A stretch of 64,000 nt of DNA from Roseivirga sp. (GTDB taxonomy: Bacteria > Bacteroidota > Bacteroidia > Cytophagales > Cyclobacteriaceae): the NCBI GenBank assembly GCA_021404565.1, contig JAAWWF010000002.1, positions 248,001 to 312,000 of the forward strand, written 5' to 3'. A program made the position numbers and the translations under genes. Each line of letters begins with the position of its first letter. Position 1 is the stretch's first letter. Positions 1 to 64,000 of this stretch are shown here, piece by piece. The notes beneath the pieces were generated by a model. The model had not been told where the DNA came from. It worked only from the letters and a program-made list of their open reading frames with translations, and searched no databases.

Positions 1-991
1 TATTAGGGTCAATAGGAATGGCTGCATTGAAGTTATCACAGAAGCTGATCCAGGTGGGGTTATCCAGCATGATGATGGGCAGGTGGTTGGAGGTGTACTC
101 AAAAAGCCTTGTAAGGAGTTTATCATCATTAATGCCGTTGTTTGGTTTTTTAAGTACAAAACCAAAGTCGGCATTGGCTATTTCCTCCACGATAGTAGCA
201 TGAGGCACCAGGTAGTCTCCACCTAGCAGTTCCACAAAATCTTTGTCTTTAATTATATCGTGAAGCTTTACTAAATCGGCCTTTAGGGCACAGTACCCTA
301 CTATTTTTAGCCTGATCGTACTGTCGATCCTATGAAGCTGCTCTGTGATTTCTATGGCTTCAAAAACACCATTTGAGCCTGATATGGTACCGGAGTAGAT
401 AAGGTCAACAGTGTCGGGCAGCAGGGGGCGCTGCGTCAACGAGCCACCTTGTGGAATCTTATATTTGTTTTCAACCACTACCGCTTTTTCTGGAACAAAA
501 CGGAGTTGTTGTCGATAGACCTGCTCGGCCAGTATGAACTCATTAAAAAACGGACGGGTGGTCCATTCTTTGAAGCGCACCCATGCAGCCAGGAAGGGGC
601 GTACGATCCTGGGGAAAACATTCGTATAAAGAATGTTTTTTACATAGTTTTCGCGGATATCATACACCGTTTTGGCTCCAAATAATATTCTGTATATAAT
701 CGTAACTAGCAGTATTTCATGAGTGTTAGCTATGATAATATCAGGTTTTACTTTAAGGTATAGTTTGAAAATTCTGATGGGAGCGAAAAGACGGGGCCAC
801 GACATTCGCGCAAAGGTGCCTAAAGGGTGAAATGTGATTGAATCGTGGGCCTTTATATTTTTTGATGCAAAGCCTATGATATTAACATCATATTTACTTG
901 TTTTCGCCATCGAAAGACCAAATTTCTCGTACATGCGAGTGTCGTCAATGGGCTTGAGCACAGAAGCGATGACTACCTTGGTTTTTTGCAT
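1..991 (-). CDS. Glycosyltransferase, GT4-like (3' end outside window)
   Basis: The frame is open from an ATG at 991 down to the window edge, giving 330 codons without a stop, so the C-terminus is missing. The N-terminus (MQKTKVVIASVLKPIDDTRM) is the nucleotide-sugar transferase opening in which a beta strand is followed by a DTRMYEKF-type loop. Later segments IRENY, LIYSGTISGSNGVFEAIE and GFVLKKPNNG match the two-Rossmann GT-B pattern of capsule or LPS glycosyltransferases. It probably transfers a sugar during surface polysaccharide synthesis; donor and acceptor cannot be read. Only 38 bp separate it from divergent dapD, so the two promoters must overlap. Confidence 0.75.
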   Translation of the reverse strand, partial: MQKTKVVIASVLKPIDDTRMYEKFGLSMAKTSKYDVNIIGFASKNIKAHDSITFHPLGTFARMSWPRLFAPIRIFKLYLKVKPDIIIANTHEILLVTIIYRILFGAKTVYDIRENYVKNILYTNVFPRIVRPFLAAWVRFKEWTTRPFFNEFILAEQVYRQQLRFVPEKAVVVENKYKIPQGGSLTQRPLLPDTVDLIYSGTISGSNGVFEAIEITEQLHRIDSTIRLKIVGYCALKADLVKLHDIIKDKDFVELLGGDYLVPHATIVEEIANADFGFVLKKPNNGINDDKLLTRLFEYTSNHLPIIMLDNPTWISFCDNFNAAIPIDPN

Positions 992-1029
992 TTGCTAACT
1001 AAAGTTATAGATTTTTTCTGAAGGATTTT

Positions 1030-1842
1030 ATGGAATTGAGGGATATCATAGAGCGTGCATGGGAAGACAGAAGCTACCTGTCAGATAAGCAAACCATCAT
1101 CGCTATAAAGACAATCATTGAAGATTTGGACAGGGGGGATAAGCGTGTTGCTGAACCTACTGCCGAAGGTTGGGTGGTAAATGAATGGATTAAAAAGGCC
1201 GTGATTTTATATTTCCCAATTCAAAAAATGCAAACCATCGAGGTGGGACCTTTTGAGTTTCATGATAAGATCCGTCTGAAAGATGGTTATGCCAAAAAAG
1301 GGGTTCGCGTAGTGCCTCATGCAATTGCCCGTTACGGTGCCTATGTGAGCAAGGGGGTGATTATGATGCCTTCTTATATCAATATTGGCGCTTATGTAGA
1401 TGAAGGCACGATGGTAGATACCTGGGCTACGGTAGGCAGCTGTGCCCAAATAGGTAAAAATGTCCACCTGAGTGGTGGTGTAGGTATTGGAGGCGTTTTG
1501 GAGCCAGTGCAGGCTGCACCCGTCATTGTGGAGGATGGTGCATTTTTGGGTTCCCGCTGTATTGTGGTAGAGGGAGTAAGAATTGGAAAGGAAGCGGTAT
1601 TGGGAGCGAACGTAACCCTTACAGCCAGCTCAAAGGTGATTGATGTTACCGGTGACGAACCAGTGATTTATAAAGGTTATGTGCCGGAAAGAGCAGTGGT
1701 TATTCCCGGTTCTTACACCAAAAAATTCCCTGCAGGGGATTATAACGTGCCGGCTGCCCTGATTATCGGGAGAAGAAAGGAGAGCACGGATAAAAAGACC
1801 TCGCTTAACGATGCCTTGAGAGAGAATGATGTAGCCGTATAA
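1030..1842 (+). CDS. dapD: 2,3,4,5-tetrahydropyridine-2,6-dicarboxylate N-succinyltransferase
   Basis: This enzyme succinylates tetrahydrodipicolinate with succinyl-CoA in the succinylase branch of lysine and meso-diaminopimelate synthesis, in the cytoplasm. The 270-residue length is usual for the family. The N-terminal helical domain (ELRDIIERAWEDRS) is followed by left-handed beta-helix hexapeptide repeats, with family blocks such as MPSYINIGAYVDEGTMVDTW and GGVGIGGVLEPVQA, and a C-terminal strand around YVPERAVVIPG. It stands alone, divergent from the glycosyltransferase and followed by its own terminator. No oddities are seen. Confidence 0.96.
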   Translation: MELRDIIERAWEDRSYLSDKQTIIAIKTIIEDLDRGDKRVAEPTAEGWVVNEWIKKAVILYFPIQKMQTIEVGPFEFHDKIRLKDGYAKKGVRVVPHAIARYGAYVSKGVIMMPSYINIGAYVDEGTMVDTWATVGSCAQIGKNVHLSGGVGIGGVLEPVQAAPVIVEDGAFLGSRCIVVEGVRIGKEAVLGANVTLTASSKVIDVTGDEPVIYKGYVPERAVVIPGSYTKKFPAGDYNVPAALIIGRRKESTDKKTSLNDALRENDVAV

Positions 1843-1881
1843 GGAAATTTAATCCCGATTTGGGATAAAAACATTTTTGTG

Positions 1882-1910
1882 AGCCTCTGATCTTCAGGGG
1901 CTTATTTTTT
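1882..1910 (+). terminator. Rho-independent terminator of dapD
   Basis: A 9-bp stem (AGCCTCTGA with TCAGGGGCT, one G-T pair) closes a 3-nt loop and runs into a T-rich tail about 40 bp after the dapD stop. A smaller inverted repeat (ATCCC/GGGAT, 1852-1866) precedes it. Confidence 0.8.
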
Positions 1911-2043
1911 TGGTGTACGTTTTGATGTACCGAAAGCGTAATCATGACTTTACCAATGAGTTGGTTATGAGAACGTAGCGATGGTAGCGCTTTCACCCTA
2001 CCTGGAGAGGGGCCATAGGGTCCCTCTTTTCAGTTGTTAAGGC

Positions 2044-2829
2044 TCAGATTATTCCCAAAAACCTGTCGACATCAGCCTTGTAACTTCTGCTTACTTTCAC
2101 TTGTGTGCCATCATTCAGGTTAATCATGTATTCTGAATTCTGCAGGTGCTCAAGGCTTTTGATATTGCTTGTGTTCACAATGGCGGACTTGTGTACCCTG
2201 ATAAAGATCTCGATCGGGAGCTTCTCCTGAATTCCTTTGAGGCTTTCTCTGATCACATAGGTTTTATCATGGCAATGAATGCGGATATAGTAGTCATAGG
2301 CTTCTATCCAGCGGATATCAGCTGTATTAAGGAGTATGATTTTTCCTGAAGACCTGATCACCAACCTGGATTTATCGGTGGTGTTGGTGGACACCAGCTC
2401 TGTCGGTTGGTCATGCTGTTGTAGGTATTCGAGCAGTTGGTGAAGAGTGGCGTTCTGTATTTTCTGACTCCTGATCATGGATTTGGCCCTGTCAACCGAC
2501 TCAAAGAAACGTGTATTCGTAAAAGGTTTGAGCAGATAATCAAGTGCATGATGCTCAAAAGCCTGCACAGCAAACTCATCAAAGGCAGTGATAAAAATGG
2601 TGGCCGGAGGAGATTTAATGGACTTTAATACCTCAAAGCCGCTAATGGCCGGCATTTGAATGTCAAGAAACAAGAGATCACATGGACCTTGCTGTAGGTA
2701 TTCTATTGCCTCCATACCATCTTTACAGCTTTTGACCAGTTCAACTTCCACAACCTCTGTCAACAGGCTTTTCAGACCTTCTCTGGCAGTTTTCTCATCG
2801 TCTACTATTACTGCCTTAATCGGATTCAT
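2044..2829 (-). CDS. LytTR-family response regulator
   Basis: A receiver domain (about residues 4-120) carries the acidic pair D10/D11, phospho-acceptor D56 in FLDIQMP and the conserved Lys of the LLKPF motif. It is followed by a LytTR DNA-binding domain (about 150-258) with IRWIEAYDYYIRIHC and FIRVHKSAIVN. The chosen start, MNPIKAVIVDDE, fits the receiver fold; an in-frame upstream extension of 28 residues would lie inside the kinase gene and is rejected. The start overlaps the upstream kinase by 14 bp, so translation is probably coupled and the two form a two-component pair. Targets are unknown. Confidence 0.93.
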   Translation of the reverse strand: MNPIKAVIVDDEKTAREGLKSLLTEVVEVELVKSCKDGMEAIEYLQQGPCDLLFLDIQMPAISGFEVLKSIKSPPATIFITAFDEFAVQAFEHHALDYLLKPFTNTRFFESVDRAKSMIRSQKIQNATLHQLLEYLQQHDQPTELVSTNTTDKSRLVIRSSGKIILLNTADIRWIEAYDYYIRIHCHDKTYVIRESLKGIQEKLPIEIFIRVHKSAIVNTSNIKSLEHLQNSEYMINLNDGTQVKVSRSYKADVDRFLGII

Positions 2830-3853
2830 CGGTGTTGATTTTAAGGGGCAATGTAATTCTGGCAATAACTCCTTCATTTTTGTTCTGAAGGCTGAAGCCA
2901 TAATTGTCACCATTATAGAGCGCTGACAGTCGCTTAATGGTATTGGATAAACCTATGCCTTGCTGGTCTTTCAGTCGCCAGTTTTCGGCTAAAGCAGGGC
3001 CGGTATTATATACAGATATGTGCAGCTTGTCCTTTAGCATTCTGGTTTTGAGAATCAGCTCTGAGGGCCCCAGGTTTTTGGAGATTCCGTGTTTAAAAGC
3101 ATTTTCAATGATGGGTTGTAGGAGTAACTGCGGTATCAGGATATTATCTGTAGAGGAGTCTGTGTCCAATTTGATTGATAAGTGATCTTCAAACCGTATC
3201 TGTTCTATTTCCAGGTAGGCTTTTAGTGCAGAAAGTTCATCCTTCAGGGGTGTAAACTGCGCTTTTTGCCCGCTAAGTGAGTTTCTCAGCAAATCACTGA
3301 TTTTAGAGATCATTTCCGTAGCCTGCTCATATTTTTTGGTCCTTATCAGCATAGAAACGGTGTTATGGGCATTAAAAAGGAAGTGGGGCTGAAGCTGCAT
3401 GCGAAGCGTTTCCAGCTGGGCATTGGCTAGTTGTGCCTGTAACCTGGCTGCTTCTTCCGTTTTTATTTGATATCCGCGATAAAGTTCGACTATAAAGAAA
3501 ATGATCAGCAATACCCAGGCGATGATAATGGACTCCATATAATAAAAGAAGGTGACCCTGGAAAAGAACTCGTCCAGTGAAACGATGGAGAATGAATATT
3601 TACCTGCCAGGGTACCCGAGATAAAATAGCTAAACCATGCAAAGAGGTTCTTGACAATACCCAGTAGAATTCCCAGGCCAATAATAGTGGCGATTCGCCT
3701 CGCTACGGGCAGACTGGCTGTTTTTGAAAAGAGCCTTAATACCGGAAGCGTCATAAGCATCCAGAAAACCAGTCCGGGAAAGTACTGATACCAGAAAAAG
3801 GGCCCATTGGTAAAGAGCCCGTTCTTCTTAAGTCCGTCAATGGCCATAAACAA
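2816..3853 (-). CDS. LytS/YehU-type sensor histidine kinase
   Basis: This membrane sensor has several N-terminal hydrophobic segments, then a His_kinase domain with the acceptor in LQPHFLFNAHN (H157 counted from the TTG start) and an ATPase with PIIENAFKHGI and GIGLSNTIKRL. It should phosphorylate the overlapping LytTR regulator. The start is uncertain. The frame is open to 3907 and the upstream codons read PIHIVIIGWLLFMAI, a membrane helix that a TTG (3853) or ATG (3847) start would cut. CTG (3889, 3898) or ATT (3907) are the only candidates that keep it whole; no ATG, GTG or TTG lies there. Confidence 0.88.
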   Translation of the reverse strand: MFMAIDGLKKNGLFTNGPFFWYQYFPGLVFWMLMTLPVLRLFSKTASLPVARRIATIIGLGILLGIVKNLFAWFSYFISGTLAGKYSFSIVSLDEFFSRVTFFYYMESIIIAWVLLIIFFIVELYRGYQIKTEEAARLQAQLANAQLETLRMQLQPHFLFNAHNTVSMLIRTKKYEQATEMISKISDLLRNSLSGQKAQFTPLKDELSALKAYLEIEQIRFEDHLSIKLDTDSSTDNILIPQLLLQPIIENAFKHGISKNLGPSELILKTRMLKDKLHISVYNTGPALAENWRLKDQQGIGLSNTIKRLSALYNGDNYGFSLQNKNEGVIARITLPLKINTDESD

Positions 3854-3955
3854 TAGCCACCCGATAATAACGATATGTATGGGTTTCAGCTTTTTCAGTC
3901 TGTCAATTTATTAATTATCCCGGATTGACCGGTTCTGACTTACGCCATTTGCCCT

Positions 3956-4759
3956 TCACTTCTTTCTGGAGAGTGATTTGATCAACTCTTCAAACTTGGC
4001 TGTCATTTGCTCATAGCTCAGTTTTTCAGTCATGATGGTGTCCATACTTCTGACCGGTGCTGAATGTACCACATAATGAAAATCCTTATCCGGAGTCTTG
4101 CTTTTGCGGGCTTCCACGGTCTTTTTCAATCCTGCAATTGCCTCGTTGATCAGTTTAATGGCCTCCTGAATCTTACCGGCTTCCTGATAAGATTGAAAAA
4201 AGATACCCGGTAACTGAAAGGAGGAGTAGGCCCCGTTATAATCGAGGGTAGCCACCTCTGCGTTTACAAGCTCCACTACTTTGGCATGATTCCCCATTTT
4301 TCTATAGCGTTCGGCTACATTCCACACCTGACCGATCATGCCGTTGCGATCTTCGGGAATAGGCTTGTATTTGGCTCGGTATTCTTTAATCTTTTCCTCA
4401 ACGAGCTCATGCTTTTCGAAAGCCCGAAACTGAATCTGGAGGTATCGTTGCCAGGAGGCCCGGCCTCGGGGAGAATCCTCTTCCAGAAAATTGGCATAAG
4501 CTGCGGCCGCCTCTTTGGGCATAAAGTTCCAGAAATAGGTTTCGCCCAGGTAGAAGAGCTCATCTCCGAACAGCCCCTCGGTCATGACCCTTGACTGAAA
4601 GGGTTTGGTATTTTGAATTCGCTGGTTTTCAGGGTGCAGGTCTACCGCATTGTACATAAGAACCAGCGCTTCTGAGGGCAATAGCTTGCTGTTTTGCTGG
4701 CTGAAGGCCACAGAAGTTAATAGCATAAGTGCCATTGTGAAAATAAACTGCTTTTTCAT
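3956..4759 (-). CDS. Exported TPR-like helical protein, function unknown
   Basis: A Sec signal peptide (MKKQFIFTMALMLLTSVAFS, cleavage near AFSQQ) precedes about 245 residues of helical repeat. Segments such as AVDLHPENQRIQ, LFYLGETYFWNFMPKEAAAA and AGKIQEAIKLINEAIAGL resemble degenerate tetratricopeptide repeats. No catalytic motif is visible. It lies 20 bp downstream of the DinB-like gene and upstream of the kinase gene, so it may be transcribed with both. A role in sensing or in holding partners in the periplasm is inference only. Confidence 0.75.
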   Translation of the reverse strand: MKKQFIFTMALMLLTSVAFSQQNSKLLPSEALVLMYNAVDLHPENQRIQNTKPFQSRVMTEGLFGDELFYLGETYFWNFMPKEAAAAYANFLEEDSPRGRASWQRYLQIQFRAFEKHELVEEKIKEYRAKYKPIPEDRNGMIGQVWNVAERYRKMGNHAKVVELVNAEVATLDYNGAYSSFQLPGIFFQSYQEAGKIQEAIKLINEAIAGLKKTVEARKSKTPDKDFHYVVHSAPVRSMDTIMTEKLSYEQMTAKFEELIKSLSRKK

Positions 4760-4779
4760 AAGAGTAGATGGAGTTTTGA

Positions 4780-5325
4780 TTAGTCAATGAAACCGGGAGG
4801 TGTGATGCCTTTAAGCCTGAGGTAGACCGTCATCTGACCCCGATGATGAGCTGCATGCTCGCGCATTACATGGAGTATCTCAGCATAACTGCGTGTGGTA
4901 CTGGCTTCAATAGGATTGCCCCAGGGGCTTGTTTTAGCCAAATCGGCTTCTGTAATGGTTTTGAGAATACCTTCAGCATAGTCAAATGACTCGCTTAGCA
5001 TTTTCAAAATTTCCTCTTTGGATTTTCCTTCCGCCTTCAGGCTTTCTCTGTCAATGGGAAAATCCTGACCTCCTGATATGGAAGAGAACATGTAATTCCC
5101 TCCGGTAACATGTATTAGTATTTCTCCAAAGGAGCGGACCTCATCAGAGGGTTTATAACTCATATGTGCTTCGGGCATGGCCTCAGCTATTTGAAGGGTA
5201 TAGATTTTATGCCTCTTCCAGGCCTTTAAAAAGTCTTTGCCAAAATCAGTTGTTGCCTCGATTTGGGCGGTTGATGAAAATGCGGTGCAAAGTGCCAGAC
5301 AGAAAGTAATAAGCTTAAATTTCAT
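4780..5325 (-). CDS. Exported DinB-family (DUF664-like) putative metal-dependent protein
   Basis: A signal peptide (MKFKLITFCLALCTAFSS) is followed by a four-helix DinB-like domain. The first metal ligand is probably the His of SFGEILIHVTGGN, and the others lie in VMREHAAHHRGQMTVYLRLKG, the family hallmark before the TPPG end. The start at 5325 was chosen because it gives a clean signal peptide 23 bp after the upstream hydrolase gene; a longer version would overlap that gene by 67 bp. DinB-fold proteins include thiol-dependent transferases and many of unknown role. Export to the periplasm is the unusual point. Its substrate is unknown. Confidence 0.85.
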   Translation of the reverse strand: MKFKLITFCLALCTAFSSTAQIEATTDFGKDFLKAWKRHKIYTLQIAEAMPEAHMSYKPSDEVRSFGEILIHVTGGNYMFSSISGGQDFPIDRESLKAEGKSKEEILKMLSESFDYAEGILKTITEADLAKTSPWGNPIEASTTRSYAEILHVMREHAAHHRGQMTVYLRLKGITPPGFID

Positions 5326-5348
5326 TTTGAGAATGGTTTGTGAGTCGT

Positions 5349-6029
5349 TTAGCGGGATTGGGCGAGAAGCCAATCGTAAAAGGTTTTGTCTTTGAACAGG
5401 TCGGGCCAAATCCAATGATCTCCGTTTTGAATCGTGAGCAGCTCGGCCTTAGCCCCACAGCCTTCCAGCTTTGAAATAAGCTTTTGAGAGCCTGAATAGG
5501 GGGTGATCGAGTCTTTGTTGCCATGATAAGCCCTGATGGCTACCTCTTTTGCATTGCAAATGGTCTTGGTATTGCCACCACCTGCGATGGGTGCTGCTGC
5601 AGCAAACAAATCGGGGAACTTGGAAATGGCGCTCCAGGTGCCGTAGCCTCCCATACTGTAGCCTGTGACATAAATACGGTTTTTGTCTACGTTATACCCC
5701 CGGAGCACCTCGCTCAACAAGGCATCATAATCAACAGTAGACCAGCTACAGCCTAGATTGCAATGCGGAGCGACAACCATGAATGGAAAATCAATTCCTG
5801 CCTGTTCGGCATATTTCTTTGGATGATGTTTGGTGTTTGAGCCATCTCCTCCATGCAGAAACAGGATAAGGGGAGCGCCTTTTCCTTCTTTGGAGTATTT
5901 ATCGGGTAGAGCTACGCGATAATTGAGGTTCTGTGATTGCAGTACCTTGTTTTCTCCAAGATCTGCCTGGGCCTGAAGCTGAGTGTTGAATAAAAGGCCA
6001 CAAACGAATAACAAACAGCAGAACTTCAT
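5349..6029 (-). CDS. Exported alpha/beta hydrolase, esterase/PHB-depolymerase-like
   Basis: The signal peptide ends near LQAQA. The alpha/beta-hydrolase triad is readable: nucleophile S125 in GYSMGG, Asp173 in HGNKDSITP and His205 in NGDHWIW. The oxyanion region is LILFLHGGDG. The fold type (YRVALPDKYSKEGKGAPLI start) is that of secreted esterases, LpqC-like or peptidase-like hydrolases. It is the first gene of the minus-strand run 6029 to 2044. Substrate is unknown; the Cys pair in APHCNLGCSW may form a disulfide. Confidence 0.87.
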   Translation of the reverse strand: MKFCCLLFVCGLLFNTQLQAQADLGENKVLQSQNLNYRVALPDKYSKEGKGAPLILFLHGGDGSNTKHHPKKYAEQAGIDFPFMVVAPHCNLGCSWSTVDYDALLSEVLRGYNVDKNRIYVTGYSMGGYGTWSAISKFPDLFAAAAPIAGGGNTKTICNAKEVAIRAYHGNKDSITPYSGSQKLISKLEGCGAKAELLTIQNGDHWIWPDLFKDKTFYDWLLAQSR

Positions 6030-6206
6030 GGTATTACTTTTGTAGTGGTGAAACTGATCATGAGTCGATGCGTTCTCATTAGTCAGTAAGCTGAAAGCAC
6101 AATGATGCGAAGCGAAAGGAGCCTGATGTGAACGCCTTGTGGGAGTATTCCATTTTGGGCATCATGTTATTTTCTGATCAGGTTTTCAGATAAATAATGA
6201 AAAGCG

Positions 6207-6214
6207 TACTTTTG
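6207..6214 (+). promoter_or_regulatory. Probable Bacteroidota -7 element (TAnnTTTG)
   Basis: TACTTTTG matches the Bacteroidota -7 consensus exactly and sits 28 bp before the ATG of the TPR lipoprotein. A T-run (6183-6186) lies near the expected -33 position but is not a clear TTG. Its place inside an upstream in-frame extension argues for the downstream start at 6242. Confidence 0.5.
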
Positions 6215-6241
6215 CGTTCGATTTTTGAATTCGAGATAAAG

Positions 6242-6838
6242 ATGAAAAAGAATATATATCTGTTGATCGTGATGATGGCCGTTTTATGGTCGTGTGGGGA
6301 TGACGTTACCAGGGAGGCCGATCAACTCTTCAATGGTGGTCAATATCAAGCTGCTATTGATTCATATACGGAGTACCTGACTACAAAGCCAAAAGATATC
6401 AAGTCGCTCTACAATCGCGGCAGAGCCTTTGAAGAGCTTGGCCAATTGGAAAATGCCAGAAAGGATTTTACCAGAGTGCTCGACTTAGATAGTGATAACG
6501 TCAGCGCCAATATGAGCATGGGCAAGTATTGGTATGGCAAAAAAAGCTACCAGCGTGCTATCAACTTCTTCGATAAAGTGATTCAGGTGGATGGTCGTGT
6601 TTCCGATGCCTATATGTTTAAAGGTCGCTGTTACCATCAAATGGGGGAGTTTGAAGATGCTATGAATGGTTATAACCAGGCCATAGACTTCGATAAGAAA
6701 AACGCAGAGGCCTTTTTATTCAGAGGTGCCCTGCGTGTAGCGCTGAACCAGAAGCGAAAAGCTTGTGCTGACCTGACAAGGGCCAATGCTTTAGGTGCTG
6801 CAGATGCCGGAGCGGCTCTGAGCAAGCACTGTAAGTAG
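6242..6838 (+). CDS. TPR-repeat lipoprotein
   Basis: The protein has 198 residues: a lipoprotein signal (LLIVMMAVLWSC, lipidated Cys about residue 18) followed by about four tetratricopeptide repeats covering the rest, for example AAIDSYTEYLTTKPKD, ARKDFTRVLDLDSDN and AINFFDKVIQVDGRV. TPR lipoproteins of this type scaffold envelope complexes. The start at 6242 was chosen because the 15 residues upstream are poor as a signal peptide and overlap a likely promoter. It is a single gene with its own terminator. Partner unknown. Confidence 0.88.
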   Translation: MKKNIYLLIVMMAVLWSCGDDVTREADQLFNGGQYQAAIDSYTEYLTTKPKDIKSLYNRGRAFEELGQLENARKDFTRVLDLDSDNVSANMSMGKYWYGKKSYQRAINFFDKVIQVDGRVSDAYMFKGRCYHQMGEFEDAMNGYNQAIDFDKKNAEAFLFRGALRVALNQKRKACADLTRANALGAADAGAALSKHCK

Positions 6839-6860
6839 TTCTTCGAGATACTTCTGATAT

Positions 6861-6901
6861 AAAGAAAGCCCCTTTATGTATTGCATAAAGGGGCTTTCTT
6901 T
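6861..6901. terminator. Strong hairpin terminator after the TPR lipoprotein
   Basis: A perfect 18-bp stem (6861-6878 with 6884-6901) closes a 5-nt loop, A-rich on the left and T-rich on the right, so it can terminate in both directions. It begins 22 bp after the TPR lipoprotein stop. Confidence 0.88.
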
Positions 6902-7145
6902 ATTGAGTCATCCATTTATAATTATTTTACTTGTGTGGCTTTTCTGACGAAGGAGACCATAAATGGCCACTTTCACTTCTTTAATGTCCTGTATGACGAA
7001 AAAGGCCGTGCAGCTTTGGCACGCTTTTAGTATCTTGTAAGACCTTAAGTAAAATTTTTATTGCTTAACTCTGAAGGAAGGTTTAAGGACCTAACGAAAC
7101 TTTTGCAGGAAGCAAATCACGTATTTATTAAAAACTCAAACTGAA
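6902..7145. other. Intergenic stretch, no gene seen
   Basis: With the terminator this makes 307 bp without a gene. No coding frame of any quality is present. AACTTTTG (7098-7105), one mismatch from the -7 consensus, lies 40 bp before the next ATG and may be its promoter. Nothing else was recognised. Confidence 0.5.
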
Positions 7146-7535
7146 ATGAAAAAAGTATTAAACCTTAAGAACTCTGTAGCTTTTTTGATGTTGCTGGGAG
7201 CTATGGTCACTTTTATGGCCATGGACAAAGCGCCAGCTTATGATCCTACTGGTACATGGAATTACGAAATAGAAACTCCTGACGGTGCAATCTCCGGAGA
7301 TATGAGTATTGCGAAGACAGATGGTGAATTCGAGGTGTCGGTAGAAACCGATGATTTCGGTACGCTGGAGCTGGAAGATGTTGAAGTCAAAGATAATGAG
7401 ATGACTGCCAGTGTAGATGTACAGGGTGTTACTGCTGAATTTGAAGTAGAATTTGATGGTGACGAGATGAGCGGTATCATTCTCTACGGTGGTGAGGAAT
7501 TACCGATTGTAGCAGAAAGAGAAAAGTCCAAGTAG
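7146..7535 (+). CDS. Small exported acidic protein, copy 1 of a tandem pair
   Basis: The protein has 129 residues with an N-terminal signal (VAFLMLLGAMVTFMAM) and a mature part starting near YDPTGTWNYEIETPDG. The mature part is almost all beta strand, very acidic, and alternates Glu/Asp with Val/Leu (TLELEDVEVKDNEMTA, EFEVEFDGDEMSG). That pattern resembles the small lipocalin-like or DUF-type domains that follow amidohydrolases, where GTW opens a barrel. No catalytic residue is recognised. It is paralogous to the next gene, and the leader sequence and terminator are duplicated with it. Function is unknown. Confidence 0.82.
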   Translation: MKKVLNLKNSVAFLMLLGAMVTFMAMDKAPAYDPTGTWNYEIETPDGAISGDMSIAKTDGEFEVSVETDDFGTLELEDVEVKDNEMTASVDVQGVTAEFEVEFDGDEMSGIILYGGEELPIVAEREKSK

Positions 7536-7560
7536 GACTCCATTAGGATAGAAAACACAA

Positions 7561-7589
7561 AAGGTCTGGTGTCTGCCAGACCTTTTTTT
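7561..7589 (+). terminator. Terminator of tandem copy 1
   Basis: A 9-bp perfect stem (AAGGTCTGG with CCAGACCTT) with a 6-nt loop is followed by seven T. The same stem sequence recurs after copy 2. Confidence 0.88.
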
Positions 7590-7729
7590 GTTGCTGTATT
7601 TTATCAAGTATAACGTGGTATTTGTTTTTAGCAAACGGTTTTTATAAAAATTAGTAGTCGAAGCAACCGATGGTCATCGAATTGCATCAATAAGCTGAAT
7701 CATTATTTTTTACAAAACTCAAACCGAAA

Positions 7730-8119
7730 ATGAAAAGCGTTTTAAACCTCAAAACAACAATTGCGATGGCACCGCTCGTGTTATCCCTGGTCGGATTCAC
7801 GGGAACGAATACAGCTTATGATCCTGTGGGAACATGGATTTGTGAAATCGAGAGTCCTGATGGTGATATCAGTACCAAGATCACGATCGCTCAAAACGAA
7901 GAGAAGGAATACGAAGTGGCCGTCATCACACAAGAGTATGGTACACTCGAACTCTCTGATGTTGAAATAGAAGGAACTGAAATGACGGGCAATGTAGAAG
8001 TTGCTGGTGGTGTTGCTGATTTTGAACTGGCCTTCGATGGAGATGAAGTAGAAGGAACCATCTATTTTGGGGAAGATGAGCTTCCTCTTACAGGGGAAAG
8101 AGAAAAGGGCGAAGGATAA
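7730..8119 (+). CDS. Small exported acidic protein, copy 2 of a tandem pair
   Basis: At 129 residues it is the same length as copy 1 and aligns without gaps over most of its span: YDPVGTWICEIESPDGDIS, YGTLELSDVEIEGTEMTGN and DFELAFDGDEVEGTIYFG. The N-terminal signal differs more than the mature part. The 20 bp before the ATG and the terminator stem are also alike, so the whole transcription unit was duplicated. Each copy has its own terminator and so is probably separately expressed. The mature domain has one Cys that copy 1 lacks. Function unknown. Confidence 0.82.
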   Translation: MKSVLNLKTTIAMAPLVLSLVGFTGTNTAYDPVGTWICEIESPDGDISTKITIAQNEEKEYEVAVITQEYGTLELSDVEIEGTEMTGNVEVAGGVADFELAFDGDEVEGTIYFGEDELPLTGEREKGEG

Positions 8120-8150
8120 GATAAGAAGTTGGATAGAAAACGATTAGACG

Positions 8151-8181
8151 AAAGGTCTGGCCCCCGCCAGACCTTTTTTTT
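8151..8181 (+). terminator. Terminator of tandem copy 2
   Basis: A 10-bp perfect stem (AAAGGTCTGG with CCAGACCTTT) and a 6-nt loop are followed by a T-run. The stem core is the same as in the copy 1 terminator. Confidence 0.88.
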
Positions 8182-8254
8182 GGTTTAGTTACTGTGGTGT
8201 ATAGGGCGGCATCGTTCGCAGCGGGACGCTACGAACAGAGTGTATGTTTTATAT

Positions 8255-9268
8255 TTAAAACCAGCTATTGGTCACCTTACTGCCTTCCAGACTGTTTTCC
8301 AGGTCATCGGGCATACTTGGGAAAAAGTCAAGTCCTGTCAACGATTCGATCCTGTCGATAGTGACAACAAAGGACTGCAATGACGCACCGCTCTTCTCAT
8401 TTTTCATCAGAAAGGCAATCGCCTTGATGTCCGGCTTTTGGATGTCCAATACAATCTTATAGTAGTACTCGGGTATGGATACCTCGTTGGCACCAATCGT
8501 CTTGAACGTTTTGTTCAGCACAGGGCCGGTTACTACATAGATGTTGTCATTGGCCATGGCCCAGTTACGCACCTTATCTTCGAGCTTTTTCCAGATGCCT
8601 CTGTTGAATGAAGGGGCCTGCGGGCTCATATTACTCAGGTAGAATGACTGGCTTAGTGCAAAATCGTCATAAGAAAAATCAGCAGCCGGTGCCAGATGGC
8701 CCCGGTCATAGCCAGAACCTGCGTAGTCTTTCAGCTCTGCCGAGCCGGTTCTCACGCGTGGATCCTTTCTGAAGTCATCGGTTCTCGGGAGTTTATCTTG
8801 CCTCAGGCTATCTGCCGAAAGCAGGTAGGCAACCCACATGGCTTGCTCATGGGCTTCGTTGTAGCGAATGGTGTAGTAGGGGCGCTCTATGATGGCCTCA
8901 GAAGCACTGTATGTTGGCCAGGCAAAGTCAAATGCCTTGGTAAAGTAAAGGTCAAAATCATCATAATTGACTTTCTCTGCCGACTTATCCCCGGAAGGGC
9001 TCTTATCTTCTTTAGGTGCAACTGGTTCTTCCTGGCCGGTTGGCTCATCATCCTCACTAAAATCCGGTAATTCGAAGTTTTCAAGCACTTCGGGAAAAAG
9101 GCGTCCTTCCCAAATGGCAAGGCCTCCATAACCAACTACCAATATTAAAATCATGAATGTGGAAAAGCGCGCAAGGCTGAAACCTTTCTTTCCCTTCTTC
9201 CCTGATTTAGCGTTTGATTTCTTTCTTGCTGTCGTCTTCCGCCTGGGAGCGGGTTTTCTTTTAGCCAT
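8255..9268 (-). CDS. Membrane-anchored DNA/RNA non-specific endonuclease (NucA/EndoG type)
   Basis: Residues 1-35 are very basic (Lys/Arg tails), followed by one membrane helix at about 38-53, an acidic Pro/Glu linker (about 65-100) and a beta-beta-alpha-metal nuclease domain. The active-site motif is DRGHLAPA (catalytic H191) and the metal-binding Asn region is LSNMSPQAPSFNRGIWKKLE. The domain should face outside the cytoplasm, where it would degrade extracellular nucleic acid for nutrition or defence. The start MAKRKPAPRR at 9268 was preferred over one two codons upstream. The basic tail before the helix fits a positive-inside signal anchor. It is divergent from the amidohydrolase. Confidence 0.92.
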   Translation of the reverse strand: MAKRKPAPRRKTTARKKSNAKSGKKGKKGFSLARFSTFMILILVVGYGGLAIWEGRLFPEVLENFELPDFSEDDEPTGQEEPVAPKEDKSPSGDKSAEKVNYDDFDLYFTKAFDFAWPTYSASEAIIERPYYTIRYNEAHEQAMWVAYLLSADSLRQDKLPRTDDFRKDPRVRTGSAELKDYAGSGYDRGHLAPAADFSYDDFALSQSFYLSNMSPQAPSFNRGIWKKLEDKVRNWAMANDNIYVVTGPVLNKTFKTIGANEVSIPEYYYKIVLDIQKPDIKAIAFLMKNEKSGASLQSFVVTIDRIESLTGLDFFPSMPDDLENSLEGSKVTNSWF

Positions 9269-9280
9269 CCACAATCATTT

Positions 9281-9315
9281 TCGCAATGATAACCATTATT
9301 CACATTCTTGCGAAT
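9281..9315. promoter_or_regulatory. Dyad in the divergent nuclease/amidohydrolase intergenic region
   Basis: Perfect 7-bp arms TTCGCAA (9281-9287) and TTGCGAA (9309-9315) flank a centre that loosely resembles a Fur-type 15-mer at 9288-9302. The site is 13 bp from the nuclease start and 52 bp from the amidohydrolase start, a place suited to a shared operator. No factor can be named. Confidence 0.3.
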
Positions 9316-9366
9316 GCTTAATTTACTAAATTACTCACATTCAAATCACTTAACCGAATTGTTTAT

Positions 9367-12300
9367 ATGCAACATCATGACAATACATTAAGTGAAGGAA
9401 CCCGGAGGAATAAGGTCTTAATACTTTTTATGGTAACCTTAGTTTTTTCGTGGCAAACTTCACTGGCCTCAGGCTTTTGGCAGGAGGATCAAAATGACAC
9501 TACCAAGAAGGGGCAGACTACCTTTAAAGACCTACCACTAAAGGCAGAACGTACCCTTGAATTCAATACCAAAGAAGGTACCTGGGTATCAGTAGATGTA
9601 AGCCCCGATGGCAAGACCATTATTTTTGATATGTTGGGCGATCTCTACACCATGCCCTTTTCCGGGGGGAAGGCTACCCGACTTACAGACGGCATGGCCT
9701 ACGATACCCACCCAAGATATAGCCCTGATGGCAAAAGTGTTGTCTTTACGTCTGACAGAAGCGGAAGTGACAATGCCTGGATCATGGAGCTGGGATCTGA
9801 AGAAACCAAACAGATTACCAAAAGCCAGAACGAATGGGTACAATCTGCCGAATGGTCACCTGACGGTGAATATGTGGTAGTGACCAAAGGCCGCAGAAAT
9901 CACAAGCTATTTATGTACCACAAAGAAGGCGGTGGTGGTTTTCAGCTGATCAGCGCTCCTGCTGGTCTGAAGGTAATCGAGCCTGCTTTCAGCCCTGATG
10001 GCAGATATATTTATTACGCTCAACGCAATGGTGCTTGGAACTACAATGCACAGCTGCCACAATACCAGATAGGTATGTATGACAGAGAGAATGGCCAGAA
10101 TGCTACGATTACATCACGTTATGGCTCGGCTTTTTCTCCAACACTTTCGCCTGATGGCAAATGGCTGGTATATGGCTCGCGTTATGAAGACGAAACTGGT
10201 CTGGTTCTGCGCGACCTGAAAAACGGGGATGAGAAATGGCTGGCTTATCCTGTCCAAAGAGATGAGCAGGAGTCAATTGCTCCGCTGGGAGTATTGCCTG
10301 CCATGTCGTTTACTCCTGACAGCAAAGAGATTGTAGCTTCCTGGGGAGGTAAGCTTTACCGGGTGCCTGTCGCTGGTGGAGGCGCTACTGAAATTCCCAT
10401 GGATGTAGATGTGAAGCTGGAAATGGGTCCACGTTTGAAATTTGAATATCCTATTTCTGACGATAAGGATATGATTGTGACCCAGATCCGTGATGGAGTG
10501 CCTTCTCCTGATGGTACGAAGCTTGCCTTTACTGCTTTGAACCGCCTGTATGTGATGAACATCCCTGAAGGTGAGCCAAAAAGACTGAGTAAAATGGATA
10601 TGGTAGAAGCACAGCCTACCTGGTCACCTGATGGCAAATCAGTCGCCTTTGTTACCTGGTCGGACAGTGAAGGAGGAAGTATCTACAAAGTGAACGTGGA
10701 TGGCCGACCTAAACCTGAGAAACTGACAAACCAATCAGCGATCTATACCACACCTGTTTGGAATAGGAACGGGCGGATTGTTTTCGCCAAAGGAAGCGCG
10801 CAAAATCTGAAGGATGCAAACGGACCGGGAGCCCCAAGAGCTTCTGAGGACCTTTGCTGGATTTCAGCAGCAGGGGGAGATGTCAATTTCATCATGAAAA
10901 CGAGAGGACGTTCTAACCCACACTTTGTTAATGGCGATGATCGCATCTACCTCAGCGGTTTCAGAGGTTTAAGCTCCGTTCGGTGGGATGGTACCGATGA
11001 AAAGCGTCATGTCAATATCACCGGGATTACCACCTTCGGTTCTAACCCTTCAGATGATCACAATCATATCAATGAAATCGATCCATGGAAGAATGATGGT
11101 CATGATGAAGCGGCAACCCCAAGCTCATTGCAGGAAGGCTCGGGCTGGAGAGAGAACAATCCGCCATCAAGGGCGACCATGATTAAAATGGCCCCTGAGG
11201 GAGATAAAGCTATGGCACAGGTAAACAACGATATCTACGTGGTGACCATACCCAAGCTTGGACAGACACCAACCATTTCGGTATCGAACCCTGCCAGCTC
11301 ACAGTTTCCATCCTGGAAGCTGACAGAAATAGGAGGACAATTCCCTGCCTGGTCCAGTGATGCTAAGAAAGTACACTGGTCTATCGGTAACGCTCACTTT
11401 ATCTATGACCTGGATGACGCCAAGGTTTATGCCGATAGCGTGAAAGTGGCCAAGAAAGCTGAAGCTGAGAAAAAGAAGAAAGAGAAAGAGGAAAAAGAAA
11501 AGGCTGAGAAGGACGGAGATAAGGATAAAGAAGAAAAGGCCGAGGAGAAGAAGGATGCCGATAAAAAGGATAAGAAAAAGGACGAAGGATTTAAGCCTGT
11601 CGAGTTTAAAATAGAGATTACTGTAGAGAAAGACATTCCTGAGGGTACGGCCTTATTGAAAGGAGCCCGGATCATTACCATGAAGGGGGATGAGGTAATA
11701 GAAAACGGAGATGTACTGATCGAAAATGCTCGTATTAAGGCTGTAGGAGCCTCTGGTACGCTCTCTGTACCTCGTGGTACCAAAACCATAGATATGGCAG
11801 GTAAAACCATTGTTCCGGGTTTTGTGGATACACATGCACATATGTGGCCAGCCTGGGGATTGCATAAGAATCAGGTTTGGGTTTATGCAGCCAACCTGGC
11901 TTATGGTGTTACTGCCACACGCGATCCGCAAACAGCTACAACCGATGTGCTAACCTACTCTGATATGGTAGAAACCGGCCAGATTTACGGACCAAGGGTG
12001 TATTCTACCGGTCCTGGGGTGGGGTTCTGGATGTACAACCTGAAAAGCCTTGAGCAAACCAAGAAGGTGTTGAAGCAGTACTCTCAGTACTACAATACCA
12101 AGACCATCAAAATGTACCTGGTAGGTAATCGTAAGCAACGCCAGTGGGTGATCGAGGCGGCTAAAGAGCAGAAGCTGATGCCAACGACTGAGGGCGGTCT
12201 GGACTTCAAGCTGAATATGACGCAGATGATTGATGGCTATCCTGGTCATGAGCATTCACTGCCAATTGCTCCGCTTTACAGAGATGTAACTTATTCCGTT

Positions 12301-12900
12301 GCTGAGTCGAAAATGGCTTATACGCCTACGCTGCTGGTATCTTATGGAGGTCCATGGGCTGAAAACTACTACTATAGCAGAGAGAACCCTTTCCACGATC
12401 CTAAGCTTAGCTACTTCACACCTTATACCGAATTGGCTTCCAAATCAAGAAGGAGGCCAGGGTGGTTTATGGATGAGGAGCACGTGTTCCAGAAGCATGC
12501 AGAAGGAGTGAAGTCTGTAGTAGAGCAGGGAGGACTTGCCGGAGTAGGGAGTCATGGTCAGCTTCAGGGCTTAGGTTTCCATTGGGAGCTTTGGTCTGTT
12601 GCTTCCGGTGGCATGTCTAACCTGGATGCACTGAAGACTGCCACTATCCTTGGAGCAACTGCCATTGGTTTGGAAGGAGATATCGGGTCCATCGAAGCAG
12701 GTAAGCTTGCCGATTTGGTAATCCTGGATAAGAATCCGCTGGATAATATCCGTAATACCAATACCATTACGCATGTATTGAAGAATGGCAGACTCTATGA
12801 GGCTAATACTTTAGATGAGGTGTATCCCCGTAAAAAGAAAGCCGAGAAGTTCTGGTGGCACGAGGCTAAGCCTGCAGGGCTGCCAGGGATGAAGAAGTAG
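9367..12900 (+). CDS. Exported PD40 beta-propeller / amidohydrolase fusion
   Basis: The protein has 1177 residues. A signal peptide (VLILFMVTLVFSWQTSLASG) precedes many TolB/PD40 propeller blades with SPDGK-type turns (about residues 60-690). A Lys/Glu-rich charged linker follows (about 695-740) and then an amidohydrolase domain with the metal ligands H823 and H825 in DTHAHMW. The domain also has the composite start PGFVDTHAHM and the family end GSIEAGKLADLVILDKNP. This architecture is a known class of secreted amidohydrolases in Bacteroidota with unknown substrates; cyclic dipeptides or modified amino acids are possible. Metal binding and periplasmic or surface location are inferred. It stands alone and ends in TAG, which lies within an inverted repeat. 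Confidence 0.93.
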   Translation: MQHHDNTLSEGTRRNKVLILFMVTLVFSWQTSLASGFWQEDQNDTTKKGQTTFKDLPLKAERTLEFNTKEGTWVSVDVSPDGKTIIFDMLGDLYTMPFSGGKATRLTDGMAYDTHPRYSPDGKSVVFTSDRSGSDNAWIMELGSEETKQITKSQNEWVQSAEWSPDGEYVVVTKGRRNHKLFMYHKEGGGGFQLISAPAGLKVIEPAFSPDGRYIYYAQRNGAWNYNAQLPQYQIGMYDRENGQNATITSRYGSAFSPTLSPDGKWLVYGSRYEDETGLVLRDLKNGDEKWLAYPVQRDEQESIAPLGVLPAMSFTPDSKEIVASWGGKLYRVPVAGGGATEIPMDVDVKLEMGPRLKFEYPISDDKDMIVTQIRDGVPSPDGTKLAFTALNRLYVMNIPEGEPKRLSKMDMVEAQPTWSPDGKSVAFVTWSDSEGGSIYKVNVDGRPKPEKLTNQSAIYTTPVWNRNGRIVFAKGSAQNLKDANGPGAPRASEDLCWISAAGGDVNFIMKTRGRSNPHFVNGDDRIYLSGFRGLSSVRWDGTDEKRHVNITGITTFGSNPSDDHNHINEIDPWKNDGHDEAATPSSLQEGSGWRENNPPSRATMIKMAPEGDKAMAQVNNDIYVVTIPKLGQTPTISVSNPASSQFPSWKLTEIGGQFPAWSSDAKKVHWSIGNAHFIYDLDDAKVYADSVKVAKKAEAEKKKKEKEEKEKAEKDGDKDKEEKAEEKKDADKKDKKKDEGFKPVEFKIEITVEKDIPEGTALLKGARIITMKGDEVIENGDVLIENARIKAVGASGTLSVPRGTKTIDMAGKTIVPGFVDTHAHMWPAWGLHKNQVWVYAANLAYGVTATRDPQTATTDVLTYSDMVETGQIYGPRVYSTGPGVGFWMYNLKSLEQTKKVLKQYSQYYNTKTIKMYLVGNRKQRQWVIEAAKEQKLMPTTEGGLDFKLNMTQMIDGYPGHEHSLPIAPLYRDVTYSVAESKMAYTPTLLVSYGGPWAENYYYSRENPFHDPKLSYFTPYTELASKSRRRPGWFMDEEHVFQKHAEGVKSVVEQGGLAGVGSHGQLQGLGFHWELWSVASGGMSNLDALKTATILGATAIGLEGDIGSIEAGKLADLVILDKNPLDNIRNTNTITHVLKNGRLYEANTLDEVYPRKKKAEKFWWHEAKPAGLPGMKK

Positions 12901-12984
12901 ACCTACGCTGAAGCTTCGGTCTACAAAGTGAACCTACGCTTTTATAGGCTGTAGCACTGGCATAGACCTAAAAGCTTCGGTCTA
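12898..12984. repeat. Two short related inverted repeats after the amidohydrolase gene
   Basis: TAGACC...GGTCTA occurs twice (12898-12923 and 12963-12984), each with an AGCTTC core between the arms. The first includes the TAG stop codon. ACCTACGCT also occurs twice (12901, 12932). They look like a decayed tandem duplication forming two hairpins ahead of the terminator. Confidence 0.5.
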
Positions 12985-13023
12985 TAACTTAGACTGGAAG
13001 GTCTTAGTATTTAGATAAAATAC

Positions 13024-13053
13024 AAAACCCCGGCCACTCGGCCGGGGTTTTAT
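13024..13053. terminator. Bidirectional terminator between convergent genes
   Basis: A perfect 12-bp GC-rich stem (AAAACCCCGGCC with its complement) closes a 4-nt loop, with A on the left and T on the right. It serves the amidohydrolase gene and the convergent FISUMP-domain gene. Confidence 0.92.
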
Positions 13054-13070
13054 TGTGTCTTCCAGCTACA

Positions 13071-13733
13071 TCAATCCTTCACACAACGTACAGAGTAGGC
13101 GTGGAGCTTATAAATGTATCCTCTGAATATTCCTGCATTTTCATTGTCTACAAAACGATACCAGGCATCCCCTTTGGTCCTTTTTGACTTGGATGTCGCT
13201 GTCCAGTAAGTGGCTGAGATACCAGCGTCTTTGAATTTCTTCTTTTTGAAGGCAAAAGCAATTACCATCTGTTTGTAGAAACCACCCGCTACCGCATTGA
13301 ATCCACTTGGAATGCCTGTCAGATCTCCCCATCCTTGATTGGGTGCTTTCAGGCGACTTCCCAGTATGTCATTGTTTCCGCGCCAGTAGAGTCCTTCCGA
13401 TTCACCTTCGCTCATCCCCAGGCTAACCTCCAATGCCATCCATTCTTCGTCAGTGGGTAGATGCCAGCCTGAAGGGCAACCTTGCGTGGCGCTGGCCCAG
13501 GTATATAGTCTACCATAATGTTGGCTGTTTTCTTCGACATTGTCATAGACCCAGGAAGAGTCACTTTTGAAATTCAGGTTCTCTGACATCCACCATTGAT
13601 CTCCGATTTTTACGGTTTTGTAGGTTTGATTGTCACGCGAATCAGTCATTTCACCTGTCTCATTTTGAGCTATAAGGTCGAAAGAGGATAATACAAGACA
13701 AAAAATGAAGTAGAGATGAGGAAACTTGGGCAT
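13071..13733 (-). CDS. Exported FISUMP-domain protein (Fibrobacter succinogenes major paralogous domain)
   Basis: A signal peptide (MPKFPHLYFIFCLVLSSFDLIAQ) is followed by one domain with the family landmarks: QTYKTVKIGDQWWMSENLNF, YGRLYTWASA, CPSGWHLPTDEEW, a middle AGGFY block and the closing HAYSVRCVKD. Such domains are common in secreted proteins of Bacteroidota and Fibrobacteres; no enzymatic role is established. The CPSGW and SVRCVKD cysteines probably pair. It is convergent with the amidohydrolase gene, with the terminator between. Confidence 0.87.
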   Translation of the reverse strand: MPKFPHLYFIFCLVLSSFDLIAQNETGEMTDSRDNQTYKTVKIGDQWWMSENLNFKSDSSWVYDNVEENSQHYGRLYTWASATQGCPSGWHLPTDEEWMALEVSLGMSEGESEGLYWRGNNDILGSRLKAPNQGWGDLTGIPSGFNAVAGGFYKQMVIAFAFKKKKFKDAGISATYWTATSKSKRTKGDAWYRFVDNENAGIFRGYIYKLHAYSVRCVKD

Positions 13734-13902
13734 TTGATGGGGGGACTGTTTCGGTTGAAGCGATCAAGCTAAGGAAATGCGAAAAGCAATACAAGAAGAC
13801 TTGTAAATTGTACTGTCCAGAGACGGCCTCTAAAAAATAAAATAAGCTTTCTGATTGAAGGTGATCAAGGAAGATGTTAACGTTGGACTCACCTCCAGAC
13901 TA

Positions 13903-14808
13903 TTACACCTTCTCAAATACCAATCTATAATGGTCCATTATCTCCTTTTCAAAACAGACCCTGTTGGGGCTTTCGTTGAGGGTGGCGAGCAGATGGCGGA
14001 AATCTTTGTTAAAGAGGTAATTGGGAACAAGAGAGAGGTATAGCAGGTATTTTCTGATGCTGAATTTTTTGAATCTCTTTTGCCACTGCTTTATGGTTTC
14101 AATATAGTCAATGCGGCCACTGCTCTGGGAGATAAGCTTGAACTTAGGTTCAGCATTTCTGATCACCATTTCAGGGCCGTAGGGGAGCCATGAGCCGGGG
14201 AATTCTTCTACCATCAATGCCATAACACGTTCTGCTGAGCCTTTAGGGGCATTTACATCCATATCCTCGAATTCGATCATGTTTTTACTAAACACCATGG
14301 TTTGCATATAAAACCTACCGCCCACCGGTAGCAAGTCATAGAGGGTCTGAAAGAAATCGGCATAAACCTGCTCTTGCTTACCCGCCTGCCATTGTTCTAC
14401 TGAGCAGAAGTGCTCGAGTCCACCAATACAAACGATAGCGTCAAAAGTGCCATAGTCTTCGGGCTTTACGGTGCGGCAGTCCTGAACGCGAACGTCATAG
14501 CCGTTCTTTTGGCAGGCCTCAGCTTGTCCTTCAGATAGTGTCAGTCCGATACTCGTGGCACCTCTGTCTTTTACGATATAATTAGTAAAAGGGGCCCAGC
14601 CGCAGGCCATGTCCAGTACTTTGGAATCCTTTTTTATGTGTAAGCTGTCTGCAATAAACTTATGCTTTGCTTTTTGTGCTTCCTCCAATGACATGGTAAA
14701 ATCGCCATCATACTTAGCACCACTATAGTCGCCTGTTTGCCCCATACTTAATCGAAAAATCTTATCGATGGTGGTGTAGGTGAAATCTAAATCTTTCTTT
14801 TCTGCCAT
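13903..14808 (-). CDS. SAM-dependent methyltransferase, cyclopropane-fatty-acid-synthase-like
   Basis: The protein has 301 residues. The N-terminus (YTTIDKIFRLSMGQTGDYSG) matches the CMAS/CfaB-type lid with YSGAKYDGDFTMSLEEAQ. The SAM-binding site is VLDMACGWAPFTNYIV, followed by IGLTLSEGQ and the motif CIGGLEHFCS. The family modifies lipid acyl chains or small molecules. The Cys in place of the first Gly of DxGCGWG is slightly unusual. It is transcribed alone on the minus strand, 169 bp after the FISUMP gene start. Lipid modification is the likeliest role; the substrate is uncertain. Confidence 0.85.
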   Translation of the reverse strand: MAEKKDLDFTYTTIDKIFRLSMGQTGDYSGAKYDGDFTMSLEEAQKAKHKFIADSLHIKKDSKVLDMACGWAPFTNYIVKDRGATSIGLTLSEGQAEACQKNGYDVRVQDCRTVKPEDYGTFDAIVCIGGLEHFCSVEQWQAGKQEQVYADFFQTLYDLLPVGGRFYMQTMVFSKNMIEFEDMDVNAPKGSAERVMALMVEEFPGSWLPYGPEMVIRNAEPKFKLISQSSGRIDYIETIKQWQKRFKKFSIRKYLLYLSLVPNYLFNKDFRHLLATLNESPNRVCFEKEIMDHYRLVFEKV

Positions 14809-14908
14809 GATTTTGTGAAGGTTGAATGATCAAGTTAACCTATTTCGCGAGATAAGGATCAGGGTGTTGATGGGATGTACTCCGGGATTGACAAACGAGG
14901 TAGGTGAA

Positions 14909-15553
14909 TCAATAGAAAAATACCAGACTGGTACCGGGCACTTCCATACGGTTGTCACCGGGCAGAAAGCCCTGCATTTTGGGGAGTTCATCTAGATAGG
15001 CAAGCACTTTTTTATCCACCAGCAGCTGATTAACGCCCTTCTGACTACAGTTATCTGACTCTTGCTTATAGCTCAACAAGCCGGAGAGAAGATCAAAGTC
15101 TATATTGGTGAAACTATCACATAGAGTGCCGAAGGATATTTTAGCTGAAACCAATTCAAAGACACCGTCAAGAAATCTGAAATGATGAGTGTAGTTCCAT
15201 TTCTCTGTTTCACCTCCGGTATGGTAGAACACCAGCTGGCCGTCTTTTATCTCAACACTCACAAAAGGGTCTCCCAGCGCACCACCTGCCTCACTGGCCA
15301 TAACGACTCCGGTTTTCTGTTGCCAAAGTGTCCAGTCGTTTGCAGTTTTCTTAAAAATATGTACTTCTCTCAGCCTTCCGTTATCGGTAATACTGTCGGT
15401 GCTATAGACTACAACACGCTCGTTAACATCATCACCATCCAGGTCACCCAAAGCCTCTTCCAAAAACTCTGCTTTCGTTTGGGCCTTTATTGAGTTTAAG
15501 GAGCTTATTGTGAAAAGCAGAAGAAACAAGAATAGGGGCGGACGTCTGAGCAT
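14909..15553 (-). CDS. Exported protein of unknown function (FG-GAP-like start)
   Basis: The protein has 214 residues with a signal peptide (LFLFLLLFTISSLNSIKAQ). The mature start (LEEALGDLDGDDVNERVVVY) has the calcium-binding D-x-D-G-D loop of FG-GAP/VCBS-like repeats, followed by beta-rich segments (HFRFLDGVFELVSA). One Cys pair may be present (TLCDSF, SDNCSQ). No family with a known reaction was recognised. It is followed by a 100-bp gap on the minus strand before the methyltransferase, so the two may be co-transcribed. Confidence 0.7.
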   Translation of the reverse strand: MLRRPPLFLFLLLFTISSLNSIKAQTKAEFLEEALGDLDGDDVNERVVVYSTDSITDNGRLREVHIFKKTANDWTLWQQKTGVVMASEAGGALGDPFVSVEIKDGQLVFYHTGGETEKWNYTHHFRFLDGVFELVSAKISFGTLCDSFTNIDFDLLSGLLSYKQESDNCSQKGVNQLLVDKKVLAYLDELPKMQGFLPGDNRMEVPGTSLVFFY

Positions 15554-15729
15554 ATGACTTAAGGGTTCAAACCGACTGTTAATTTGCCATTCATTTCAGA
15601 GAAACAAAAATATCAGAATAAATGAGGCTTGATTTTGTTGTTCTTCAATAGGTCGATGAGATGCTAAATGAATATTTACAAAACCCTGGACTTAAGATTT
15701 CGGTAAAAGGTGAGTAGCACCAGATAGTA

Positions 15730-16875
15730 ATGGATATAGTTTATGCACTGGCAGCCTTTCAGGGGCTCATTTTTACCGGATTCCTCATCATCAGGAGAGA
15801 GCAGCGTCTGGCCAATCAGTTACTGGCTGCTTACCTTTTGTTCATCTGTTTTTCTTTATTGACCAGCTACCTGAGAGAAACCGGACTATTGGAGCAATTT
15901 CCACATCTACTTGGTCTTGACTCGGGTATCACATACGTGTGCGGACCTTTTCTATGGTTCTATGCCTTACTCGTAACCCGTAAAATTACCGTATTGAAAT
16001 GGAGAGATGCCTGGCATCTGATTCCCTTCATCCTTCACTATGTATATGTGTATTTCGTGATTATAAAGGAGCCCGAAGCCTTTAAGCTGGCTTTAATCAG
16101 GGGAGAGACCAGTCTGTCGAATCCCGACTTTGTACTCTGGTCCAATGGCGCCAAAATTTTACACTCGTTTATCTACTATGCCTTTATTTATCGCTTGATC
16201 AGCAATTGGGAGAAATCGGTACAACAACAAAAGTCGATGACAAAACTTGTTGAGCTTAAATGGTTGCGCTGGATACTAATGGTCATTCTGGCCATTTCGG
16301 TAGTGATGACAATTTGGTTTGTCACCTATTTGGTTTTCCATATTTCCATTATCAATGGACTGATGGGAGCCTTGATCAATGTGCTGTTGTTCGTATTGGT
16401 CTATGCCATTGTTTTCTTTGCCCTGAGGTATCCCGGCTTGTTCAAAGGGCAAGAGACTGAGGAGAAGAGAACAAGTCATTCCCAAAAGTATGCCCAATCG
16501 ACCATTTCAAATGATGAGAGCAAAATTCATTGGCAAAAAGTTGCCTCTTATATGGAGGCCTCAAAACCCTATCTTAAAGCAAACCTTACGATAGCCGATT
16601 TGGCTCAGGTGCTTGATTTACCAGTGAAAACCTTGTCTCAAACAATCAATGAAAACTCGGGAAAAAATTTCTTCAATTTCATAAATCAATACAGAGTTGA
16701 AGAGTTTAAAGTGAGGGCTGCTGACCCCTCCAATGGCCACCTTACTTTACTGGCCATTGCCCTGGATTGTGGTTTTGCCTCAAGATCCTCTTTCCATGCC
16801 ATTTTCAAGAAACTTGAGAATTGTACTCCAAAGCAGTATATAAACGGGTTAAAGCCTTCTTTGCAGCCTCAATAA
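15730..16875 (+). CDS. Membrane-bound AraC-family transcriptional regulator
   Basis: The first about 230 residues have roughly seven hydrophobic helices (for example LAAFQGLIFTGFLII, WLRWILMVILAISVVMTIWF). After a short linker comes an AraC HTH domain (about 280-378) with LTIADLAQVLDLPVKTLSQ and DCGFASRSSFHAIFKKLENC and the closing TPKQYI. This architecture is widespread in Bacteroidota and links an unknown membrane signal to gene control. Two small SnoaL-like genes follow on the same strand, with 90 and 30 bp gaps, and may be its targets or co-transcribed. Confidence 0.9.
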   Translation: MDIVYALAAFQGLIFTGFLIIRREQRLANQLLAAYLLFICFSLLTSYLRETGLLEQFPHLLGLDSGITYVCGPFLWFYALLVTRKITVLKWRDAWHLIPFILHYVYVYFVIIKEPEAFKLALIRGETSLSNPDFVLWSNGAKILHSFIYYAFIYRLISNWEKSVQQQKSMTKLVELKWLRWILMVILAISVVMTIWFVTYLVFHISIINGLMGALINVLLFVLVYAIVFFALRYPGLFKGQETEEKRTSHSQKYAQSTISNDESKIHWQKVASYMEASKPYLKANLTIADLAQVLDLPVKTLSQTINENSGKNFFNFINQYRVEEFKVRAADPSNGHLTLLAIALDCGFASRSSFHAIFKKLENCTPKQYINGLKPSLQPQ

Positions 16876-16965
16876 GTCCAGATTCAGGACTTTGCACTTT
16901 CTTAGTAGTTTTTTAACAGCATCTCTACCAGCGGCTGGCGTATTTCAGGGAGTAAATCCATCTCT

Positions 16966-17442
16966 ATGAAAAAGACTTGTCTCTTACTGAGTGTTATCAC
17001 TACTCTTTTAACAGCATGTACTCAATCGCCTGACCAGGTTTCGCAGCAAGAAGCCAATGAAATCATTCTGAACATTCATAAGATTTATGAGAAGGCAGTT
17101 CCTGAAAAAGACTTGTCTGTCATCATGACTTTATATGAAGAGGACGCTACTTACCTGCCCTTTCAACATGTTATCCTGAAGGGTAAAGATGAAATCAGCA
17201 AAGCCTGGGAACGAACTTTTACTTATCCCGTAGTGAGCTTCGATCTGGAAGTCGTGTCCGTATCTGTTCATGGAGACCTTATTCATGAAATTGGCAGGAC
17301 CCATTCAATCTTTGATTTTAATGGAGAAAAGATACCAGGAGAGTTCAAATACCTCAACGTATGGAGAAGACAGCCCAACGGAGAGTACAAGATTCATATG
17401 GCTACTTACAACGCGTGGCTTGACCCTGCAGATGAAGGCTAA
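16966..17442 (+). CDS. SnoaL-like/DUF4440 lipoprotein
   Basis: The protein has 158 residues. The lipobox LLTAC gives a lipidated Cys at residue 18. The domain (about 35-155) is of the NTF2/SnoaL type: a helix ILNIHKIYEKAVPEKDLSVI, the strand LYEEDATYLP, GKDEISKAW and the end KYLNVWRRQPNGEYKI. These domains bind small hydrophobic ligands or catalyse isomerisation; here neither can be assigned. It is paralogous to the next gene, 30 bp away, and follows the membrane AraC regulator. Confidence 0.85.
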   Translation: MKKTCLLLSVITTLLTACTQSPDQVSQQEANEIILNIHKIYEKAVPEKDLSVIMTLYEEDATYLPFQHVILKGKDEISKAWERTFTYPVVSFDLEVVSVSVHGDLIHEIGRTHSIFDFNGEKIPGEFKYLNVWRRQPNGEYKIHMATYNAWLDPADEG

Positions 17443-17472
17443 TCGAACATAACTATCAAATTTATATAACGA

Positions 17473-17931
17473 ATGAAAAAGCAAATTTTAATATGTGTTT
17501 TAATGATCTGCTCTGTAGGTCTGGCAAAATCTCAAACGAACGATTCTAAGCTCAAGGTTGTGGTGAAAGAACTGGGAGATCAAATGGAGAGGTTGGTGGT
17601 GTCGAAAGATCTGGATGCTATCGTGGAAATGTATGGTGATGATGCGCAATATCTTCCTGATGCCTCCGGAATCTATTCAGGAAAAGAAGAGATCAGAAAA
17701 TACTGGAAACAAACCTTTACTATGGATATAATTGGTTTCGAAATGGAAACTCTTTCGGTGGGAGGTGATAAAAAGAGAATTCATGAAACCGGCCTGGGAA
17801 TGTCTACCATTAAGTATAACGACCAAAAAGTCGAATTTAAATTCAAATTTGTGAACGTCTGGGAGAGGCAGAAAGATGGGAGCTATAAACTGATTATTGA
17901 TATTTATAATCGGGATGCCCCGACTGAATAA
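17473..17931 (+). CDS. Exported SnoaL-like/DUF4440 protein
   Basis: The protein has 152 residues with a signal peptide (MKKQILICVLMICSVGLAKS). It aligns along its length with the preceding lipoprotein: KDLDAIVEMYGDDAQYLPDA, GKEEIRKYW, FKFVNVWERQKDGSYKL. Unlike its neighbour it has no lipobox, so it should be soluble in the periplasm or secreted. The two probably arose by duplication and then differed in location. Ligand unknown. Confidence 0.85.
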   Translation: MKKQILICVLMICSVGLAKSQTNDSKLKVVVKELGDQMERLVVSKDLDAIVEMYGDDAQYLPDASGIYSGKEEIRKYWKQTFTMDIIGFEMETLSVGGDKKRIHETGLGMSTIKYNDQKVEFKFKFVNVWERQKDGSYKLIIDIYNRDAPTE

Positions 17932-17965
17932 TCTCCGGTAAGGAAGTTAGGCATGACAATATTTC

Positions 17966-18008
17966 TATAATCTCATTAACTTCCCATTAAGATGTTAATG
18001 AGATTATA
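17966..18008. promoter_or_regulatory. Perfect 15-bp inverted repeat between genes
   Basis: The arms at 17966-17980 and 17994-18008 are perfect complements, with a 13-nt spacer. The AT-rich stem has no proper T-run after it (AGCTTTTG). It ends 5 bp before the TTG start of the next gene, so it may be a weak terminator for the SnoaL pair or an operator or leader hairpin for that gene. Confidence 0.55.
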
Positions 18009-18013
18009 AGCTT

Positions 18014-18523
18014 TTGTCAAAACGGACTACAATTTCTAATGGCATCAGATGGGTAAGGTACCCGCTGATACCGGTAATACTTGAGTTGGTGATTAGCAGC
18101 ATTGAGAATGCTGAGACACGTTCGAGAGATTTGTTAATTCTCCTGGTGTTTCTCCTGCTTTATTATTTGCTGTTCAAAATGCGCAGAGTACGTTTCGATG
18201 AAGGGCATATTTATCGCATTTATGGCAAGAAGGAAAAAGCTGTTCCTTTTAGTGAGGTACAGAGAATCGAAAAAAGCGGTGCTAAACTAAACAGCCGTAG
18301 AATGTGGAGGCTGAGGTACCTTGATGCTGATAAAGAAGAGAAGAACTTTCTTTTCATCGATGGCATCTTTCAGCATGGTAGCGTTAAGGAATTAATAGAA
18401 AAAGTACGGGCCGTCAATCCGGGAGTGGAAGTGGAGGAAAGTCATATCTGGAACCAGGTAGAGCAACAGAAACGCAGAAAAAAGAAACGGAAAGAGCGTA
18501 GGGAAAAAAAGACGAAGAACTAG
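18014..18523 (+). CDS. Small membrane protein with PH-like domain
   Basis: The protein has 169 residues with one or two membrane helices near the N-terminus (YPLIPVILELVISSIENAE and LLILLVFLLLYYLLF). A beta-rich stretch follows (RRVRFDEGHIYRIYGKKEKA onward) that resembles bacterial PH-like domains (DUF304 type), and it ends in a very basic Lys/Arg tail (from about 152). TTG at 18014 is the only usable start, since a stop lies five codons upstream and no ATG precedes the membrane helices. It overlaps the convergent lipoprotein gene by 4 bp. Function unknown. Confidence 0.62.
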   Translation: MSKRTTISNGIRWVRYPLIPVILELVISSIENAETRSRDLLILLVFLLLYYLLFKMRRVRFDEGHIYRIYGKKEKAVPFSEVQRIEKSGAKLNSRRMWRLRYLDADKEEKNFLFIDGIFQHGSVKELIEKVRAVNPGVEVEESHIWNQVEQQKRRKKKRKERREKKTKN

Positions 18524-19152
18524 TCGTCTTCAGAAGCCTTGAGGTAGGTGATGGTGTTCCTATAGTGAACTCGATAAAAGACTGTTACCTCTTCACCATT
18601 AGCCGCAGCCATCTCTTCAGTAATAAAGCACTGAAATGTCATTTTAGTGCCATCTCTTGATGTGATAGTCAGCTCATCCGGCAAGTCTCCTGTTGTTTGC
18701 GATTCAGCTCCACTCACAATACCTGTAATCTCCTGATCGGCTTCATTGATATCAATGGCATCTTCGCCTAATAACGATTCGCACTCGCGATGAATATCGT
18801 ATATGTCCGGTTCTCCATCACTGGTATAATAGATCGTGGCATATTTACCTTTCATCTCCAGCAGCTCAGTCATATCCAGTGGACTTTCTTCTACATTGAA
18901 GAGGAAACTCATTTTCATTTCACGTTCAGGAAACTCCACATCAATACTGAACATGGGGTAGGGGGCATCTTCAATTGAGGTGAGTATTCCATATTCCCTG
19001 ATCTCCTCATCTGTGGGTTCTCTTTCGCCTGATGTCTCTGATGTCTCCGATGTCTGTTCTTCAGATTCAGAAATTTTGTCTTGATTCTTGCTTTGCCCAC
19101 AATTGGTGAGGATAAACAGACTTAGCACTAAGTATGGGAAGATACGTTTCAT
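18520..19152 (-). CDS. Lipoprotein of unknown function, last gene of the caspase unit
   Basis: The protein has 210 residues. The lipobox LFILTNC (Cys18) is followed by a Ser/Glu/Thr-rich linker (ESEEQTSETSETSGE) and two beta-rich parts, each perhaps an OB-like domain (GILTSIEDAPYPMFSIDVEF and EITGIVSGAESQTTGDLP). It overlaps the preceding gene by 4 bp (ATGA), which suggests coupled translation. It is the last of four genes in the caspase operon. No function is recognised. Confidence 0.78.
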   Translation of the reverse strand: MKRIFPYLVLSLFILTNCGQSKNQDKISESEEQTSETSETSGEREPTDEEIREYGILTSIEDAPYPMFSIDVEFPEREMKMSFLFNVEESPLDMTELLEMKGKYATIYYTSDGEPDIYDIHRECESLLGEDAIDINEADQEITGIVSGAESQTTGDLPDELTITSRDGTKMTFQCFITEEMAAANGEEVTVFYRVHYRNTITYLKASEDD

Positions 19153-19628
19153 GATTTGCCGCTTTGATAGAGGAGTATGCCTTTAGTATTATGTAGTTGA
19201 TAAATTCCCTCATTGCTTTTTGATAGGGAATAGCGATTTTCTGAATCTACCCAATTCCCGTCTTTTTTGCTAAGTAAAATACTCCCACTCATTCGTGGTA
19301 GAAATAACTCGATGTTGCTTGTGTCATTGGCTGTGACTATATAGGCTACACTGGTGGCATTAGGACGCAAGGCATCGGTCAACTCTATACCTGTTTCCCA
19401 GAACCTGATACATTCCTTTCTGAGTGCAGACCAACTAAAGCCTCCCGAGGATAAGCAGCCATAAGAATCAAGGCTTCCACCACTATCGATAATTGGTTCT
19501 GGATCGCTGTTATTCTTATTTGAGCCGGCACAAGCTATCAAAGACAGGAACAAAATTGCTGTTAGCAGAGGGTAAACTGAGCTGATTCTGTTTCTGGCAG
19601 GAAGGGCGGAGTGTTTATCGGTCGGCAT
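19149..19628 (-). CDS. Cys-rich lipoprotein of the caspase unit
   Basis: The start MPTDKHSALP gives 159 residues and a lipoprotein signal (VYPLLTAILFLSLIAC, Cys about residue 32), with a rather long N-region. A Cys-containing motif (YGCLSSGGFSWSALRKECIR) follows, then a short beta domain ending HNTKGILLYQS. Similar G-C-x-S-x-G-x-x-W-S motifs recur in Bacteroidota lipoproteins; role unknown, and I name no family. It overlaps its upstream neighbour by 14 bp and its downstream neighbour by 4 bp, so it is translationally coupled on both sides. Confidence 0.75.
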   Translation of the reverse strand: MPTDKHSALPARNRISSVYPLLTAILFLSLIACAGSNKNNSDPEPIIDSGGSLDSYGCLSSGGFSWSALRKECIRFWETGIELTDALRPNATSVAYIVTANDTSNIELFLPRMSGSILLSKKDGNWVDSENRYSLSKSNEGIYQLHNTKGILLYQSGKS

Positions 19629-20043
19629 AAATCTTCTCCAGCACAGCGAGCATGCTGTTTTCGGTTTTGATGTCAAACTCTACTTCATCTGTATCACCCA
19701 TGTATCGTATTCTGGGGCAGAATTGAGGATCGAAGAGCGCCACAACCTTTCCATCTGCCTCCAGGGCATAAGCAGGTGCCATTAAACACCTTCTTGATAC
19801 TGGCAAATAATTGCTCTTGTCCAGTATGACTTTGATTAAATCTTTTTTATCCGCTCCGTACAGCAGAACCGAGCTAACAACTTCTCTTTCAGCAATAATA
19901 GCAGCATCATTACCTGTTACGGGGCCAAGTTTATGCAGCGTGAGCTCATCGACTTTTTTAAGAGCACCAAAATCCTGTACATCCTGGCAGCCTGCTGCAG
20001 TGATGCTCATAATCAGCATTATTTTAAAGAAGTTGAGCATCAC
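19615..20043 (-). CDS. Small lipoprotein of the caspase unit
   Basis: The protein has 142 residues. The lipobox MSITAAGC gives a lipidated Cys19. The mature part is mixed alpha/beta (VDELTLHKLGPVTGNDAAII, EVVSSVLLYGADKKDLIKVI) with two cysteines in RRCLMAPAYAL and PQFCPRIRY that could pair. No family was recognised. Its start shares one base with the end of the caspase gene (20043), so it is likely co-translated and membrane-anchored next to the exported caspase-like protein. Confidence 0.75.
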   Translation of the reverse strand: MMLNFFKIMLIMSITAAGCQDVQDFGALKKVDELTLHKLGPVTGNDAAIIAEREVVSSVLLYGADKKDLIKVILDKSNYLPVSRRCLMAPAYALEADGKVVALFDPQFCPRIRYMGDTDEVEFDIKTENSMLAVLEKIYADR

Positions 20044-21362
20044 TAATATTTAATGTTTGATCTGTTGAAGCCACTTTGACCTCTTTGTCCGTTTTGATTC
20101 ACCAGGCCCTGCGTATTGAGGTTGGCATTGCGATATGCCCGGCCGAAAAGACTCAGCCAATCAGCATCAGAAGCTGAAACGGCACTGGCCTCCTTGATCA
20201 TGGATTCTATAAAAGCATGCGTAAACTGTCCGTTTCCCATGGTTCCATCGGGGTTATTCATGCAATACGACCATTCTCCCTTTTGGGAGGAGGTAGAGAC
20301 CAGGAAACCACTGGATTGCAGAAACAGTTTGCTCAGCTTGGTATTATCGAAGAGGTAACCCGATTTAAAGGGGAGTGCCTCTCTGCGCCCAACTGCAGCC
20401 CGGGATTCCGGTATGGAATTACACATATCTCCAATGATCATAGTCAGGCGGGCGTTTTTATCCCTTATTTCATAGTACATGTCTTCAAGGCTCAGGTCAA
20501 CTCCATCCAGCGCCATGCTTGGAAACTCGCTGTCTTTCCCCGGGTCATTATAGCCATGACCTGAATAATAATAGATGATGATGTCATTGGGAGAATTGTT
20601 AATGCGATTCAGGTTGGTAAGAATGGAATCCCTGTTGAAACCATTGCCGGAAAACTGGTATTCCTTAATTTCTATTCCCAGTTCTCTTGATATTTTCGTA
20701 AAGGTGGTGGTTACATCCCGCTGATCCTGTGCTGTGCTTTTGCCAATACTTCGATCCTCAACATCTGCTACCATTACCAGGTGCATCACGGCTCTTTCGG
20801 GTTGTGTTACCGGATCGGGTTCTATAATTACAGGGTCTGGTTCAACTGTATTTACAAGCCCCAGATAACTGTTATACTCAGGCTCATGCGCATCGAAGAA
20901 GTTGAATATATATTGCTGAGTGAAATCAGTCTGAGGGTCTAAGGGGCGATAGGAGGCTTCAACGGGCTCGCTGTCATCACTGTCGACATCGGAATCGTCC
21001 ATGGTGTAGAGATACTCGAATTCATTGTTCTCATTCAGATTGGTGAATATGAAGTTGTCAGCAATATAGCTGGATGGGCTGTTGTCTGAGGAGTAAACCA
21101 CTTCGGCATCATGACCATCGAAAACAAAGTAACGAACGCCATTATCGTCTGTTTCAATCGAACCATCGCAGCTGTACTTGGCCACACGGTAGATGTTGTT
21201 GGAGTCAGTGTATTTAACCCTGACTTCTATCTGGCTTTCGTCATAGTAGACCACCAGAGCCGTATAGTCCAGGTCAGATTTCCACTTTATTTCATAAAAG
21301 CTTTGTGCTTTTAAGTTAACACAAAGTGTCACAAAGAATATGACCACGAACAGACGTTTCAT
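20043..21362 (-). CDS. Exported caspase-fold (peptidase C14) protein
   Basis: The protein has 439 residues with a signal peptide (MKRLFVVIFFVTLCVNLKAQ). The N-terminal 140 residues are beta-rich and Asp-rich, followed by a Pro/Asp linker (VEPDPVIIEPDPVTQPERA, about 172-190) and a caspase-like domain (about 190-435). The catalytic His is H269 in YYYSGHGYNDPG and the catalytic Cys is C314 in IIGDMCNS; the preceding Asp and the C-terminal GNGQFTHAF are also typical. The dyad is intact. It heads a four-gene unit with three lipoproteins. Secreted orthocaspase-like proteins cleave after basic residues in known cases; the substrate here is unknown. Confidence 0.88.
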   Translation of the reverse strand: MKRLFVVIFFVTLCVNLKAQSFYEIKWKSDLDYTALVVYYDESQIEVRVKYTDSNNIYRVAKYSCDGSIETDDNGVRYFVFDGHDAEVVYSSDNSPSSYIADNFIFTNLNENNEFEYLYTMDDSDVDSDDSEPVEASYRPLDPQTDFTQQYIFNFFDAHEPEYNSYLGLVNTVEPDPVIIEPDPVTQPERAVMHLVMVADVEDRSIGKSTAQDQRDVTTTFTKISRELGIEIKEYQFSGNGFNRDSILTNLNRINNSPNDIIIYYYSGHGYNDPGKDSEFPSMALDGVDLSLEDMYYEIRDKNARLTMIIGDMCNSIPESRAAVGRREALPFKSGYLFDNTKLSKLFLQSSGFLVSTSSQKGEWSYCMNNPDGTMGNGQFTHAFIESMIKEASAVSASDADWLSLFGRAYRNANLNTQGLVNQNGQRGQSGFNRSNIKY

Positions 21363-21483
21363 ATTAATTAGTGTTGTTGGTTGTAATTCAATTTAGGGAA
21401 AATCATGCCAAGTTTATAATAGCAGGTGGGTAGTTCGGTGGGTAGGACTTCGGGTTTTATATGCTTCTTTTTTTAGCAGAGCA

Positions 21484-21512
21484 CAAAAAAAGGCCTCTGC
21501 ATGCAGAGGCCT
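21484..21512 (-). terminator. Terminator of citrate synthase gene
   Basis: A perfect 22-nt GC-rich palindrome (21491-21512) lies 24 bp after the gltA stop. On the minus strand it is followed by seven T, so it is a strong rho-independent terminator that also shields the caspase unit from readthrough. Confidence 0.9.
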
Positions 21513-21535
21513 CCGATAGCAATTAAGCTTGTATT

Positions 21536-22822
21536 TTATCTTTCGTTCAAAGGAACATAAGTACGATCGTTGGCACCCGTATATACCTGGCGTGGACGAC
21601 CGATGGGTTCTTTGTTCTCTCTCATTTCTTTCCACTGAGCAATCCAGCCTGGTAGACGACCTAAGGCAAACATCACGGTGAACATATCGGTTGGGATACC
21701 CAATGCTCTGTAAATGATACCAGAGTAGAAGTCTACATTCGGGTAGAGCTTTCTTTCTACAAAGTAAGGATCTCTCAATGCTTCTTCTTCCAGTCCTTTG
21801 GCAATATCCAAGACAGGATCATTGACACCCAGTTTCTCGAGTACATCGTCAGCTGCTTTTTTGATGATTTTCGCTCTTGGATCAAAGTTTTTGTAAACTC
21901 TGTGCCCGAAGCCCATCAAACGGAAAGGATCATTTTTGTCCTTAGCCTTCGCCATCCACTTTTTAGTATCTCCACCATCCGCTTTGATACCTTCTAGCAT
22001 TTCAATTACCGCCTGGTTGGCACCACCGTGAAGTGGTCCCCAAAGGGCATTGATACCAGCAGAAATAGAGGCATACATGCTGGCATGAGAAGAACCAACC
22101 ACACGTACTGTGGCAGTAGAACAGTTCTGCTCGTGATCTGCATGAAGGATCAGCAGTTTGTCCAGGGCATCAGCCACTACGGGGTCAGCCAAGTATTCTT
22201 CAGCAGGTAGGGCGAACATCATTTTCAGGAAGTTGCCTGTGTAATTGAGTTTGTTGTCAGGGTAAATTACCGGCTGACCAATTTTGTTTTTATATGACCA
22301 GGCTGCAAAGGTTGGCATTTTCGCAATCAGGCGAATAATGCTCATATCTACATCTCCGTGAGACCTGTTAGGATCAAGAGACTCAGGGTAGAAGGCAGTC
22401 TGTGCACAAACCAAAGAAGAGAGAACTCCCATTGGGTGAGCTACAGAAGGAAAACCTTCCAAAATCTTTTTCACATCCTCGTGTACCAGGGTATGGTTGG
22501 TAATGCTGCTTGCGAATTCATTGTATTGCTCAGTAGTAGGGAGCTCACCGTAAATCAACAGGTATGATACTTCCAGGAAATTCGACTTTTCAGCCAGTTC
22601 TTCAATCGTGTAACCTCTGTAGCGGAGTATTCCTTTTTCTCCATCAAGGAAGGTGATGGCACTTTGAGTCGAACCGGTATTCTTAAATCCGGGATCAATC
22701 GTGATGATGCCACTTGAACCTCTCAATTTGGAGATATCAATGGCCTTTTCACTTTCACTTCCCTCTATCACCGGAAGTTCCAGTGATTTACCGTCAACTA
22801 TAATCTGAGCAGTATCTGACAT
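21536..22822 (-). CDS. gltA: Citrate synthase
   Basis: It condenses oxaloacetate and acetyl-CoA to citrate in the TCA cycle, in the cytoplasm. At 428 residues it has the usual length of the hexameric type. Visible motifs include LRYRGYTIEELAEKS, the CoA-site region ANQAVIEMLEGI, the catalytic block LMGFGHRVYKNFDPRA, and the end PIGRPRQVYTGAN. The N-terminal beta-strand domain (IIVDGKSLELPVIEGSE) is also family-typical. A terminator and an upstream gap of 308 bp show that it is monocistronic. Confidence 0.97.
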   Translation of the reverse strand: MSDTAQIIVDGKSLELPVIEGSESEKAIDISKLRGSSGIITIDPGFKNTGSTQSAITFLDGEKGILRYRGYTIEELAEKSNFLEVSYLLIYGELPTTEQYNEFASSITNHTLVHEDVKKILEGFPSVAHPMGVLSSLVCAQTAFYPESLDPNRSHGDVDMSIIRLIAKMPTFAAWSYKNKIGQPVIYPDNKLNYTGNFLKMMFALPAEEYLADPVVADALDKLLILHADHEQNCSTATVRVVGSSHASMYASISAGINALWGPLHGGANQAVIEMLEGIKADGGDTKKWMAKAKDKNDPFRLMGFGHRVYKNFDPRAKIIKKAADDVLEKLGVNDPVLDIAKGLEEEALRDPYFVERKLYPNVDFYSGIIYRALGIPTDMFTVMFALGRLPGWIAQWKEMRENKEPIGRPRQVYTGANDRTYVPLNER

Positions 22823-23130
22823 TTTAATTCTTTTACTTAATTCTATGAACGCAGCCCCTTGCTTGGGCCAGCGAATTTACTCTATAAAACACTTAAATGA
22901 AATAGTTGTTCCCTTCTTTCAGGAATTGTTTTGTCAGTTAAGAGAAATTGAACCCAGAGGGTCATTCTCTTGACCTGAAGACTATACTTTAAATTACATT
23001 TGAACAACAGTTTTTAGCTACTAACTATTTGGTGAAGCATTAAAAAACCCTGATTATCTTCTGATGATCAGGGTTTTTGCATGAAAATGTTTTGTGTGGA
23101 AATTTTATTTTTCAACCCACTAAACAGGGA
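22823..23130. other. Promoter region of gltA, no gene seen
   Basis: These 308 bp hold the prohibitin terminator (23042-23079) and the minus-strand promoter region of gltA. No coding frame is supported. A TAAATTCG motif on the minus strand, about 50 bp before the gltA ATG, is two mismatches from the -7 consensus. Confidence 0.5.
23042..23079 (-). terminator. Terminator of prohibitin gene
   Basis: A perfect 12-bp stem (AAAAACCCTGAT, 23043-23054, with 23067-23078) closes a 12-nt loop, with A-rich and T-rich flanks. It lies about 50 bp after the prohibitin stop codon. Confidence 0.82.
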
Positions 23131-23955
23131 TTAATTATTTCCAAGAATCAGCGGAAGACCTCCGTCTCCTTGTCCGATTACCACTACTTTGGAGTTTGGC
23201 GACTCAGCCAGCTTCAATGTGGCTTCGATACCTCTCATTTTCAATAGGGCAGGGGTCAAACTGTTGTTAATGATTTTGTTGGCTGCAGATTCACCCTCAG
23301 CGGCAATTCGTTTTCTTTCTGCCTCACTTTTTTCTTTGTCCAGACGAAACCTGTAAGCCAAAGCCTCTTGCTCTTGCTGAAGTTTGTTTTCGATGGCCTG
23401 CTTAATCTTTTCAGGAAGGTTGATAGATCTGATCAATAGCGCAGTCATATTCACATTGTTGGTCTCATTACCCAGCACAGCTTCAGTTTCTGCCTGAATG
23501 GCCGTTTCAACTTCTGCACGCTTAGTGGAGTATATTTCTTCAGCAGTGAAACGTCCCATTACCTGACGTACTGTAGACCGCACTTCGGGTATTACCAGGG
23601 TATTGATATAGTCAGACCTGAATCGCTCATAGATGTAACCAATCTTGTTGAACTTTGGGTAGAACCTCACGGAGATGTCTACGGTAATGGAAAGTCCGTT
23701 TTTATCTAGTACATCCATGCTTTCTTCAGCCTTGTTTTCAGCCACGTTGAAACGAATAAGGTCATTCCAGGGAGCTTTTACATGGAATCCCTGATTTATG
23801 ACATCGTCTTTATCCAATCCACCTGAGAATTTCTTAAAAAGAACAGCCCTCTCATTAGGCTGAATGGTATAAAATATGCTGCTGGAAAGACCCAGCAAAA
23901 CGATCACAACGATTGCTCCGATCACAATGACTGGTAAATATTTTCTGTTATCCAT
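23131..23955 (-). CDS. Prohibitin / SPFH-domain membrane protein
   Basis: The protein has 274 residues. One N-terminal membrane helix (VIVIGAIVVIVLLGL) is followed by an SPFH domain (FYTIQPNERAVLFKKFSGG, GFHVKAPW, RSTVRQVMGRFTAEEIYS) and a coiled coil (about 195-235; QQEQEALAYRFRLDKEKSEAE). It has the length and end of prohibitins in Bacteroidota. Such proteins form large ring complexes in the membrane and often control FtsH-like proteases, although no protease gene is next to it. It follows the oxidoreductase gene by 23 bp, so the two probably share a transcript. Confidence 0.92.
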   Translation of the reverse strand: MDNRKYLPVIVIGAIVVIVLLGLSSSIFYTIQPNERAVLFKKFSGGLDKDDVINQGFHVKAPWNDLIRFNVAENKAEESMDVLDKNGLSITVDISVRFYPKFNKIGYIYERFRSDYINTLVIPEVRSTVRQVMGRFTAEEIYSTKRAEVETAIQAETEAVLGNETNNVNMTALLIRSINLPEKIKQAIENKLQQEQEALAYRFRLDKEKSEAERKRIAAEGESAANKIINNSLTPALLKMRGIEATLKLAESPNSKVVVIGQGDGGLPLILGNN

Positions 23956-23978
23956 AATGGTAAATTTTGATTGTTTGC

Positions 23979-24965
23979 TTATCCGATTTGTTTAAGATTG
24001 GTCTCAATGATATCTAAGATATCATGCGCCACTTTGAGTGCCTGGTAACCATCTTGTATGGTGACCACGGGTTCAGTATCATTGACTATAGCCTGATGAA
24101 AGGTGAAAAGTTCTTCCCTGATAGCGTTAACAGGATGTACCTTAGGGTTTTCAAAGATGATTTCCTTTTTGCCCTTGTTTTCTCCCAGATCGAGTACCAG
24201 TGAGAAGGGGTTTTCCTGTTCACTTGCTTCCTGTAGCCTAACGATTTCCGACTTTTTCTCAAGAAAATCTACGGCAACATAGGCGTCTTTTTGGAAGAAA
24301 CGTGATTTGCGCATGTTTTTTACTGCTATACGGCTTGTGGTAAGGTTGGCCACACAGCCATTTTCAAATTCAAGGCGCACATTAGCAATGTCTGGGGTTT
24401 CACTGATAACTGCAACACCACTTGCAGAGATGTTTTTGACCGGTGATCCGACAGCATGTAAAATCACATCAATGTCATGGATCATCAGATCAAGTACTAC
24501 AGGTACATCCAGCCCACGAGGGTTGAATTGAGCAAGTCTGTGTGTTTCTATGAACATTGGCTGCTTCAGATAGGGCCTGGCTGCGGTAAAGGCTGGATTA
24601 AACCGTTCTACATGGCCTACCTGCATTTTTAACCCTTTTTCAGTTGAGAGGGCTATGAGCTTTTCGGCTTCTTCGGTGGTGTTGGTAACGGGCTTTTCTA
24701 TGAACACATGCTTACCTGCATTCAAGGCCTGAGCGGCACAGTCGTAATGAGAAAGAGTCGGAGTTACAATATCTACAAGGTCGACTTCCTGCAACAGTGC
24801 GTCTATGGTGTCAAAGCTCTTAATACCGTGTTCTGCTGATACAACTGCAGCATTTTCCGCTATGGGGTCGTAAAAGCCTACCAGCTCATATTCCGGTATG
24901 TCTTTGATGCATTTGATGTGGATTTTACCGAGGTGACCGGCTCCTAGAACGCCTATTTTCAGCAT
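23979..24965 (-). CDS. Gfo/Idh/MocA-family NAD(P)-dependent oxidoreductase
   Basis: The protein has 328 residues. The Rossmann motif GVLGAGHLGKIH is at residue 5, followed by the conserved EKPVTN motif at about 91-96, a C-terminal dimerisation and catalytic domain (VGHVERFNPAF, DLMIHDIDVI) and a long beta sheet. HDIDV carries the catalytic His and Asp region. It should oxidise a sugar or cyclitol hydroxyl, or a related molecule, in the cytoplasm. The substrate cannot be read. It is cotranscribed with the prohibitin gene, which says little about function. Confidence 0.9.
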   Translation of the reverse strand: MLKIGVLGAGHLGKIHIKCIKDIPEYELVGFYDPIAENAAVVSAEHGIKSFDTIDALLQEVDLVDIVTPTLSHYDCAAQALNAGKHVFIEKPVTNTTEEAEKLIALSTEKGLKMQVGHVERFNPAFTAARPYLKQPMFIETHRLAQFNPRGLDVPVVLDLMIHDIDVILHAVGSPVKNISASGVAVISETPDIANVRLEFENGCVANLTTSRIAVKNMRKSRFFQKDAYVAVDFLEKKSEIVRLQEASEQENPFSLVLDLGENKGKKEIIFENPKVHPVNAIREELFTFHQAIVNDTEPVVTIQDGYQALKVAHDILDIIETNLKQIG

Positions 24966-25199
24966 GTGAGAGTTATTCTTGTTGGGCCGTAAAGGTAGCT
25001 GCTACTGGCGCAAGGGGCAAGAAGGATTCGGCTTTTAGTTAATACCATTCCTGAGAGCTGTTAAGTCAGAATATCACGTGCCTGTTTCATTCTGGTTTTT
25101 CACTACTTATACATATAATATTGTGTCAATAACAATATTTAATTGAATTATTCGTTATTAATATGATTAAAATTTATTAATTAAATAACAGAACAATAT

Positions 25200-27203
25200 A
25201 TGATAAGAATTGATACGAAAATATATGTACTTGTATTGGTTATGCTTACCGGGATGCTCCCATACCGGGCCTATAGCCAACTAACGAGTGGAATAAACTA
25301 CCAGGCCATGGCCCTGGATTCCACTGGAGTGGTCATTAAAAACCAACTTGTGAGATTACGTTTTGGTATAGTAGAATTAAGTACCAGTGGCTCAGTTATT
25401 TTTCAGGAATCTCATTTGACAACGACTGATGATCAGGGAATCTTTTCACTACAGATTGGCAATGGCACTGCTGAGGTCAATAGCCTGGATTCCGTCAATT
25501 GGCAGAACCAGCCGGTATATTTAAAAGTAGAAATGGACGAGGCAGGTGGGACTAACTACACTCTTATTGGCTTTGTAGAGTTTGCGAGTGTGCCCTATGC
25601 GTTTCATGCTGCTTATGGAGCTGATGAGGACGCTGATCCTAACAACGAACTGCAGCAACTCTCTCTGAACGGAGATACCCTTAGTATATCAGGTGGTAAT
25701 GCACTGAGACTACCTCCTTACGATTTGGGTAGCCATATCGCCTCTCAGAACCTCCAACTGCGCTCATTCTGGCTTTCTGGAGATGGTGATGATGAGGGAC
25801 TTAAAATTGATGCTGCTGGAACTGTGAGTACCGGAGGGAATATTCAGATCCAGGGAATCAGTACACTCTTCTCAGATCATAGAGGTAATTTGGGTTTCAG
25901 CCAGGCACTGGATACTAATACTGTAGCAGAGGAAAACGTACTTATAGGTATAGAAAGTGGTAATCGATTGATGACTGGTATTAGAAATACCTTTTTAGGC
26001 TATCGCTCAGGTCAAAATCTAACTACCGGCAATAGCAACGTTTTTTTGGGTACAAAGGCTGGTAGAGTGAATACGACTGGTAGTAGTAATATTGTCATTG
26101 GTCTAAGGGCTGGGGAATTAAATGAAACAGGGTCTTACAACACACTCTTAGGTGATCAGGCAGGAAACAAGTTAAAGGGTTCATACAATACGTTTCTGGG
26201 CTCATCTGCAGGGTCATCTCTTCAAAGTGGATTGGGTAACGTATTTCTTGGAACAAGTGCAGGATTGAGATCTGAGGCGGGAAATCTGAACGTTTTTCTG
26301 GGTGCCCGGGCAGGTTTTAGCGAGATGGGCTCAGAACGGCTTTATATTGAAAATTCTGACTCGGTTAGTCCCCTTATCTATGGAGAGTTTGACAATGATT
26401 TGGTCAGAGTCAACGGAGACTTGGATGTAACTGGAGAAATTACAATAGGAGGTAATGAAATTGATCGTGATAGTACCAATGAGTTACAAATCCTGACCAT
26501 TTCTAAAGACACTATATTCCTGTCTAATGGAGGTTATGCGATTCTTCCGGGGGATGACTTTGGAAGTCACGTAGCCGAGACAAACTTAGACTTGAATGGT
26601 AACTGGGTATCAGGTGATGGTGATGATGAAGGGGTATATATTGATAGTTCAGGTCAGGTTGGAATTGGTAAAATCATACCTCAGGCGAAACTTGATGTGA
26701 GTGGAAATGTGGCTGTGAACGGAGTGGAAGTAATTAACAGCTCAGGCCAATGGGTAGGACCTGCACAAGCTTCCTCAGGCGTACCTTCAGGTGCCATAGT
26801 TATGTGGTCTGGAAGTGCTGCTGCTATTCCTGCAGGATGGGCGCTTTGTGATGGAACAAATAGCACACCTGATTTGAGAGGTCGGTTTATCGTTGGCTTA
26901 GACCCCAGTGACCCTGAATATGATACGATAGGGGAGACCGGAGGGCAAAAAGAGGTTACCCTGACTACCAGTGAAATACCAAGCCATAGTCATGGTAATA
27001 GGGTCAATACAGGATATGGTGGTTCTCAGAGTGCAGCGAATACCTATCCGGCCGGAAGAACTTATGCAGCCAGTGCGTATAGAAGCTTAAGAAACCCATC
27101 GACAAATTATACAAACACTAATGAAATTGTAGCTACAGGCGGTGGGCAGGCGCATGAGAACAGGCCGCCCTATTTTGCATTGGCATTTATCATTAAACAG
27201 TAG
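25200..27203 (+). CDS. Repeat-rich surface protein with phage tail-collar domain
   Basis: The protein has 667 residues with a signal peptide (VLVLVMLTGMLPYRAYS). In order it has a beta domain (about 25-140), a GDGDDEG-containing motif block (about 175-215), eight 16-17-residue repeats of NxFLGxxAG type (about 246-380), a second GDGDDEG block and a tail-collar domain (about 530-667: GAIVMWSGSAAAIPAGWALC, DLRGRFIVG, HSHG, GGGQAHENRPPYFALAFI). Such proteins fold as trimeric fibres in phage and in Bacteroidota adhesins. It has no T9SS signal of its own and lies 3 bp before a T9SS-type gene. A role in surface binding is inferred. Confidence 0.85.
   Translation: MIRIDTKIYVLVLVMLTGMLPYRAYSQLTSGINYQAMALDSTGVVIKNQLVRLRFGIVELSTSGSVIFQESHLTTTDDQGIFSLQIGNGTAEVNSLDSVNWQNQPVYLKVEMDEAGGTNYTLIGFVEFASVPYAFHAAYGADEDADPNNELQQLSLNGDTLSISGGNALRLPPYDLGSHIASQNLQLRSFWLSGDGDDEGLKIDAAGTVSTGGNIQIQGISTLFSDHRGNLGFSQALDTNTVAEENVLIGIESGNRLMTGIRNTFLGYRSGQNLTTGNSNVFLGTKAGRVNTTGSSNIVIGLRAGELNETGSYNTLLGDQAGNKLKGSYNTFLGSSAGSSLQSGLGNVFLGTSAGLRSEAGNLNVFLGARAGFSEMGSERLYIENSDSVSPLIYGEFDNDLVRVNGDLDVTGEITIGGNEIDRDSTNELQILTISKDTIFLSNGGYAILPGDDFGSHVAETNLDLNGNWVSGDGDDEGVYIDSSGQVGIGKIIPQAKLDVSGNVAVNGVEVINSSGQWVGPAQASSGVPSGAIVMWSGSAAAIPAGWALCDGTNSTPDLRGRFIVGLDPSDPEYDTIGETGGQKEVTLTTSEIPSHSHGNRVNTGYGGSQSAANTYPAGRTYAASAYRSLRNPSTNYTNTNEIVATGGGQAHENRPPYFALAFIIKQ
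25935..26340 (+). repeat. Eight in-frame coding repeats (NxFLGxxAG)
   Basis: The coding repeats have a period of 48-51 bp (16-17 residues), each with N-[TVI]-[FLI]-[LI]-G-x-x-[AS]-G. They are diverged at DNA level, so they are old rather than freshly duplicated. Confidence 0.8.
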
Positions 27204-27206
27204 CTC

Positions 27207-27779
27207 ATGGATTCACAAAGTATAAAACAATCGTTTAGAAACAATCTGTGGATAAGTTTGCTTGGGGCCTTGTTGATTAGTTCTTTAACGAGTAAAGCCC
27301 AATCTATAAAACCGAGTGTATTTTCTTCAGCAGGCAGCAGCCTGGATGGCACATCCAATTCCTTGGTGTTGACGGTGGGTGAGGGGGTGGTTGCCACTTT
27401 GCAGAATTCTAATGTGAAGCTCTATATGGGCTTTATAATGCCAATTGGAAACGTAATTTCAGCACCCCAAATGTCCTCAAGATCAAGCTCCGATCTGCTT
27501 AATGGTATCCGACTTGATGAGGAAATTGTGCTGATTTATCCTAACCCTGTCAAACGAGGGGAGCTGCTACATATCCGTGGGGCAATGCTGATGCCTGAAT
27601 CTGTGAATTTGAAGGTGACAAATGCCAATGGTCAGAACCTTGACTCAGACAGACTTAATGCCATGTTTAATGATGCTAGCATGGAGTTAGAGCTCAAACT
27701 CCATTTGCCTTCTGGCTTTTATCTGCTACATGTCCCTGTCAGGGAGGGTTTTGTATCCAAAAAGCTGATTGTTAAATAA
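27207..27779 (+). CDS. T9SS sorting-domain (type A CTD) exported protein
   Basis: The protein has 190 residues. A signal peptide (LWISLLGALLISSLTSKAQ) is followed by a short beta domain (PSVFSSAGSSLDGTSNSLVL) and a C-terminal sorting domain from about 112 (IVLIYPNPVKRGELL, LHLPSGFYLLHVPVREGFVS) with the final KKLIVK. The YPNPV and GFYLLHV motifs mark the type A signal that sends cargo through the type IX secretion system. The gene starts 3 bp after the tail-collar gene, and VGEGVVATLQNSNVKLYMGF recurs in partner proteins of this kind. The two are probably co-secreted or act together. Confidence 0.87.
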   Translation: MDSQSIKQSFRNNLWISLLGALLISSLTSKAQSIKPSVFSSAGSSLDGTSNSLVLTVGEGVVATLQNSNVKLYMGFIMPIGNVISAPQMSSRSSSDLLNGIRLDEEIVLIYPNPVKRGELLHIRGAMLMPESVNLKVTNANGQNLDSDRLNAMFNDASMELELKLHLPSGFYLLHVPVREGFVSKKLIVK

Positions 27780-27794
27780 AAACAATTGAGGAAT

Positions 27795-27842
27795 GGTTTA
27801 GGACGGGCGGGAATTGTATCTGTCCATACAAACCTCCTTTTT
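27795..27842 (+). terminator. Possible terminator after the T9SS gene
   Basis: GGTTTAGGAC (27795-27804) pairs with GTCC (27822-27825) and AAACC (27830-27834), with a bulge, and is followed by CTCCTTTTT. The stem is interrupted, so confidence is moderate. Confidence 0.55.
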
Positions 27843-28005
27843 GGTTATTATGATCAGCCTTCATTTATTTAAGAATTCAAAAAGCGAGGGGTAGGACTAA
27901 GGGAGTTTTTGTAAGATTGAGACCGTTTACATATGGCCTGATGCTATCGGAAGATCTACATGAATAATAATAAGCAGAGGCTGCAACATGTAATCAATTA
28001 ACCAA

Positions 28006-28013
28006 TAACTTTG
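28006..28013 (+). promoter_or_regulatory. Probable -7 element of lpxB
   Basis: TAACTTTG matches TAnnTTTG exactly and lies only 8 bp before the lpxB ATG, implying a very short leader. No clear -33 TTG is present at 19 bp, although CTG lies near it. Confidence 0.4.
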
Positions 28014-28021
28014 CCTGCCCA

Positions 28022-29155
28022 ATGAGATACTACATCATAGCAGGGGAGGCCTCAGGAGATTTACATGCAGCCAATATGATGAAGCAGCTCAAGCTTCGGG
28101 ACCCCGATGCCTATTTCAGGGTTTGGGGAGGAGACCGGATGCAGGCAGAAGCCGATGAGCTGGCTAAGCATATTCGCGAAACATCCTTTATGGGGGTATT
28201 CGCTGTGGTACGTCATTTGAAAACGATCAAGGCAAATTTCAAGTTCTGCGAAGAGGATTTGATGGCTTTCAGGCCTGATGTATTGATTCTGATCGACAAT
28301 TCAGGCTTCAATCTACGGATAGCCAAATTCGTAAAGAACTCAACACTCTCCACGCGTATTTTCTACTATATCCTACCACAAGCCTGGGCCTGGAAGCGAA
28401 AGCGGGTACACACCATTCAGGGCTGGACTGACAGAAGATTTGCTATTCTACCCTTTGAACAGGTCTTTTACAAATCCTATGGCTATGAACTTGACTATGT
28501 TGGACACCCCATTTTGGACTCAATGGCTCAGCGAAAGGCCGGGCTTATGGATATCGGGAGTCTGCGAAGCCAGTATGGACTGTCGGATAAACCCATCATT
28601 GCCCTTTTACCAGGAAGTCGCAAGCGGGAGATCAGGACCAAGCTGCCAAAAATGCTCCAGGTTGTGAATCATTTTCCGGATCATCAATTTCTCATTGCCG
28701 GATCTGAAACCATTGATATAAGTCTGTATGATCAGTACACACTTGGCAACGTAAAAGTTATATTTGGCAAGACTTATGATATACTGAGTCATGCCTCCGC
28801 AGCTTTAGTAACCTCCGGTACGGCTACCCTGGAAACAGCCCTTTTCAGAGTACCACAAGTGGTCTGTTACAAACCGGGCTTTGTTACATTTCACCTGCTG
28901 AAACACATCATCAGCATAAAGTACATCTGTATGGTCAACCTGATACTTGACAGACTGGCTGTACAGGAGTTGGTGGAAGGTGACCTTAACGAAAAACGGA
29001 TGGTCCGCGAGCTTCAGGCACTGCTGGAGCCCGATAATCGTAAACGCATATTGGCAGACTACGATGAGCTGGAATCTAAGCTGGGTGGTGAAGGCGCATC
29101 AGAAAGAGTAGCACAGCTTATGATTGAGGACTTGAAGGTTCATAAAAAAGACTGA
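28022..29155 (+). CDS. lpxB: Lipid-A-disaccharide synthase
   Basis: It joins UDP-2,3-diacylglucosamine and lipid X to the lipid A disaccharide in LPS biosynthesis, as a peripheral inner-membrane enzyme. At 377 residues it has the usual length. The N-terminal motif MRYYIIAGEASGDLHAANMM, the FRVWGGDRMQAE block, DNSGFNLRIAKF, YYILPQAWAWKRKR, ALLPGSRKREI and the donor-site ALVTSGTATLETALF, VVCYKPG are all classical. It stands alone, before the CNB kinase gene with a gap of 79 bp to its ATG. Confidence 0.97.
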   Translation: MRYYIIAGEASGDLHAANMMKQLKLRDPDAYFRVWGGDRMQAEADELAKHIRETSFMGVFAVVRHLKTIKANFKFCEEDLMAFRPDVLILIDNSGFNLRIAKFVKNSTLSTRIFYYILPQAWAWKRKRVHTIQGWTDRRFAILPFEQVFYKSYGYELDYVGHPILDSMAQRKAGLMDIGSLRSQYGLSDKPIIALLPGSRKREIRTKLPKMLQVVNHFPDHQFLIAGSETIDISLYDQYTLGNVKVIFGKTYDILSHASAALVTSGTATLETALFRVPQVVCYKPGFVTFHLLKHIISIKYICMVNLILDRLAVQELVEGDLNEKRMVRELQALLEPDNRKRILADYDELESKLGGEGASERVAQLMIEDLKVHKKD

Positions 29156-29160
29156 TCAGC

Positions 29161-29190
29161 TTGAATTAATTCAATCGCAGGGGATTGAAT
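29161..29190. promoter_or_regulatory. Overlapping palindromes upstream of the CNB-kinase gene
   Basis: TTGAATTAATTCAA (29161-29174) is a perfect palindrome. ATTCAATC (29169-29176) pairs with GATTGAAT (29183-29190), so three ATTGAAT-like half-sites lie within 30 bp. TACTTTCA (29214) is a weak -7 match just downstream. An operator is plausible, but no factor is known. Confidence 0.35.
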
Positions 29191-29234
29191 TCTCTCCAAA
29201 GAAACCAAACTTGTACTTTCACAGTTTTCAAGTC

Positions 29235-30650
29235 ATGGACAAGACAGAATTAGTCGATCAGATAGTCGCCTTTCCGGTATTGGCAGAAGTACCCAGAGCG
29301 CAAATAGAGTGGGTGATAGAACGGGGTGAACTGGTTGAATTGTCGGCAGGCGAGGTGTTTTTTAAGCGGGGTGACCCGATAGATAAGCTCATCATCGTGT
29401 TGGAAGGTATAACGGCCTTTCGTATGGTACAAAACGGGGAATATAAGCTCCTGGGCCAGATGAAGGGGGGAGATATTTCGGGAGCACTTCCCTACAGCAG
29501 AGCCCAGTCCTCTTCTGCTGAGGGGGTAGTTGAGACTGATACGAAAATGTTCATTCTTAAGAAAGGTCATTTCCGTGATTTGATCTGCGAATGCCATGAG
29601 TTTGCTGAGGTCCTGGTGCATCTGATGACCGACAGGGTAAGAGATTCTACGCGAAGGGCTCAGCAGAACGAGAAATTGATGGCCCTGGGTAAAATTTCCG
29701 CAGGACTGGCTCATGAGCTGAATAACCCGGCATCTGCCATAGTAAGAAGCTCAGAACTGCTTCAAAAGCACCTGGGTACTGTGCCGGATGACTTTAAAAA
29801 GGTCACCTCCCTTAAAATGACCGATGCCGAGGTCGACTTTGTGAATGATCTGCTCTATTCCAAGATTCAAAATGGCGTTGATAAAGCAGAGTCTTTGATG
29901 GAGCGTACCACACGGGAAGATGAACTCACCGACTGGCTGGAAGATAATGGGTTCGGTGACTGTTATATGCTGAGCGAGACCCTGGCAGAGTATGGTTTTT
30001 GCGCCCGAGATTTGCAGTCAATTGCAGATCATGTTTCTGCCGAGTCATTTGCACCTGTGCTGGAATGGGGTGAAAGTATGCTGACTACTGAAAAGATGGT
30101 AGGCGAAATAAGAGAAGCATCCGACCGTATTTCCAAACTCGTCACCTCTGTAAAAAGCTACTCGCACATGGACAGGGCAGGTGATCAGGAGCCTACCAAT
30201 GTACATGTGGGTATTCACAATACGCTAACCATTCTGAATCACAAGCTGAAGAAAAACAAGGTGACACTGGTTGAAGAACTTGCTACGGACTTGCCTGAGA
30301 TCAGTGCGGCTCCCGGAGAACTGAATCAGGTATGGACCAATGTAATAGACAATGCTCTTGATGCCATGGAGGATGGCGGTACATTGACGGTCGTTACCCA
30401 AAAGATCGGTTCCAACGTGAACGTTCAGATCTCAGACTCGGGTCCTGGTATTCCTCCTGAGGTACAAAGCCGCATATTTGAGCCCTTTTTTACTACGAAA
30501 GACATTGGAAAAGGTACAGGCATGGGCCTTGAGGTGGTCCAGAAGATAGTGGAGGCCCATAAGGGTACTATCAAGCTGACCTCAGAACCTGGCAATACCA
30601 ATTTTGAATTCTGTTTTCCCATAAACACAAAAGGAAACCCAGATGAGTAA
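29235..30650 (+). CDS. CNB-domain sensor histidine kinase
   Basis: The protein has 471 residues. A cyclic-nucleotide-binding-type domain (about 10-130; FPVLAEVP, SAGEVFFKRGD) is followed by a short linker, a HisKA-type helix with H160 in KISAGLAHELNNPASAI, a long middle region and an HATPase (about 330-471; WTNVIDNALDAMEDGG, SDSGPGIPPEV, TKDIGKGTGMGLEVV). The CNB pocket has GGDISGALPYSRAQ in place of the usual phosphate-binding FGE...RT, so it probably does not bind cAMP in the classical way. The C-terminus overlaps the next gene by 8 bp. It is the cognate kinase for that fused regulator. Confidence 0.92.
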   Translation: MDKTELVDQIVAFPVLAEVPRAQIEWVIERGELVELSAGEVFFKRGDPIDKLIIVLEGITAFRMVQNGEYKLLGQMKGGDISGALPYSRAQSSSAEGVVETDTKMFILKKGHFRDLICECHEFAEVLVHLMTDRVRDSTRRAQQNEKLMALGKISAGLAHELNNPASAIVRSSELLQKHLGTVPDDFKKVTSLKMTDAEVDFVNDLLYSKIQNGVDKAESLMERTTREDELTDWLEDNGFGDCYMLSETLAEYGFCARDLQSIADHVSAESFAPVLEWGESMLTTEKMVGEIREASDRISKLVTSVKSYSHMDRAGDQEPTNVHVGIHNTLTILNHKLKKNKVTLVEELATDLPEISAAPGELNQVWTNVIDNALDAMEDGGTLTVVTQKIGSNVNVQISDSGPGIPPEVQSRIFEPFFTTKDIGKGTGMGLEVVQKIVEAHKGTIKLTSEPGNTNFEFCFPINTKGNPDE

Positions 30651-32307
30651 ACAACCCATCATTTTTACGGTAGATGACGATGAGCAGGTGCTGGCGGCTA
30701 TTAGAAGAGATGTGCGCAGAGAGTATCGCAAAGACTATAGAATAATGAGCACTACTTCTGCTCATGAGGCGTTAGATGCCCTTAAAGAGCTAAAGCAAAG
30801 AGGGGAGGATGTGGCCTTGTTCTTATCAGATCAGCGTATGCCCGAAATGAGCGGGGTGGAGTTCCTGGAGCAGGCCAAAGTACTTTATCCGGCTGCTAAG
30901 AGGGTTTTGCTCACCGCTTACTCCGATATTGAGGCTGCCATTAAGGCCATCAATGATGTACAGCTTGATTTTTACCTGAACAAACCCTGGGACCCTCCAG
31001 AGGAAAAGCTGTACCCAACACTCAATGACCTGCTCGACCAATGGCAAATCAGTCATATTCCTTCCTTTAAGGGTATCAGACTGATCGGATATCAGTATTC
31101 ACCCAAATCACATGCGATTAAAGACTTTCTGTCTGGTAATCTGATTCCGTATCAATGGCTTGATTATCAGCAAGACGATAAGGCCGGGGAGCTTATGCAA
31201 CTGGCCGGGCTTAATGCTACAGACTTACCAGTGGTGTTTTTTGAAGATGGATCCAGACTGGAGCAACCAAGCCTGTCTGCGATAGGCGAAAAGATAGGTC
31301 TGAAACAAAAAGCAGCCGAAACCATGTATGATGTAGTCATCATCGGGGCAGGACCTGCCGGTATGGCGGCCGCTGTATATGGTGGTTCGGAAGGCTTGAA
31401 AACGCTTTTGATTGAGAAACATTCACCGGGAGGCCAGGCAGGAACCAGCTCCAGAATAGAGAACTACCTAGGGTTTCCCAAGGGACTGTCAGGGGCGGAA
31501 CTTACACAAAGGGCCATTACCCAGGCGAAACGTTTCGGTATAGAATTCCTTTCGCCTAAAAGCGTGACGGGTATTACCACGCAAGACAATTATAAGATTG
31601 TGAGCCTGGAAGATGGGGAGCAGATCAATACAAAAGCGGTAATTATCACCACCGGAGTCCAGTATCGCAAGCTGGAGGCTACCGGAATCAATGACTTTAC
31701 CGGGGCAGGAATTTATTACGGAGCGGCTACTACAGAGGCGAATGCCTGTAGAGGCAAAGACGTATACATAGTAGGAGGAGGGAACTCAGCTGGCCAGGCG
31801 GCTATGTACCTCGCCAACTTTGCCAGAGATGTATATATCGTTATCAGAAAGCCAGACCTGTCGGCCAGCATGAGTCAATACCTGATCGATCAGATTAATG
31901 GTACTGAAAACATACACCTGGCACCACGCTCGGTTATTAAGGAGGCACATGGTACTGAGTACCTGGAATGCGTTACACTGGAGAATATAGATACGGGCCT
32001 GGCTGAAAAGAAAATGGCAGGAGCACTGTTAATTTTCATAGGTGCCAGACCCTATACGGATTGGACAGGAGGAGATATTGTGAAAAACGATAGGGGCTTC
32101 GTCATTACCGGAAAGGACCTGGCCAAATCAGAGGACTTTAAAAAACTCTGGAAGAAACAGCGCGAGCCCTTCCTGCTCGAAAGCAGTACACCAGGTATTA
32201 TGGCAGCGGGCGATGTACGTTCCGGTGCTATGAACCGCGTGGCCTCGGCAGTGGGGGAAGGTGCCATGGCCATTAAATTTGTGCACGAGTACCTGGCCGA
32301 GACTTAA
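30643..32307 (+). CDS. Response regulator fused to a thioredoxin-reductase-like flavoprotein
   Basis: The protein has 554 residues. A receiver domain (1-125; acidic D11-D13, phospho-acceptor D63 in LFLSDQRMPEMSG, K114) is followed by a thioredoxin-fold-like segment (about 142-215; IRLIGYQYSPKSHAIKDFLS, DLPVVFFEDGS) and a FAD/NAD(P) reductase of TrxR type (about 228-552; FAD GAGPAG at 235-240, second dinucleotide motif GGGNSAG at 378-384, and the late GIMAAGDVR). The redox CxxC is absent from the usual place before GGGNSAG (AATTEANACRG), and the glutaredoxin-like CxxC is YSPKS; only two Cys remain in the whole protein. Electron acceptor unknown. It overlaps the upstream kinase gene by 8 bp. 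Confidence 0.92.
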   Translation: MSKQPIIFTVDDDEQVLAAIRRDVRREYRKDYRIMSTTSAHEALDALKELKQRGEDVALFLSDQRMPEMSGVEFLEQAKVLYPAAKRVLLTAYSDIEAAIKAINDVQLDFYLNKPWDPPEEKLYPTLNDLLDQWQISHIPSFKGIRLIGYQYSPKSHAIKDFLSGNLIPYQWLDYQQDDKAGELMQLAGLNATDLPVVFFEDGSRLEQPSLSAIGEKIGLKQKAAETMYDVVIIGAGPAGMAAAVYGGSEGLKTLLIEKHSPGGQAGTSSRIENYLGFPKGLSGAELTQRAITQAKRFGIEFLSPKSVTGITTQDNYKIVSLEDGEQINTKAVIITTGVQYRKLEATGINDFTGAGIYYGAATTEANACRGKDVYIVGGGNSAGQAAMYLANFARDVYIVIRKPDLSASMSQYLIDQINGTENIHLAPRSVIKEAHGTEYLECVTLENIDTGLAEKKMAGALLIFIGARPYTDWTGGDIVKNDRGFVITGKDLAKSEDFKKLWKKQREPFLLESSTPGIMAAGDVRSGAMNRVASAVGEGAMAIKFVHEYLAET

Positions 32308-32342
32308 AACGTAGTCTGGTACTGGACCCGGAAGAAGGTCTG

Positions 32343-33452
32343 TCAATTATAACTTACAGGCCTGAGGCTACCCGTTTTTCGGGTTTCAGGGATCAACTCA
32401 CTGCCAAAGCGCACTTTCGATCTGCGGTTCATCTCTTTCCAGAACTTATCTGAGATATAAACTGAGGCATCTGTATCACCATAGGCTATCTCGTCAGGCC
32501 TGCCGAAATAGAGCAGGTAATCGCTATACTCCTTCTTTTTTCGGGCTGGAGGTCCGGCAGTTCTGTTCTGAGGTGCGGTATTAGGGGCCGTGCTGGATGC
32601 AGAAGAAGTCGAGGCTGGTGTTGAGGCTGCCCTTGCCATTCTTCGTGGACCGGGGAGTTCTCCAATCCAGTTATCTGCCAGCGGGGTGAGGGTGGGACGA
32701 TGCCAGTCTGCTAACCTTTCTTCGTGATCCTTGTTGGCCCGTCCAAGTCCGGAGGCAGCCAGAACCACAGTAACGGAATTGGGGTATTCTTTCTCGATGC
32801 GCTGATTGACCAGTGTGTTTCTTGGGTTGTGGTAGCCAAAATGGGCACCTCCTGAAATCATTAGCGCCTTACGGTTTTTCTTCAATACCTCTTCCATGGC
32901 TTTTTGGGCATAAAAAGTGTTACGACTGCCTCTTGCAGCCCTGTAATCTTCCTGGCTGTGCACATTTTCCCACTGAATGGGCGGGTCTGCGGCAATCACC
33001 CGAATATGATGCATACTGTCAATACGCGCGTTCAGCTCCCTGATAGTCGTCAGGAAGTTGAAATATACCTCATTGCCCCAGGGATCAACAGGAGACTGGG
33101 TGGTATTGAGCCAAAGCTTTTGAAGCTCTTCTTTGCTAACGGCCTGTCCGGAGATAAAACGATCAAGCGTTTCCTGATAAAGTGCGCTACCACTTTCAAT
33201 GAGTATATCATCTACCCGTGTATAAAAGCCTTCTGTTTGCACCAATTCAGTAAGGAAATCATAAAGTTGAGCATGCTCATGTGTTTCACCAAGGGCTACT
33301 AGTGGGGTAGAGTCGAAGAGACTGGTGAGGCCCTCGATGGCCTCGATTGGAACAGCGTCATTGTCCTCATTCTGAGCTGTTGCCAAAATGGGTAGCAAAA
33401 ACATGAATAGGATACTTAGGATTAGGTTTGATCTGGTTGTCATATATCGCAT
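32343..33452 (-). CDS. Exported protein with GETH motif, possibly ChaN/TraB-like
   Basis: The protein has 369 residues with a signal peptide (LILSILFMFLLPILATAQ). The domain starts with the motif LVALGETHEHAQLYDF and has later histidines (RVIAADPPIQWE, LMISGGAHFGYHNP). The pattern resembles the EreA/ChaN-like fold, in which GETH..H coordinates ligand or metal. A Pro/Ala/Ser/Thr-rich linker (about 280-305) precedes a short C-terminal domain (YSDYLLYFGRPDEIAYG). Known members bind haem or hydrolyse esters; neither can be assigned. The start MRYMTTRS at 33452 fits the signal, and MTTRS at 33443 is an alternative. It is a single gene. Confidence 0.75.
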   Translation of the reverse strand: MRYMTTRSNLILSILFMFLLPILATAQNEDNDAVPIEAIEGLTSLFDSTPLVALGETHEHAQLYDFLTELVQTEGFYTRVDDILIESGSALYQETLDRFISGQAVSKEELQKLWLNTTQSPVDPWGNEVYFNFLTTIRELNARIDSMHHIRVIAADPPIQWENVHSQEDYRAARGSRNTFYAQKAMEEVLKKNRKALMISGGAHFGYHNPRNTLVNQRIEKEYPNSVTVVLAASGLGRANKDHEERLADWHRPTLTPLADNWIGELPGPRRMARAASTPASTSSASSTAPNTAPQNRTAGPPARKKKEYSDYLLYFGRPDEIAYGDTDASVYISDKFWKEMNRRSKVRFGSELIPETRKTGSLRPVSYN

Positions 33453-33690
33453 CAATTTAAGTAAGTGCTTACCTAAATATTTAAAATTGATGTTTACGAA
33501 TTGCTGATGAATAGGTTTAGTTGTGTATTGTATTTGAGCCACAATGGCTCTATTGCTCATTTGTAGCAACTTATTTGTATTTGACCTTTGGTATTAACCA
33601 GTCTGTGTCATTGTCACTGCCATTGGTCGATGTTGCCTAACCAATAATCAGCGAAATGGTATCATCATCATGTAATCCAAAACCAGAAGT

Positions 33691-34554
33691 ATGTTTTTAA
33701 GATTTTTTTCTTTTGCCTTTTATCTTATCCCACTCAGCATATCGGCTCAGCTTTCCAGTAGTCAACCCTCACAATGGAAGGGAGACAAAATACTTTATCA
33801 CTCAAATGAAACCGGCAGCTATGAGATTTATGAAATTGACAGAGAGGGTAATGACAAACGCCAGATTACGAATACAGGCAAGGGGAATTTTTGGGCCCGA
33901 TGGTCACATGACGGCACCAAGCTGGCTTTCTATTCTTACAAGGATGGTAATGCTGAGATTTATACCATGAATGCTGATGGCACCGACCTAAAGCGACTTA
34001 CCCATCATGAAGCGAGCGATTACTATGCTGACTGGTCGCCTGATGGCAGTAAAATTGTATTCTATTCAAAACGAGACGAGCATTCTGAGGTGTATGTAAT
34101 GAATGCTGATGGTTCGGACCTGACCAATCTCACCAATAACCCGGCCTCTGATCAGGATCCTCGTTGGTCTCCGGATGGAGAGCGCATTTTATTTCAGACT
34201 AACCGGGATGGTAACTGGGAGATTTATTCTATGAAACCGGACGGAAGTGACTTAAGAAACCTAACGAACGATGCTGGAAATGATGAAATAGCAACCTGGT
34301 CTGAAGACGGAAGGTACATCACCTTTTACTCCAATCGCACAGGAAGAAACGAGATTTATATTTTGAACCTGTCGGGAGGAGACTTGAGACAGGTAACTAA
34401 CAGCGAAGGAAATAACCTGTTGAGTGTTTTTTCTCCTGATGCTCAAGAACTGGCTTATACCAGTTACCAGACCGGCAATGGGGAGATTATTGTTATCGAT
34501 CCTAACACCGGAGAGTCAAGGCAAATCACCAAAGGAAAGAAGATAGAGAAATAG
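33691..34554 (+). CDS. Exported TolB-like PD40 beta-propeller protein
   Basis: The protein has 287 residues with a signal peptide (FFSFAFYLIPLSISAQ). Six regular blades carry the repeats NADGTDLKRLT, WSPDGSKIVFYSKRD, WSPDGERILFQTNRD, KPDGSDLRNLTND and WSEDGRYITFYSNRTG. It is the C-terminal part of TolB without the TolB N-terminal domain. Such proteins act as periplasmic scaffolds or as sensors. It precedes a lipoprotein hydrolase gene by 63 bp on the same strand, so they may share a transcript. Confidence 0.86.
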   Translation: MFLRFFSFAFYLIPLSISAQLSSSQPSQWKGDKILYHSNETGSYEIYEIDREGNDKRQITNTGKGNFWARWSHDGTKLAFYSYKDGNAEIYTMNADGTDLKRLTHHEASDYYADWSPDGSKIVFYSKRDEHSEVYVMNADGSDLTNLTNNPASDQDPRWSPDGERILFQTNRDGNWEIYSMKPDGSDLRNLTNDAGNDEIATWSEDGRYITFYSNRTGRNEIYILNLSGGDLRQVTNSEGNNLLSVFSPDAQELAYTSYQTGNGEIIVIDPNTGESRQITKGKKIEK

Positions 34555-34617
34555 CCTATGGCTTAGTGCAACCTAAGCGCTATTCGTAAGTCATTACCCA
34601 AAGACAATGATGCCTGT

Positions 34618-35517
34618 ATGAAATCTCCTCTTCAGTTTTTCGCAAAAGTCACCCTGTTATCGTTTTTCCTTTTGTTTGCCTGCTCATCTGCTACCAGTAG
34701 TGGTGAACAGACGGAACGAGAGTTTTCAGTAACCTCAATCAGCTATGAGAGTGAAGGAGTGAAAATTGCTGCAGAATTGTGGCTGCCAGAAGGGGCGGGG
34801 CCGCATCCTGCCATTGCCATGGCACATGGTTCCGGCAGGGCACGAAAAGAGTTTGGTAATGAAATGGCCATGCATTTTGTAAAGCAGGGTTATGCTGTCC
34901 TCACCCACGACAAGAGAGGGGTAGGTGGGTCAGGGGGAGAATATGTACAGCGCATGAATGCCAGCGAGCGCAATCTTAATTTACTTGCAAAAGACATTTC
35001 TGCTGGTATTGACTTTTTGAAAAAACGCCCTGATATAGATCAGCATCAAATTGGCCTTTGGGGATGGAGCCAGGCGGGATGGATAATTCCGATTGTGACA
35101 GTGCTACAAGAGAACATTAAGTTCACCATTTTACTTTCGGGCCCAACGGTAACGGTAGGTGAGGAGAACGTTTATAGCCGTCTTACAGGAGATGGAAGTC
35201 AGGATTCTGGTCTGACGCAACAAGAGATGTCTGCCAAACTTGAAGAGAGTGGTCCCTTCGGTTTTGATCCGATACCTTATCTCAAGCAAATGAACATGCC
35301 GGGGCTTTGGCTGTTGGGAGAGAATGATCAGAGTATTCCAATCCCTGAAACCGTAAAAATCCTTGATAGACTCATCGGAACCTACAAACGTGACTTTACT
35401 TATAAGCTATATCCCGGGGCTGGTCATGGTTTACGGATCAATGGAGTAAAAGTGGCTGGTTTTTGGAAGGTACAAGACGATTTTTTGAAAAATCAGGTGC
35501 AGATTAAGATCCCTTAG
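34618..35517 (+). CDS. Alpha/beta-hydrolase lipoprotein
   Basis: The protein has 299 residues. The lipobox LFAC gives lipidated Cys22. The alpha/beta hydrolase has the oxyanion region AMAHGSGRARKE, nucleophile S151 in WGWSQAGW, an Asp in LLGENDQSIP and a His in YPGAGHGLRI. The triad is intact. The family includes esterases and dienelactone-hydrolase-like enzymes; the substrate is unknown. It faces the periplasm or outer surface on a lipid anchor. It follows the propeller gene by 63 bp. Confidence 0.9.
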   Translation: MKSPLQFFAKVTLLSFFLLFACSSATSSGEQTEREFSVTSISYESEGVKIAAELWLPEGAGPHPAIAMAHGSGRARKEFGNEMAMHFVKQGYAVLTHDKRGVGGSGGEYVQRMNASERNLNLLAKDISAGIDFLKKRPDIDQHQIGLWGWSQAGWIIPIVTVLQENIKFTILLSGPTVTVGEENVYSRLTGDGSQDSGLTQQEMSAKLEESGPFGFDPIPYLKQMNMPGLWLLGENDQSIPIPETVKILDRLIGTYKRDFTYKLYPGAGHGLRINGVKVAGFWKVQDDFLKNQVQIKIP

Positions 35518-35861
35518 TCTTTGCTAAGTACAATTTTTTTTAAGCCTGGTCAGAGTTATTTTGACCTGTTTTCAAACAACCTGCTCCACCCTTTAGTTTC
35601 CATTAGGCACAATCAGGTTTTCCGGAGGAAAGTAGTTTTCACGATGGGTGTTATGTTGCGAAAAATTTGCATTTAAAAAGCATTTTAAACTGTCGTATTA
35701 AGGACATCTGTCTTTTTTACATTTAAACCGCAGACTTCTGGATTTCCTTTAAGTGATTGTGAGATAATGCATTAATTAGTCGTACATTGTACGATCACAA
35801 CCTTAAACTTTTACCCGAATCCTAACACCTCCAAGAGGTTCTTTGGGCTTAACCCTTATTT
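35518..35861. other. Intergenic region before the desaturase gene
   Basis: These 344 bp hold no supported gene. They contain the palindrome at 35780-35794, and the AT-rich direct motif GCATTT followed by AGCATTTTA at about 35670-35685. No terminator with a clear stem was found. Confidence 0.5.
35780..35794. promoter_or_regulatory. Perfect palindrome upstream of the desaturase gene
   Basis: TCGTACATTGTACGA (7-bp arms around a single T) is a perfect dyad 67 bp before the desaturase ATG. Short dyads of this kind are typical operators of TetR- or GntR-type lipid regulators, but no regulator is next to it. Confidence 0.45.
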
Positions 35862-36998
35862 ATGAACATAGTTGCTGACGAGCAAGAAACCCTCCTAAAA
35901 GACAAACCAAGGCAGAAAGTAATCTTTGATAAACTAACCAAGGAAGGTTTTCAGAAGGATGTAAATGCCAGAGTTGATGCTTTTTTTAAGTCTAAGAAAA
36001 TTTCAAAAAATGCCAATGGAGAAATGGTCTTTAAGACTGTTTGGGTGCTTACAGGATGGATCCTTACTTATGCATTGATCATCTCAAATTTGTTTGCCCC
36101 CTGGGTGATGTTGTTGATGGCGCTGGCACATGGCTTTTTCACCGCGATGATTGGCCTGAATGTCTCTCACGATGCCATCCACGGTTCTTACACAAAATGT
36201 CCTAAAAGAAATAAGAGATTAGGCCTCTCATTTAATTTTATCGGGGTGAACGATTATGTGTGGACAATCAGCCATAACATTGTTCACCATACATATACCA
36301 ATATCCCCGACCATGACGAGGATATTGAGCAAGTGCCTATTCTCAGACTCCAGCCGAATCAGGAGCTTTGGAAGATTCATCGATTTCAGTATATCTATGC
36401 CTTTTTTCTGTACAGCCTGTCAACTTTCTTTTGGGTATTGATCAAAGATTATAAGAAGTTCTTTCAGCATCAGTTGGGAGGACATTTTCGTAAATCTTTC
36501 CCTAAAAAGGAGATGTTCAGACTCTTTGCCTACAAGGCCTTCTATTACTTTATGTTCCTGGTGCTGCCTGTGCTGGTGATTGATTTGGCCTGGTACTGGA
36601 TAATCCTCGGCTTTATAGCCAGTCATTTGCTTGAAGGCTTTACGGTGGCGGTAATCTTTATGCTCGCCCATATTATAGAGGGTACTAAGTTTCCTGAACC
36701 GGAAGAGAATGGTAAACTGAATATGCCCTGGGCAGATTTACAGATGCATACAACTGCCAATTTTGCCATTAAAAACCGGGTGGTGAATTACCTCTTTGGT
36801 GGACTTAATTTTCAGATTGAGCATCATTTGTTTCCCAAGGTATGCCATGTGCACTACCCGAAAATATCGCAGATCGTCAAGGAAACGGCTAAAGACCATA
36901 ACCTTCCTTATATTGAACACCAGACCTTTTTTGGGGCAATCGGGTCACATATCAGGTTTTTGAAAAAGTATGGCAGGGAGCAGGCTCCGGCTATTTAG
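35862..36998 (+). CDS. Membrane fatty-acid desaturase
   Basis: The protein has 378 residues with about five hydrophobic segments (FAPWVMLLMALAHGFF, FYYFMFLVLPVLVIDLAWYW). The three His boxes of acyl-lipid/acyl-CoA desaturases are present: HDAIH at 103-107, HNIVHH at 138-143 and the third box QIEHHLFP near 325. The set matches linoleoyl-CoA/delta-6-type front-end desaturases in the family, without the cytochrome b5 domain. It inserts a double bond with di-iron and O2 and so adapts membrane fluidity. Single gene, with a likely operator upstream. Confidence 0.93.
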   Translation: MNIVADEQETLLKDKPRQKVIFDKLTKEGFQKDVNARVDAFFKSKKISKNANGEMVFKTVWVLTGWILTYALIISNLFAPWVMLLMALAHGFFTAMIGLNVSHDAIHGSYTKCPKRNKRLGLSFNFIGVNDYVWTISHNIVHHTYTNIPDHDEDIEQVPILRLQPNQELWKIHRFQYIYAFFLYSLSTFFWVLIKDYKKFFQHQLGGHFRKSFPKKEMFRLFAYKAFYYFMFLVLPVLVIDLAWYWIILGFIASHLLEGFTVAVIFMLAHIIEGTKFPEPEENGKLNMPWADLQMHTTANFAIKNRVVNYLFGGLNFQIEHHLFPKVCHVHYPKISQIVKETAKDHNLPYIEHQTFFGAIGSHIRFLKKYGREQAPAI

Positions 36999-37034
36999 GA
37001 GAGGGGAATAGTGGAATGACTCAGGGATTGCCTC

Positions 37035-38291
37035 TTATCTTTTCTTCTTTTTGGGCTTCTTAATCTTCCTTTTCTTCAAGTTTCTCTTTTCCTCTTCGTC
37101 TTTCCGCAGCAGAAGCTTCCAGTTATCTGACTTATCTACGGTGCTATCGAGAATGTGCTGATAATCTGCATCAGAAACATCAATGGTGGCAATTGGCTTA
37201 CCGAGGTTTTCTTCTATTTCAGCCAAGATTTCCTGCTCTTCAGTGCTGCAAAATGATACGGCCTGTCCTTTTTCGCGCCCCCTACCTGTTCTACCCACGC
37301 GGTGTACGTAAGCCTCGACACTGTCCGGTAGGTCATAGTTGATCACATATTCCACATTGGGAATATCAATACCCCTGGCACTCACATCTGTAGCAATAAG
37401 CACCTTGAGTTCGCCCCGCCTGAAAGCCCCCATTACCTGGGCTCGCTCCATCTGTATGCGATCGCTATGAATGGTTTCAACACTGATGTCTACCCGTGCC
37501 ATGGCCAGCTTTACCCGTTCGGCTCTGACCTTAGTGCGAACAAAGACCAGAATCTTTTTATCCGGGTTGTTCTGGATCATTTTTTCCAGAAAGAATCGCT
37601 TGTCGTCCATTTCGATATGGGCCACACCATGCTCAATGTTTTTGGCCACGGGGTTCTTAGGAGAAATCTGAATGCGAATGGCATTGCTTACCAGGGAATA
37701 AGCCAGTTTTTTGATTTCTTCATCAATGGTAGCGGAGAAGAAGAGGGTTTGCCGTTTTTTTGGCAGATGGAACATCAGGTCTCTGATGTCTTTGATAAAG
37801 CCCAGATCCAGCATGTGATCTGCCTCATCGAGTACCAGAATTTCTACCCTGTGCAGCTTGAGTGCTCCCTGGCTCACCAGGTCAAACATTCTACCAGGAG
37901 TGGTGATTAAAATATCAACTCCTTTATTGAGTCTGGCTATTTGTGGGTCTTGATCTACACCCCCATGAATACAAAATGAGTCGACTTTAGTATACTTCCC
38001 CAGCGTTTTAAATACCGTATCAATCTGTCGGGCAAGCTCGTGAGTAGGAGTCATGATCAGACATTTCACCCCATCGGGCCTGATACCTGATTTTCGTTCC
38101 TGTAATACGTGGAGGATAGGAATGGCAAAGGCGGCAGTTTTACCTGTGCCAGTCTGAGCAATGGCCAGTACATCTTCGCCTTTTAAAATGGCCGGAATGG
38201 ACTTGAACTGAATATCTGTGGGCTTTTTATAGCCTAAACCCTCAATACTCCTTTTAATGCCATCGGCAATGCGGTACTCCTCGAACTTCAT
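37035..38291 (-). CDS. DEAD-box RNA helicase, RhlE-like
   Basis: The protein has 418 residues. The Q motif region (GYKKPTDIQFKSIPAILKG) is followed by motif I AQTGTGKT, Ia PTHELARQ, II VLDEADHM, III FFSATI, V TDVSARGIDI and VI HRVGRTGRG, then a basic Lys-rich tail (from about 390). Bacterial RhlE proteins unwind rRNA and cold-stressed mRNA and act in ribosome assembly and RNA decay. It is next to the SRPBCC gene on the minus strand, 42 bp away, but the two are not obviously linked. Confidence 0.95.
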   Translation of the reverse strand: MKFEEYRIADGIKRSIEGLGYKKPTDIQFKSIPAILKGEDVLAIAQTGTGKTAAFAIPILHVLQERKSGIRPDGVKCLIMTPTHELARQIDTVFKTLGKYTKVDSFCIHGGVDQDPQIARLNKGVDILITTPGRMFDLVSQGALKLHRVEILVLDEADHMLDLGFIKDIRDLMFHLPKKRQTLFFSATIDEEIKKLAYSLVSNAIRIQISPKNPVAKNIEHGVAHIEMDDKRFFLEKMIQNNPDKKILVFVRTKVRAERVKLAMARVDISVETIHSDRIQMERAQVMGAFRRGELKVLIATDVSARGIDIPNVEYVINYDLPDSVEAYVHRVGRTGRGREKGQAVSFCSTEEQEILAEIEENLGKPIATIDVSDADYQHILDSTVDKSDNWKLLLRKDEEEKRNLKKRKIKKPKKKKR

Positions 38292-38333
38292 AGATTTACT
38301 GTATAGCGCAAAGATAGCTTTATTAAAGTGAAG

Positions 38334-38795
38334 TCAATGTTCCCGGCTTTTTTCGGCATGTTCTTTAATCACCTCGTTTCTTTTCCGTAAGAAACGTGTC
38401 ATATACCTCTTCAGAATCAATTTGTCGAAGTGCTTCCCCAAGAGTCCATATGGTACAGAGTAGGTGAAGGTATCGGTCATCAAAGTGCCTTTTTTAGTTC
38501 CCTCAAACCTGTGCTCATGATGGAAATGTGCAAAGGCCCCTTCGACCATTTCGTCTATAAAACGATGTGGAGGCTCAAATTCGGTGATTTTGGCAGTGAG
38601 ATTTTGCCAGATGCCAAAGTGCTTTGCCCGCCAGGTTACTGACTGGCCTGGTTCGATAAGGCCTGAAGTAACTCCTCCAATCGCCTTTTCTCTTGTCTGC
38701 GCTGCAGATTCCTGATGCAGATCAATATTACGCGCCAGGTCAAAGCAGAGAGCAGGAGGGGCTTTGATGTGGAGCTTGATGATAATAACAGACAA
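38334..38795 (-). CDS. SRPBCC (START-like) ligand-binding protein
   Basis: The protein has 153 residues. The helix-grip fold starts IIIKLHIKAPPALCFDLARN and has the central beta sheet (VTWRAKHFGIWQNLTAKITE, HRFIDEMVEGAFAHFHHEH) and the long C-terminal helix (LILKRYMTRFLRKRNEVIKE). SRPBCC proteins bind or modify hydrophobic ligands in the cytoplasm; ligand unknown. No signal peptide. It lies upstream of the helicase gene and may share its transcript. Confidence 0.85.
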   Translation of the reverse strand: MSVIIIKLHIKAPPALCFDLARNIDLHQESAAQTREKAIGGVTSGLIEPGQSVTWRAKHFGIWQNLTAKITEFEPPHRFIDEMVEGAFAHFHHEHRFEGTKKGTLMTDTFTYSVPYGLLGKHFDKLILKRYMTRFLRKRNEVIKEHAEKSREH

Positions 38796-38838
38796 GGAGG
38801 CGATGTTTGCCTGAAGATAGAGAAAGTTCTGACAGCTT

Positions 38839-39425
38839 CTAGCCCACTTTCACACAGTCAAATTTCCAGTCGATAAAGACCGATCCATCTTCAAAGATGT
38901 TTTCACTTATCCATTTAAAACCCTGGCCGGATATTTCATAAAACGTAAGTCGACTTGTGGCCTTTTTGCCTGCAAGGGGTTCTTCTTTTTCCAGGACCAT
39001 CTTGTTTCCGGCTTTTGACCCGTCCATTCTCCCACATAATAGGGCTTGGGAATGAAATAGGTCATTTTCCACTTTTTAGCCTCAACATCATAGATACGAA
39101 TAGAAATTGGCGCATCGTATGGAGAAAAAAACCGGTCTTTGATGGCCCAGCCATTCATGGTCCAGGAATTGGTCCACACGGCCTTATAGCTGATGGACTT
39201 AGCATCTGGATATGTGAATCGCTTCACGGAACATTCACAGGTACCAATTAAAAATGCAAACTGTTGAAGTTCTTCTGGTGCGTCAGGGTTGGAACGTCCA
39301 TATGGATAGGCAGTGTTGGGTTCGTAGCTAGTTTTAAGCGCTGGCTTCTGTGCCCTGACGGAAATTGTGGTTACAAAGAATGATAGAAGGACTATCCATA
39401 TGCCTCGAATTCGGTTGTTTTTCAT
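38839..39425 (-). pseudogene. Frameshifted exported lipocalin-like gene
   Basis: The first frame (start MKNNRIRG at 39425) encodes a signal peptide (IWIVLLSFFVTTISVRAQ) and a domain (FAFLIGTCECSVKRF, WTMNGWAIKDRF, IRIYDVEAKKWKM) that ends abruptly at 38907. A -1 frame continues with SKAGNKMVLEKEEPLAGKK and FYEISGQGFKWISENIF to 38839. The two join around 39011-39020 at a CAAAAG run. The joined product of about 195 residues is like a DUF1579-type barrel. A mutation, sequencing error or -1 slippage would each explain it. Confidence 0.7.
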
Positions 39426-39466
39426 AGCTGTTAATTCAAAAGAGAAGCTGATGTTAAAAAAAAACG

Positions 39467-40450
39467 TCAATTGCTGATTTTATCGCTTCTTACGGGCATA
39501 TAATCTTCACGTACTTGTCCGTTCACCTTGATTTTATCGAAATAGGTCCAGGCTCCGCTTGCCCCCATAAGGTCGGCCGTATTGATCGTCTGAAAGTGCA
39601 GGTGAGGTTCGGTGGAGTTACCGGAGTTACCACACAGTCCCAGTAATTGTCCCTGTTTAACCAGTTCTCCTTCCTTCACCGCCACAGAGCCTTTTTTAAG
39701 GTGGGCCATGAGTAAGTACTCCTTTTGTGCTGTTTCCAGTAATACCATGTTACCACCCCCGGCAGCCCGATTCATTGCTGGCCATAGGTTGTCTTCAACA
39801 TCGTTGATGGTGTAAATAACCCTGGCATCTGCTGGCGCTATGAGTTCCTGACCAAATGCATAAAAGTCAGCGTTGGTCATAGGCTGACCCCGGCTGGATT
39901 TTCCGCTGGGACCCATTACCAGAAAGTCAAATGCACCACGCATGCTCGTATGTGAGTTATGGTAGTTTTGACTAATAGACTTGCCTCCCCAGAAAACATA
40001 CCATTCTCCGTGAAAGGGGAGTATGAACGAAGTAGTATTTCTTTCCAGTTTTGGGGCACTTTTATCGCTGTAATTGGTGATCAGGAATTTTGAAAGCTTG
40101 CCAGTTCGGTTGATATCAAAGCCTACTTGCAGTGTGAAAATCTTTCCAAGCTTGCAGCGATAGGTAAAGGAGTCACCAGAGGCTTCGATCAGTTCCATGT
40201 TGCCTATGGAAGTACCGAACCTTCTCAGCTGATCAAACTTAACTTCGAGCTCCTCTATTGTATTGCGTTTGTTGAGACGTTCATCGAAAAAGAGCCAAAA
40301 AACTTCAGTTGAGCGATGGTTATAGGCTTTCAGAAAGGCTTCTTTGATAGCCAATGGTTCTTTCTGTTGTGCTTCCGCGCAGCAGAACTGCAATAGTAGA
40401 AGCGCACAGGTCAGTAGTTGCAGTCTGAAAGGAATAAGCTTGTATTTCAT
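39467..40450 (-). CDS. Exported M23 (LytM) peptidase with N-terminal DUF3887-like domain
   Basis: The protein has 327 residues with a signal peptide (LIPFRLQLLTCALLLLQFCCAEAQ). An NTF2/DUF3887-like domain (about 30-125; LAIKEAFLKAYNHRSTEVFW) precedes a zinc peptidase of the M23 family. The ligands are H164 and D175 (NYHNSHTSMRGAFDF) with HLHF near residue 285; the LCGNSGNS motif is also present. M23 enzymes cut peptidoglycan cross-links or regulate such cutting. The start at 40450 fits the signal. It precedes the frameshifted gene by 41 bp on the minus strand. Confidence 0.9.
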   Translation of the reverse strand: MKYKLIPFRLQLLTCALLLLQFCCAEAQQKEPLAIKEAFLKAYNHRSTEVFWLFFDERLNKRNTIEELEVKFDQLRRFGTSIGNMELIEASGDSFTYRCKLGKIFTLQVGFDINRTGKLSKFLITNYSDKSAPKLERNTTSFILPFHGEWYVFWGGKSISQNYHNSHTSMRGAFDFLVMGPSGKSSRGQPMTNADFYAFGQELIAPADARVIYTINDVEDNLWPAMNRAAGGGNMVLLETAQKEYLLMAHLKKGSVAVKEGELVKQGQLLGLCGNSGNSTEPHLHFQTINTADLMGASGAWTYFDKIKVNGQVREDYMPVRSDKISN

Positions 40451-40675
40451 TGTTCTGCCATCTTTAAGGAAAAGTGAGGGCAGCCACAACTTCCATGAAA
40501 AAAGGCCACCCTCTGGTATTAATTACAACTCTGGCAATTTGTGAATTGGTAAGAAAAAAGGGCTAATGGAAAGCTAAGGTTAAGCTTAGGGATCAGGGTT
40601 GATGATAAATACCAGCAATTGGCCCATTAAATTCTTTCTTCGACCCAAGTGATTGAGTGGGTAATCCTGATGGAC

Positions 40676-42751
40676 TTATAGATTATCTATATAGACTAAA
40701 TCACCTCCATAGCCTTTGATATAGCCGAGTAGGGCCCAGCTCTCATCGGGTGCCACAGAAAGTGCAATATCCTGCGCGGGTATAGAGCCCCTGAAGGGAT
40801 AATGAGCTTCCAGGCTATCGGTGGACAGGCTTAGGCGGGATATTTCGTCTGGGGTGGTGGTTCTGTTTACAAAGTAGATCGAGTTTTTAGCCACAGTCCA
40901 GTTACCCCAGTCCTGAAAGCTCAATTCGGCTGTAAGTTTTCTCTCTTTTCCAGTCTCCAACTCTTTCTGCCAGATGCCGTCCTGGCGATGCTTTGCATAG
41001 TAGAGCATTTGCCCTTCGGGTGATTCCAGGGCATAATAACCTCCATTTTTAGTTATCTGCACTGCCTTATTCCCATTCAGGGGCTTTCTCCATATCTCCC
41101 AACTGCCACTTCGATCTGAGGTAAAATAGATTGATTCGCCATTGGCAGACCAGGTGGGGGTCATATTGTGAAAATGGCCTTTGGTAAATTGATACTGGTC
41201 CACACCATTGGAATCGATCAGGTAAATGTGCGAATATCCATCAATCTTTGAGTCGAAGGCCAGAACATCACCTTTCGGGGCCCATTTGGGATTGGCCGTA
41301 AAGGACCTGTTGAGTTGAGTCAGCTGCCTCTGGTTGGTTCCGTTACGGTTTGCCGACCATATTTCGTAGTTACCTGATTGATTGGAAGAAAAGAGTATCT
41401 TTTTGCCATTGGCGGAGATATCCGGATGTAACTCCCAGAGGGTAGAGGACTCTGCCAAGGGAGTCACATTTTGCCCTCTTTGATTCAAGTCTATTTTGAC
41501 CAGATCTGTATCTGTTTCCCAGTCTTCTACGACAAGTTTCCCATTTTGAATACTGGGATTTTGATGATTTCTACCAAGCTGTAGCTTGGTGAGTTCACCA
41601 TCATTTGAAATGTCGATGCTCCAAAGACTTACCTGGCCTCCAAAATCGGATGACATAATAAGGGTCTCGTTGTCAGACCAGTCAAATCCGTAAATGGCAC
41701 TTTTGGTCTCGGTGAGCAGTTTTTCTTCTCCACTAGCCAGGTTGAGCAGGTAGAGATCCTGAATACCCTCTGCCAATATTCTTGCAAAAGCCAGTTTTTT
41801 GCCATCAGGGGAGAATTCAGGCGAGCTATCGCCCCAAAAGTTGTCCTTTGGCCTGGTGACTTGGGTACTTGTAGCCATTTCCAATGAATATATAAATACT
41901 GCATGCTGGTTGTTGGTGGTATCTAAATCAATATAGGCCAGCTCAGCGCCATCTGGCGACCAGGACAAGGCAGCTATTTGGGCATTGGCCTCTATCAGGG
42001 TTCTTTCTGCACCTCCATAGGCAGAGATCAGGTTAATAGTCACTTTGCCTTGGTCATTTTTATAATAGGCCAACTGGTTGGCATCAGGAGACCAGCGCGG
42101 TTGCAGATAAATGGCCGTATCACTGGTGATCACCTTGTGTTCCATCCGGTCGAGTGATTTAATGCAGAGGTGATTTTGGTTCTCACCGGGTTTGCGCCAT
42201 ACAAAAGCAACAGCGCTGCCGTCAGGAGATAGGTCGGGGTGAAACTCCCAGCCTTTCATGGCAGTGAGCGGTTTGATATTATAGATTTTAGGCAGGGAAT
42301 TTCCGGCATTACCCGCTGCCAAAAAGGTGATAAGCGCACTTACCAGTAGGAATGCTGTGATAAAGGCATACTTCCATTGATGGACATCGATGCTCACGCT
42401 GGGTATACCCGCTTTGATGGGCCTGGCTTTGGAGGGAGCTTCTCTTACACTGGCAATGAGCCGGTAGCCTCCTTTGGGTATGGTTTCAATAACCCGTGGT
42501 TGGGTTGGTACATCTTTAAAGACACTTCTGAGCTCAGAAATGGCGCGGGTCAGGGCCATATCTACTACCACTGTATCCTTCCATACTGTGGCGAAAAGCT
42601 CATCTCTGCTTACTACCTCAGCTGGCTTTTGTGCCAGAGAGCAAAGTACAGCCATGATCTTTGGTTCAAGCTTCCACTCTTCACCATTCCTGGATATCCG
42701 ATTGATTTCAGGTTGGATCAGCCATTCGTCTATATAGAAGTTTTCCTGCAT
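40676..42751 (-). CDS. Winged-helix / TM / PD40-propeller transcription regulator
   Basis: The protein has 691 residues. An OmpR/CadC-type winged helix (1-105; ISRNGEEWKLEPKIMAVL, RAISELRSVFKD, ETIPKGGYRL) is followed by one membrane helix (127-147) and a TolB/PD40 beta-propeller (about 160-690) with FSPDGKKLAFAR, WSPDGAELAYID, WAPKGDVLAFDS and SPEGQMLYYAKH. This is a membrane-anchored regulator with DNA-binding in the cytoplasm and a propeller sensor in the periplasm, like CadC or ToxR in topology. Targets unknown; the S9 peptidase gene is divergent from it 298 bp away. Confidence 0.9.
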   Translation of the reverse strand: MQENFYIDEWLIQPEINRISRNGEEWKLEPKIMAVLCSLAQKPAEVVSRDELFATVWKDTVVVDMALTRAISELRSVFKDVPTQPRVIETIPKGGYRLIASVREAPSKARPIKAGIPSVSIDVHQWKYAFITAFLLVSALITFLAAGNAGNSLPKIYNIKPLTAMKGWEFHPDLSPDGSAVAFVWRKPGENQNHLCIKSLDRMEHKVITSDTAIYLQPRWSPDANQLAYYKNDQGKVTINLISAYGGAERTLIEANAQIAALSWSPDGAELAYIDLDTTNNQHAVFIYSLEMATSTQVTRPKDNFWGDSSPEFSPDGKKLAFARILAEGIQDLYLLNLASGEEKLLTETKSAIYGFDWSDNETLIMSSDFGGQVSLWSIDISNDGELTKLQLGRNHQNPSIQNGKLVVEDWETDTDLVKIDLNQRGQNVTPLAESSTLWELHPDISANGKKILFSSNQSGNYEIWSANRNGTNQRQLTQLNRSFTANPKWAPKGDVLAFDSKIDGYSHIYLIDSNGVDQYQFTKGHFHNMTPTWSANGESIYFTSDRSGSWEIWRKPLNGNKAVQITKNGGYYALESPEGQMLYYAKHRQDGIWQKELETGKERKLTAELSFQDWGNWTVAKNSIYFVNRTTTPDEISRLSLSTDSLEAHYPFRGSIPAQDIALSVAPDESWALLGYIKGYGGDLVYIDNL

Positions 42752-43049
42752 AACTGTAAGAGAGTCCTTGATGCTTTCGGGTGCTTTTAATGTGTATGTG
42801 GACGGTGGTAAAGTTAACCCGAAAACGAGAAGTTAGAGGGGGAGGATGTGCATTTGGGGCAAACCTAACATTTTCATAAGGTCTGATCGGGCCATTTTTA
42901 GGCTTGTAAGGTGATTTGTCCGGGGTAGATTTGAGAGGATCTCTCTGACAAAACAGAGCAAATGAGAATCCTAAGGTTTAAAGAAGTTTTCCTTAAGGTT
43001 TCATGATTTTGTGCCTGCTATGCTTGTGCATCATCAATAAAAATGATTC

Positions 43050-45224
43050 ATGAACTCGAAAAGCAATATCAATAAGTTATTGGCCATAGTGCTGATGCTT
43101 ACTATGACCTTGGGCGTCACTGCCCAATCTGATCTCAAATATCCTAAATCCCGGAAAAGCCCCAAATCCACTAATTATCACGGTACAAGCATTACTGATG
43201 ATTATAGCTGGTTGGATGAAGTGGGGAGTGAAGAGGTAAAAGCCTGGTCGAAAAGCCAGGACAACTTTATGCGTAACTACGTTCGGTCTATTCCGCAGTA
43301 TGAGGCACTTAAAAAGAAAGTGGCTGATTTGAGCCAGGTATCCGGGCGTACGGCCTTACCCGCGCAGGGAGGTGGGCATTATTTCTTTGTACAGGCAACC
43401 GAGGAAGGGCCCTGGGCTATGTATAAGCAGAAAGCCGGCAGTAATAAAGCCGAGAAGCTTGAGCTCCCCTTTGATGGCAGAGCAGCCACCTTCATTCTAC
43501 CAAGCCCTGATGCATCTCACCTGGCACTGGCTATGAACCGACCAGGAGGGTATTTGGATTGGAAGGTCTATGATATTGCAGCTCAGAAGCTGCAGGAAGC
43601 AACGCTTATTGGTGCTCCCCTGGGAGATACCCGTCTGGTCTGGACAAAAGATGGCAACGGCTTTTACTATGTAGGCATGGAGGCTGGTGCAGACGCGCAG
43701 AGCCCGAGGAAAAACAAGCAGGTCTGGTATCACAGGGTGGGAGGTACCAGCGATACTGATACTAAAATATATACCCCTGAATCTCCCGGTTCTAAGCTAC
43801 ATCTTGATATGTCGGATGAAGGCAGATACCTGATCATAGCTGAAAGACAGGGAGCCGCTACAGCGGCAAAAATCAAATATATCGATAGCAGAGGGTCTGA
43901 TCACAAGGTCAGGAGCCTGATCGATAAGGCTGAGGGTTCTTACATCTTCCTCGGTAATGATGGATCCAAATTCTATTTTCAAACCGACCTGGGAGCTTCG
44001 AACGGTAAGATTGTTTCTGTAGATATCAATCAGGCTACCCGGGTGTGGAAAGACCTGATTCCTGAAGGGGATGTACCCATGATGGGATTCCAGTCTGCCG
44101 GAGGTACAATGCTGCCCCTGATGGCCGGTAACAAGTTTGTGGTGCCGGTACAAAAGGATTTAAAAATCACTCTGAATATTTATCGCTTGAATGGCAAGCT
44201 GGACAAGAAAACGGAGCTGAAGTCAGGTGGTCTGTTCTTCAGGGCGAATGGTCTGAATGCCTTGAGCGGTACACGCAATTCTGAGGAGGTAATGGCTCAG
44301 TTTATCGGCATTACCGAACCCAATACCGTCTTTAGTGTTAATACCAAAACGGGACAATCCAGGGCCTGGGCCAGGGCCAAGGTTCAATTCAATGCAGATG
44401 AGTATGAAAGCCGGATAGCCTTTACCACTAGTAAAGACGGTACCCGCATTCCTATTTCTCTGACCTATAAAAAAGGCTTAAAACGCAATGGTAGAAACTA
44501 TATGATGATGCAGGTATATGGAGCCATCGCTTTTACAAACTATCCATACTTTCAGAGCGACTACATGGCCTGGCTCGATATGGGAGGCATCCATGCCGTA
44601 GCTCATATACGTGGTGGCGGTGCATACGGCAGTCAGTGGCATCAGGATGGAATTGCCCGGAAGAAGCAGAATGGCACAGATGACTATATCGCGGCCCTGG
44701 AATGGGCCATTAAAGAAAAGTATACCTCAGCTGATCGCATGGTGATTAATGGGGTGAGTGCCGGTACCATACCGGTAGGGGCTGTAATGACCCAGCGACC
44801 GGACCTGGTGGGGGCAGTAGTATCTCACTATGGCATGCTGGACATGATTGGCTATGCAGCAAAGCTTGGCGAAGATGCCAACCACAGCTATATGATGCCG
44901 GAGATCGGTAACTCTACCGATGCGGATGACTTTGCCGTGCTCAATGGCTATTCGCCTTACCAAAAGCTGGTGAAGGGCAGTGACTACCCGCCAATGCTGG
45001 CACTTACCAGCGATGGGGATGCTCCACTCAATGCCGATTCGTATAAATATATAGCCAGACTCCAGGCTTTAAGGCAGTCCGGGCCCATGCTACTTCAAAT
45101 GGCCTGGGGCTCAGGGCACAGTATGTTTGGCTCTCAGCAGCATGCTCCGGTTGATACTTTTACTGATGAGCTGGCCTTTCTTATCAAGGCCATGGATATC
45201 GATGTGAGAAACTGGCTGAAATAG
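43050..45224 (+). CDS. Exported prolyl-oligopeptidase-like S9 serine peptidase
   Basis: The protein has 724 residues with a signal peptide (LLAIVLMLTMTLGVTAQ). The N-terminal part (DDYSWLDEVGSEEVKAWSKS) matches the prolyl oligopeptidase entry, followed by a seven-blade propeller and an alpha/beta hydrolase. The likely triad is S570 (MVINGVSAGTIP), D655 or D657 (TSDGDAPLN) and H690 (GSGHSMFG). The family elbow is usually GGSNGG; here it is NGVSAGT, so activity is likely but not certain. Peptides enter through the propeller gate. It is divergent from the propeller regulator. Confidence 0.88.
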   Translation: MNSKSNINKLLAIVLMLTMTLGVTAQSDLKYPKSRKSPKSTNYHGTSITDDYSWLDEVGSEEVKAWSKSQDNFMRNYVRSIPQYEALKKKVADLSQVSGRTALPAQGGGHYFFVQATEEGPWAMYKQKAGSNKAEKLELPFDGRAATFILPSPDASHLALAMNRPGGYLDWKVYDIAAQKLQEATLIGAPLGDTRLVWTKDGNGFYYVGMEAGADAQSPRKNKQVWYHRVGGTSDTDTKIYTPESPGSKLHLDMSDEGRYLIIAERQGAATAAKIKYIDSRGSDHKVRSLIDKAEGSYIFLGNDGSKFYFQTDLGASNGKIVSVDINQATRVWKDLIPEGDVPMMGFQSAGGTMLPLMAGNKFVVPVQKDLKITLNIYRLNGKLDKKTELKSGGLFFRANGLNALSGTRNSEEVMAQFIGITEPNTVFSVNTKTGQSRAWARAKVQFNADEYESRIAFTTSKDGTRIPISLTYKKGLKRNGRNYMMMQVYGAIAFTNYPYFQSDYMAWLDMGGIHAVAHIRGGGAYGSQWHQDGIARKKQNGTDDYIAALEWAIKEKYTSADRMVINGVSAGTIPVGAVMTQRPDLVGAVVSHYGMLDMIGYAAKLGEDANHSYMMPEIGNSTDADDFAVLNGYSPYQKLVKGSDYPPMLALTSDGDAPLNADSYKYIARLQALRQSGPMLLQMAWGSGHSMFGSQQHAPVDTFTDELAFLIKAMDIDVRNWLK

Positions 45225-45255
45225 AGGGGGAGGCCAAAGAAGATCCGAATTTTAG

Positions 45256-45302
45256 AAAAGCACTAAGATTAGGCTGCCCGAGCCTTGTCTTTGTGCTTTT
45301 TT
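45256..45302 (+). terminator. Terminator of the S9 peptidase gene
   Basis: AAAAGCAC (45256-45263) pairs with GTGCTTTT (45293-45300), with inner pairs AGGCT/AGCCT and AAGA/TCTT, and is followed by T. A TTG inside it is not a start for the next gene. Confidence 0.82.
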
Positions 45303-45320
45303 CACTTACAAATTCTTGGC

Positions 45321-45328
45321 TATCTTTC
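45321..45328 (+). promoter_or_regulatory. Possible -7 element of the membrane LytTR gene
   Basis: TATCTTTC is one mismatch from TAnnTTTG and sits only 4 bp before the ATG at 45333. If real, the leader is very short. Confidence 0.35.
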
Positions 45329-45332
45329 CCTT

Positions 45333-46184
45333 ATGTCACAAGCAGGCCTTACAAGATTTATTGACTCTGAGCGGAAACTACTCAGGCTTATTTTTATCTT
45401 TTTCACCCTCATTTCTGGTGTACAATACCTCCAATATTTCATTGCCTACAACAGCAGTTATCCCTTTCCCTGGAAGTACAACCTGGGCATCACCTTTGGC
45501 ACTTTCTACACTTATTTTTTACTGGTTCCTGTCTTCTTTAAGTTATCACAGAAACTGCGAAAGAGGCTGACCACAAACTGGCAGCTTGTGCTAGCTCACC
45601 TTTTTCTGGGCCTTGTTGTTTCCTTCATACACTTGCTGTTGGTACAAGTGCTAGAGTGGGCCCAGGTTTATCGATTTAGTGAGGCTACATTCTCTCAGTC
45701 ATATCGCTGGAAACTAGCACGTTGGCTTCATTTGGAGATGCTTTTGTATACCGTTTTGGTGACAGCGCGGTATGGCGTGGGGAGCCTGAGCTGGAAGAAA
45801 GCAGCTGCAGGTGTGTCCATTGCAGAAGTGCAGAAAGAGACTCAGTTTTTATCAACTGTAAAGGTGAAAACAGGCAGCGAAACCCGGTATGTCGCGATTG
45901 ATCAGGTGAGGTGGATTGAGGCCTATGATAACTATATCAAGTGTTTTATGAACGAGGGCTTTGTGGTAGTAAGGTCAACGCTTAGTGGTATAGAAAAAGG
46001 ACTGGACCCTGAAGGTTTTCAACGGATCCACAGGTCTTGTATCGTGGCCCTCAGAGAGGTTGATTTAATCAGGGGAAACGGGAGCAATTATGAGGTGATA
46101 TTGAAAGACGGAAATACCCTTAAACTCAGCCGGACCTACAAAAGTGCCCTGGAAGAGAAAATGTCGGCCTCAGTTCAGGACTGA
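45333..46184 (+). CDS. Membrane-bound LytTR transcription regulator
   Basis: The protein has 283 residues. Four membrane helices come first (LIFIFFTLISGVQYLQYF, FGTFYTYFLLVPVFFKL, LVLAHLFLGLVVSFIHLLL, LEMLLYTVLVTARYG), then a LytTR DNA-binding domain (about 175-280; YVAIDQVRWIEAYDNYIKCF, FQRIHRSCIVALREVDLIR, LKLSRTYKSAL). There is no receiver domain, so the signal must act through the membrane part. Start MSQAGLTRFI is preferred over TTG at 45285, which lies in the terminator. The next genes on the same strand are YceI and a DUF922-like protein. Confidence 0.9.
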   Translation: MSQAGLTRFIDSERKLLRLIFIFFTLISGVQYLQYFIAYNSSYPFPWKYNLGITFGTFYTYFLLVPVFFKLSQKLRKRLTTNWQLVLAHLFLGLVVSFIHLLLVQVLEWAQVYRFSEATFSQSYRWKLARWLHLEMLLYTVLVTARYGVGSLSWKKAAAGVSIAEVQKETQFLSTVKVKTGSETRYVAIDQVRWIEAYDNYIKCFMNEGFVVVRSTLSGIEKGLDPEGFQRIHRSCIVALREVDLIRGNGSNYEVILKDGNTLKLSRTYKSALEEKMSASVQD

Positions 46185-46275
46185 TTTCGCCATGGATATT
46201 TGCATTTCGCCACAAAAACCCGTCAGATAGAACTCGGAAGCGTAAGCTTAGCCAAAACACTACTTGATCAAACCA

Positions 46276-46872
46276 ATGTATATGAGATTTAATAAACTCA
46301 GGCCCTTCATGCTCTTTTGTACCACTTTGGTGTTAGTAAGTACCATCAAAGCTCAAACCATAAAGGTGGAAATAGAACCCAACCATAGCACCATCGGTTT
46401 TGTGGTGAAAATTGCCAAAGGGGTAACCCGGGTTACCGGCAAGTTCACAGACTTTGCGATGCAAATGGATTATGTGGATGAAGACATAACAAAATCTTCG
46501 GTAACCTTTACTATTCAGGCACAGAGTATTAATACCGGTATAAACCAACGGGATGAACACTTGCGCTCCGCAGACTTTTTTGAGGTCGAAAAATACCCGG
46601 AGATAAGCTTTAAGAGCACCGCCATTCGTAAAGCAGGTAATGGCTTTGAAATGGAAGGAGATTTCAGCATGCATGGTGTCACAAAACATGTGGTGATTCC
46701 CTTCGAACTAACCGGGAGTGAGCGTACACCCAGTGCCAGCATTCGTTGGTCTTTGAATAGAGAGGATTATGGTATAAACTATGAGCACTCCAGCATGAAG
46801 CATTTTCTTTCGAAAGAGATTGCCGTGGAGATTGATTTCTGGACAAGGAAATCCAAAATCCAGGATAATTAA
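46276..46872 (+). CDS. Exported YceI-family lipocalin-like protein
   Basis: The protein has 198 residues with a signal peptide (FMLFCTTLVLVSTIKAQ). The YceI domain is typical: IKVEIEPNHSTIGFVVKIA, VTGKFTDFAMQMDY, SSVTFTIQAQSINTGI, RDEHLRSADFFEVEKYP and the end FDFSMHG-type block FSMHGVTKHVVIPF. These barrels bind polyisoprenoid lipids. Start at ATG 46276; a second ATG two codons on is an alternative. It lies 91 bp after the membrane LytTR gene, so it may be controlled by it. Confidence 0.95.
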   Translation: MYMRFNKLRPFMLFCTTLVLVSTIKAQTIKVEIEPNHSTIGFVVKIAKGVTRVTGKFTDFAMQMDYVDEDITKSSVTFTIQAQSINTGINQRDEHLRSADFFEVEKYPEISFKSTAIRKAGNGFEMEGDFSMHGVTKHVVIPFELTGSERTPSASIRWSLNREDYGINYEHSSMKHFLSKEIAVEIDFWTRKSKIQDN

Positions 46873-46956
46873 TACTCAGCAATGACTGGCACTCTATTGA
46901 CCTGAAAAATAAAACCGGAAAAAAGAGAATTGACGCTTTGCTGCCTATCTTCGGGC

Positions 46957-47511
46957 ATGCAAATCAGCCGACTTACAAAGATATCAATCGTTTTGATTGG
47001 TGTCTTTTTATGTGTTAAGCCTTTGTGGGGGCAGGCGAATGCCAGCGAAGAACCGGAAGTGGTCGAATGGAAGGAGGGGAGATTGCTGACCTGGGAAGAC
47101 TATCGGTTACGTGTTTTCAAATCGAACAAGGGTCAGCTGGCCATTACCAGTGTGAGGCACTCTGTTCGTGGTTACCTCAATGATGATATTCCTGACTTCG
47201 AAGTGAAGGTGTTATTTGTCAAAGACGACTCATGGACGACTGATAAAACTGATTCTGAGCTCCTGGCTCATGAGCGGCTACATTTTGATATTGGTGAGCT
47301 TTTCAGAAGAAGAATAGTTAAACGAATCAATGGACTTAGAAAGCAAGGGGAGAAGCAGAAGGCCATTTACCGTTATGTGATACGAAAAGAACTGAGTGAA
47401 TTCAGAATTTTTTCAAAATCATATGACAAAGCTACACGACATGGAAGCCTGCCGGAAGAGCAGCAGAAATGGCAAAAGGATGTTTGGGAGCAATTAAAAC
47501 GTTTGCAGTAA
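46957..47511 (+). CDS. Exported DUF922-like putative zinc protease
   Basis: The protein has 184 residues with a signal peptide (ISIVLIGVFLCVKPLWGQ). The LLAHERLHFDIGELFRRRIV segment holds a metallopeptidase-like HExxH variant (HERLH) within a helix, preceded by SELL, as in DUF922 proteins of Bacteroidota. The central LLTWEDYRLRV motif is also family-like. No protease activity is known for the family. Start MQISRLTK at 46957 was chosen for the signal peptide; 9 residues upstream are not supported. Single gene. Confidence 0.82.
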   Translation: MQISRLTKISIVLIGVFLCVKPLWGQANASEEPEVVEWKEGRLLTWEDYRLRVFKSNKGQLAITSVRHSVRGYLNDDIPDFEVKVLFVKDDSWTTDKTDSELLAHERLHFDIGELFRRRIVKRINGLRKQGEKQKAIYRYVIRKELSEFRIFSKSYDKATRHGSLPEEQQKWQKDVWEQLKRLQ

Positions 47512-47648
47512 GAAAATAACATATTAGGATATGTTGGTATTTAACAATGGTGCCCTTTGAGGTACTTATTTTTTGATACTTATTCTCTTCACTAACCTTC
47601 CTTATTATTTCTTTTTGAACTATTTTCACTATCTACAAGCTCACGTTC

Positions 47649-48065
47649 ATGTCAAACCAACCTGTCCTGAAAGAATATTCTAATGATGAGATTACGGTTA
47701 AGTGGCAGCCTGATTTATGCATTCACTCCGGAATTTGTCTGAGAGGTCTGCCAGGCGTTTTTAATTTAAAGGAACGACCATGGGTCAATATGCAAGGGGC
47801 TGACTCAGAGTCTATTGTGAAGCTGGTGAAAGATTGTCCCTCGAAGGCACTGAGCATTAAAGGAGTCAGGTTTAAGGAGCCAGACAGAAGTGAAACTGAG
47901 ATTACCCTGATTCCCCGGGGGCCACTGATTGTAAAAGGAGGCGCCACGGTTTTGGATAGAAAAAACAAACAAGTACATCACGAGACGGTCTCTTTCTGCC
48001 GCTGTGGCAGGTCCGCCAAACACCCCTATTGTGATGGGACACACGCAAAGAAAATTGACGATTAG
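47649..48065 (+). CDS. Two-cluster iron-sulfur protein (4Fe-4S/Fer4_19 + CDGSH)
   Basis: The protein has 138 residues. The N-terminal domain (about 15-75) has LCIHSGICLRGLPGVFN and later KDCPSKALSI, a divergent ferredoxin-like Fer4_19. The C-terminal CDGSH domain has the full motif FCRCGRSAKHPYCDGTH, which coordinates a [2Fe-2S] cluster with three Cys and one His. It is a cytoplasmic electron-transfer or cluster-transfer candidate. It ends 3 bp before the LacI regulator gene, so the two are probably co-transcribed; a shared pathway is unclear. Confidence 0.93.
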   Translation: MSNQPVLKEYSNDEITVKWQPDLCIHSGICLRGLPGVFNLKERPWVNMQGADSESIVKLVKDCPSKALSIKGVRFKEPDRSETEITLIPRGPLIVKGGATVLDRKNKQVHHETVSFCRCGRSAKHPYCDGTHAKKIDD

Positions 48066-48068
48066 AAC

Positions 48069-49076
48069 ATGCCCATTACTATAAAAGATATAGCCAATTC
48101 ACTGGAAATCTCACCCTCAACGGTTTCCCGAGCCTTAAACGATCATCCCAATATCAGTGATGAGACTAAAGCGCTTGTGGCCGCGAAGGCGAAGGAGATG
48201 AAGTACCAGGCCAATTTCATTGCCGCGGGTCTCAGAACCAGAAAATCCAACTCTATTGGCATACTCGTACCTCACATTACAAGCTCTTTCTTTTCAGCTG
48301 CCATCAATGGTATTCAGAAAGTTGTGAGCGAACATGGTTATTTCACCATCATTTGTCAATCGAATGAAAATTACCATGATGAGGTAGACCAGGTGAGATC
48401 GTTGCTTTCTTGTAAGGTGGAGGGAATTGTATTGTCCATCTCCAGTGAAACAAGGATTTATGAGCATCTGGAAACACTTCAGGCCTATGATACACCCTTT
48501 GTTTTCTTTGACAGGGTGGCTCCGGGTTTTGATACACCTACGGTTGAGGCCAATGATTTTACCGGTGCTTATCAGGCTGTTGAGCACCTGATCAAGCGTG
48601 GAAGAAAGCGCATAGCACACCTGGGAGGGCCTGATGAACTGGGAATCAGCCGCAGACGCTATGAGGGATATTTGGAAGCCCTAAGAACTTTTGATTACGA
48701 AGTAAATCCAGACTTTTCAGTGTTCACCGAGCCAGACAACTCACATGAGCATATTATTGAAGAGATGTTTGGTGATAAAAGTAAAATGCCTGACGCACTC
48801 TTTACCTTCAGTGATGAGTTGGCTGTTGAAGCCATTCTTAAGTTGAAGAAAATGGGACTGAACGTACCAAGAGATGTTTCCGTGGTTGGCTTTGGCAATA
48901 GCAATCTTTGCGAAATTGTGGAACCGCACCTGACCAGTGTAACCCATGAGCCTGCGGTAATGGGAGAGGCCGCAGCGGACTTACTCTTTAAGGTAATTCA
49001 AAACCGTCATATTCCTCCACATCAGAAGAACCGCAAGTTCGATTCCAGGGTAATTATCAGGGATTCATCCAGATAG
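48069..49076 (+). CDS. LacI-family transcriptional regulator
   Basis: The protein has 335 residues. The HTH (TIKDIANSLEISPSTVSRAL) is at 4-24, then the hinge (MKYQANFIAAGLRTRKSNSI) and a periplasmic-binding-protein-like sensor domain (IGILVPHITSSFFSAAINGI, VVGFGNSNLCEIVEPHLTSV). It likely represses sugar-use genes until a sugar binds. The glucan locus starts 3.5 kb away on the same strand, with one small gene and the triple-Tyr regulator between, and could be its target, but no operator was seen. Confidence 0.95.
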   Translation: MPITIKDIANSLEISPSTVSRALNDHPNISDETKALVAAKAKEMKYQANFIAAGLRTRKSNSIGILVPHITSSFFSAAINGIQKVVSEHGYFTIICQSNENYHDEVDQVRSLLSCKVEGIVLSISSETRIYEHLETLQAYDTPFVFFDRVAPGFDTPTVEANDFTGAYQAVEHLIKRGRKRIAHLGGPDELGISRRRYEGYLEALRTFDYEVNPDFSVFTEPDNSHEHIIEEMFGDKSKMPDALFTFSDELAVEAILKLKKMGLNVPRDVSVVGFGNSNLCEIVEPHLTSVTHEPAVMGEAAADLLFKVIQNRHIPPHQKNRKFDSRVIIRDSSR

Positions 49077-49168
49077 TAGTCCATCAGGCGAATGGTTATG
49101 TGTTACTCTAAGTAGAGATTCCCTAAGGAGGCTGTGATTGTAGCTCGGTTTTTGTTAAAAACCGGTAA

Positions 49169-49426
49169 ATGCAGCGACTTTATAGACTTACTCCCTTTTC
49201 TCTTATTTTCATAGTGCTCCTCGGCTTAGCAGGGCTGATGGTATACTCAAGGAGTTTTTGGATGCCTACAGAGGGTTGTGGGCTGTATAGTATTATGCCA
49301 TTCGGGGTGACTTTGATGGGGTTTGCCGTAATCCTATTGGATAGGTGGCTGAAGCAGGCCATGTCTCTAAGAACGGTATGGCTGGTTGAAGCCGTTTGCC
49401 TGCTGGCTTGTTTTCTTATGCGTTAA
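49169..49426 (+). CDS. Small membrane protein, unknown
   Basis: The protein has 85 residues with two to three hydrophobic helices (LIFIVLLGLAGLMVYS, IMPFGVTLMGFAVILL, LVEAVCLLACFLM). ATG at 49169 has no strong ribosome site. It overlaps the convergent triple-Tyr regulator by 4 bp. No family was recognised; helix spacing and charge make it plausible as a real gene, but conservation is needed. Confidence 0.5.
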   Translation: MQRLYRLTPFSLIFIVLLGLAGLMVYSRSFWMPTEGCGLYSIMPFGVTLMGFAVILLDRWLKQAMSLRTVWLVEAVCLLACFLMR

Positions 49427-52314
49427 AACCTTAACAGGAAATCGCTCAGGTTGTCTTTTCTTTCCAGAGCCAGTTTTTTCCTTACCCTGTATCGACCTAT
49501 CTCCACACCACGTACAGAAATGCTTAAGAGGTTAGCTATCTCTTTTGTATTCAGATTCATACGAATGTATGCGCTGAATTTTATCTCCTGAGGTGTGAGG
49601 GCAGGGTAGCTCTCCTTCAGTCGGGTGATGAAATTGCCATGTACCTGATCAAAATTATCTGCAAACTGTGACCACTCTTCGCCTCCCGCCAGATCTTTAT
49701 CAATGGACTTTACCAATCTTCCCAGTTTTGTCTGAAGAGCCTTGTCAGCTTCTTCTTTAGGAATAGCCTTTAGTGTATTCTTGATGTTATTCAGCAGTTG
49801 GTTTTTCTGAATAAGGTTCATCGCTGAAGAGGTAAGCGCCTGGCTTTTGAGGTTTACTTCTGTGCGGAGCTTGTCATTTCTGAGTTTGATAATTTCAGCT
49901 TCTGACTTTTCCGTAATAGACTGAATCTGATTGTCTTTTTTCTTCAATTCCTGATCCTGCTGCTCTTCCAACTCCTGTGTTTGCTGTTTATGACGTTTAT
50001 CGAGCCATTTGAAAGTTATGTAAAACAGAATCAGAAAGACCACACTGTAGAGGATGTAGGCGAATGTAGTGCGGTAAATAGGAGGGGAGATATGAAATGA
50101 ATATTGTATCTCTTTCGTTTCAGCGCCAAAGATGTTTTTTGCTCGTACTCTGAAAGTATAGTGACCCTCATATAGGTTAGTGTATTCCTTGTTGCTGGTA
50201 TAGGTCCATTCAGACCACTGCTCATCATAGTTGTCGAGGCGGTATTGATACATCACTTCGTCCCGGCTTTCAAAGTGAGGAGCTGCGTAGTCAAATACAA
50301 AAGAGTTCTGAGTAAATCGATACTTGTCAACAGATTCTTTGGCCAATACCGCCTGATCAATGCTATGACCGAGGTACATGACCGTGTCCAGGCGACCTTC
50401 ATTGGTGATTTTTCTGAAGAGCACATTGAAACTGGCATTTTTGGGTACATCGCGAATTGGGTTGTAATGAATAAAACCCTGCTTGCCACCAATGAGTACA
50501 TTGTGATTGTCCAGGACGGTAATATTGGCCAGGTCATCATTCCAGCTGCTCTTTACCTTATTGAAAGGGCTGATGTGCGCTTCAAAATCATGATTCCCTT
50601 TGGGGCGCAATACTCCCAGTTTCGACTGTTCAATAAAGTAGACATTGCCTATCTCGTCAGCTTCCATATCCACCATAGAAGCCCGGGATCCGATGAGGTC
50701 ATTGAAATGAGAAAGGCTGTCAAAACGATCTGTGGCAGGGTTATATTCGTAGAAACCTTCTTGTGCTGTAAATACCAGTTGATTGGCTATTTTAAATACG
50801 TTAATCAGCACATCGGAAGGAAAGCCATCCTCTTGTTTATATAGTCTGCTTCCGATGACAGTTGTCAGGTCATCACTTAGTGTAAGTTTAAATACGCCCT
50901 TATAGCCTTGTGCTATCCATAAAGTGGTTCCATCAAACTCCATTATGCGTGAAGACTCGTCAAACCCCTTAATCTTCAGCTTGTCCCTGAGTTTTCCATT
51001 TTGCCATTCAAGCAAATTAAGGCCCTGATAAGTACCTTCTATCAATAGATTGCCGGAACCAGGGGCGAGGCGAAAGATCCAACCTCCTTTTTGATCGGAG
51101 ATGGAGCGTGCTTTTCCGTTTTCTATGATAAAAGCACCATTGTGGTGCCCCATAAGAATCTGACCATTGATTTCCTGTACCGAATACACCTGGCCTTCCG
51201 TACCGGGAATGAACATCATTTGCCCATTACGCCAGCGGTAGAGGCCGTTATTGGTACCCAAATAAATATCTCCATCAGAAAGTAAAGCAGTATAGCCCGC
51301 TCCGGAAAGCTCCATTCTGTCATCAATTATGGTAAACGGAGAGTTGAGGTCTACCCTGGAGACACCGTTGTTCATAGCCAGCCAGAGATTGCTCTGATTG
51401 TCTTCATATATATAATTTACCGTACGGTCTGAAAGCCCTGATTCTTTATTGAGATGAAGTATCAGGTTTCCTTCCTTATCAATGATGAAAAGCCCCGAAT
51501 TTTGAGTGCCCAATGCAATGTTTCCATCTCGCAGCCTTCTTGAATAGTTGATTATGTTTTCATTTCGCCAGAAGGATCCTTTGAACTCAAATGGCTTGAT
51601 TACTCCATTGTAGAGGAATATGCCATGGTTAAAGGTGGTGACAAGGAGTTGTTCCTTGTCGTAGTTCATGATATTGGAGATTCTCTTGTCTTTGAAAAAA
51701 TCTCCGTCTCTGATAAGTTCAAGCTTTCCTGACTGAAGCATAGATAGTCCCTTTTCCCATTCCTGAACATAGAGTCTGTTATTTACCAGAAATGAGATTT
51801 CAAGCTTATGAGGAGAGGACACTGAGCTTAGGGTCTTGCCATCATAGATATAGATATTTTCAAAGGTGCAGAAATACACCGTGTCATCTATACCATAAAT
51901 TTTCCAGGTCTCGTCAAAGTCCCGGACATCGGCCGGAAGCTGATCCGCCAAAGAGGTGTATTGCAAATTGCCCTGTGCATCGGGGAGGAGGTAGCCAAAG
52001 TCCGCCTGGCTCCCCACGTATATTTTACTGTCGGTGCCTATAAAAATAGAACGAATCTTAGTTCCGGTAATGGGATAACGGTGCCAATCGCTTCCGTCAT
52101 ATTCGAGCAGTCCCAGGTTATTGGCTACATAGAGCAGGCCATTGGCATCCTGGGTGATGTCCCAGTTTTGAATACCTGCCCTGTACGACTCCGGATCGTA
52201 GTTACTAATAAAGGGTAAGCCCTGAATGACGTCAGAATCCTGTGATTTTAAATGCTCTTTGTTAAAAGAGAGCATAAAAACTACTACAGCAACCAGTCTA
52301 AAAAGTTTCTTCAT
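49423..52314 (-). CDS. Triple-Tyr (Reg_prop/Y_Y_Y) LuxR-type regulator
   Basis: The protein has 963 residues with an N-terminal signal (LFRLVAVVVFMLSF). In order it has a two-component-regulator propeller (about 25-640; blades such as NITVLDNHNVLIGGKQGF), a Y_Y_Y domain (about 690-755; MYQYRLDNYDEQWSEWTY), one membrane helix (about 768-787), a coiled coil and a C-terminal LuxR-type HTH (LTPQEIKFSAYIRM, LNTKEIANLLSISVRGVEIG). It has no kinase and no receiver: the propeller senses outside and the HTH acts inside. It is divergent from the glucan locus, 214 bp away, and is its likely regulator. Confidence 0.92.
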   Translation of the reverse strand: MKKLFRLVAVVVFMLSFNKEHLKSQDSDVIQGLPFISNYDPESYRAGIQNWDITQDANGLLYVANNLGLLEYDGSDWHRYPITGTKIRSIFIGTDSKIYVGSQADFGYLLPDAQGNLQYTSLADQLPADVRDFDETWKIYGIDDTVYFCTFENIYIYDGKTLSSVSSPHKLEISFLVNNRLYVQEWEKGLSMLQSGKLELIRDGDFFKDKRISNIMNYDKEQLLVTTFNHGIFLYNGVIKPFEFKGSFWRNENIINYSRRLRDGNIALGTQNSGLFIIDKEGNLILHLNKESGLSDRTVNYIYEDNQSNLWLAMNNGVSRVDLNSPFTIIDDRMELSGAGYTALLSDGDIYLGTNNGLYRWRNGQMMFIPGTEGQVYSVQEINGQILMGHHNGAFIIENGKARSISDQKGGWIFRLAPGSGNLLIEGTYQGLNLLEWQNGKLRDKLKIKGFDESSRIMEFDGTTLWIAQGYKGVFKLTLSDDLTTVIGSRLYKQEDGFPSDVLINVFKIANQLVFTAQEGFYEYNPATDRFDSLSHFNDLIGSRASMVDMEADEIGNVYFIEQSKLGVLRPKGNHDFEAHISPFNKVKSSWNDDLANITVLDNHNVLIGGKQGFIHYNPIRDVPKNASFNVLFRKITNEGRLDTVMYLGHSIDQAVLAKESVDKYRFTQNSFVFDYAAPHFESRDEVMYQYRLDNYDEQWSEWTYTSNKEYTNLYEGHYTFRVRAKNIFGAETKEIQYSFHISPPIYRTTFAYILYSVVFLILFYITFKWLDKRHKQQTQELEEQQDQELKKKDNQIQSITEKSEAEIIKLRNDKLRTEVNLKSQALTSSAMNLIQKNQLLNNIKNTLKAIPKEEADKALQTKLGRLVKSIDKDLAGGEEWSQFADNFDQVHGNFITRLKESYPALTPQEIKFSAYIRMNLNTKEIANLLSISVRGVEIGRYRVRKKLALERKDNLSDFLLRF

Positions 52315-52422
52315 TTCATCAATCTCTGAGCACTTACTTGTGTAATTGGATTTTTTGCTCTGCGAAAACCTCTTTCTCTAAAATCTTCAATAATGGCCCA
52401 TATTCCTATCTTTTATTTCCAT

Positions 52423-52469
52423 TGATGAAATATTGTAGTATTATTTTTTCTCTGCTGATGAAATGTTGT
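52423..52469 (+). promoter_or_regulatory. Direct-repeat pair in the glucan-locus promoter
   Basis: TGATGAAATATTGT (52423-52436) and TGATGAAATGTTGT (52456-52469) are 13/14 identical and start 33 bp apart, about three helical turns. They lie 60-106 bp before the first gene of the locus. The face-aligned spacing suits a multi-site activator such as the divergent triple-Tyr regulator. Confidence 0.6.
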
Positions 52470-52528
52470 GACAGTTGTTTTTTTTGACCCTTATATATAT
52501 AGGAGCACCTTGAAAGAAAAAAAGAGCT

Positions 52529-53944
52529 ATGAAAAAACAACTCCTCTATTTAATCCTTTCCCTGGCACTGGTGATCTTCTACGGATCCTGTGATAATGGA
52601 AATGCAGACCCCGTCATCGTTGACGGTCCTCCGGTTATTGAATCATTAACCGTTAATGCTGGAACTATAGAAAATACCGACTTTATGGCTACTGCGGTAG
52701 TCAATGATGGTATAGCCGGTAGTACCATTAGTACACTAGCCACAGCGAACTGGACAATCACCAATGGTGGTACTACAGTGGCCTCTGGAACAGAATCACT
52801 GAGTGGTGATTTAGCCACTATAAACATTGCTGTAGCTGGTGGTTTTGGTGTAGGTGACTACAATCTCGATCTGGTTGTGTCAGACTCCAATGGTAACTCG
52901 TCTACTGAGAATGTGAGTTTCACTGTTGAATTGCCTCTTCCTGATTTTGACATTTCAGGTGATTGGAAATTGGAGCCAGTAGCAGGAGCCCTGAAAGTAG
53001 GTCCGGCACAAGGTGACGGCTCTTGGTGGTCAAGCGGTGCTGGAGACGTAGCTGGTAGAGCTTGCTTGTTTGATGATGTATATACATTTACTGGTAATGC
53101 TACTGGTACATTTGGGGTAAACGTAGGTGATATGACCTGGTTAGAGCCTTGGCAAGGAATGGACCCAGAAGGATGTGGTACACCTGTTGCCCCTTTTGTG
53201 AGCTCTACTGACTTCACTTATACTTACCAGAACAACCAACTTACCCTCGAGGGTGTAGGTGCTGCACTTGGCCTTGTGAAGGCTCACAATGGCGTTGAAC
53301 TTGGAAATCCTGCAGATGCTCCAGATCAGGTAACTTACGAAATTGCCTCTCAAACTCAAGAAGGTTCTGTGCGTAGAATGACTCTTCAGATTTTTTCTGG
53401 TGGAGAAACTTGGTGGGAATTCCTGTTGATTTCAGGAGAGCCTGATGCAGTTCCAATTGATGTTGTTGGAGACTGGACACTTGAGCCTGTAGCTGGTGCT
53501 TTGGGCGTAGGCCCCGGACAAGGAAACGTGTCATGGTGGGCAAGTGGTGATGGTGACGTAACAGGTCGCGCATGCTTGTTTGACGATGTTTATACTTTTG
53601 ATGCCAATGGTAACTTCTCTATGACGCTGGGTTCTGAAACCTGGTTAGAGCCATGGCAGGGAACTGATCCTGAGGCTTGTGGTACTCCTCTGGCTCCTCA
53701 CGATGGAATGGGTTCTTATACTTACACTTTGTCTGGTACTGACCTTCAGATCGTAGGAACCGGTGGACATGTTGGTTTAGCTAAAGTGACGAATGGATCT
53801 GAACTAGGAAATCCAGCGGATGCTCCTGGTGATATTACTTATATCGTTTCTGATTTCTCAGTGGATGGTACTACCAAAAGAATGACACTGCAAATTTTTG
53901 CTGGTGGAGAAACCTGGTGGCAGTTCCTGCTGATCTCGCAATAA
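52529..53944 (+). CDS. Two-domain Trp-rich lipoprotein, probable glucan-binding protein
   Basis: The protein has 471 residues. The lipobox FYGSC gives lipidated Cys21. A beta-rich, PKD-like domain (about 32-135) is followed by two homologous domains at about 144-310 and 312-471, each with GDW.LEP, SWW.SG.GDV.GRACLFDDVY, TWLEPWQG and a C-terminal GETWW.FLLIS. The two copies are about 60% alike. They hold many Trp, which fits carbohydrate stacking. As first gene of the locus it is probably a surface glycan-binding protein in place of SusE. Function is inferred, not known. Three GH16 genes follow. Confidence 0.75.
   Translation: MKKQLLYLILSLALVIFYGSCDNGNADPVIVDGPPVIESLTVNAGTIENTDFMATAVVNDGIAGSTISTLATANWTITNGGTTVASGTESLSGDLATINIAVAGGFGVGDYNLDLVVSDSNGNSSTENVSFTVELPLPDFDISGDWKLEPVAGALKVGPAQGDGSWWSSGAGDVAGRACLFDDVYTFTGNATGTFGVNVGDMTWLEPWQGMDPEGCGTPVAPFVSSTDFTYTYQNNQLTLEGVGAALGLVKAHNGVELGNPADAPDQVTYEIASQTQEGSVRRMTLQIFSGGETWWEFLLISGEPDAVPIDVVGDWTLEPVAGALGVGPGQGNVSWWASGDGDVTGRACLFDDVYTFDANGNFSMTLGSETWLEPWQGTDPEACGTPLAPHDGMGSYTYTLSGTDLQIVGTGGHVGLAKVTNGSELGNPADAPGDITYIVSDFSVDGTTKRMTLQIFAGGETWWQFLLISQ
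52958..53941 (+). repeat. Tandem duplication of a 160-residue domain
   Basis: Two tandem, diverged copies of one coding block, about 490 bp (52958-53450) and 480 bp (53462-53941), encode the Trp-rich domains. Differences are spread along the length, so the duplication is not recent. Confidence 0.75.
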
Positions 53945-53968
53945 TACCTTTAGTTCATAGTTTTTATG

Positions 53969-53997
53969 GCCCGCTCCCATGCGCGATGGGGGCGGGC
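53969..53997 (+). other. GC-rich intercistronic hairpin
   Basis: GCCCGC (53969-53974) and CCCAT (53976-53980) pair with ATGGG (53986-53990) and GCGGGC (53992-53997) around a GCGCG loop. No T-run follows, so it is more likely an mRNA-stabilising or processing hairpin than a terminator, 27 bp before the GH16 ATG. Confidence 0.6.
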
Positions 53998-54023
53998 TCA
54001 TAAAACCTCAATTACTTAAGAGC

Positions 54024-54884
54024 ATGAAAAAAATCAACAGCATTTTTGCAGCAATACTGGTAGTATGCTTCTATGCCTGCGGTTCTGATGACGGTGGTGA
54101 AACACCGGGAGGCGGCAATACAGAAACCATTACAATTCCAACCACGGGATTTACTTCTCCCACGTCATATCCCAATATGACCCTTGCCTGGGAGGATGAT
54201 TTTGACGGTGCGGTTCTTAACTCAGCGCACTGGACTCACGAAACCGGTACCGGTTCTAATGGCTGGGGTAATGCCGAGCTTCAATACTATCGCTCAGAAA
54301 ACACTACGCTACAGGATGGTCATCTGATAATCACGGCAAAAGAAGAATCATTCAGCGGCAGTAATTATACTTCCTCACGAATTATTTCGAAGGATAAACA
54401 AGAATTCAGATATGGCCGCATCGATATCAGAGCGGCACTTCCTCAGGGAAAGGGTATGTGGCCCGCACTGTGGATGTTAGGCGCTAACATCGATCAGGTA
54501 GGCTGGCCTGCATGCGGTGAGATTGATATCATGGAGAAAGTAGGTGGAACAGGTATTGAAAACGAGATCCATGGGACTGTTCACTGGCAAAGCGGGGGTA
54601 ACCATGCTAACTTTGGTCGCTCCACTAATCTGTCGACCAATACCACTAACCAATTTCATGTATACTCGATAGAATGGACTTCCACCGCGATCAGGTGGAT
54701 GGTTGATGGTGTGGAATACAATGTCATTGACACAATTCCAGCCGACCTAGATGAATTCAGAAGAGGCTTTTTCTTTATTATGAATGTAGCCGTAGGAGGA
54801 AACTGGCCAGGTGATCCCAATGCATCCACAAGCTTTCCACAGCATATGATAGTTGATTATGTCCGTGTCTTTCAGGCCAACTAA
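54024..54884 (+). CDS. GH16 beta-glucanase lipoprotein 1
   Basis: The protein has 286 residues. The lipobox CFYAC gives lipidated Cys19, followed by a Gly/Asp linker. The GH16 jelly roll (about 50-285) starts MTLAWEDDFDG and carries the catalytic signature GEIDIMEKVG (nucleophile E166, D168, acid E171) and LPQGKGMWPALWML. GH16 cuts beta-1,3- or mixed beta-1,3/1,4-glucan endo-wise; the exact linkage is not read. Start at 54024 avoids the hairpin upstream. The lipid anchor puts it on the surface or in the periplasm. Confidence 0.93.
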   Translation: MKKINSIFAAILVVCFYACGSDDGGETPGGGNTETITIPTTGFTSPTSYPNMTLAWEDDFDGAVLNSAHWTHETGTGSNGWGNAELQYYRSENTTLQDGHLIITAKEESFSGSNYTSSRIISKDKQEFRYGRIDIRAALPQGKGMWPALWMLGANIDQVGWPACGEIDIMEKVGGTGIENEIHGTVHWQSGGNHANFGRSTNLSTNTTNQFHVYSIEWTSTAIRWMVDGVEYNVIDTIPADLDEFRRGFFFIMNVAVGGNWPGDPNASTSFPQHMIVDYVRVFQAN

Positions 54885-54993
54885 TTTGGTCAGGCGGGTC
54901 AGAATATTTTTAAAAAGTAGAGTAGGCAATTAATTTAAGGATTGCCAGGCAAATGGTCATTGACTGGTTTATCAACTGATAACTAAAACAGAC

Positions 54994-56592
54994 ATGGCAA
55001 ACAAATCAACTTTTACTTACAAGGTGGCCGCCATTGTGGCCCTTGGAGGACTTTTAATGGGCTTTGACGCTTCTGTTGTCTCAGGAGTAAATAAGTTCGT
55101 ACAAATAGACTTTGACCTGACAGATCCTCAGTTAGGGTTTTCTGTTTCGTCTCTTACCCTTATCGCAGCATTGGCTATGATGGTCTCGGGCCCCATCAGC
55201 GACCGCTTCGGACGAAGAATTGTGCTCAAGGCCTGTGCGGTAATTTTCGCCATATCTGCGATAGGCTCTTCACTGGCTCCAAATTTCACGCTTTTCCTCA
55301 TTTTCAGAATGCTGGGGGGAATAGGAGTGGGGGCCTCGCTCATATTGGCCCCTATGTACATTGCAGAGATTGCTCCTCCTAAAATCAGGGGAACCATGGT
55401 GTCTTTTAACCAGCTCAATATTGTAATCGGTATATCTCTTGCATTCTTTACGAACTACCTCATTCTCTCTTATGGTGATTCAGATGCCACTTGGGTCGAA
55501 ACACTTGGAATAGGTGAACATAACTGGAGATGGATGCTGGCCCTGGAAACCTTGCCGGCAGTATTATACTATTTTGGCCTCTTTGGTGTGCCTAGAAGCC
55601 CGCGCTGGCTCGTCATGAAAGGTCATGATGAAGAGGCGATTGAGGTGATGAGCAAGTTCAGAAGCAAAGAGGAGGCGCTTGTAGATATAGAGGGGGTGAA
55701 GAAGGCAATTGCGGCAGATGCAAATAAGGAAAAAGCCAAACTCGGAGATCTCTTCAAACCAGCATTTAAACTGGTATTATTGATAGGTTTGGTAATAGGG
55801 GTTTTGCAGCAGATTACAGGGATTAACTCCGTCTTCTTTTATGCTCCGATGATCTTTGAGCAGACTGGTGGCGGCACCGATGCCGCTTTCAGACAAGCGA
55901 TTATTGTTGGACTCATGAACTTGGTATTTACCGTACTGGCGATGTCATTGATTGATAAATTGGGGCGTAAATTATTACTGGTTGTCGGTGTTTCAGGCAT
56001 CACTGTGTTCATGTTTGTGATAGCCTATTCATTCAATCAGGCTACTTATCGATTAGATGGAGATAAACTCCAGGAATTGGTAGTGAGCCTTAAAAGTGAT
56101 GATGGAAAAGAACCTGAGATAATGCTGGATGCCAGCAAACTCAGTGGCATTGTGGGTAAGAGTTTCGACAATGATGTAGAATACAAGAATACATTAAAGG
56201 AATTGCTGACTCCAAAAGTGGCAAAGGTATATGAGTCTCAATTGATTGGAGCCGCTATCGGCATCAACTCGACAATGGTTTTGATTGGCATTCTTGGCTT
56301 TATTGCTTCATTTGCCATATCACTTGGGCCCGTTATGTGGGTGCTGTTTTCTGAGCTATTTCCATTATCCATCAAGGCCATTGCCATTTCATTGGTGGGG
56401 GCTGTCAACTCACTGGTGAGTTTTGGAATTCAGTTTGTATTCCCCTGGGAGCTTTCCACAATAGGTAGTGCTCCTACATTCCTGATCTATGGTATTCTGG
56501 CCTTACTAGGCCTGATATTTATCATCATGAAAGTACCTGAGACCAAAGGCAAGAGCCTGGAAGAATTAGAGGCCATTCTTATCAAAAAATAA
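54994..56592 (+). CDS. MFS sugar porter
   Basis: The protein has 532 residues with twelve membrane helices. Sugar-porter signatures are GGLLMGFDASVVSGV, SGPISDRFGRRIVL, RMLGGIGVGASLILAPMYIA, QQITGINSVFFYAP and PETKGKSLEELE. It should be a proton-coupled importer of a mono- or disaccharide. It has an unusual insertion of about 65 residues (about 350-415) near TM9-10. Some 110 bp separate it from GH16-1, and it ends 12 bp before GH16-2, so the genes are one unit. Confidence 0.95.
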   Translation: MANKSTFTYKVAAIVALGGLLMGFDASVVSGVNKFVQIDFDLTDPQLGFSVSSLTLIAALAMMVSGPISDRFGRRIVLKACAVIFAISAIGSSLAPNFTLFLIFRMLGGIGVGASLILAPMYIAEIAPPKIRGTMVSFNQLNIVIGISLAFFTNYLILSYGDSDATWVETLGIGEHNWRWMLALETLPAVLYYFGLFGVPRSPRWLVMKGHDEEAIEVMSKFRSKEEALVDIEGVKKAIAADANKEKAKLGDLFKPAFKLVLLIGLVIGVLQQITGINSVFFYAPMIFEQTGGGTDAAFRQAIIVGLMNLVFTVLAMSLIDKLGRKLLLVVGVSGITVFMFVIAYSFNQATYRLDGDKLQELVVSLKSDDGKEPEIMLDASKLSGIVGKSFDNDVEYKNTLKELLTPKVAKVYESQLIGAAIGINSTMVLIGILGFIASFAISLGPVMWVLFSELFPLSIKAIAISLVGAVNSLVSFGIQFVFPWELSTIGSAPTFLIYGILALLGLIFIIMKVPETKGKSLEELEAILIKK

Positions 56593-56604
56593 CAGATCCT
56601 GCCT

Positions 56605-57846
56605 ATGAAATTCAAGTATACGATTGCCCCCATAGTCTTCTCAGTATTACTCTGGTCTTGTCAGGCGGGTACCAAAGAAGCTACATCTGAGAATGAGGTT
56701 CAGGCTGATGTGGTGGTTGAGGTAGAAGATTATACGACTGCCTCTGATGACATACAGAAGTCTGACAACACTGTGACTACCGATACAGACGGCTGGGTAA
56801 GCTTCATGGTGGATATCAAGTCTCCAGGCCGCTATAAGTCTGAGGTACTGCTCAAAGGAGCCGGAACGGTCTGGATTGAAGACTACCATGATAACCCTGA
56901 TGGTCGTACATATAACATTACCGGAGCTATCAAAGGATCCGATCTTGACGAATTTGTAACCGTGTCTAAGGATGGTAGTCCGCTCAACACTGGTAGTCAC
57001 AACATGAAGCTGCACCTTGCAGGAGATGTGGAAGTAGACAAGGTGATGTTCACCAAGATGATCGATCATGAGGTGACTCCTCAGTCTTTGACTCAGAGCA
57101 CAGAAGGTAAGAATTGGGAGCTGGTTTGGTCTGATGAGTTTGAAGGCACCGGAGCACCGGATGCTACCAAGTGGACCTATGATGTCGGCAACTGGGGTTG
57201 GGGTAATAATGAGCCACAATACTATACCAAAGACAGAAGGGAAAACGCGCGTATCGAAGATGGTAACCTGATCATTGAAGCACGTAAGAATGATATGGGG
57301 CAGGAGTGGACCTCAGCCCGATTGACTACGCGTGGTAAAGTGAGCTTTCTCTATGGAAAAATAGAATTCAGGGCTAAGGCACCTTCGAAAGATGGTACAT
57401 GGGCCGCAGGCTGGCTGCTAGGCGATGCTTATCGCGATGAGCTGTCGTGGCCCTATTGTGGCGAGATTGACGTGCTGGAGTGTGTAGGAAGTGAGATTGA
57501 CGATGCCACGGGTAAAGGTATCAACCATGCAAGCTGCCACACCAGAAGCTACTATTTTAAAGAAGGTACCCATATCACTGCCGTGACGGAAATTGCCGAT
57601 ATGACGAATACCTATCATAATTACACCATTGAATGGACACCTGAAGGGGTTAAAGCATTTTTGGATGGTGAGCACTACTATACCTACGATAAGATTGAAA
57701 ATGAGCTGGAATGGCCTTTTTCCAAACCTCAGAACCTTATCGTCAACCTGGCGATGGGTGGAGGAATGGGCGGAGCCATAGATCCTTCTATCGATCGTCA
57801 ACAGTTTGTTCTGGATTATGTCAGGGTATATGAATTAAAGAATTGA
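56605..57846 (+). CDS. GH16 beta-glucanase lipoprotein 2 with N-terminal CBM-like domain
   Basis: The protein has 413 residues. The lipobox LLWSC gives lipidated Cys19. A CBM6-like beta domain (about 35-155; VEVEDYTTASDDI, GRYKSEVLLKGAG) precedes the GH16 domain (about 170-413; WELVWSDEFEG, TYDVGNWGWGNNEPQYY). The catalytic signature is GEIDVLECVG (E287, D289, E292). It cuts a beta-glucan endo-wise, with the CBM-like domain holding the chain. The CBM family assignment is uncertain. It starts 12 bp after the porter gene. Confidence 0.92.
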   Translation: MKFKYTIAPIVFSVLLWSCQAGTKEATSENEVQADVVVEVEDYTTASDDIQKSDNTVTTDTDGWVSFMVDIKSPGRYKSEVLLKGAGTVWIEDYHDNPDGRTYNITGAIKGSDLDEFVTVSKDGSPLNTGSHNMKLHLAGDVEVDKVMFTKMIDHEVTPQSLTQSTEGKNWELVWSDEFEGTGAPDATKWTYDVGNWGWGNNEPQYYTKDRRENARIEDGNLIIEARKNDMGQEWTSARLTTRGKVSFLYGKIEFRAKAPSKDGTWAAGWLLGDAYRDELSWPYCGEIDVLECVGSEIDDATGKGINHASCHTRSYYFKEGTHITAVTEIADMTNTYHNYTIEWTPEGVKAFLDGEHYYTYDKIENELEWPFSKPQNLIVNLAMGGGMGGAIDPSIDRQQFVLDYVRVYELKN

Positions 57847-57885
57847 ATAAGAGATTTGATTGTGTGAAAATGGACTTTCGATGGA

Positions 57886-57905
57886 CTTTACCCAAATGGG
57901 TAAAG
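57886..57905. other. Hairpin in the GH16-2/GH16-3 gap
   Basis: CTTTACCC and GGGTAAAG form an 8-bp stem with an AAAT loop, extendable by ATGG/CCAT around a bulge. No T-run follows. It lies 39 bp after the GH16-2 stop. A smaller dyad (GACC-TTA-GGTC, 57969-57979) lies further on. Termination or processing is possible. Confidence 0.4.
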
Positions 57906-58141
57906 CCATTGATTGTCTTAACCGACAAAAGGAAGAACTAAGCTTCCAAAGACTTTCATGCTCGGGATGACCTTAGGTCGGAATGTACATCAGCATCCGG
58001 CCTGAGGGAGCCCTTTCTTTTTATCAGGGAAATCACTTTTTCCTCCATTCATAACCGCAGAGAAGCTTTTTCTTGTAGTTTTGAGATTGTGCATAAAGAC
58101 AATGGAATGGAGGAAGCATCATTGGTTTTAAAACGCACATA

Positions 58142-58978
58142 ATGTTTTCAATAAAGACACCACAGCAGACTGTGAAAGCACTAGGGCTTGTCTGTGTGGT
58201 GATGTTATTTTTTTGTGGCTGTGATCTGCAGCATTCAACGAGATTGGGAGGCCCTGAACTCGTATGGTCTGACGAATTCAACGGAGATGAACTCGATCCT
58301 ACACGCTGGACCGCCTATGTAGGTGATGGTTGCCCTGGCCTCTGTGGTTTCGGCAACAACGAACTCCAGTATTATTCCGACAGAGCAGAAAATGTCAAAG
58401 TAGAAAATGGCAAGCTCATCATCACGGCTCTGCATGACTCTCTCGAAAGCCGTGCCTATTCATCCGCCAAGCTGCTTACCAAAGGGCAAAGAAGTTGGCA
58501 GTACGGACGCATTGAAGTAAAGGCTAAACTTCCCCAGGGAAGGGGCACCTGGCCGGCTATCTGGATGTTGCCAGATAAGAATAAGTATGGTGGCTGGCCT
58601 CGAAGCGGTGAAATCGATATTATGGAGCATGTGGGGTATAATCCCGGAATGATCTATGGCACCGTCCATACGGAGTCGTTCAATCATATGAAAGGTACCC
58701 AAAAGGGGGATTCCACTGTGATTGCCGGATTCGCTGAAAACTTCCACGAGTATGCCATTGAATGGCGCGAAAATAAGATTGATTGGTTCATCGATGGTGA
58801 GCCATATCACAGTTTTGATAATACCGGTAAAAACTCAGAGGACTGGCCTTTTGATCAGTCATTTCACTTAATTTTAAATTTAGCTGTTGGTGGTAGCTGG
58901 GGCGGGTCCCGAGGAATTGATGATTCCATCTGGCCTCAGTCTATGGAAGTGGATTATGTACGGATTTACAGCTTTTAA
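58142..58978 (+). CDS. GH16 beta-glucanase lipoprotein 3
   Basis: The protein has 278 residues. The signal LVCVVMLFFCGC gives a probable lipidated Cys (residue 27, or 25). The GH16 domain fills the rest: ELVWSDEFNGDELDPTRWTA, LLTKGQRSWQYGRIEVKAKL, LPQGRGTWPAIWML, and the signature GEIDIMEHVG (E157, D159, E162). It is the most typical laminarinase of the three by its motifs, with no extra module. The 295-bp gap upstream with a TAGTTTTG match (58076-58083) suggests it may also have its own promoter. Confidence 0.94.
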   Translation: MFSIKTPQQTVKALGLVCVVMLFFCGCDLQHSTRLGGPELVWSDEFNGDELDPTRWTAYVGDGCPGLCGFGNNELQYYSDRAENVKVENGKLIITALHDSLESRAYSSAKLLTKGQRSWQYGRIEVKAKLPQGRGTWPAIWMLPDKNKYGGWPRSGEIDIMEHVGYNPGMIYGTVHTESFNHMKGTQKGDSTVIAGFAENFHEYAIEWRENKIDWFIDGEPYHSFDNTGKNSEDWPFDQSFHLILNLAVGGSWGGSRGIDDSIWPQSMEVDYVRIYSF

Positions 58979-59000
58979 CTATCAACCTTAAACTTCAAAC

Positions 59001-60599
59001 ATGGTAGATTTAATTAGTATCGATTATATCATTATTGCCGGCTACTTTGTACTGGTGTTTGGTATAGCCGCATGGGCAACCTTTAAAGAGAAAGTCAACG
59101 CTTCTTCATCAGATTACTTTCTTGGAGGTAAGAATGTTGGCTGGTTTGTTATTGGAGCCTCACTTTTCGCCTCGAATATTGGCTCTGAACACCTGGTAGG
59201 ACTGGCTGGTTCAGGAGCAAGTTCGGGAGTGGCGGTAGGTCAATTTGAAATATTGGCTGGCTTCATGCTTCTATTGCTCGGCTGGGTATTTGTACCGTTT
59301 TATGTACGAAGTGGTGTGTTTACCATGCCTGAGTTTCTGGAAAAAAGATATTCACCAGGAGCCAGAACTTACCTGACCTGGGTATCTATTGCGGCTTATA
59401 TCCTTACCAAAATTTCTGTGACCATAGCGGCCGGAGCCATTGTATTTACTGCCATTGGAGTAGAATTCTGGACAGGGGCTTTGATTATTGTAGTAGCAAC
59501 AGGTGTGTATACCATTTTTGGAGGTTTGAAGGCAGTGCTTTACACCGATATGATCCAGATGTTTGTCTTGATTGGAGGTTCCATTGCCGTTACCATTTTT
59601 GGACTACAAGCCCTGGGAGGCTGGGGTGAGCTACAGGCGACTGTTGGTGATAGTTATTTTGATATGTGGCAGCCAATGGACCATCCTGATTTCCCCTGGA
59701 CCGGTATCCTGTTTGGGGCACCCATCCTGGGTATATGGTATTGGTGTACTGACCAATACATTGTGCAGCGGGTTCTTTCTGCCCGTAATATAGAGCAGGC
59801 CCGTAAGGGGACCATCTTCGGTGGTTTTCTCAAAATGTTGCCTCTGTTTCTTTTTGTTGTTCCTGGCATAATCGCCTATGCCCTGTCTCAGAAAGGCTTG
59901 CTTAATCTCGAGAGCAATGACCAGTCTTTAATTGTAATGGTGAAGGCCATGGTACCTGCAGGTTTAAGAGGATTGGTAATAGCAGGTCTTCTGGCTGCTT
60001 TAATGAGTTCTTTGTCTTCCGTATTTAATTCATGTTCCACAATTTTTACCATAGATGTATACAAGCGATGGAAGCCGGAAACCCCGGAAAAGAAGCTGGT
60101 AGTCATTGGTCAAATTGCCACTGTGATCATGGTAGGTATTGGCTTGGCCTGGATTCCATTCATGCAAAATGTTTCAGACCAACTCTTTGTATACCTGCAA
60201 AGTGTTCAGGGGTATATCTCTCCTCCAATAGCCGCGGTATTCCTTCTGGGAATCTTCTTTAAAAGACTCAATGCACAAGGAGCTATGGCATCTTTGCTTA
60301 CAGGACTGGGTATAGGTTCTGCTCGTTTTATCCTGGAGCTTAACAAGGGCTCACTTTCGGGCTTTCTGTTCGATTTTGCAGATATCAACTTCCTCCATTT
60401 TGCCATCTTCTTATTCGTAATCTGTAGCGCTGTACTAGTGGTTGTGAGCCTTATGACACCGGCTCCAAATGCCGAACAGACGGATGGAATCACTTATGAG
60501 CGCGGAGTTAAAACGGAGTCAGGAAAAAAGAAGCTCGATACTTTGTTAACCATCGTTCTCATTGCGATAATCGCGGCTCTTTGGTTCTACTTTAGCTAG
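59001..60599 (+). CDS. Sodium/solute symporter (SSS, SGLT-like)
   Basis: The protein has 532 residues and about 14 membrane helices. Family signatures are DYFLGGKNVGWFVIGASLFA, SNIGSEHLVGLAGSGASSG and LMSSLSSVFNSCSTIF. The SGLT-type subgroup imports sugars or inositol with sodium. It starts 22 bp after the GH16-3 stop, so the pair is coupled and it probably takes up the glucose or disaccharide released. The locus therefore has two unrelated inner-membrane importers. Confidence 0.95.
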   Translation: MVDLISIDYIIIAGYFVLVFGIAAWATFKEKVNASSSDYFLGGKNVGWFVIGASLFASNIGSEHLVGLAGSGASSGVAVGQFEILAGFMLLLLGWVFVPFYVRSGVFTMPEFLEKRYSPGARTYLTWVSIAAYILTKISVTIAAGAIVFTAIGVEFWTGALIIVVATGVYTIFGGLKAVLYTDMIQMFVLIGGSIAVTIFGLQALGGWGELQATVGDSYFDMWQPMDHPDFPWTGILFGAPILGIWYWCTDQYIVQRVLSARNIEQARKGTIFGGFLKMLPLFLFVVPGIIAYALSQKGLLNLESNDQSLIVMVKAMVPAGLRGLVIAGLLAALMSSLSSVFNSCSTIFTIDVYKRWKPETPEKKLVVIGQIATVIMVGIGLAWIPFMQNVSDQLFVYLQSVQGYISPPIAAVFLLGIFFKRLNAQGAMASLLTGLGIGSARFILELNKGSLSGFLFDFADINFLHFAIFLFVICSAVLVVVSLMTPAPNAEQTDGITYERGVKTESGKKKLDTLLTIVLIAIIAALWFYFS

Positions 60600-60733
60600 T
60601 GCTTTTGTGCTTTCAAGATGAGGTGAGGTTCATTGCAAACGATGCCGATGCAAAAAGGCGTCAGAGCTTTTGTGAACCATGTCAGATATTGCGATAATCG
60701 CAGCGCCATAAGTTCATTTTTAGTCAAATTGAT

Positions 60734-61726
60734 ATGAGCAAACATTATAAGGTAGCCGTTGTCGGGCCTATCCCGAGAGATCACATTACCACACACCGAG
60801 GTGAGGTAATAGAGAAGTATGGATGTATTACACATCCCGTAATCGGACTGGCCCAACTTCTTGAAGGACAGGGGACTGTCTTTCCCGTTTCTCACATCCG
60901 TAAGGTAGATACGCCTCCGGTCAACGAGATTTTTGCTCCCTTTCCGGCCATTGATATGTCGGGGGTCAGCGATGAAGCCGATAGCGGTGATGTGATTAAG
61001 CTCAGGTTCATTGATCAGAACTTCCGGGAGGAGAAGCAGACCGCTTTTATGAATCCGATTATGCCCAAAGACCTTGCGCCTTTTCTGGATTGCGATGCTT
61101 TTGTTTTTGTGCCTATAACAGATCATGAGATTGTGCTGGATACGCTCAAATACCTGAAAGAGCACAGTGCCGGCACTATCATTTTTGATGGTCACGGACC
61201 TACCCACACCATGACCATTAGTGGTGACCGACATAAGAAATTTTGGGTCGAACGCGATTTGTGGCTGCCCTATATCGATGTACTCAAAATGAACCTGGAA
61301 GAATCATGGTGTACCTGGTACAAGCATGAGTACGCAGATTCTGAATTGACTGACCTGCTTGATGACATTGGTCAGGAGCATCTGGCCCCCATGGCAGACT
61401 ATATTCTGGACAAAGGCCCCAAATGTCTCATTATTACCACCGACTCCTCAGGTTGCAAGGTGTTTACTAAGCCAGAAGGAAAGCTAAAAGAAGAATTTGT
61501 GCCTTCCATATTTATGGAGCATGTAATAGATACCACGGGCTGTGGAGATTCCTTTGCAGGAGGCCTGGCCTATGGACTGAAGGATGGCGGAGATGATTTT
61601 ATCCTCTCTGCTATGTATGCCAATGCCCTCGGTGCACAGCGTACACAAGGCACTACCTTTGAGGTGTTCAAACCTCTGAATGAGACCGAAGATATGATGA
61701 GAGGTCATTACCCCGATTTTGAATGA
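60734..61726 (+). CDS. PfkB-family carbohydrate kinase
   Basis: The protein has 330 residues. The PfkB signature DTTGCGDSFAGGLAYGL, with the catalytic base in GCGD, is at about 270-290. The N-terminus (YKVAVVGPIPRDHITTHRGE) and LKMNLEESWCTW are also family-like. It phosphorylates a sugar in the cytoplasm; the sugar is not read. It starts 134 bp after the symporter gene and overlaps pgmB by 4 bp (ATGA), so it is coupled to the phosphorylase branch. Confidence 0.93.
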   Translation: MSKHYKVAVVGPIPRDHITTHRGEVIEKYGCITHPVIGLAQLLEGQGTVFPVSHIRKVDTPPVNEIFAPFPAIDMSGVSDEADSGDVIKLRFIDQNFREEKQTAFMNPIMPKDLAPFLDCDAFVFVPITDHEIVLDTLKYLKEHSAGTIIFDGHGPTHTMTISGDRHKKFWVERDLWLPYIDVLKMNLEESWCTWYKHEYADSELTDLLDDIGQEHLAPMADYILDKGPKCLIITTDSSGCKVFTKPEGKLKEEFVPSIFMEHVIDTTGCGDSFAGGLAYGLKDGGDDFILSAMYANALGAQRTQGTTFEVFKPLNETEDMMRGHYPDFE

Positions 61727-62400
61727 GTTTACCCAAAGCATGCATTTTTGACCTGGATGGTGTCATAGTCGATACTGTACCAGCCCATTTCGTTGCCTGG
61801 AAGGCAATGGCAGACGAGTTGAATATTCCTTTTACGGAAGAAGAGAATGAACACCTCAAAGGGGTGAGCAGGATCGATTCTATGAAGCGAATTCTGGCGA
61901 TGGGAAATATCGAGAAATCGGAACAAGAGATCATCGATTATACTACGCGCAAGAATGAAATCTACGTGGAGATTATTTCTAAAATGACTCCTTCGGATAT
62001 TCTTCCGGGGGTGGTGGAGTTTATCGATTTACTCAGGCAGCATAATGTGGCAGTGGCCATTGGTTCCTCAAGTAAAAATACACCGACCATTCTCAAGGCT
62101 GTTGGCCTCGATCAGGCATTTGATGTAATCGTTGATGGGAATCAGGTGACGTATTCGAAACCTGACCCCGAAGTATTCCTCAAAGGAGCCAATCAGCTCG
62201 ATTTCGCGCCTGCCGAGTGCATCGTATTAGAAGATGCCATCTCAGGCGTAGAAGCCGCCAAAAGGGGAGGCATGAAGTGTATAGGCGTAGGAGACGCTAA
62301 GGTATTGGGTGCAGCCGATGTGGTGATATCCGATATGACCGAATTAAATATTGACTTTCTAAAAGCATTATATACCAATGAAGAATTACATCAAGCATGA
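61723..62400 (+). CDS. pgmB: Beta-phosphoglucomutase
   Basis: It converts beta-glucose 1-phosphate to glucose 6-phosphate via a bisphosphate intermediate. The protein has 225 residues. The HAD motif FDLDGVIVDTVPAHFVAW carries nucleophile D10 and acid/base D12, then GVSRIDSMKRIL, IGSSSKNTP and the metal loop ECIVLEDAISGVEAA. The length and cap are those of the class. It overlaps the kinase gene by 4 bp and the GH65 gene by 23 bp, the usual pairing with inverting GH65 phosphorylases that release beta-G1P. Confidence 0.95.
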   Translation: MSLPKACIFDLDGVIVDTVPAHFVAWKAMADELNIPFTEEENEHLKGVSRIDSMKRILAMGNIEKSEQEIIDYTTRKNEIYVEIISKMTPSDILPGVVEFIDLLRQHNVAVAIGSSSKNTPTILKAVGLDQAFDVIVDGNQVTYSKPDPEVFLKGANQLDFAPAECIVLEDAISGVEAAKRGGMKCIGVGDAKVLGAADVVISDMTELNIDFLKALYTNEELHQA

Positions 62401-64000
62401 CCCATGGTCGATTATCGAAGAGGGTTTTGTTCCTGAATATAACGAGATCTCCGAGAGTATTTTCAGCATAGGAAATGGCATGTTCGGTGGACGTGCCAAC
62501 TTTGAAGAGCAGTACTCGGGTGCTACCCTTCAGGGAAACTATGTCGCTGGTGTTTACTACCCGGATAAAACCCGTGTAGGCTGGTGGAAAAATGGTTACC
62601 CGGAATACTTTGCCAAAGTACTGAATGCCGCCAACTGGATAGGTATCAACATTGCCTTTGACGGAGAAGCACTTGATTTGCACACCGCTGAAGTAAGCGA
62701 CTTTCGTAGAGAGTTAAATATGAAAGAAGGCTATTTGCAGCGTTCTTTTACCGCTAAACTCGCAAGTGGTAAGACTATATCAGTCATTACGACCAGGTTT
62801 TGCAGCATGGCACGTAACCGAATTGGTGCCATAGCTTATCAGGTCACTCCATTGAATTTTTCAGGCACTGCCACAGTAACACCTTCCATCGATTTTGATG
62901 TGGTCAATTCCGACTCCAACTACGATGAGAAGTTCTGGGTGGAGCAGGTAAAACAAGCTGATGCTGATTTCTCTTTTGTAACCGCCAGCACCAAGAAAAC
63001 AGATTTCTGGGTGTCTACCGGTATGAGCTTTAACATTGGAGGTGCCTGGGCTGGTAAGGGACGTACTGTGGCTGATAAAGACAAATATGTAGAGGTGACA
63101 GAAACAGGCACTGTTTCAGAAGGTCAGGCCTTTACGATATATAAATACGCTGCCAATATCTCTTCTATGAACTTCGATAAGGCTGTTTTGGCTAAGGAGT
63201 GTCAGGAGCAGGTAGAAGCAGCTGCCTCTACTGGTTTTGATGCCCTGATGGAGGAGCAAAAAGCCATCTGGGCTTCCAATTGGGAGAAGAGTGATATTAC
63301 CATTGATGGAGACGTGTCTTCTCAACAGGGAATCCGTTTCAATATCTTTCAACTCAACCAGACCTATACAGGCAAAGATGAGCGCCTGAACATTGGCCCC
63401 AAAGGCTTTACGGGAGAGAAGTACGGTGGTAGTACCTATTGGGATACTGAGGCTTACTGTTTGCCATTTTACCTCGCTACCTCCGATCAGGAAGTAGCCC
63501 GTAACCTGGTACTCTATCGTTACAAGCACCTCGCAAGAGCCATTGAAAATGCCGAAAAGCTCGGCTTCACCGAGGGGGCTGCTTTGTACCCCATGGTAAC
63601 TATGAACGGGGAGGAGTGCCACAACGAGTGGGAAATCACCTTTGAAGAGATTCACAGAAATGGTGCTATCGCCTATGCCATCTACGATTATATCAATTAC
63701 CATGGTGATGAAGATTACCTGATCGATTATGGCCTGGAGGTATTGATTGCTATCTCTCGTTTCTGGTCGCAGCGTGTGCACTGGTCCAATGAGAAGGGCC
63801 AATACGTGATGCTGGGTGTAACAGGCCCGAATGAGTACGAGAACAATGTGAACAACAACTGGTACACAAGCAAAATGGCACTGTGGACCCTGAAATATAC
63901 CCTTGAAGGCCTGGAGAAGCACAAGGGCAGCGATAAGCTCAACGCCTTACTTGCTAAGCTTGACTTTAAGGGAGACAAGGAAACCACGAAATGGAATCAC
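62378..64000 (+). CDS. GH65 inverting phosphorylase (3' end outside window)
   Basis: The first 541 codons are seen without a stop. The N-terminal beta domain (MKNYIKHDPWSIIEEGFVPE, SIGNGMFGGRANF) is followed by the linker and the start of the (alpha/alpha)6 barrel. The family motifs KGFTGEKYGGSTYWDTEAYC and VTGPNEYENNVNNNWYTS are present; the general-acid Glu is E486. GH65 enzymes phosphorolyse maltose, trehalose, kojibiose, nigerose and related alpha-glucosides to beta-G1P. Which one cannot be told; maltose phosphorylase is the nearest by motif. It overlaps pgmB by 23 bp. Confidence 0.93.
   Translation, partial: MKNYIKHDPWSIIEEGFVPEYNEISESIFSIGNGMFGGRANFEEQYSGATLQGNYVAGVYYPDKTRVGWWKNGYPEYFAKVLNAANWIGINIAFDGEALDLHTAEVSDFRRELNMKEGYLQRSFTAKLASGKTISVITTRFCSMARNRIGAIAYQVTPLNFSGTATVTPSIDFDVVNSDSNYDEKFWVEQVKQADADFSFVTASTKKTDFWVSTGMSFNIGGAWAGKGRTVADKDKYVEVTETGTVSEGQAFTIYKYAANISSMNFDKAVLAKECQEQVEAAASTGFDALMEEQKAIWASNWEKSDITIDGDVSSQQGIRFNIFQLNQTYTGKDERLNIGPKGFTGEKYGGSTYWDTEAYCLPFYLATSDQEVARNLVLYRYKHLARAIENAEKLGFTEGAALYPMVTMNGEECHNEWEITFEEIHRNGAIAYAIYDYINYHGDEDYLIDYGLEVLIAISRFWSQRVHWSNEKGQYVMLGVTGPNEYENNVNNNWYTSKMALWTLKYTLEGLEKHKGSDKLNALLAKLDFKGDKETTKWNH

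Follow-up and report, generated by a model that had tools for sequence, protein, structure and literature searches.

What can the output of a two-component system be when its response regulator ends in a thioredoxin reductase (TrxR)-like flavoprotein that lacks redox cysteines? This question is raised by two adjoining genes in the window (the whole stretch of 64,000 nucleotides analyzed), the features of which are collected in Table 1. On the basis of sequence comparisons we consider it probable that they form a conserved two-component system, the output of which is an NAD(P)H flavoprotein controlled by phosphorylation and independent of cysteines. The earlier note had described two overlapping open reading frames for a kinase and a regulator with a TrxR-fold output; both frames were recovered, the regulator start (30643) and the kinase end (30650) giving the reported 8-bp overlap (30643-30650, ATGAGTAA), and the Pfam domains of both proteins agree with such a pair. 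The kinase frame as listed opens at TTG 29211, but ATG 29235 is the likelier start. The palindrome upstream of the kinase, one of six gapless palindromes of at least 14 bp in the window, had been proposed to serve autoregulation. No copy was seen in the DNA preceding the kinase gene of five close relatives (up to 130 bp inspected; 60 bp for L011 and 92 bp for L024, where the locus starts), which leaves a function as autoregulatory site unsupported.

Table 1. Coordinates of the kinase and regulator genes, their domains and associated sites in the window.
Feature	Coordinates	Strand	Details
Perfect 14-bp palindrome TTGAATTAATTCAA	29161..29174		Upstream of kinase
CNB-domain histidine kinase	29235..30650	+	471 aa from ATG 29235; Pfam, alignment of 46 family kinases including the window
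cNMP_binding domain	29334..29585	+	aa 34-117; Pfam, kinase alignment
HisKA	29685..29801	+	aa 151-189
HATPase_c	30318..30623	+	aa 362-463
Response regulator: receiver, glutaredoxin-like domain and TrxR-like flavoprotein	30643..32307	+	554 aa
Receiver domain	30661..30999	+	aa 7-119; Pfam Response_reg 54.5 bits
Glutaredoxin-like domain	31066..31299	+	aa 142-219; CxxC replaced by SPKS
TrxR-like FAD and NAD(P)H domains	31327..32295	+	aa 229-551; GAGPAG, GGGNSAG, AAGD present
TrxR CxxC site, here Ala-Ala-Thr-Thr (361-364), then Glu365	31723..31734	+	Alignments
Insertion of about 18 residues versus TrxB of the same genome	32101..32154	+	aa 487-504; alignment

The window kinase contains both a phospho-acceptor histidine and a HATPase domain, as expected of a histidine kinase. 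HATPase_c scores 89.5 bits and HisKA, at 26.6 bits, falls just under its cut-off of 26.9; the presumed phospho-acceptor His160 (29712-29714) lies in AGLAHELNNPA and is kept in at least 90% of the 46 kinases. A strongly hydrophobic stretch of 19 residues was looked for in the window kinase and none was found. The cNMP_binding domain (PF00027) scores 41.9 bits (cut-off 27.5). Its cassette region is GDISGALPYSR, in which at least 90% of the 46 kinases (window included) share G83, L85, and P86. Read by eye, this pattern presumably departs from the canonical phosphate-binding cassette, and the ligand may for that reason be other than a cyclic nucleotide.

For comparison, 79 distinct family members were defined, among the loci retrieved, as those matched by tblastn at more than 300 bits, with the window included and duplicate copies merged; L004-L010 and L021-L023 were left out as weak loci. 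One locus, L065, is cut by a contig end. They comprise 67 receiver-type and 12 receiver-less members, mostly from Bacteroidota and close kin, together with Cyanobacteriota, Actinomycetota, Deinococcota, and Burkholderiales. Because the same pair is common to many other bacteria, the locus represents a known kind of system. In the genome of the window itself (98.38% complete, 81 contigs) there is no second copy of the flavoprotein among 22 matches. The others are a TrxB with CxxC (L002), a protein like a ferredoxin-NADP reductase (FNR) without CxxC (L003), a further protein matching the flavoprotein part incompletely (L004), one more short match, and receiver matches, this genome having many other receivers.

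The window receiver has D11, D12, D63, T91, and K114 and is devoid of cysteine. Asp63 (30829-30831), previously judged intact, and Lys114 are each kept in 67/67 receiver-type members. In 58 of the 67 (window included) a same-strand family kinase lies within 400 bp, and the number rises to 64 when the distance is widened to 6 kb; the profile used for these counts was built from the 46 kinases of these same loci. The three exceptions are L104 and L118, without a kinase in the flanking DNA examined, and L090, with the kinase on the opposite strand; L056 has a kinase on both sides of the regulator. The kinase comes first in most Bacteroidota, whereas the regulator comes first in those plasmid members covered that have a nearby kinase, so the pairing has outlasted rearrangement. 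It is very improbable that kinase and flavoprotein are mere neighbors, with the kinase serving another regulator. The three exceptions and the abundance of other receivers in the same genome would permit it, but the same-strand pairing recurs in several phyla, whichever of the two genes comes first, and none of the 12 receiver-less members was found to have such a kinase nearby (3 to 10 kb examined on each side). In some family members a fused CNB domain instead takes the place of both kinase and receiver; a cNMP_binding domain exceeds the Pfam cut-off in 8 of the 12 receiver-less members and is not present in the other four. Through either fusion or kinase pairing, CNB input thus appears tied to the flavoprotein, in one chain or via a phosphorelay.

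The C-terminal part of the window regulator matches Pyr_redox_2 at 109.4 bits. The earlier note's reading of intact FAD and NAD(P)H sites alongside two missing cysteine pairs holds for the window protein and extends to the family. GAGPAG (residue 235) and GGGNSAG (residue 378), the dinucleotide motifs expected of TIGR01292 proteins, and AAGD are all present, and the FAD-motif residues are invariant across 39 aligned members. The CAVC of TrxB from the same genome aligns in register onto AATT at 361-364, and cysteine occurs at neither TrxR CxxC position in any of the 79 members, which answers the earlier question of whether the loss is conserved. The module formerly called thioredoxin-fold-like is better described as glutaredoxin-like (PF00462, cut-off 22.9 bits; the window protein falls short of it at 16.0 bits, and the Nostoc homolog L053 reaches 27.4 bits). 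Its CxxC, too, is missing: the window regulator reads YSPKS at residues 152-156, with neither the CxxC nor the CxxS of a glutaredoxin active site, position 153 is Ser in 77/79 members and Asp in two, and a CxxC in this part was found in 0/79. Judged from these alignments, the cysteine loss of the window flavoprotein is family-wide and no local oddity.

A CxxC displaced to another place was likewise not found in the glutaredoxin-like part, and in the TrxR-like part only L057 has a CECC, outside the CxxC columns. The window regulator has two cysteines only, C369 and C443. Five of the 79 members (one of them cut by a contig end) have one cysteine in the redox region, each in a different column. 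Cys369 was rejected as a single catalytic cysteine, being Cys in 50/79 members and missing in four of the five with one cysteine. Other sites are near-invariant: Tyr359 (79/79), Arg402 (78/79), and Glu365 (77/79). At least 10 of the 18 positions of the insertion are filled in all 79 members.

Public annotation lists relatives as 'FAD-dependent oxidoreductase' or 'cyclic nucleotide-binding domain-containing thioredoxin-disulfide reductase', the latter for some receiver-less members; as the CxxC is missing, the name 'thioredoxin-disulfide reductase' implies an unsupported activity. The annotated plasmid relatives (n = 16) share with the window protein the glutaredoxin-like and TrxR-like core without CxxC (42-56% identity over the matched part), and the receiver-type ones have the same kind of kinase adjoining or near. 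Unlike the window protein, six of the 16 are without a receiver (five have a CNB domain instead and one has nothing) and have no such kinase in the flanking DNA examined.

How does this protein compare with characterized flavoproteins? Low-Mr TrxR (TIGR01292) and AhpF have the FAD and NAD(P)H domains in common with it, yet the scores are 220.6 bits for TIGR01292 against an NCBI equivalog cut-off of 343.45 and 146.5 bits for the AhpF profile against 502.9. AhpF further resembles it in having a Trx-fold domain ahead of its TrxR part, a layout given in a passage of PMC8945050. No description of the present system was found in the open-licence literature searched, the passages available from PMC8945050 and PMC4506424 being silent on it. 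The window protein differs from TrxR and AhpF by the absent CxxC, the insertion of about 18 residues, and the receiver in front. The two AlphaFold models were poor (mean pLDDT 65.8 and 60.6), and therefore no conclusion rests on geometry; among the Foldseek matches listed, those to TrxR and AhpF have TM-scores by query length of 0.21-0.25 and go no further than the sequence match, with which they agree.

The TrxR-like ferredoxin/flavodoxin NADP reductases form an established class of flavoproteins that have the TrxR fold but no CxxC. The earlier view that a flavoprotein without its disulfide is not explained by known TrxR chemistry is therefore not supported: the family profile matches solved FNRs of this kind (PDB 3lzw, 6gas, 5twb), which share the TrxR fold without CxxC, and the genome of the window encodes the FNR-like protein L003. 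As a special case of a phosphorylation-controlled flavoprotein, the regulator could be an FNR-like reductase, switched on by phosphorylation and passing single electrons from NAD(P)H via FAD to ferredoxin, flavodoxin, or iron. The profile matches PDB chains named ferredoxin-NADP reductase at E-values of 2e-23 to 5e-15, and the GVDY...E loop of L003 aligns with GIYY...E. We regard this special case as a possibility, though a doubtful one, as the matches to TrxRs are much stronger (best E 1e-58) and L003 falls outside the family, at the end of a very long branch and with unsure placement. The matched FNR chains, at 329-360 residues, have no room for the receiver and glutaredoxin-like domains of the window protein.

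A point against cysteine-independent output is that the cysteines could come from a separate protein, such as a thioredoxin, a DsbA-like protein, or a zf-UBP partner, making the regulator a disulfide reductase with borrowed cysteines. DsbA-like genes occur in six of 57 neighborhoods compared (an ORF filter missed the regulator itself in 5/57, in GC-rich DNA), one of them at a receiver-less member (Pfam was run on one), and trxA is the second gene ahead of the fused-CNB gene in Rhodococcus and the one immediately preceding it in Streptomyces sp. NBC_01001. However, the DsbA-like neighbors read CPYS or CPFS, not CxxC, and neither a DsbA-like gene nor trxA stands beside the window pair. Moreover, TrxR chemistry requires the flavin-proximal CxxC, which every member has lost. 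We consider borrowed cysteines quite improbable.

Among relatives, zf-UBP proteins and Kef-type antiporters adjoin the flavoprotein genes, and some antiporters carry a fused zf-UBP. The tie between zf-UBP and flavoprotein, by co-occurrence and adjacency, is seen in Bacteroidota and in actinomycete plasmids. These surroundings fit the bacterial ZF-UBP 'cyclic nucleotide-dependent redox signaling system' reportedly described by Burroughs, Iyer and Aravind in 2011, in which a CNB domain, a TrxR-like flavoprotein, and zf-UBP are tied by gene neighborhood. The link between CNB domain and flavoprotein is found here as well, but the genome of the window differs in having no zf-UBP (PF02148) match with all 52 first-look candidates scored, a zf-UBP partner being accordingly rejected for this 98.38% complete assembly, and the window pair has no adjoining antiporter. 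Also, zf-UBP was not found in 20 other flavoprotein genomes among the 53; at most 15 candidates per genome were scored, so that the zf-UBP counts across genomes are lower bounds. The antiporter survey covered 13 genomes, this one and 12 preselected for a nearby antiporter, and yields numbers per genome, not a test.

Two further readings draw on these neighbors. In eukaryotes, zf-UBP is a peptide-binding domain, and the flavoprotein might be a pseudoenzyme switch in which FAD and NAD(P)H binding serves solely to sense the NAD(P)H state, this signal and phosphorylation controlling partner binding without turnover. The tie of the relatives to zf-UBP proteins and the loss of both redox cysteine pairs throughout the family are consistent with such a switch. 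It is nevertheless unlikely, as a mere scaffold need not keep Glu365, Tyr359, and Arg402 nearly invariant, and the genomes in which zf-UBP was not found also speak against it. The other reading takes KefF, the flavoprotein that serves KefC, as its model: the flavoprotein, phosphorylation-controlled and cysteine-independent, would be an ancillary subunit of ion transporters. It would in relatives be bound via zf-UBP to Kef-type potassium/proton antiporters, making ion efflux responsive to a nucleotide-type signal and to the NAD(P)H state, and in the genome of the window would have another target. This we consider rather unlikely.

For the preferred reading, a cysteine-independent flavoprotein output set by phosphorylation, the following sequence of events can be envisaged. 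A ligand on the CNB domain would set the activity of the kinase, and phosphate would pass from His160 of the kinase to Asp63 of the receiver, as suggested by invariance and by the gene pairing. The receiver may then shift the NAD(P)H domain and the glutaredoxin-like domain into positions that lead to flavin reduction. The reduced flavoprotein would give electrons to, or dock on, a partner protein, Glu365 and the YYGAA loop presumably standing where the CxxC would be.

Thioredoxin-disulfide reductase is among the database names given to this family, yet the catalytic disulfide is absent in 79/79 members. If the flavoprotein is active, it would constitute a response regulator with flavin redox chemistry as its phosphorylation-set output, a kind of output that to our knowledge is rare, and the zf-UBP and Kef-type neighbors of the relatives would provide a testable target.

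Alignment with the TrxB protein of the same genome places AATT (residues 361-364) at the CxxC site of the window regulator, and SPKS occupies its glutaredoxin site; the entire protein contains two cysteines. The earlier note had described a thioredoxin-reductase-like response regulator without redox cysteines, and this observation is right: none of the 79 distinct family members (window included) has a cysteine at either TrxR CxxC position or a CxxC within the glutaredoxin-like part, so that the key feature is conserved across the whole family. Cysteine is most frequent at column 369 (50/79), and one relative (L057) carries CECC in the TrxR-like part, away from the CxxC columns. Five members have a single cysteine in the glutaredoxin-like and TrxR-like region, at columns 330, 515, 369, 448 and 436; the last of these (L065) is truncated by a contig end, the other four are complete. 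Judged from these sequences, the four complete members therefore cannot form a disulfide inside this region, and, as the columns differ, the family requires no single cysteine. Despite the cysteine loss, Tyr359 (79/79), Arg402 (78/79), Glu365 (77/79; Asp in TrxB) and Ser153 (77/79) are conserved, and an insertion of approximately 18 residues before the AAGD motif, relative to TrxB, is filled in all members.

Of 395 Bacteroidota genomes searched for relatives, 53 matched at an E of 1e-60 or lower, the genome of the window among them; scanning genome contigs gave 13 loci, of which 10 are full-length relatives; and plasmids of Cyanobacteriota, Actinomycetota, Deinococcota and Burkholderiales contributed 16 of 89 records. 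After copies were merged, the 79 proteins comprise 67 of the receiver type, eight with a CNB domain and four with neither. The branch separating them from the TrxB and FNR-like proteins of the genome, which themselves sit on very long branches, has an SH-aLRT of 99. The tree test does not reject one common origin for the receiver-type members (p-AU 0.835), and the tree constrained to it outscored the free tree. The window regulator clusters with Roseivirga (Bacteroidota).

The regulator is single-copy in the 8.57-Mb assembly, which additionally encodes a TrxB of the ordinary kind, bearing CAVC, and an FNR-like protein that lacks CxxC; the GC content of the window is 44.7%. The best 19-residue hydrophobicity mean of the kinase is 1.22, and because it lacks a strongly hydrophobic stretch it is probably soluble. 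Elsewhere in the window, FLG-x-x-AG-type stretches recur, by eye, in a 667-aa protein (25200-27203) whose C-terminal end matches the C-terminal domain of phage baseplate Gp10 (34.6 bits); after it comes a 190-aa protein whose C-terminus looks T9SS-like, also by eye. A caspase-domain protein (20043-21362; Peptidase_C14, 27.7 bits) adjoins the citrate synthase gene (21536-22822), and a PD40 beta-propeller is fused with an OmpR-type DNA-binding domain (Trans_reg_C) at 40676-42751.

Features of the window pair and antiporter genes at related loci
Feature	Location	Position	Context or domains	Evidence
LpxB gene	window	28022-29155	upstream of kinase	
Kinase	window	29235-30650	cNMP-binding domain, HisKA, HATPase_c	
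Regulator	window	30643-32307	8-bp overlap with kinase gene; receiver, glutaredoxin-like domain, TrxR-type FAD and NAD(P)H domains	
Kef-type antiporter with C-terminal zf-UBP stretch	L087	7075-9102	kinase/regulator gene group	Pfam and profile match
Kef-type antiporter with C-terminal zf-UBP stretch	L088	10768-12801	kinase/regulator gene group	profile match
Kef-type antiporter with C-terminal zf-UBP stretch	L123	5567-7615	kinase/regulator gene group	profile match

A profile made from 46 kinases at these same loci located a same-strand family kinase within 400 bp at 58 of the 67 receiver-type loci; a distance of 6 kb raises this to 64. L090 has the kinase on the opposite strand, and at L104 and L118 the DNA searched around the regulator contains none. 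No family kinase was found near the 12 receiver-less members (3 to 10 kb searched on each side). The CNB domain therefore reaches the flavoprotein either by fusion in one chain or, presumably, via His-Asp transfer, and this pattern of pairing and fusion is the best evidence here for the CNB domain as input and the flavoprotein as output. The kinase precedes the regulator in most Bacteroidota; the order is reversed in the compared plasmid members and a few Bacteroidota, among them L087 and L088, where the antiporter/zf-UBP gene sits between the two. On the Caballeronia sp. NK8 plasmid pNK83 (L056, 2478-7056) a family kinase flanks the regulator on both sides, so that one regulator may have two kinases. 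On the Nostoc edaphicum plasmid pNe_3 (L061, 5800-8094), a transposase-family gene and a bestrophin gene separate the regulator from an ATP-binding (kinase-type) gene.

In Bacteroidota the CNB cassette of the kinases is mostly G-x-[IV]-x-G-x-LP[YF]SR, which presumably departs from the canonical motif, so that the ligand may be something other than a cyclic nucleotide. Seven Guanylate_cyc matches suggest that cyclic nucleotides may be made in the genome of the window.

A zf-UBP domain scored over the cut-off in 35 of the 395 Bacteroidota genomes (a lower bound). The flavoprotein is present in 32 of these 35 versus 21 of the 360 others (Fisher p 1.4e-29, uncorrected for kinship); zf-UBP thus accompanies the flavoprotein. 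It was not seen in 21 of the 53 flavoprotein genomes, including that of the window, where none was found. Among 33 zf-UBP genes in flavoprotein genomes, 23 lie within 10 kb of the flavoprotein gene and 10 do not, and the two also adjoin on Streptomyces, Tsukamurella and Rhodococcus plasmids. Kef-type antiporters occur, by grouping, in 14 of 57 compared neighborhoods; Pfam, run on three of them, found Na_H_Exchanger and TrkA_N in each and a fused zf-UBP in a single one, and the profile search found zf-UBP in L087, L088 and L123. In the related proteins of L124 and L125 the terminal stretch is glutaredoxin-like (Pfam run on L125). Twelve genomes, selected for one such antiporter near the flavoprotein, have 2 to 4 each; the genome of the window has four, none on the contig to which the window belongs. 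Six neighborhoods (L019, 2739-3293, and five further loci; Pfam run on one) encode DsbA-like proteins with CPYS or CPFS replacing CxxC, close to antiporter genes, a second Trx-fold protein without full CxxC in this context. Bestrophin-type proteins occur in three neighborhoods (Pfam run on one). The window pair has no zf-UBP, Kef-type antiporter, DsbA-like or bestrophin-type gene as neighbor. Bacterial ZF-UBP domains were reportedly placed by Burroughs, Iyer and Aravind (2011) in a 'novel cyclic nucleotide-dependent redox signaling system', and the neighbor links fit this proposal.

Past the domain anatomy, we infer the mechanism throughout; the structure predictions were of too low quality to inform it. 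On the most likely reading, a signal at the CNB domain would set the kinase, phosphate would go to Asp63, and the receiver would then shift the glutaredoxin-like domain and the NAD(P)H domain. NAD(P)H would reduce the flavin, and the reduced flavoprotein would give electrons to, or dock on, a partner, with its cysteines unused; the main rival is a pure sensor without turnover. The system is said to have been predicted in 2011, and the family-wide conservation of its key feature makes the earlier find more solid and less singular than supposed. Some database names of the family imply thioredoxin reductase activity. A CxxC-less TrxR fold finds its best precedent in FNR-like chemistry.
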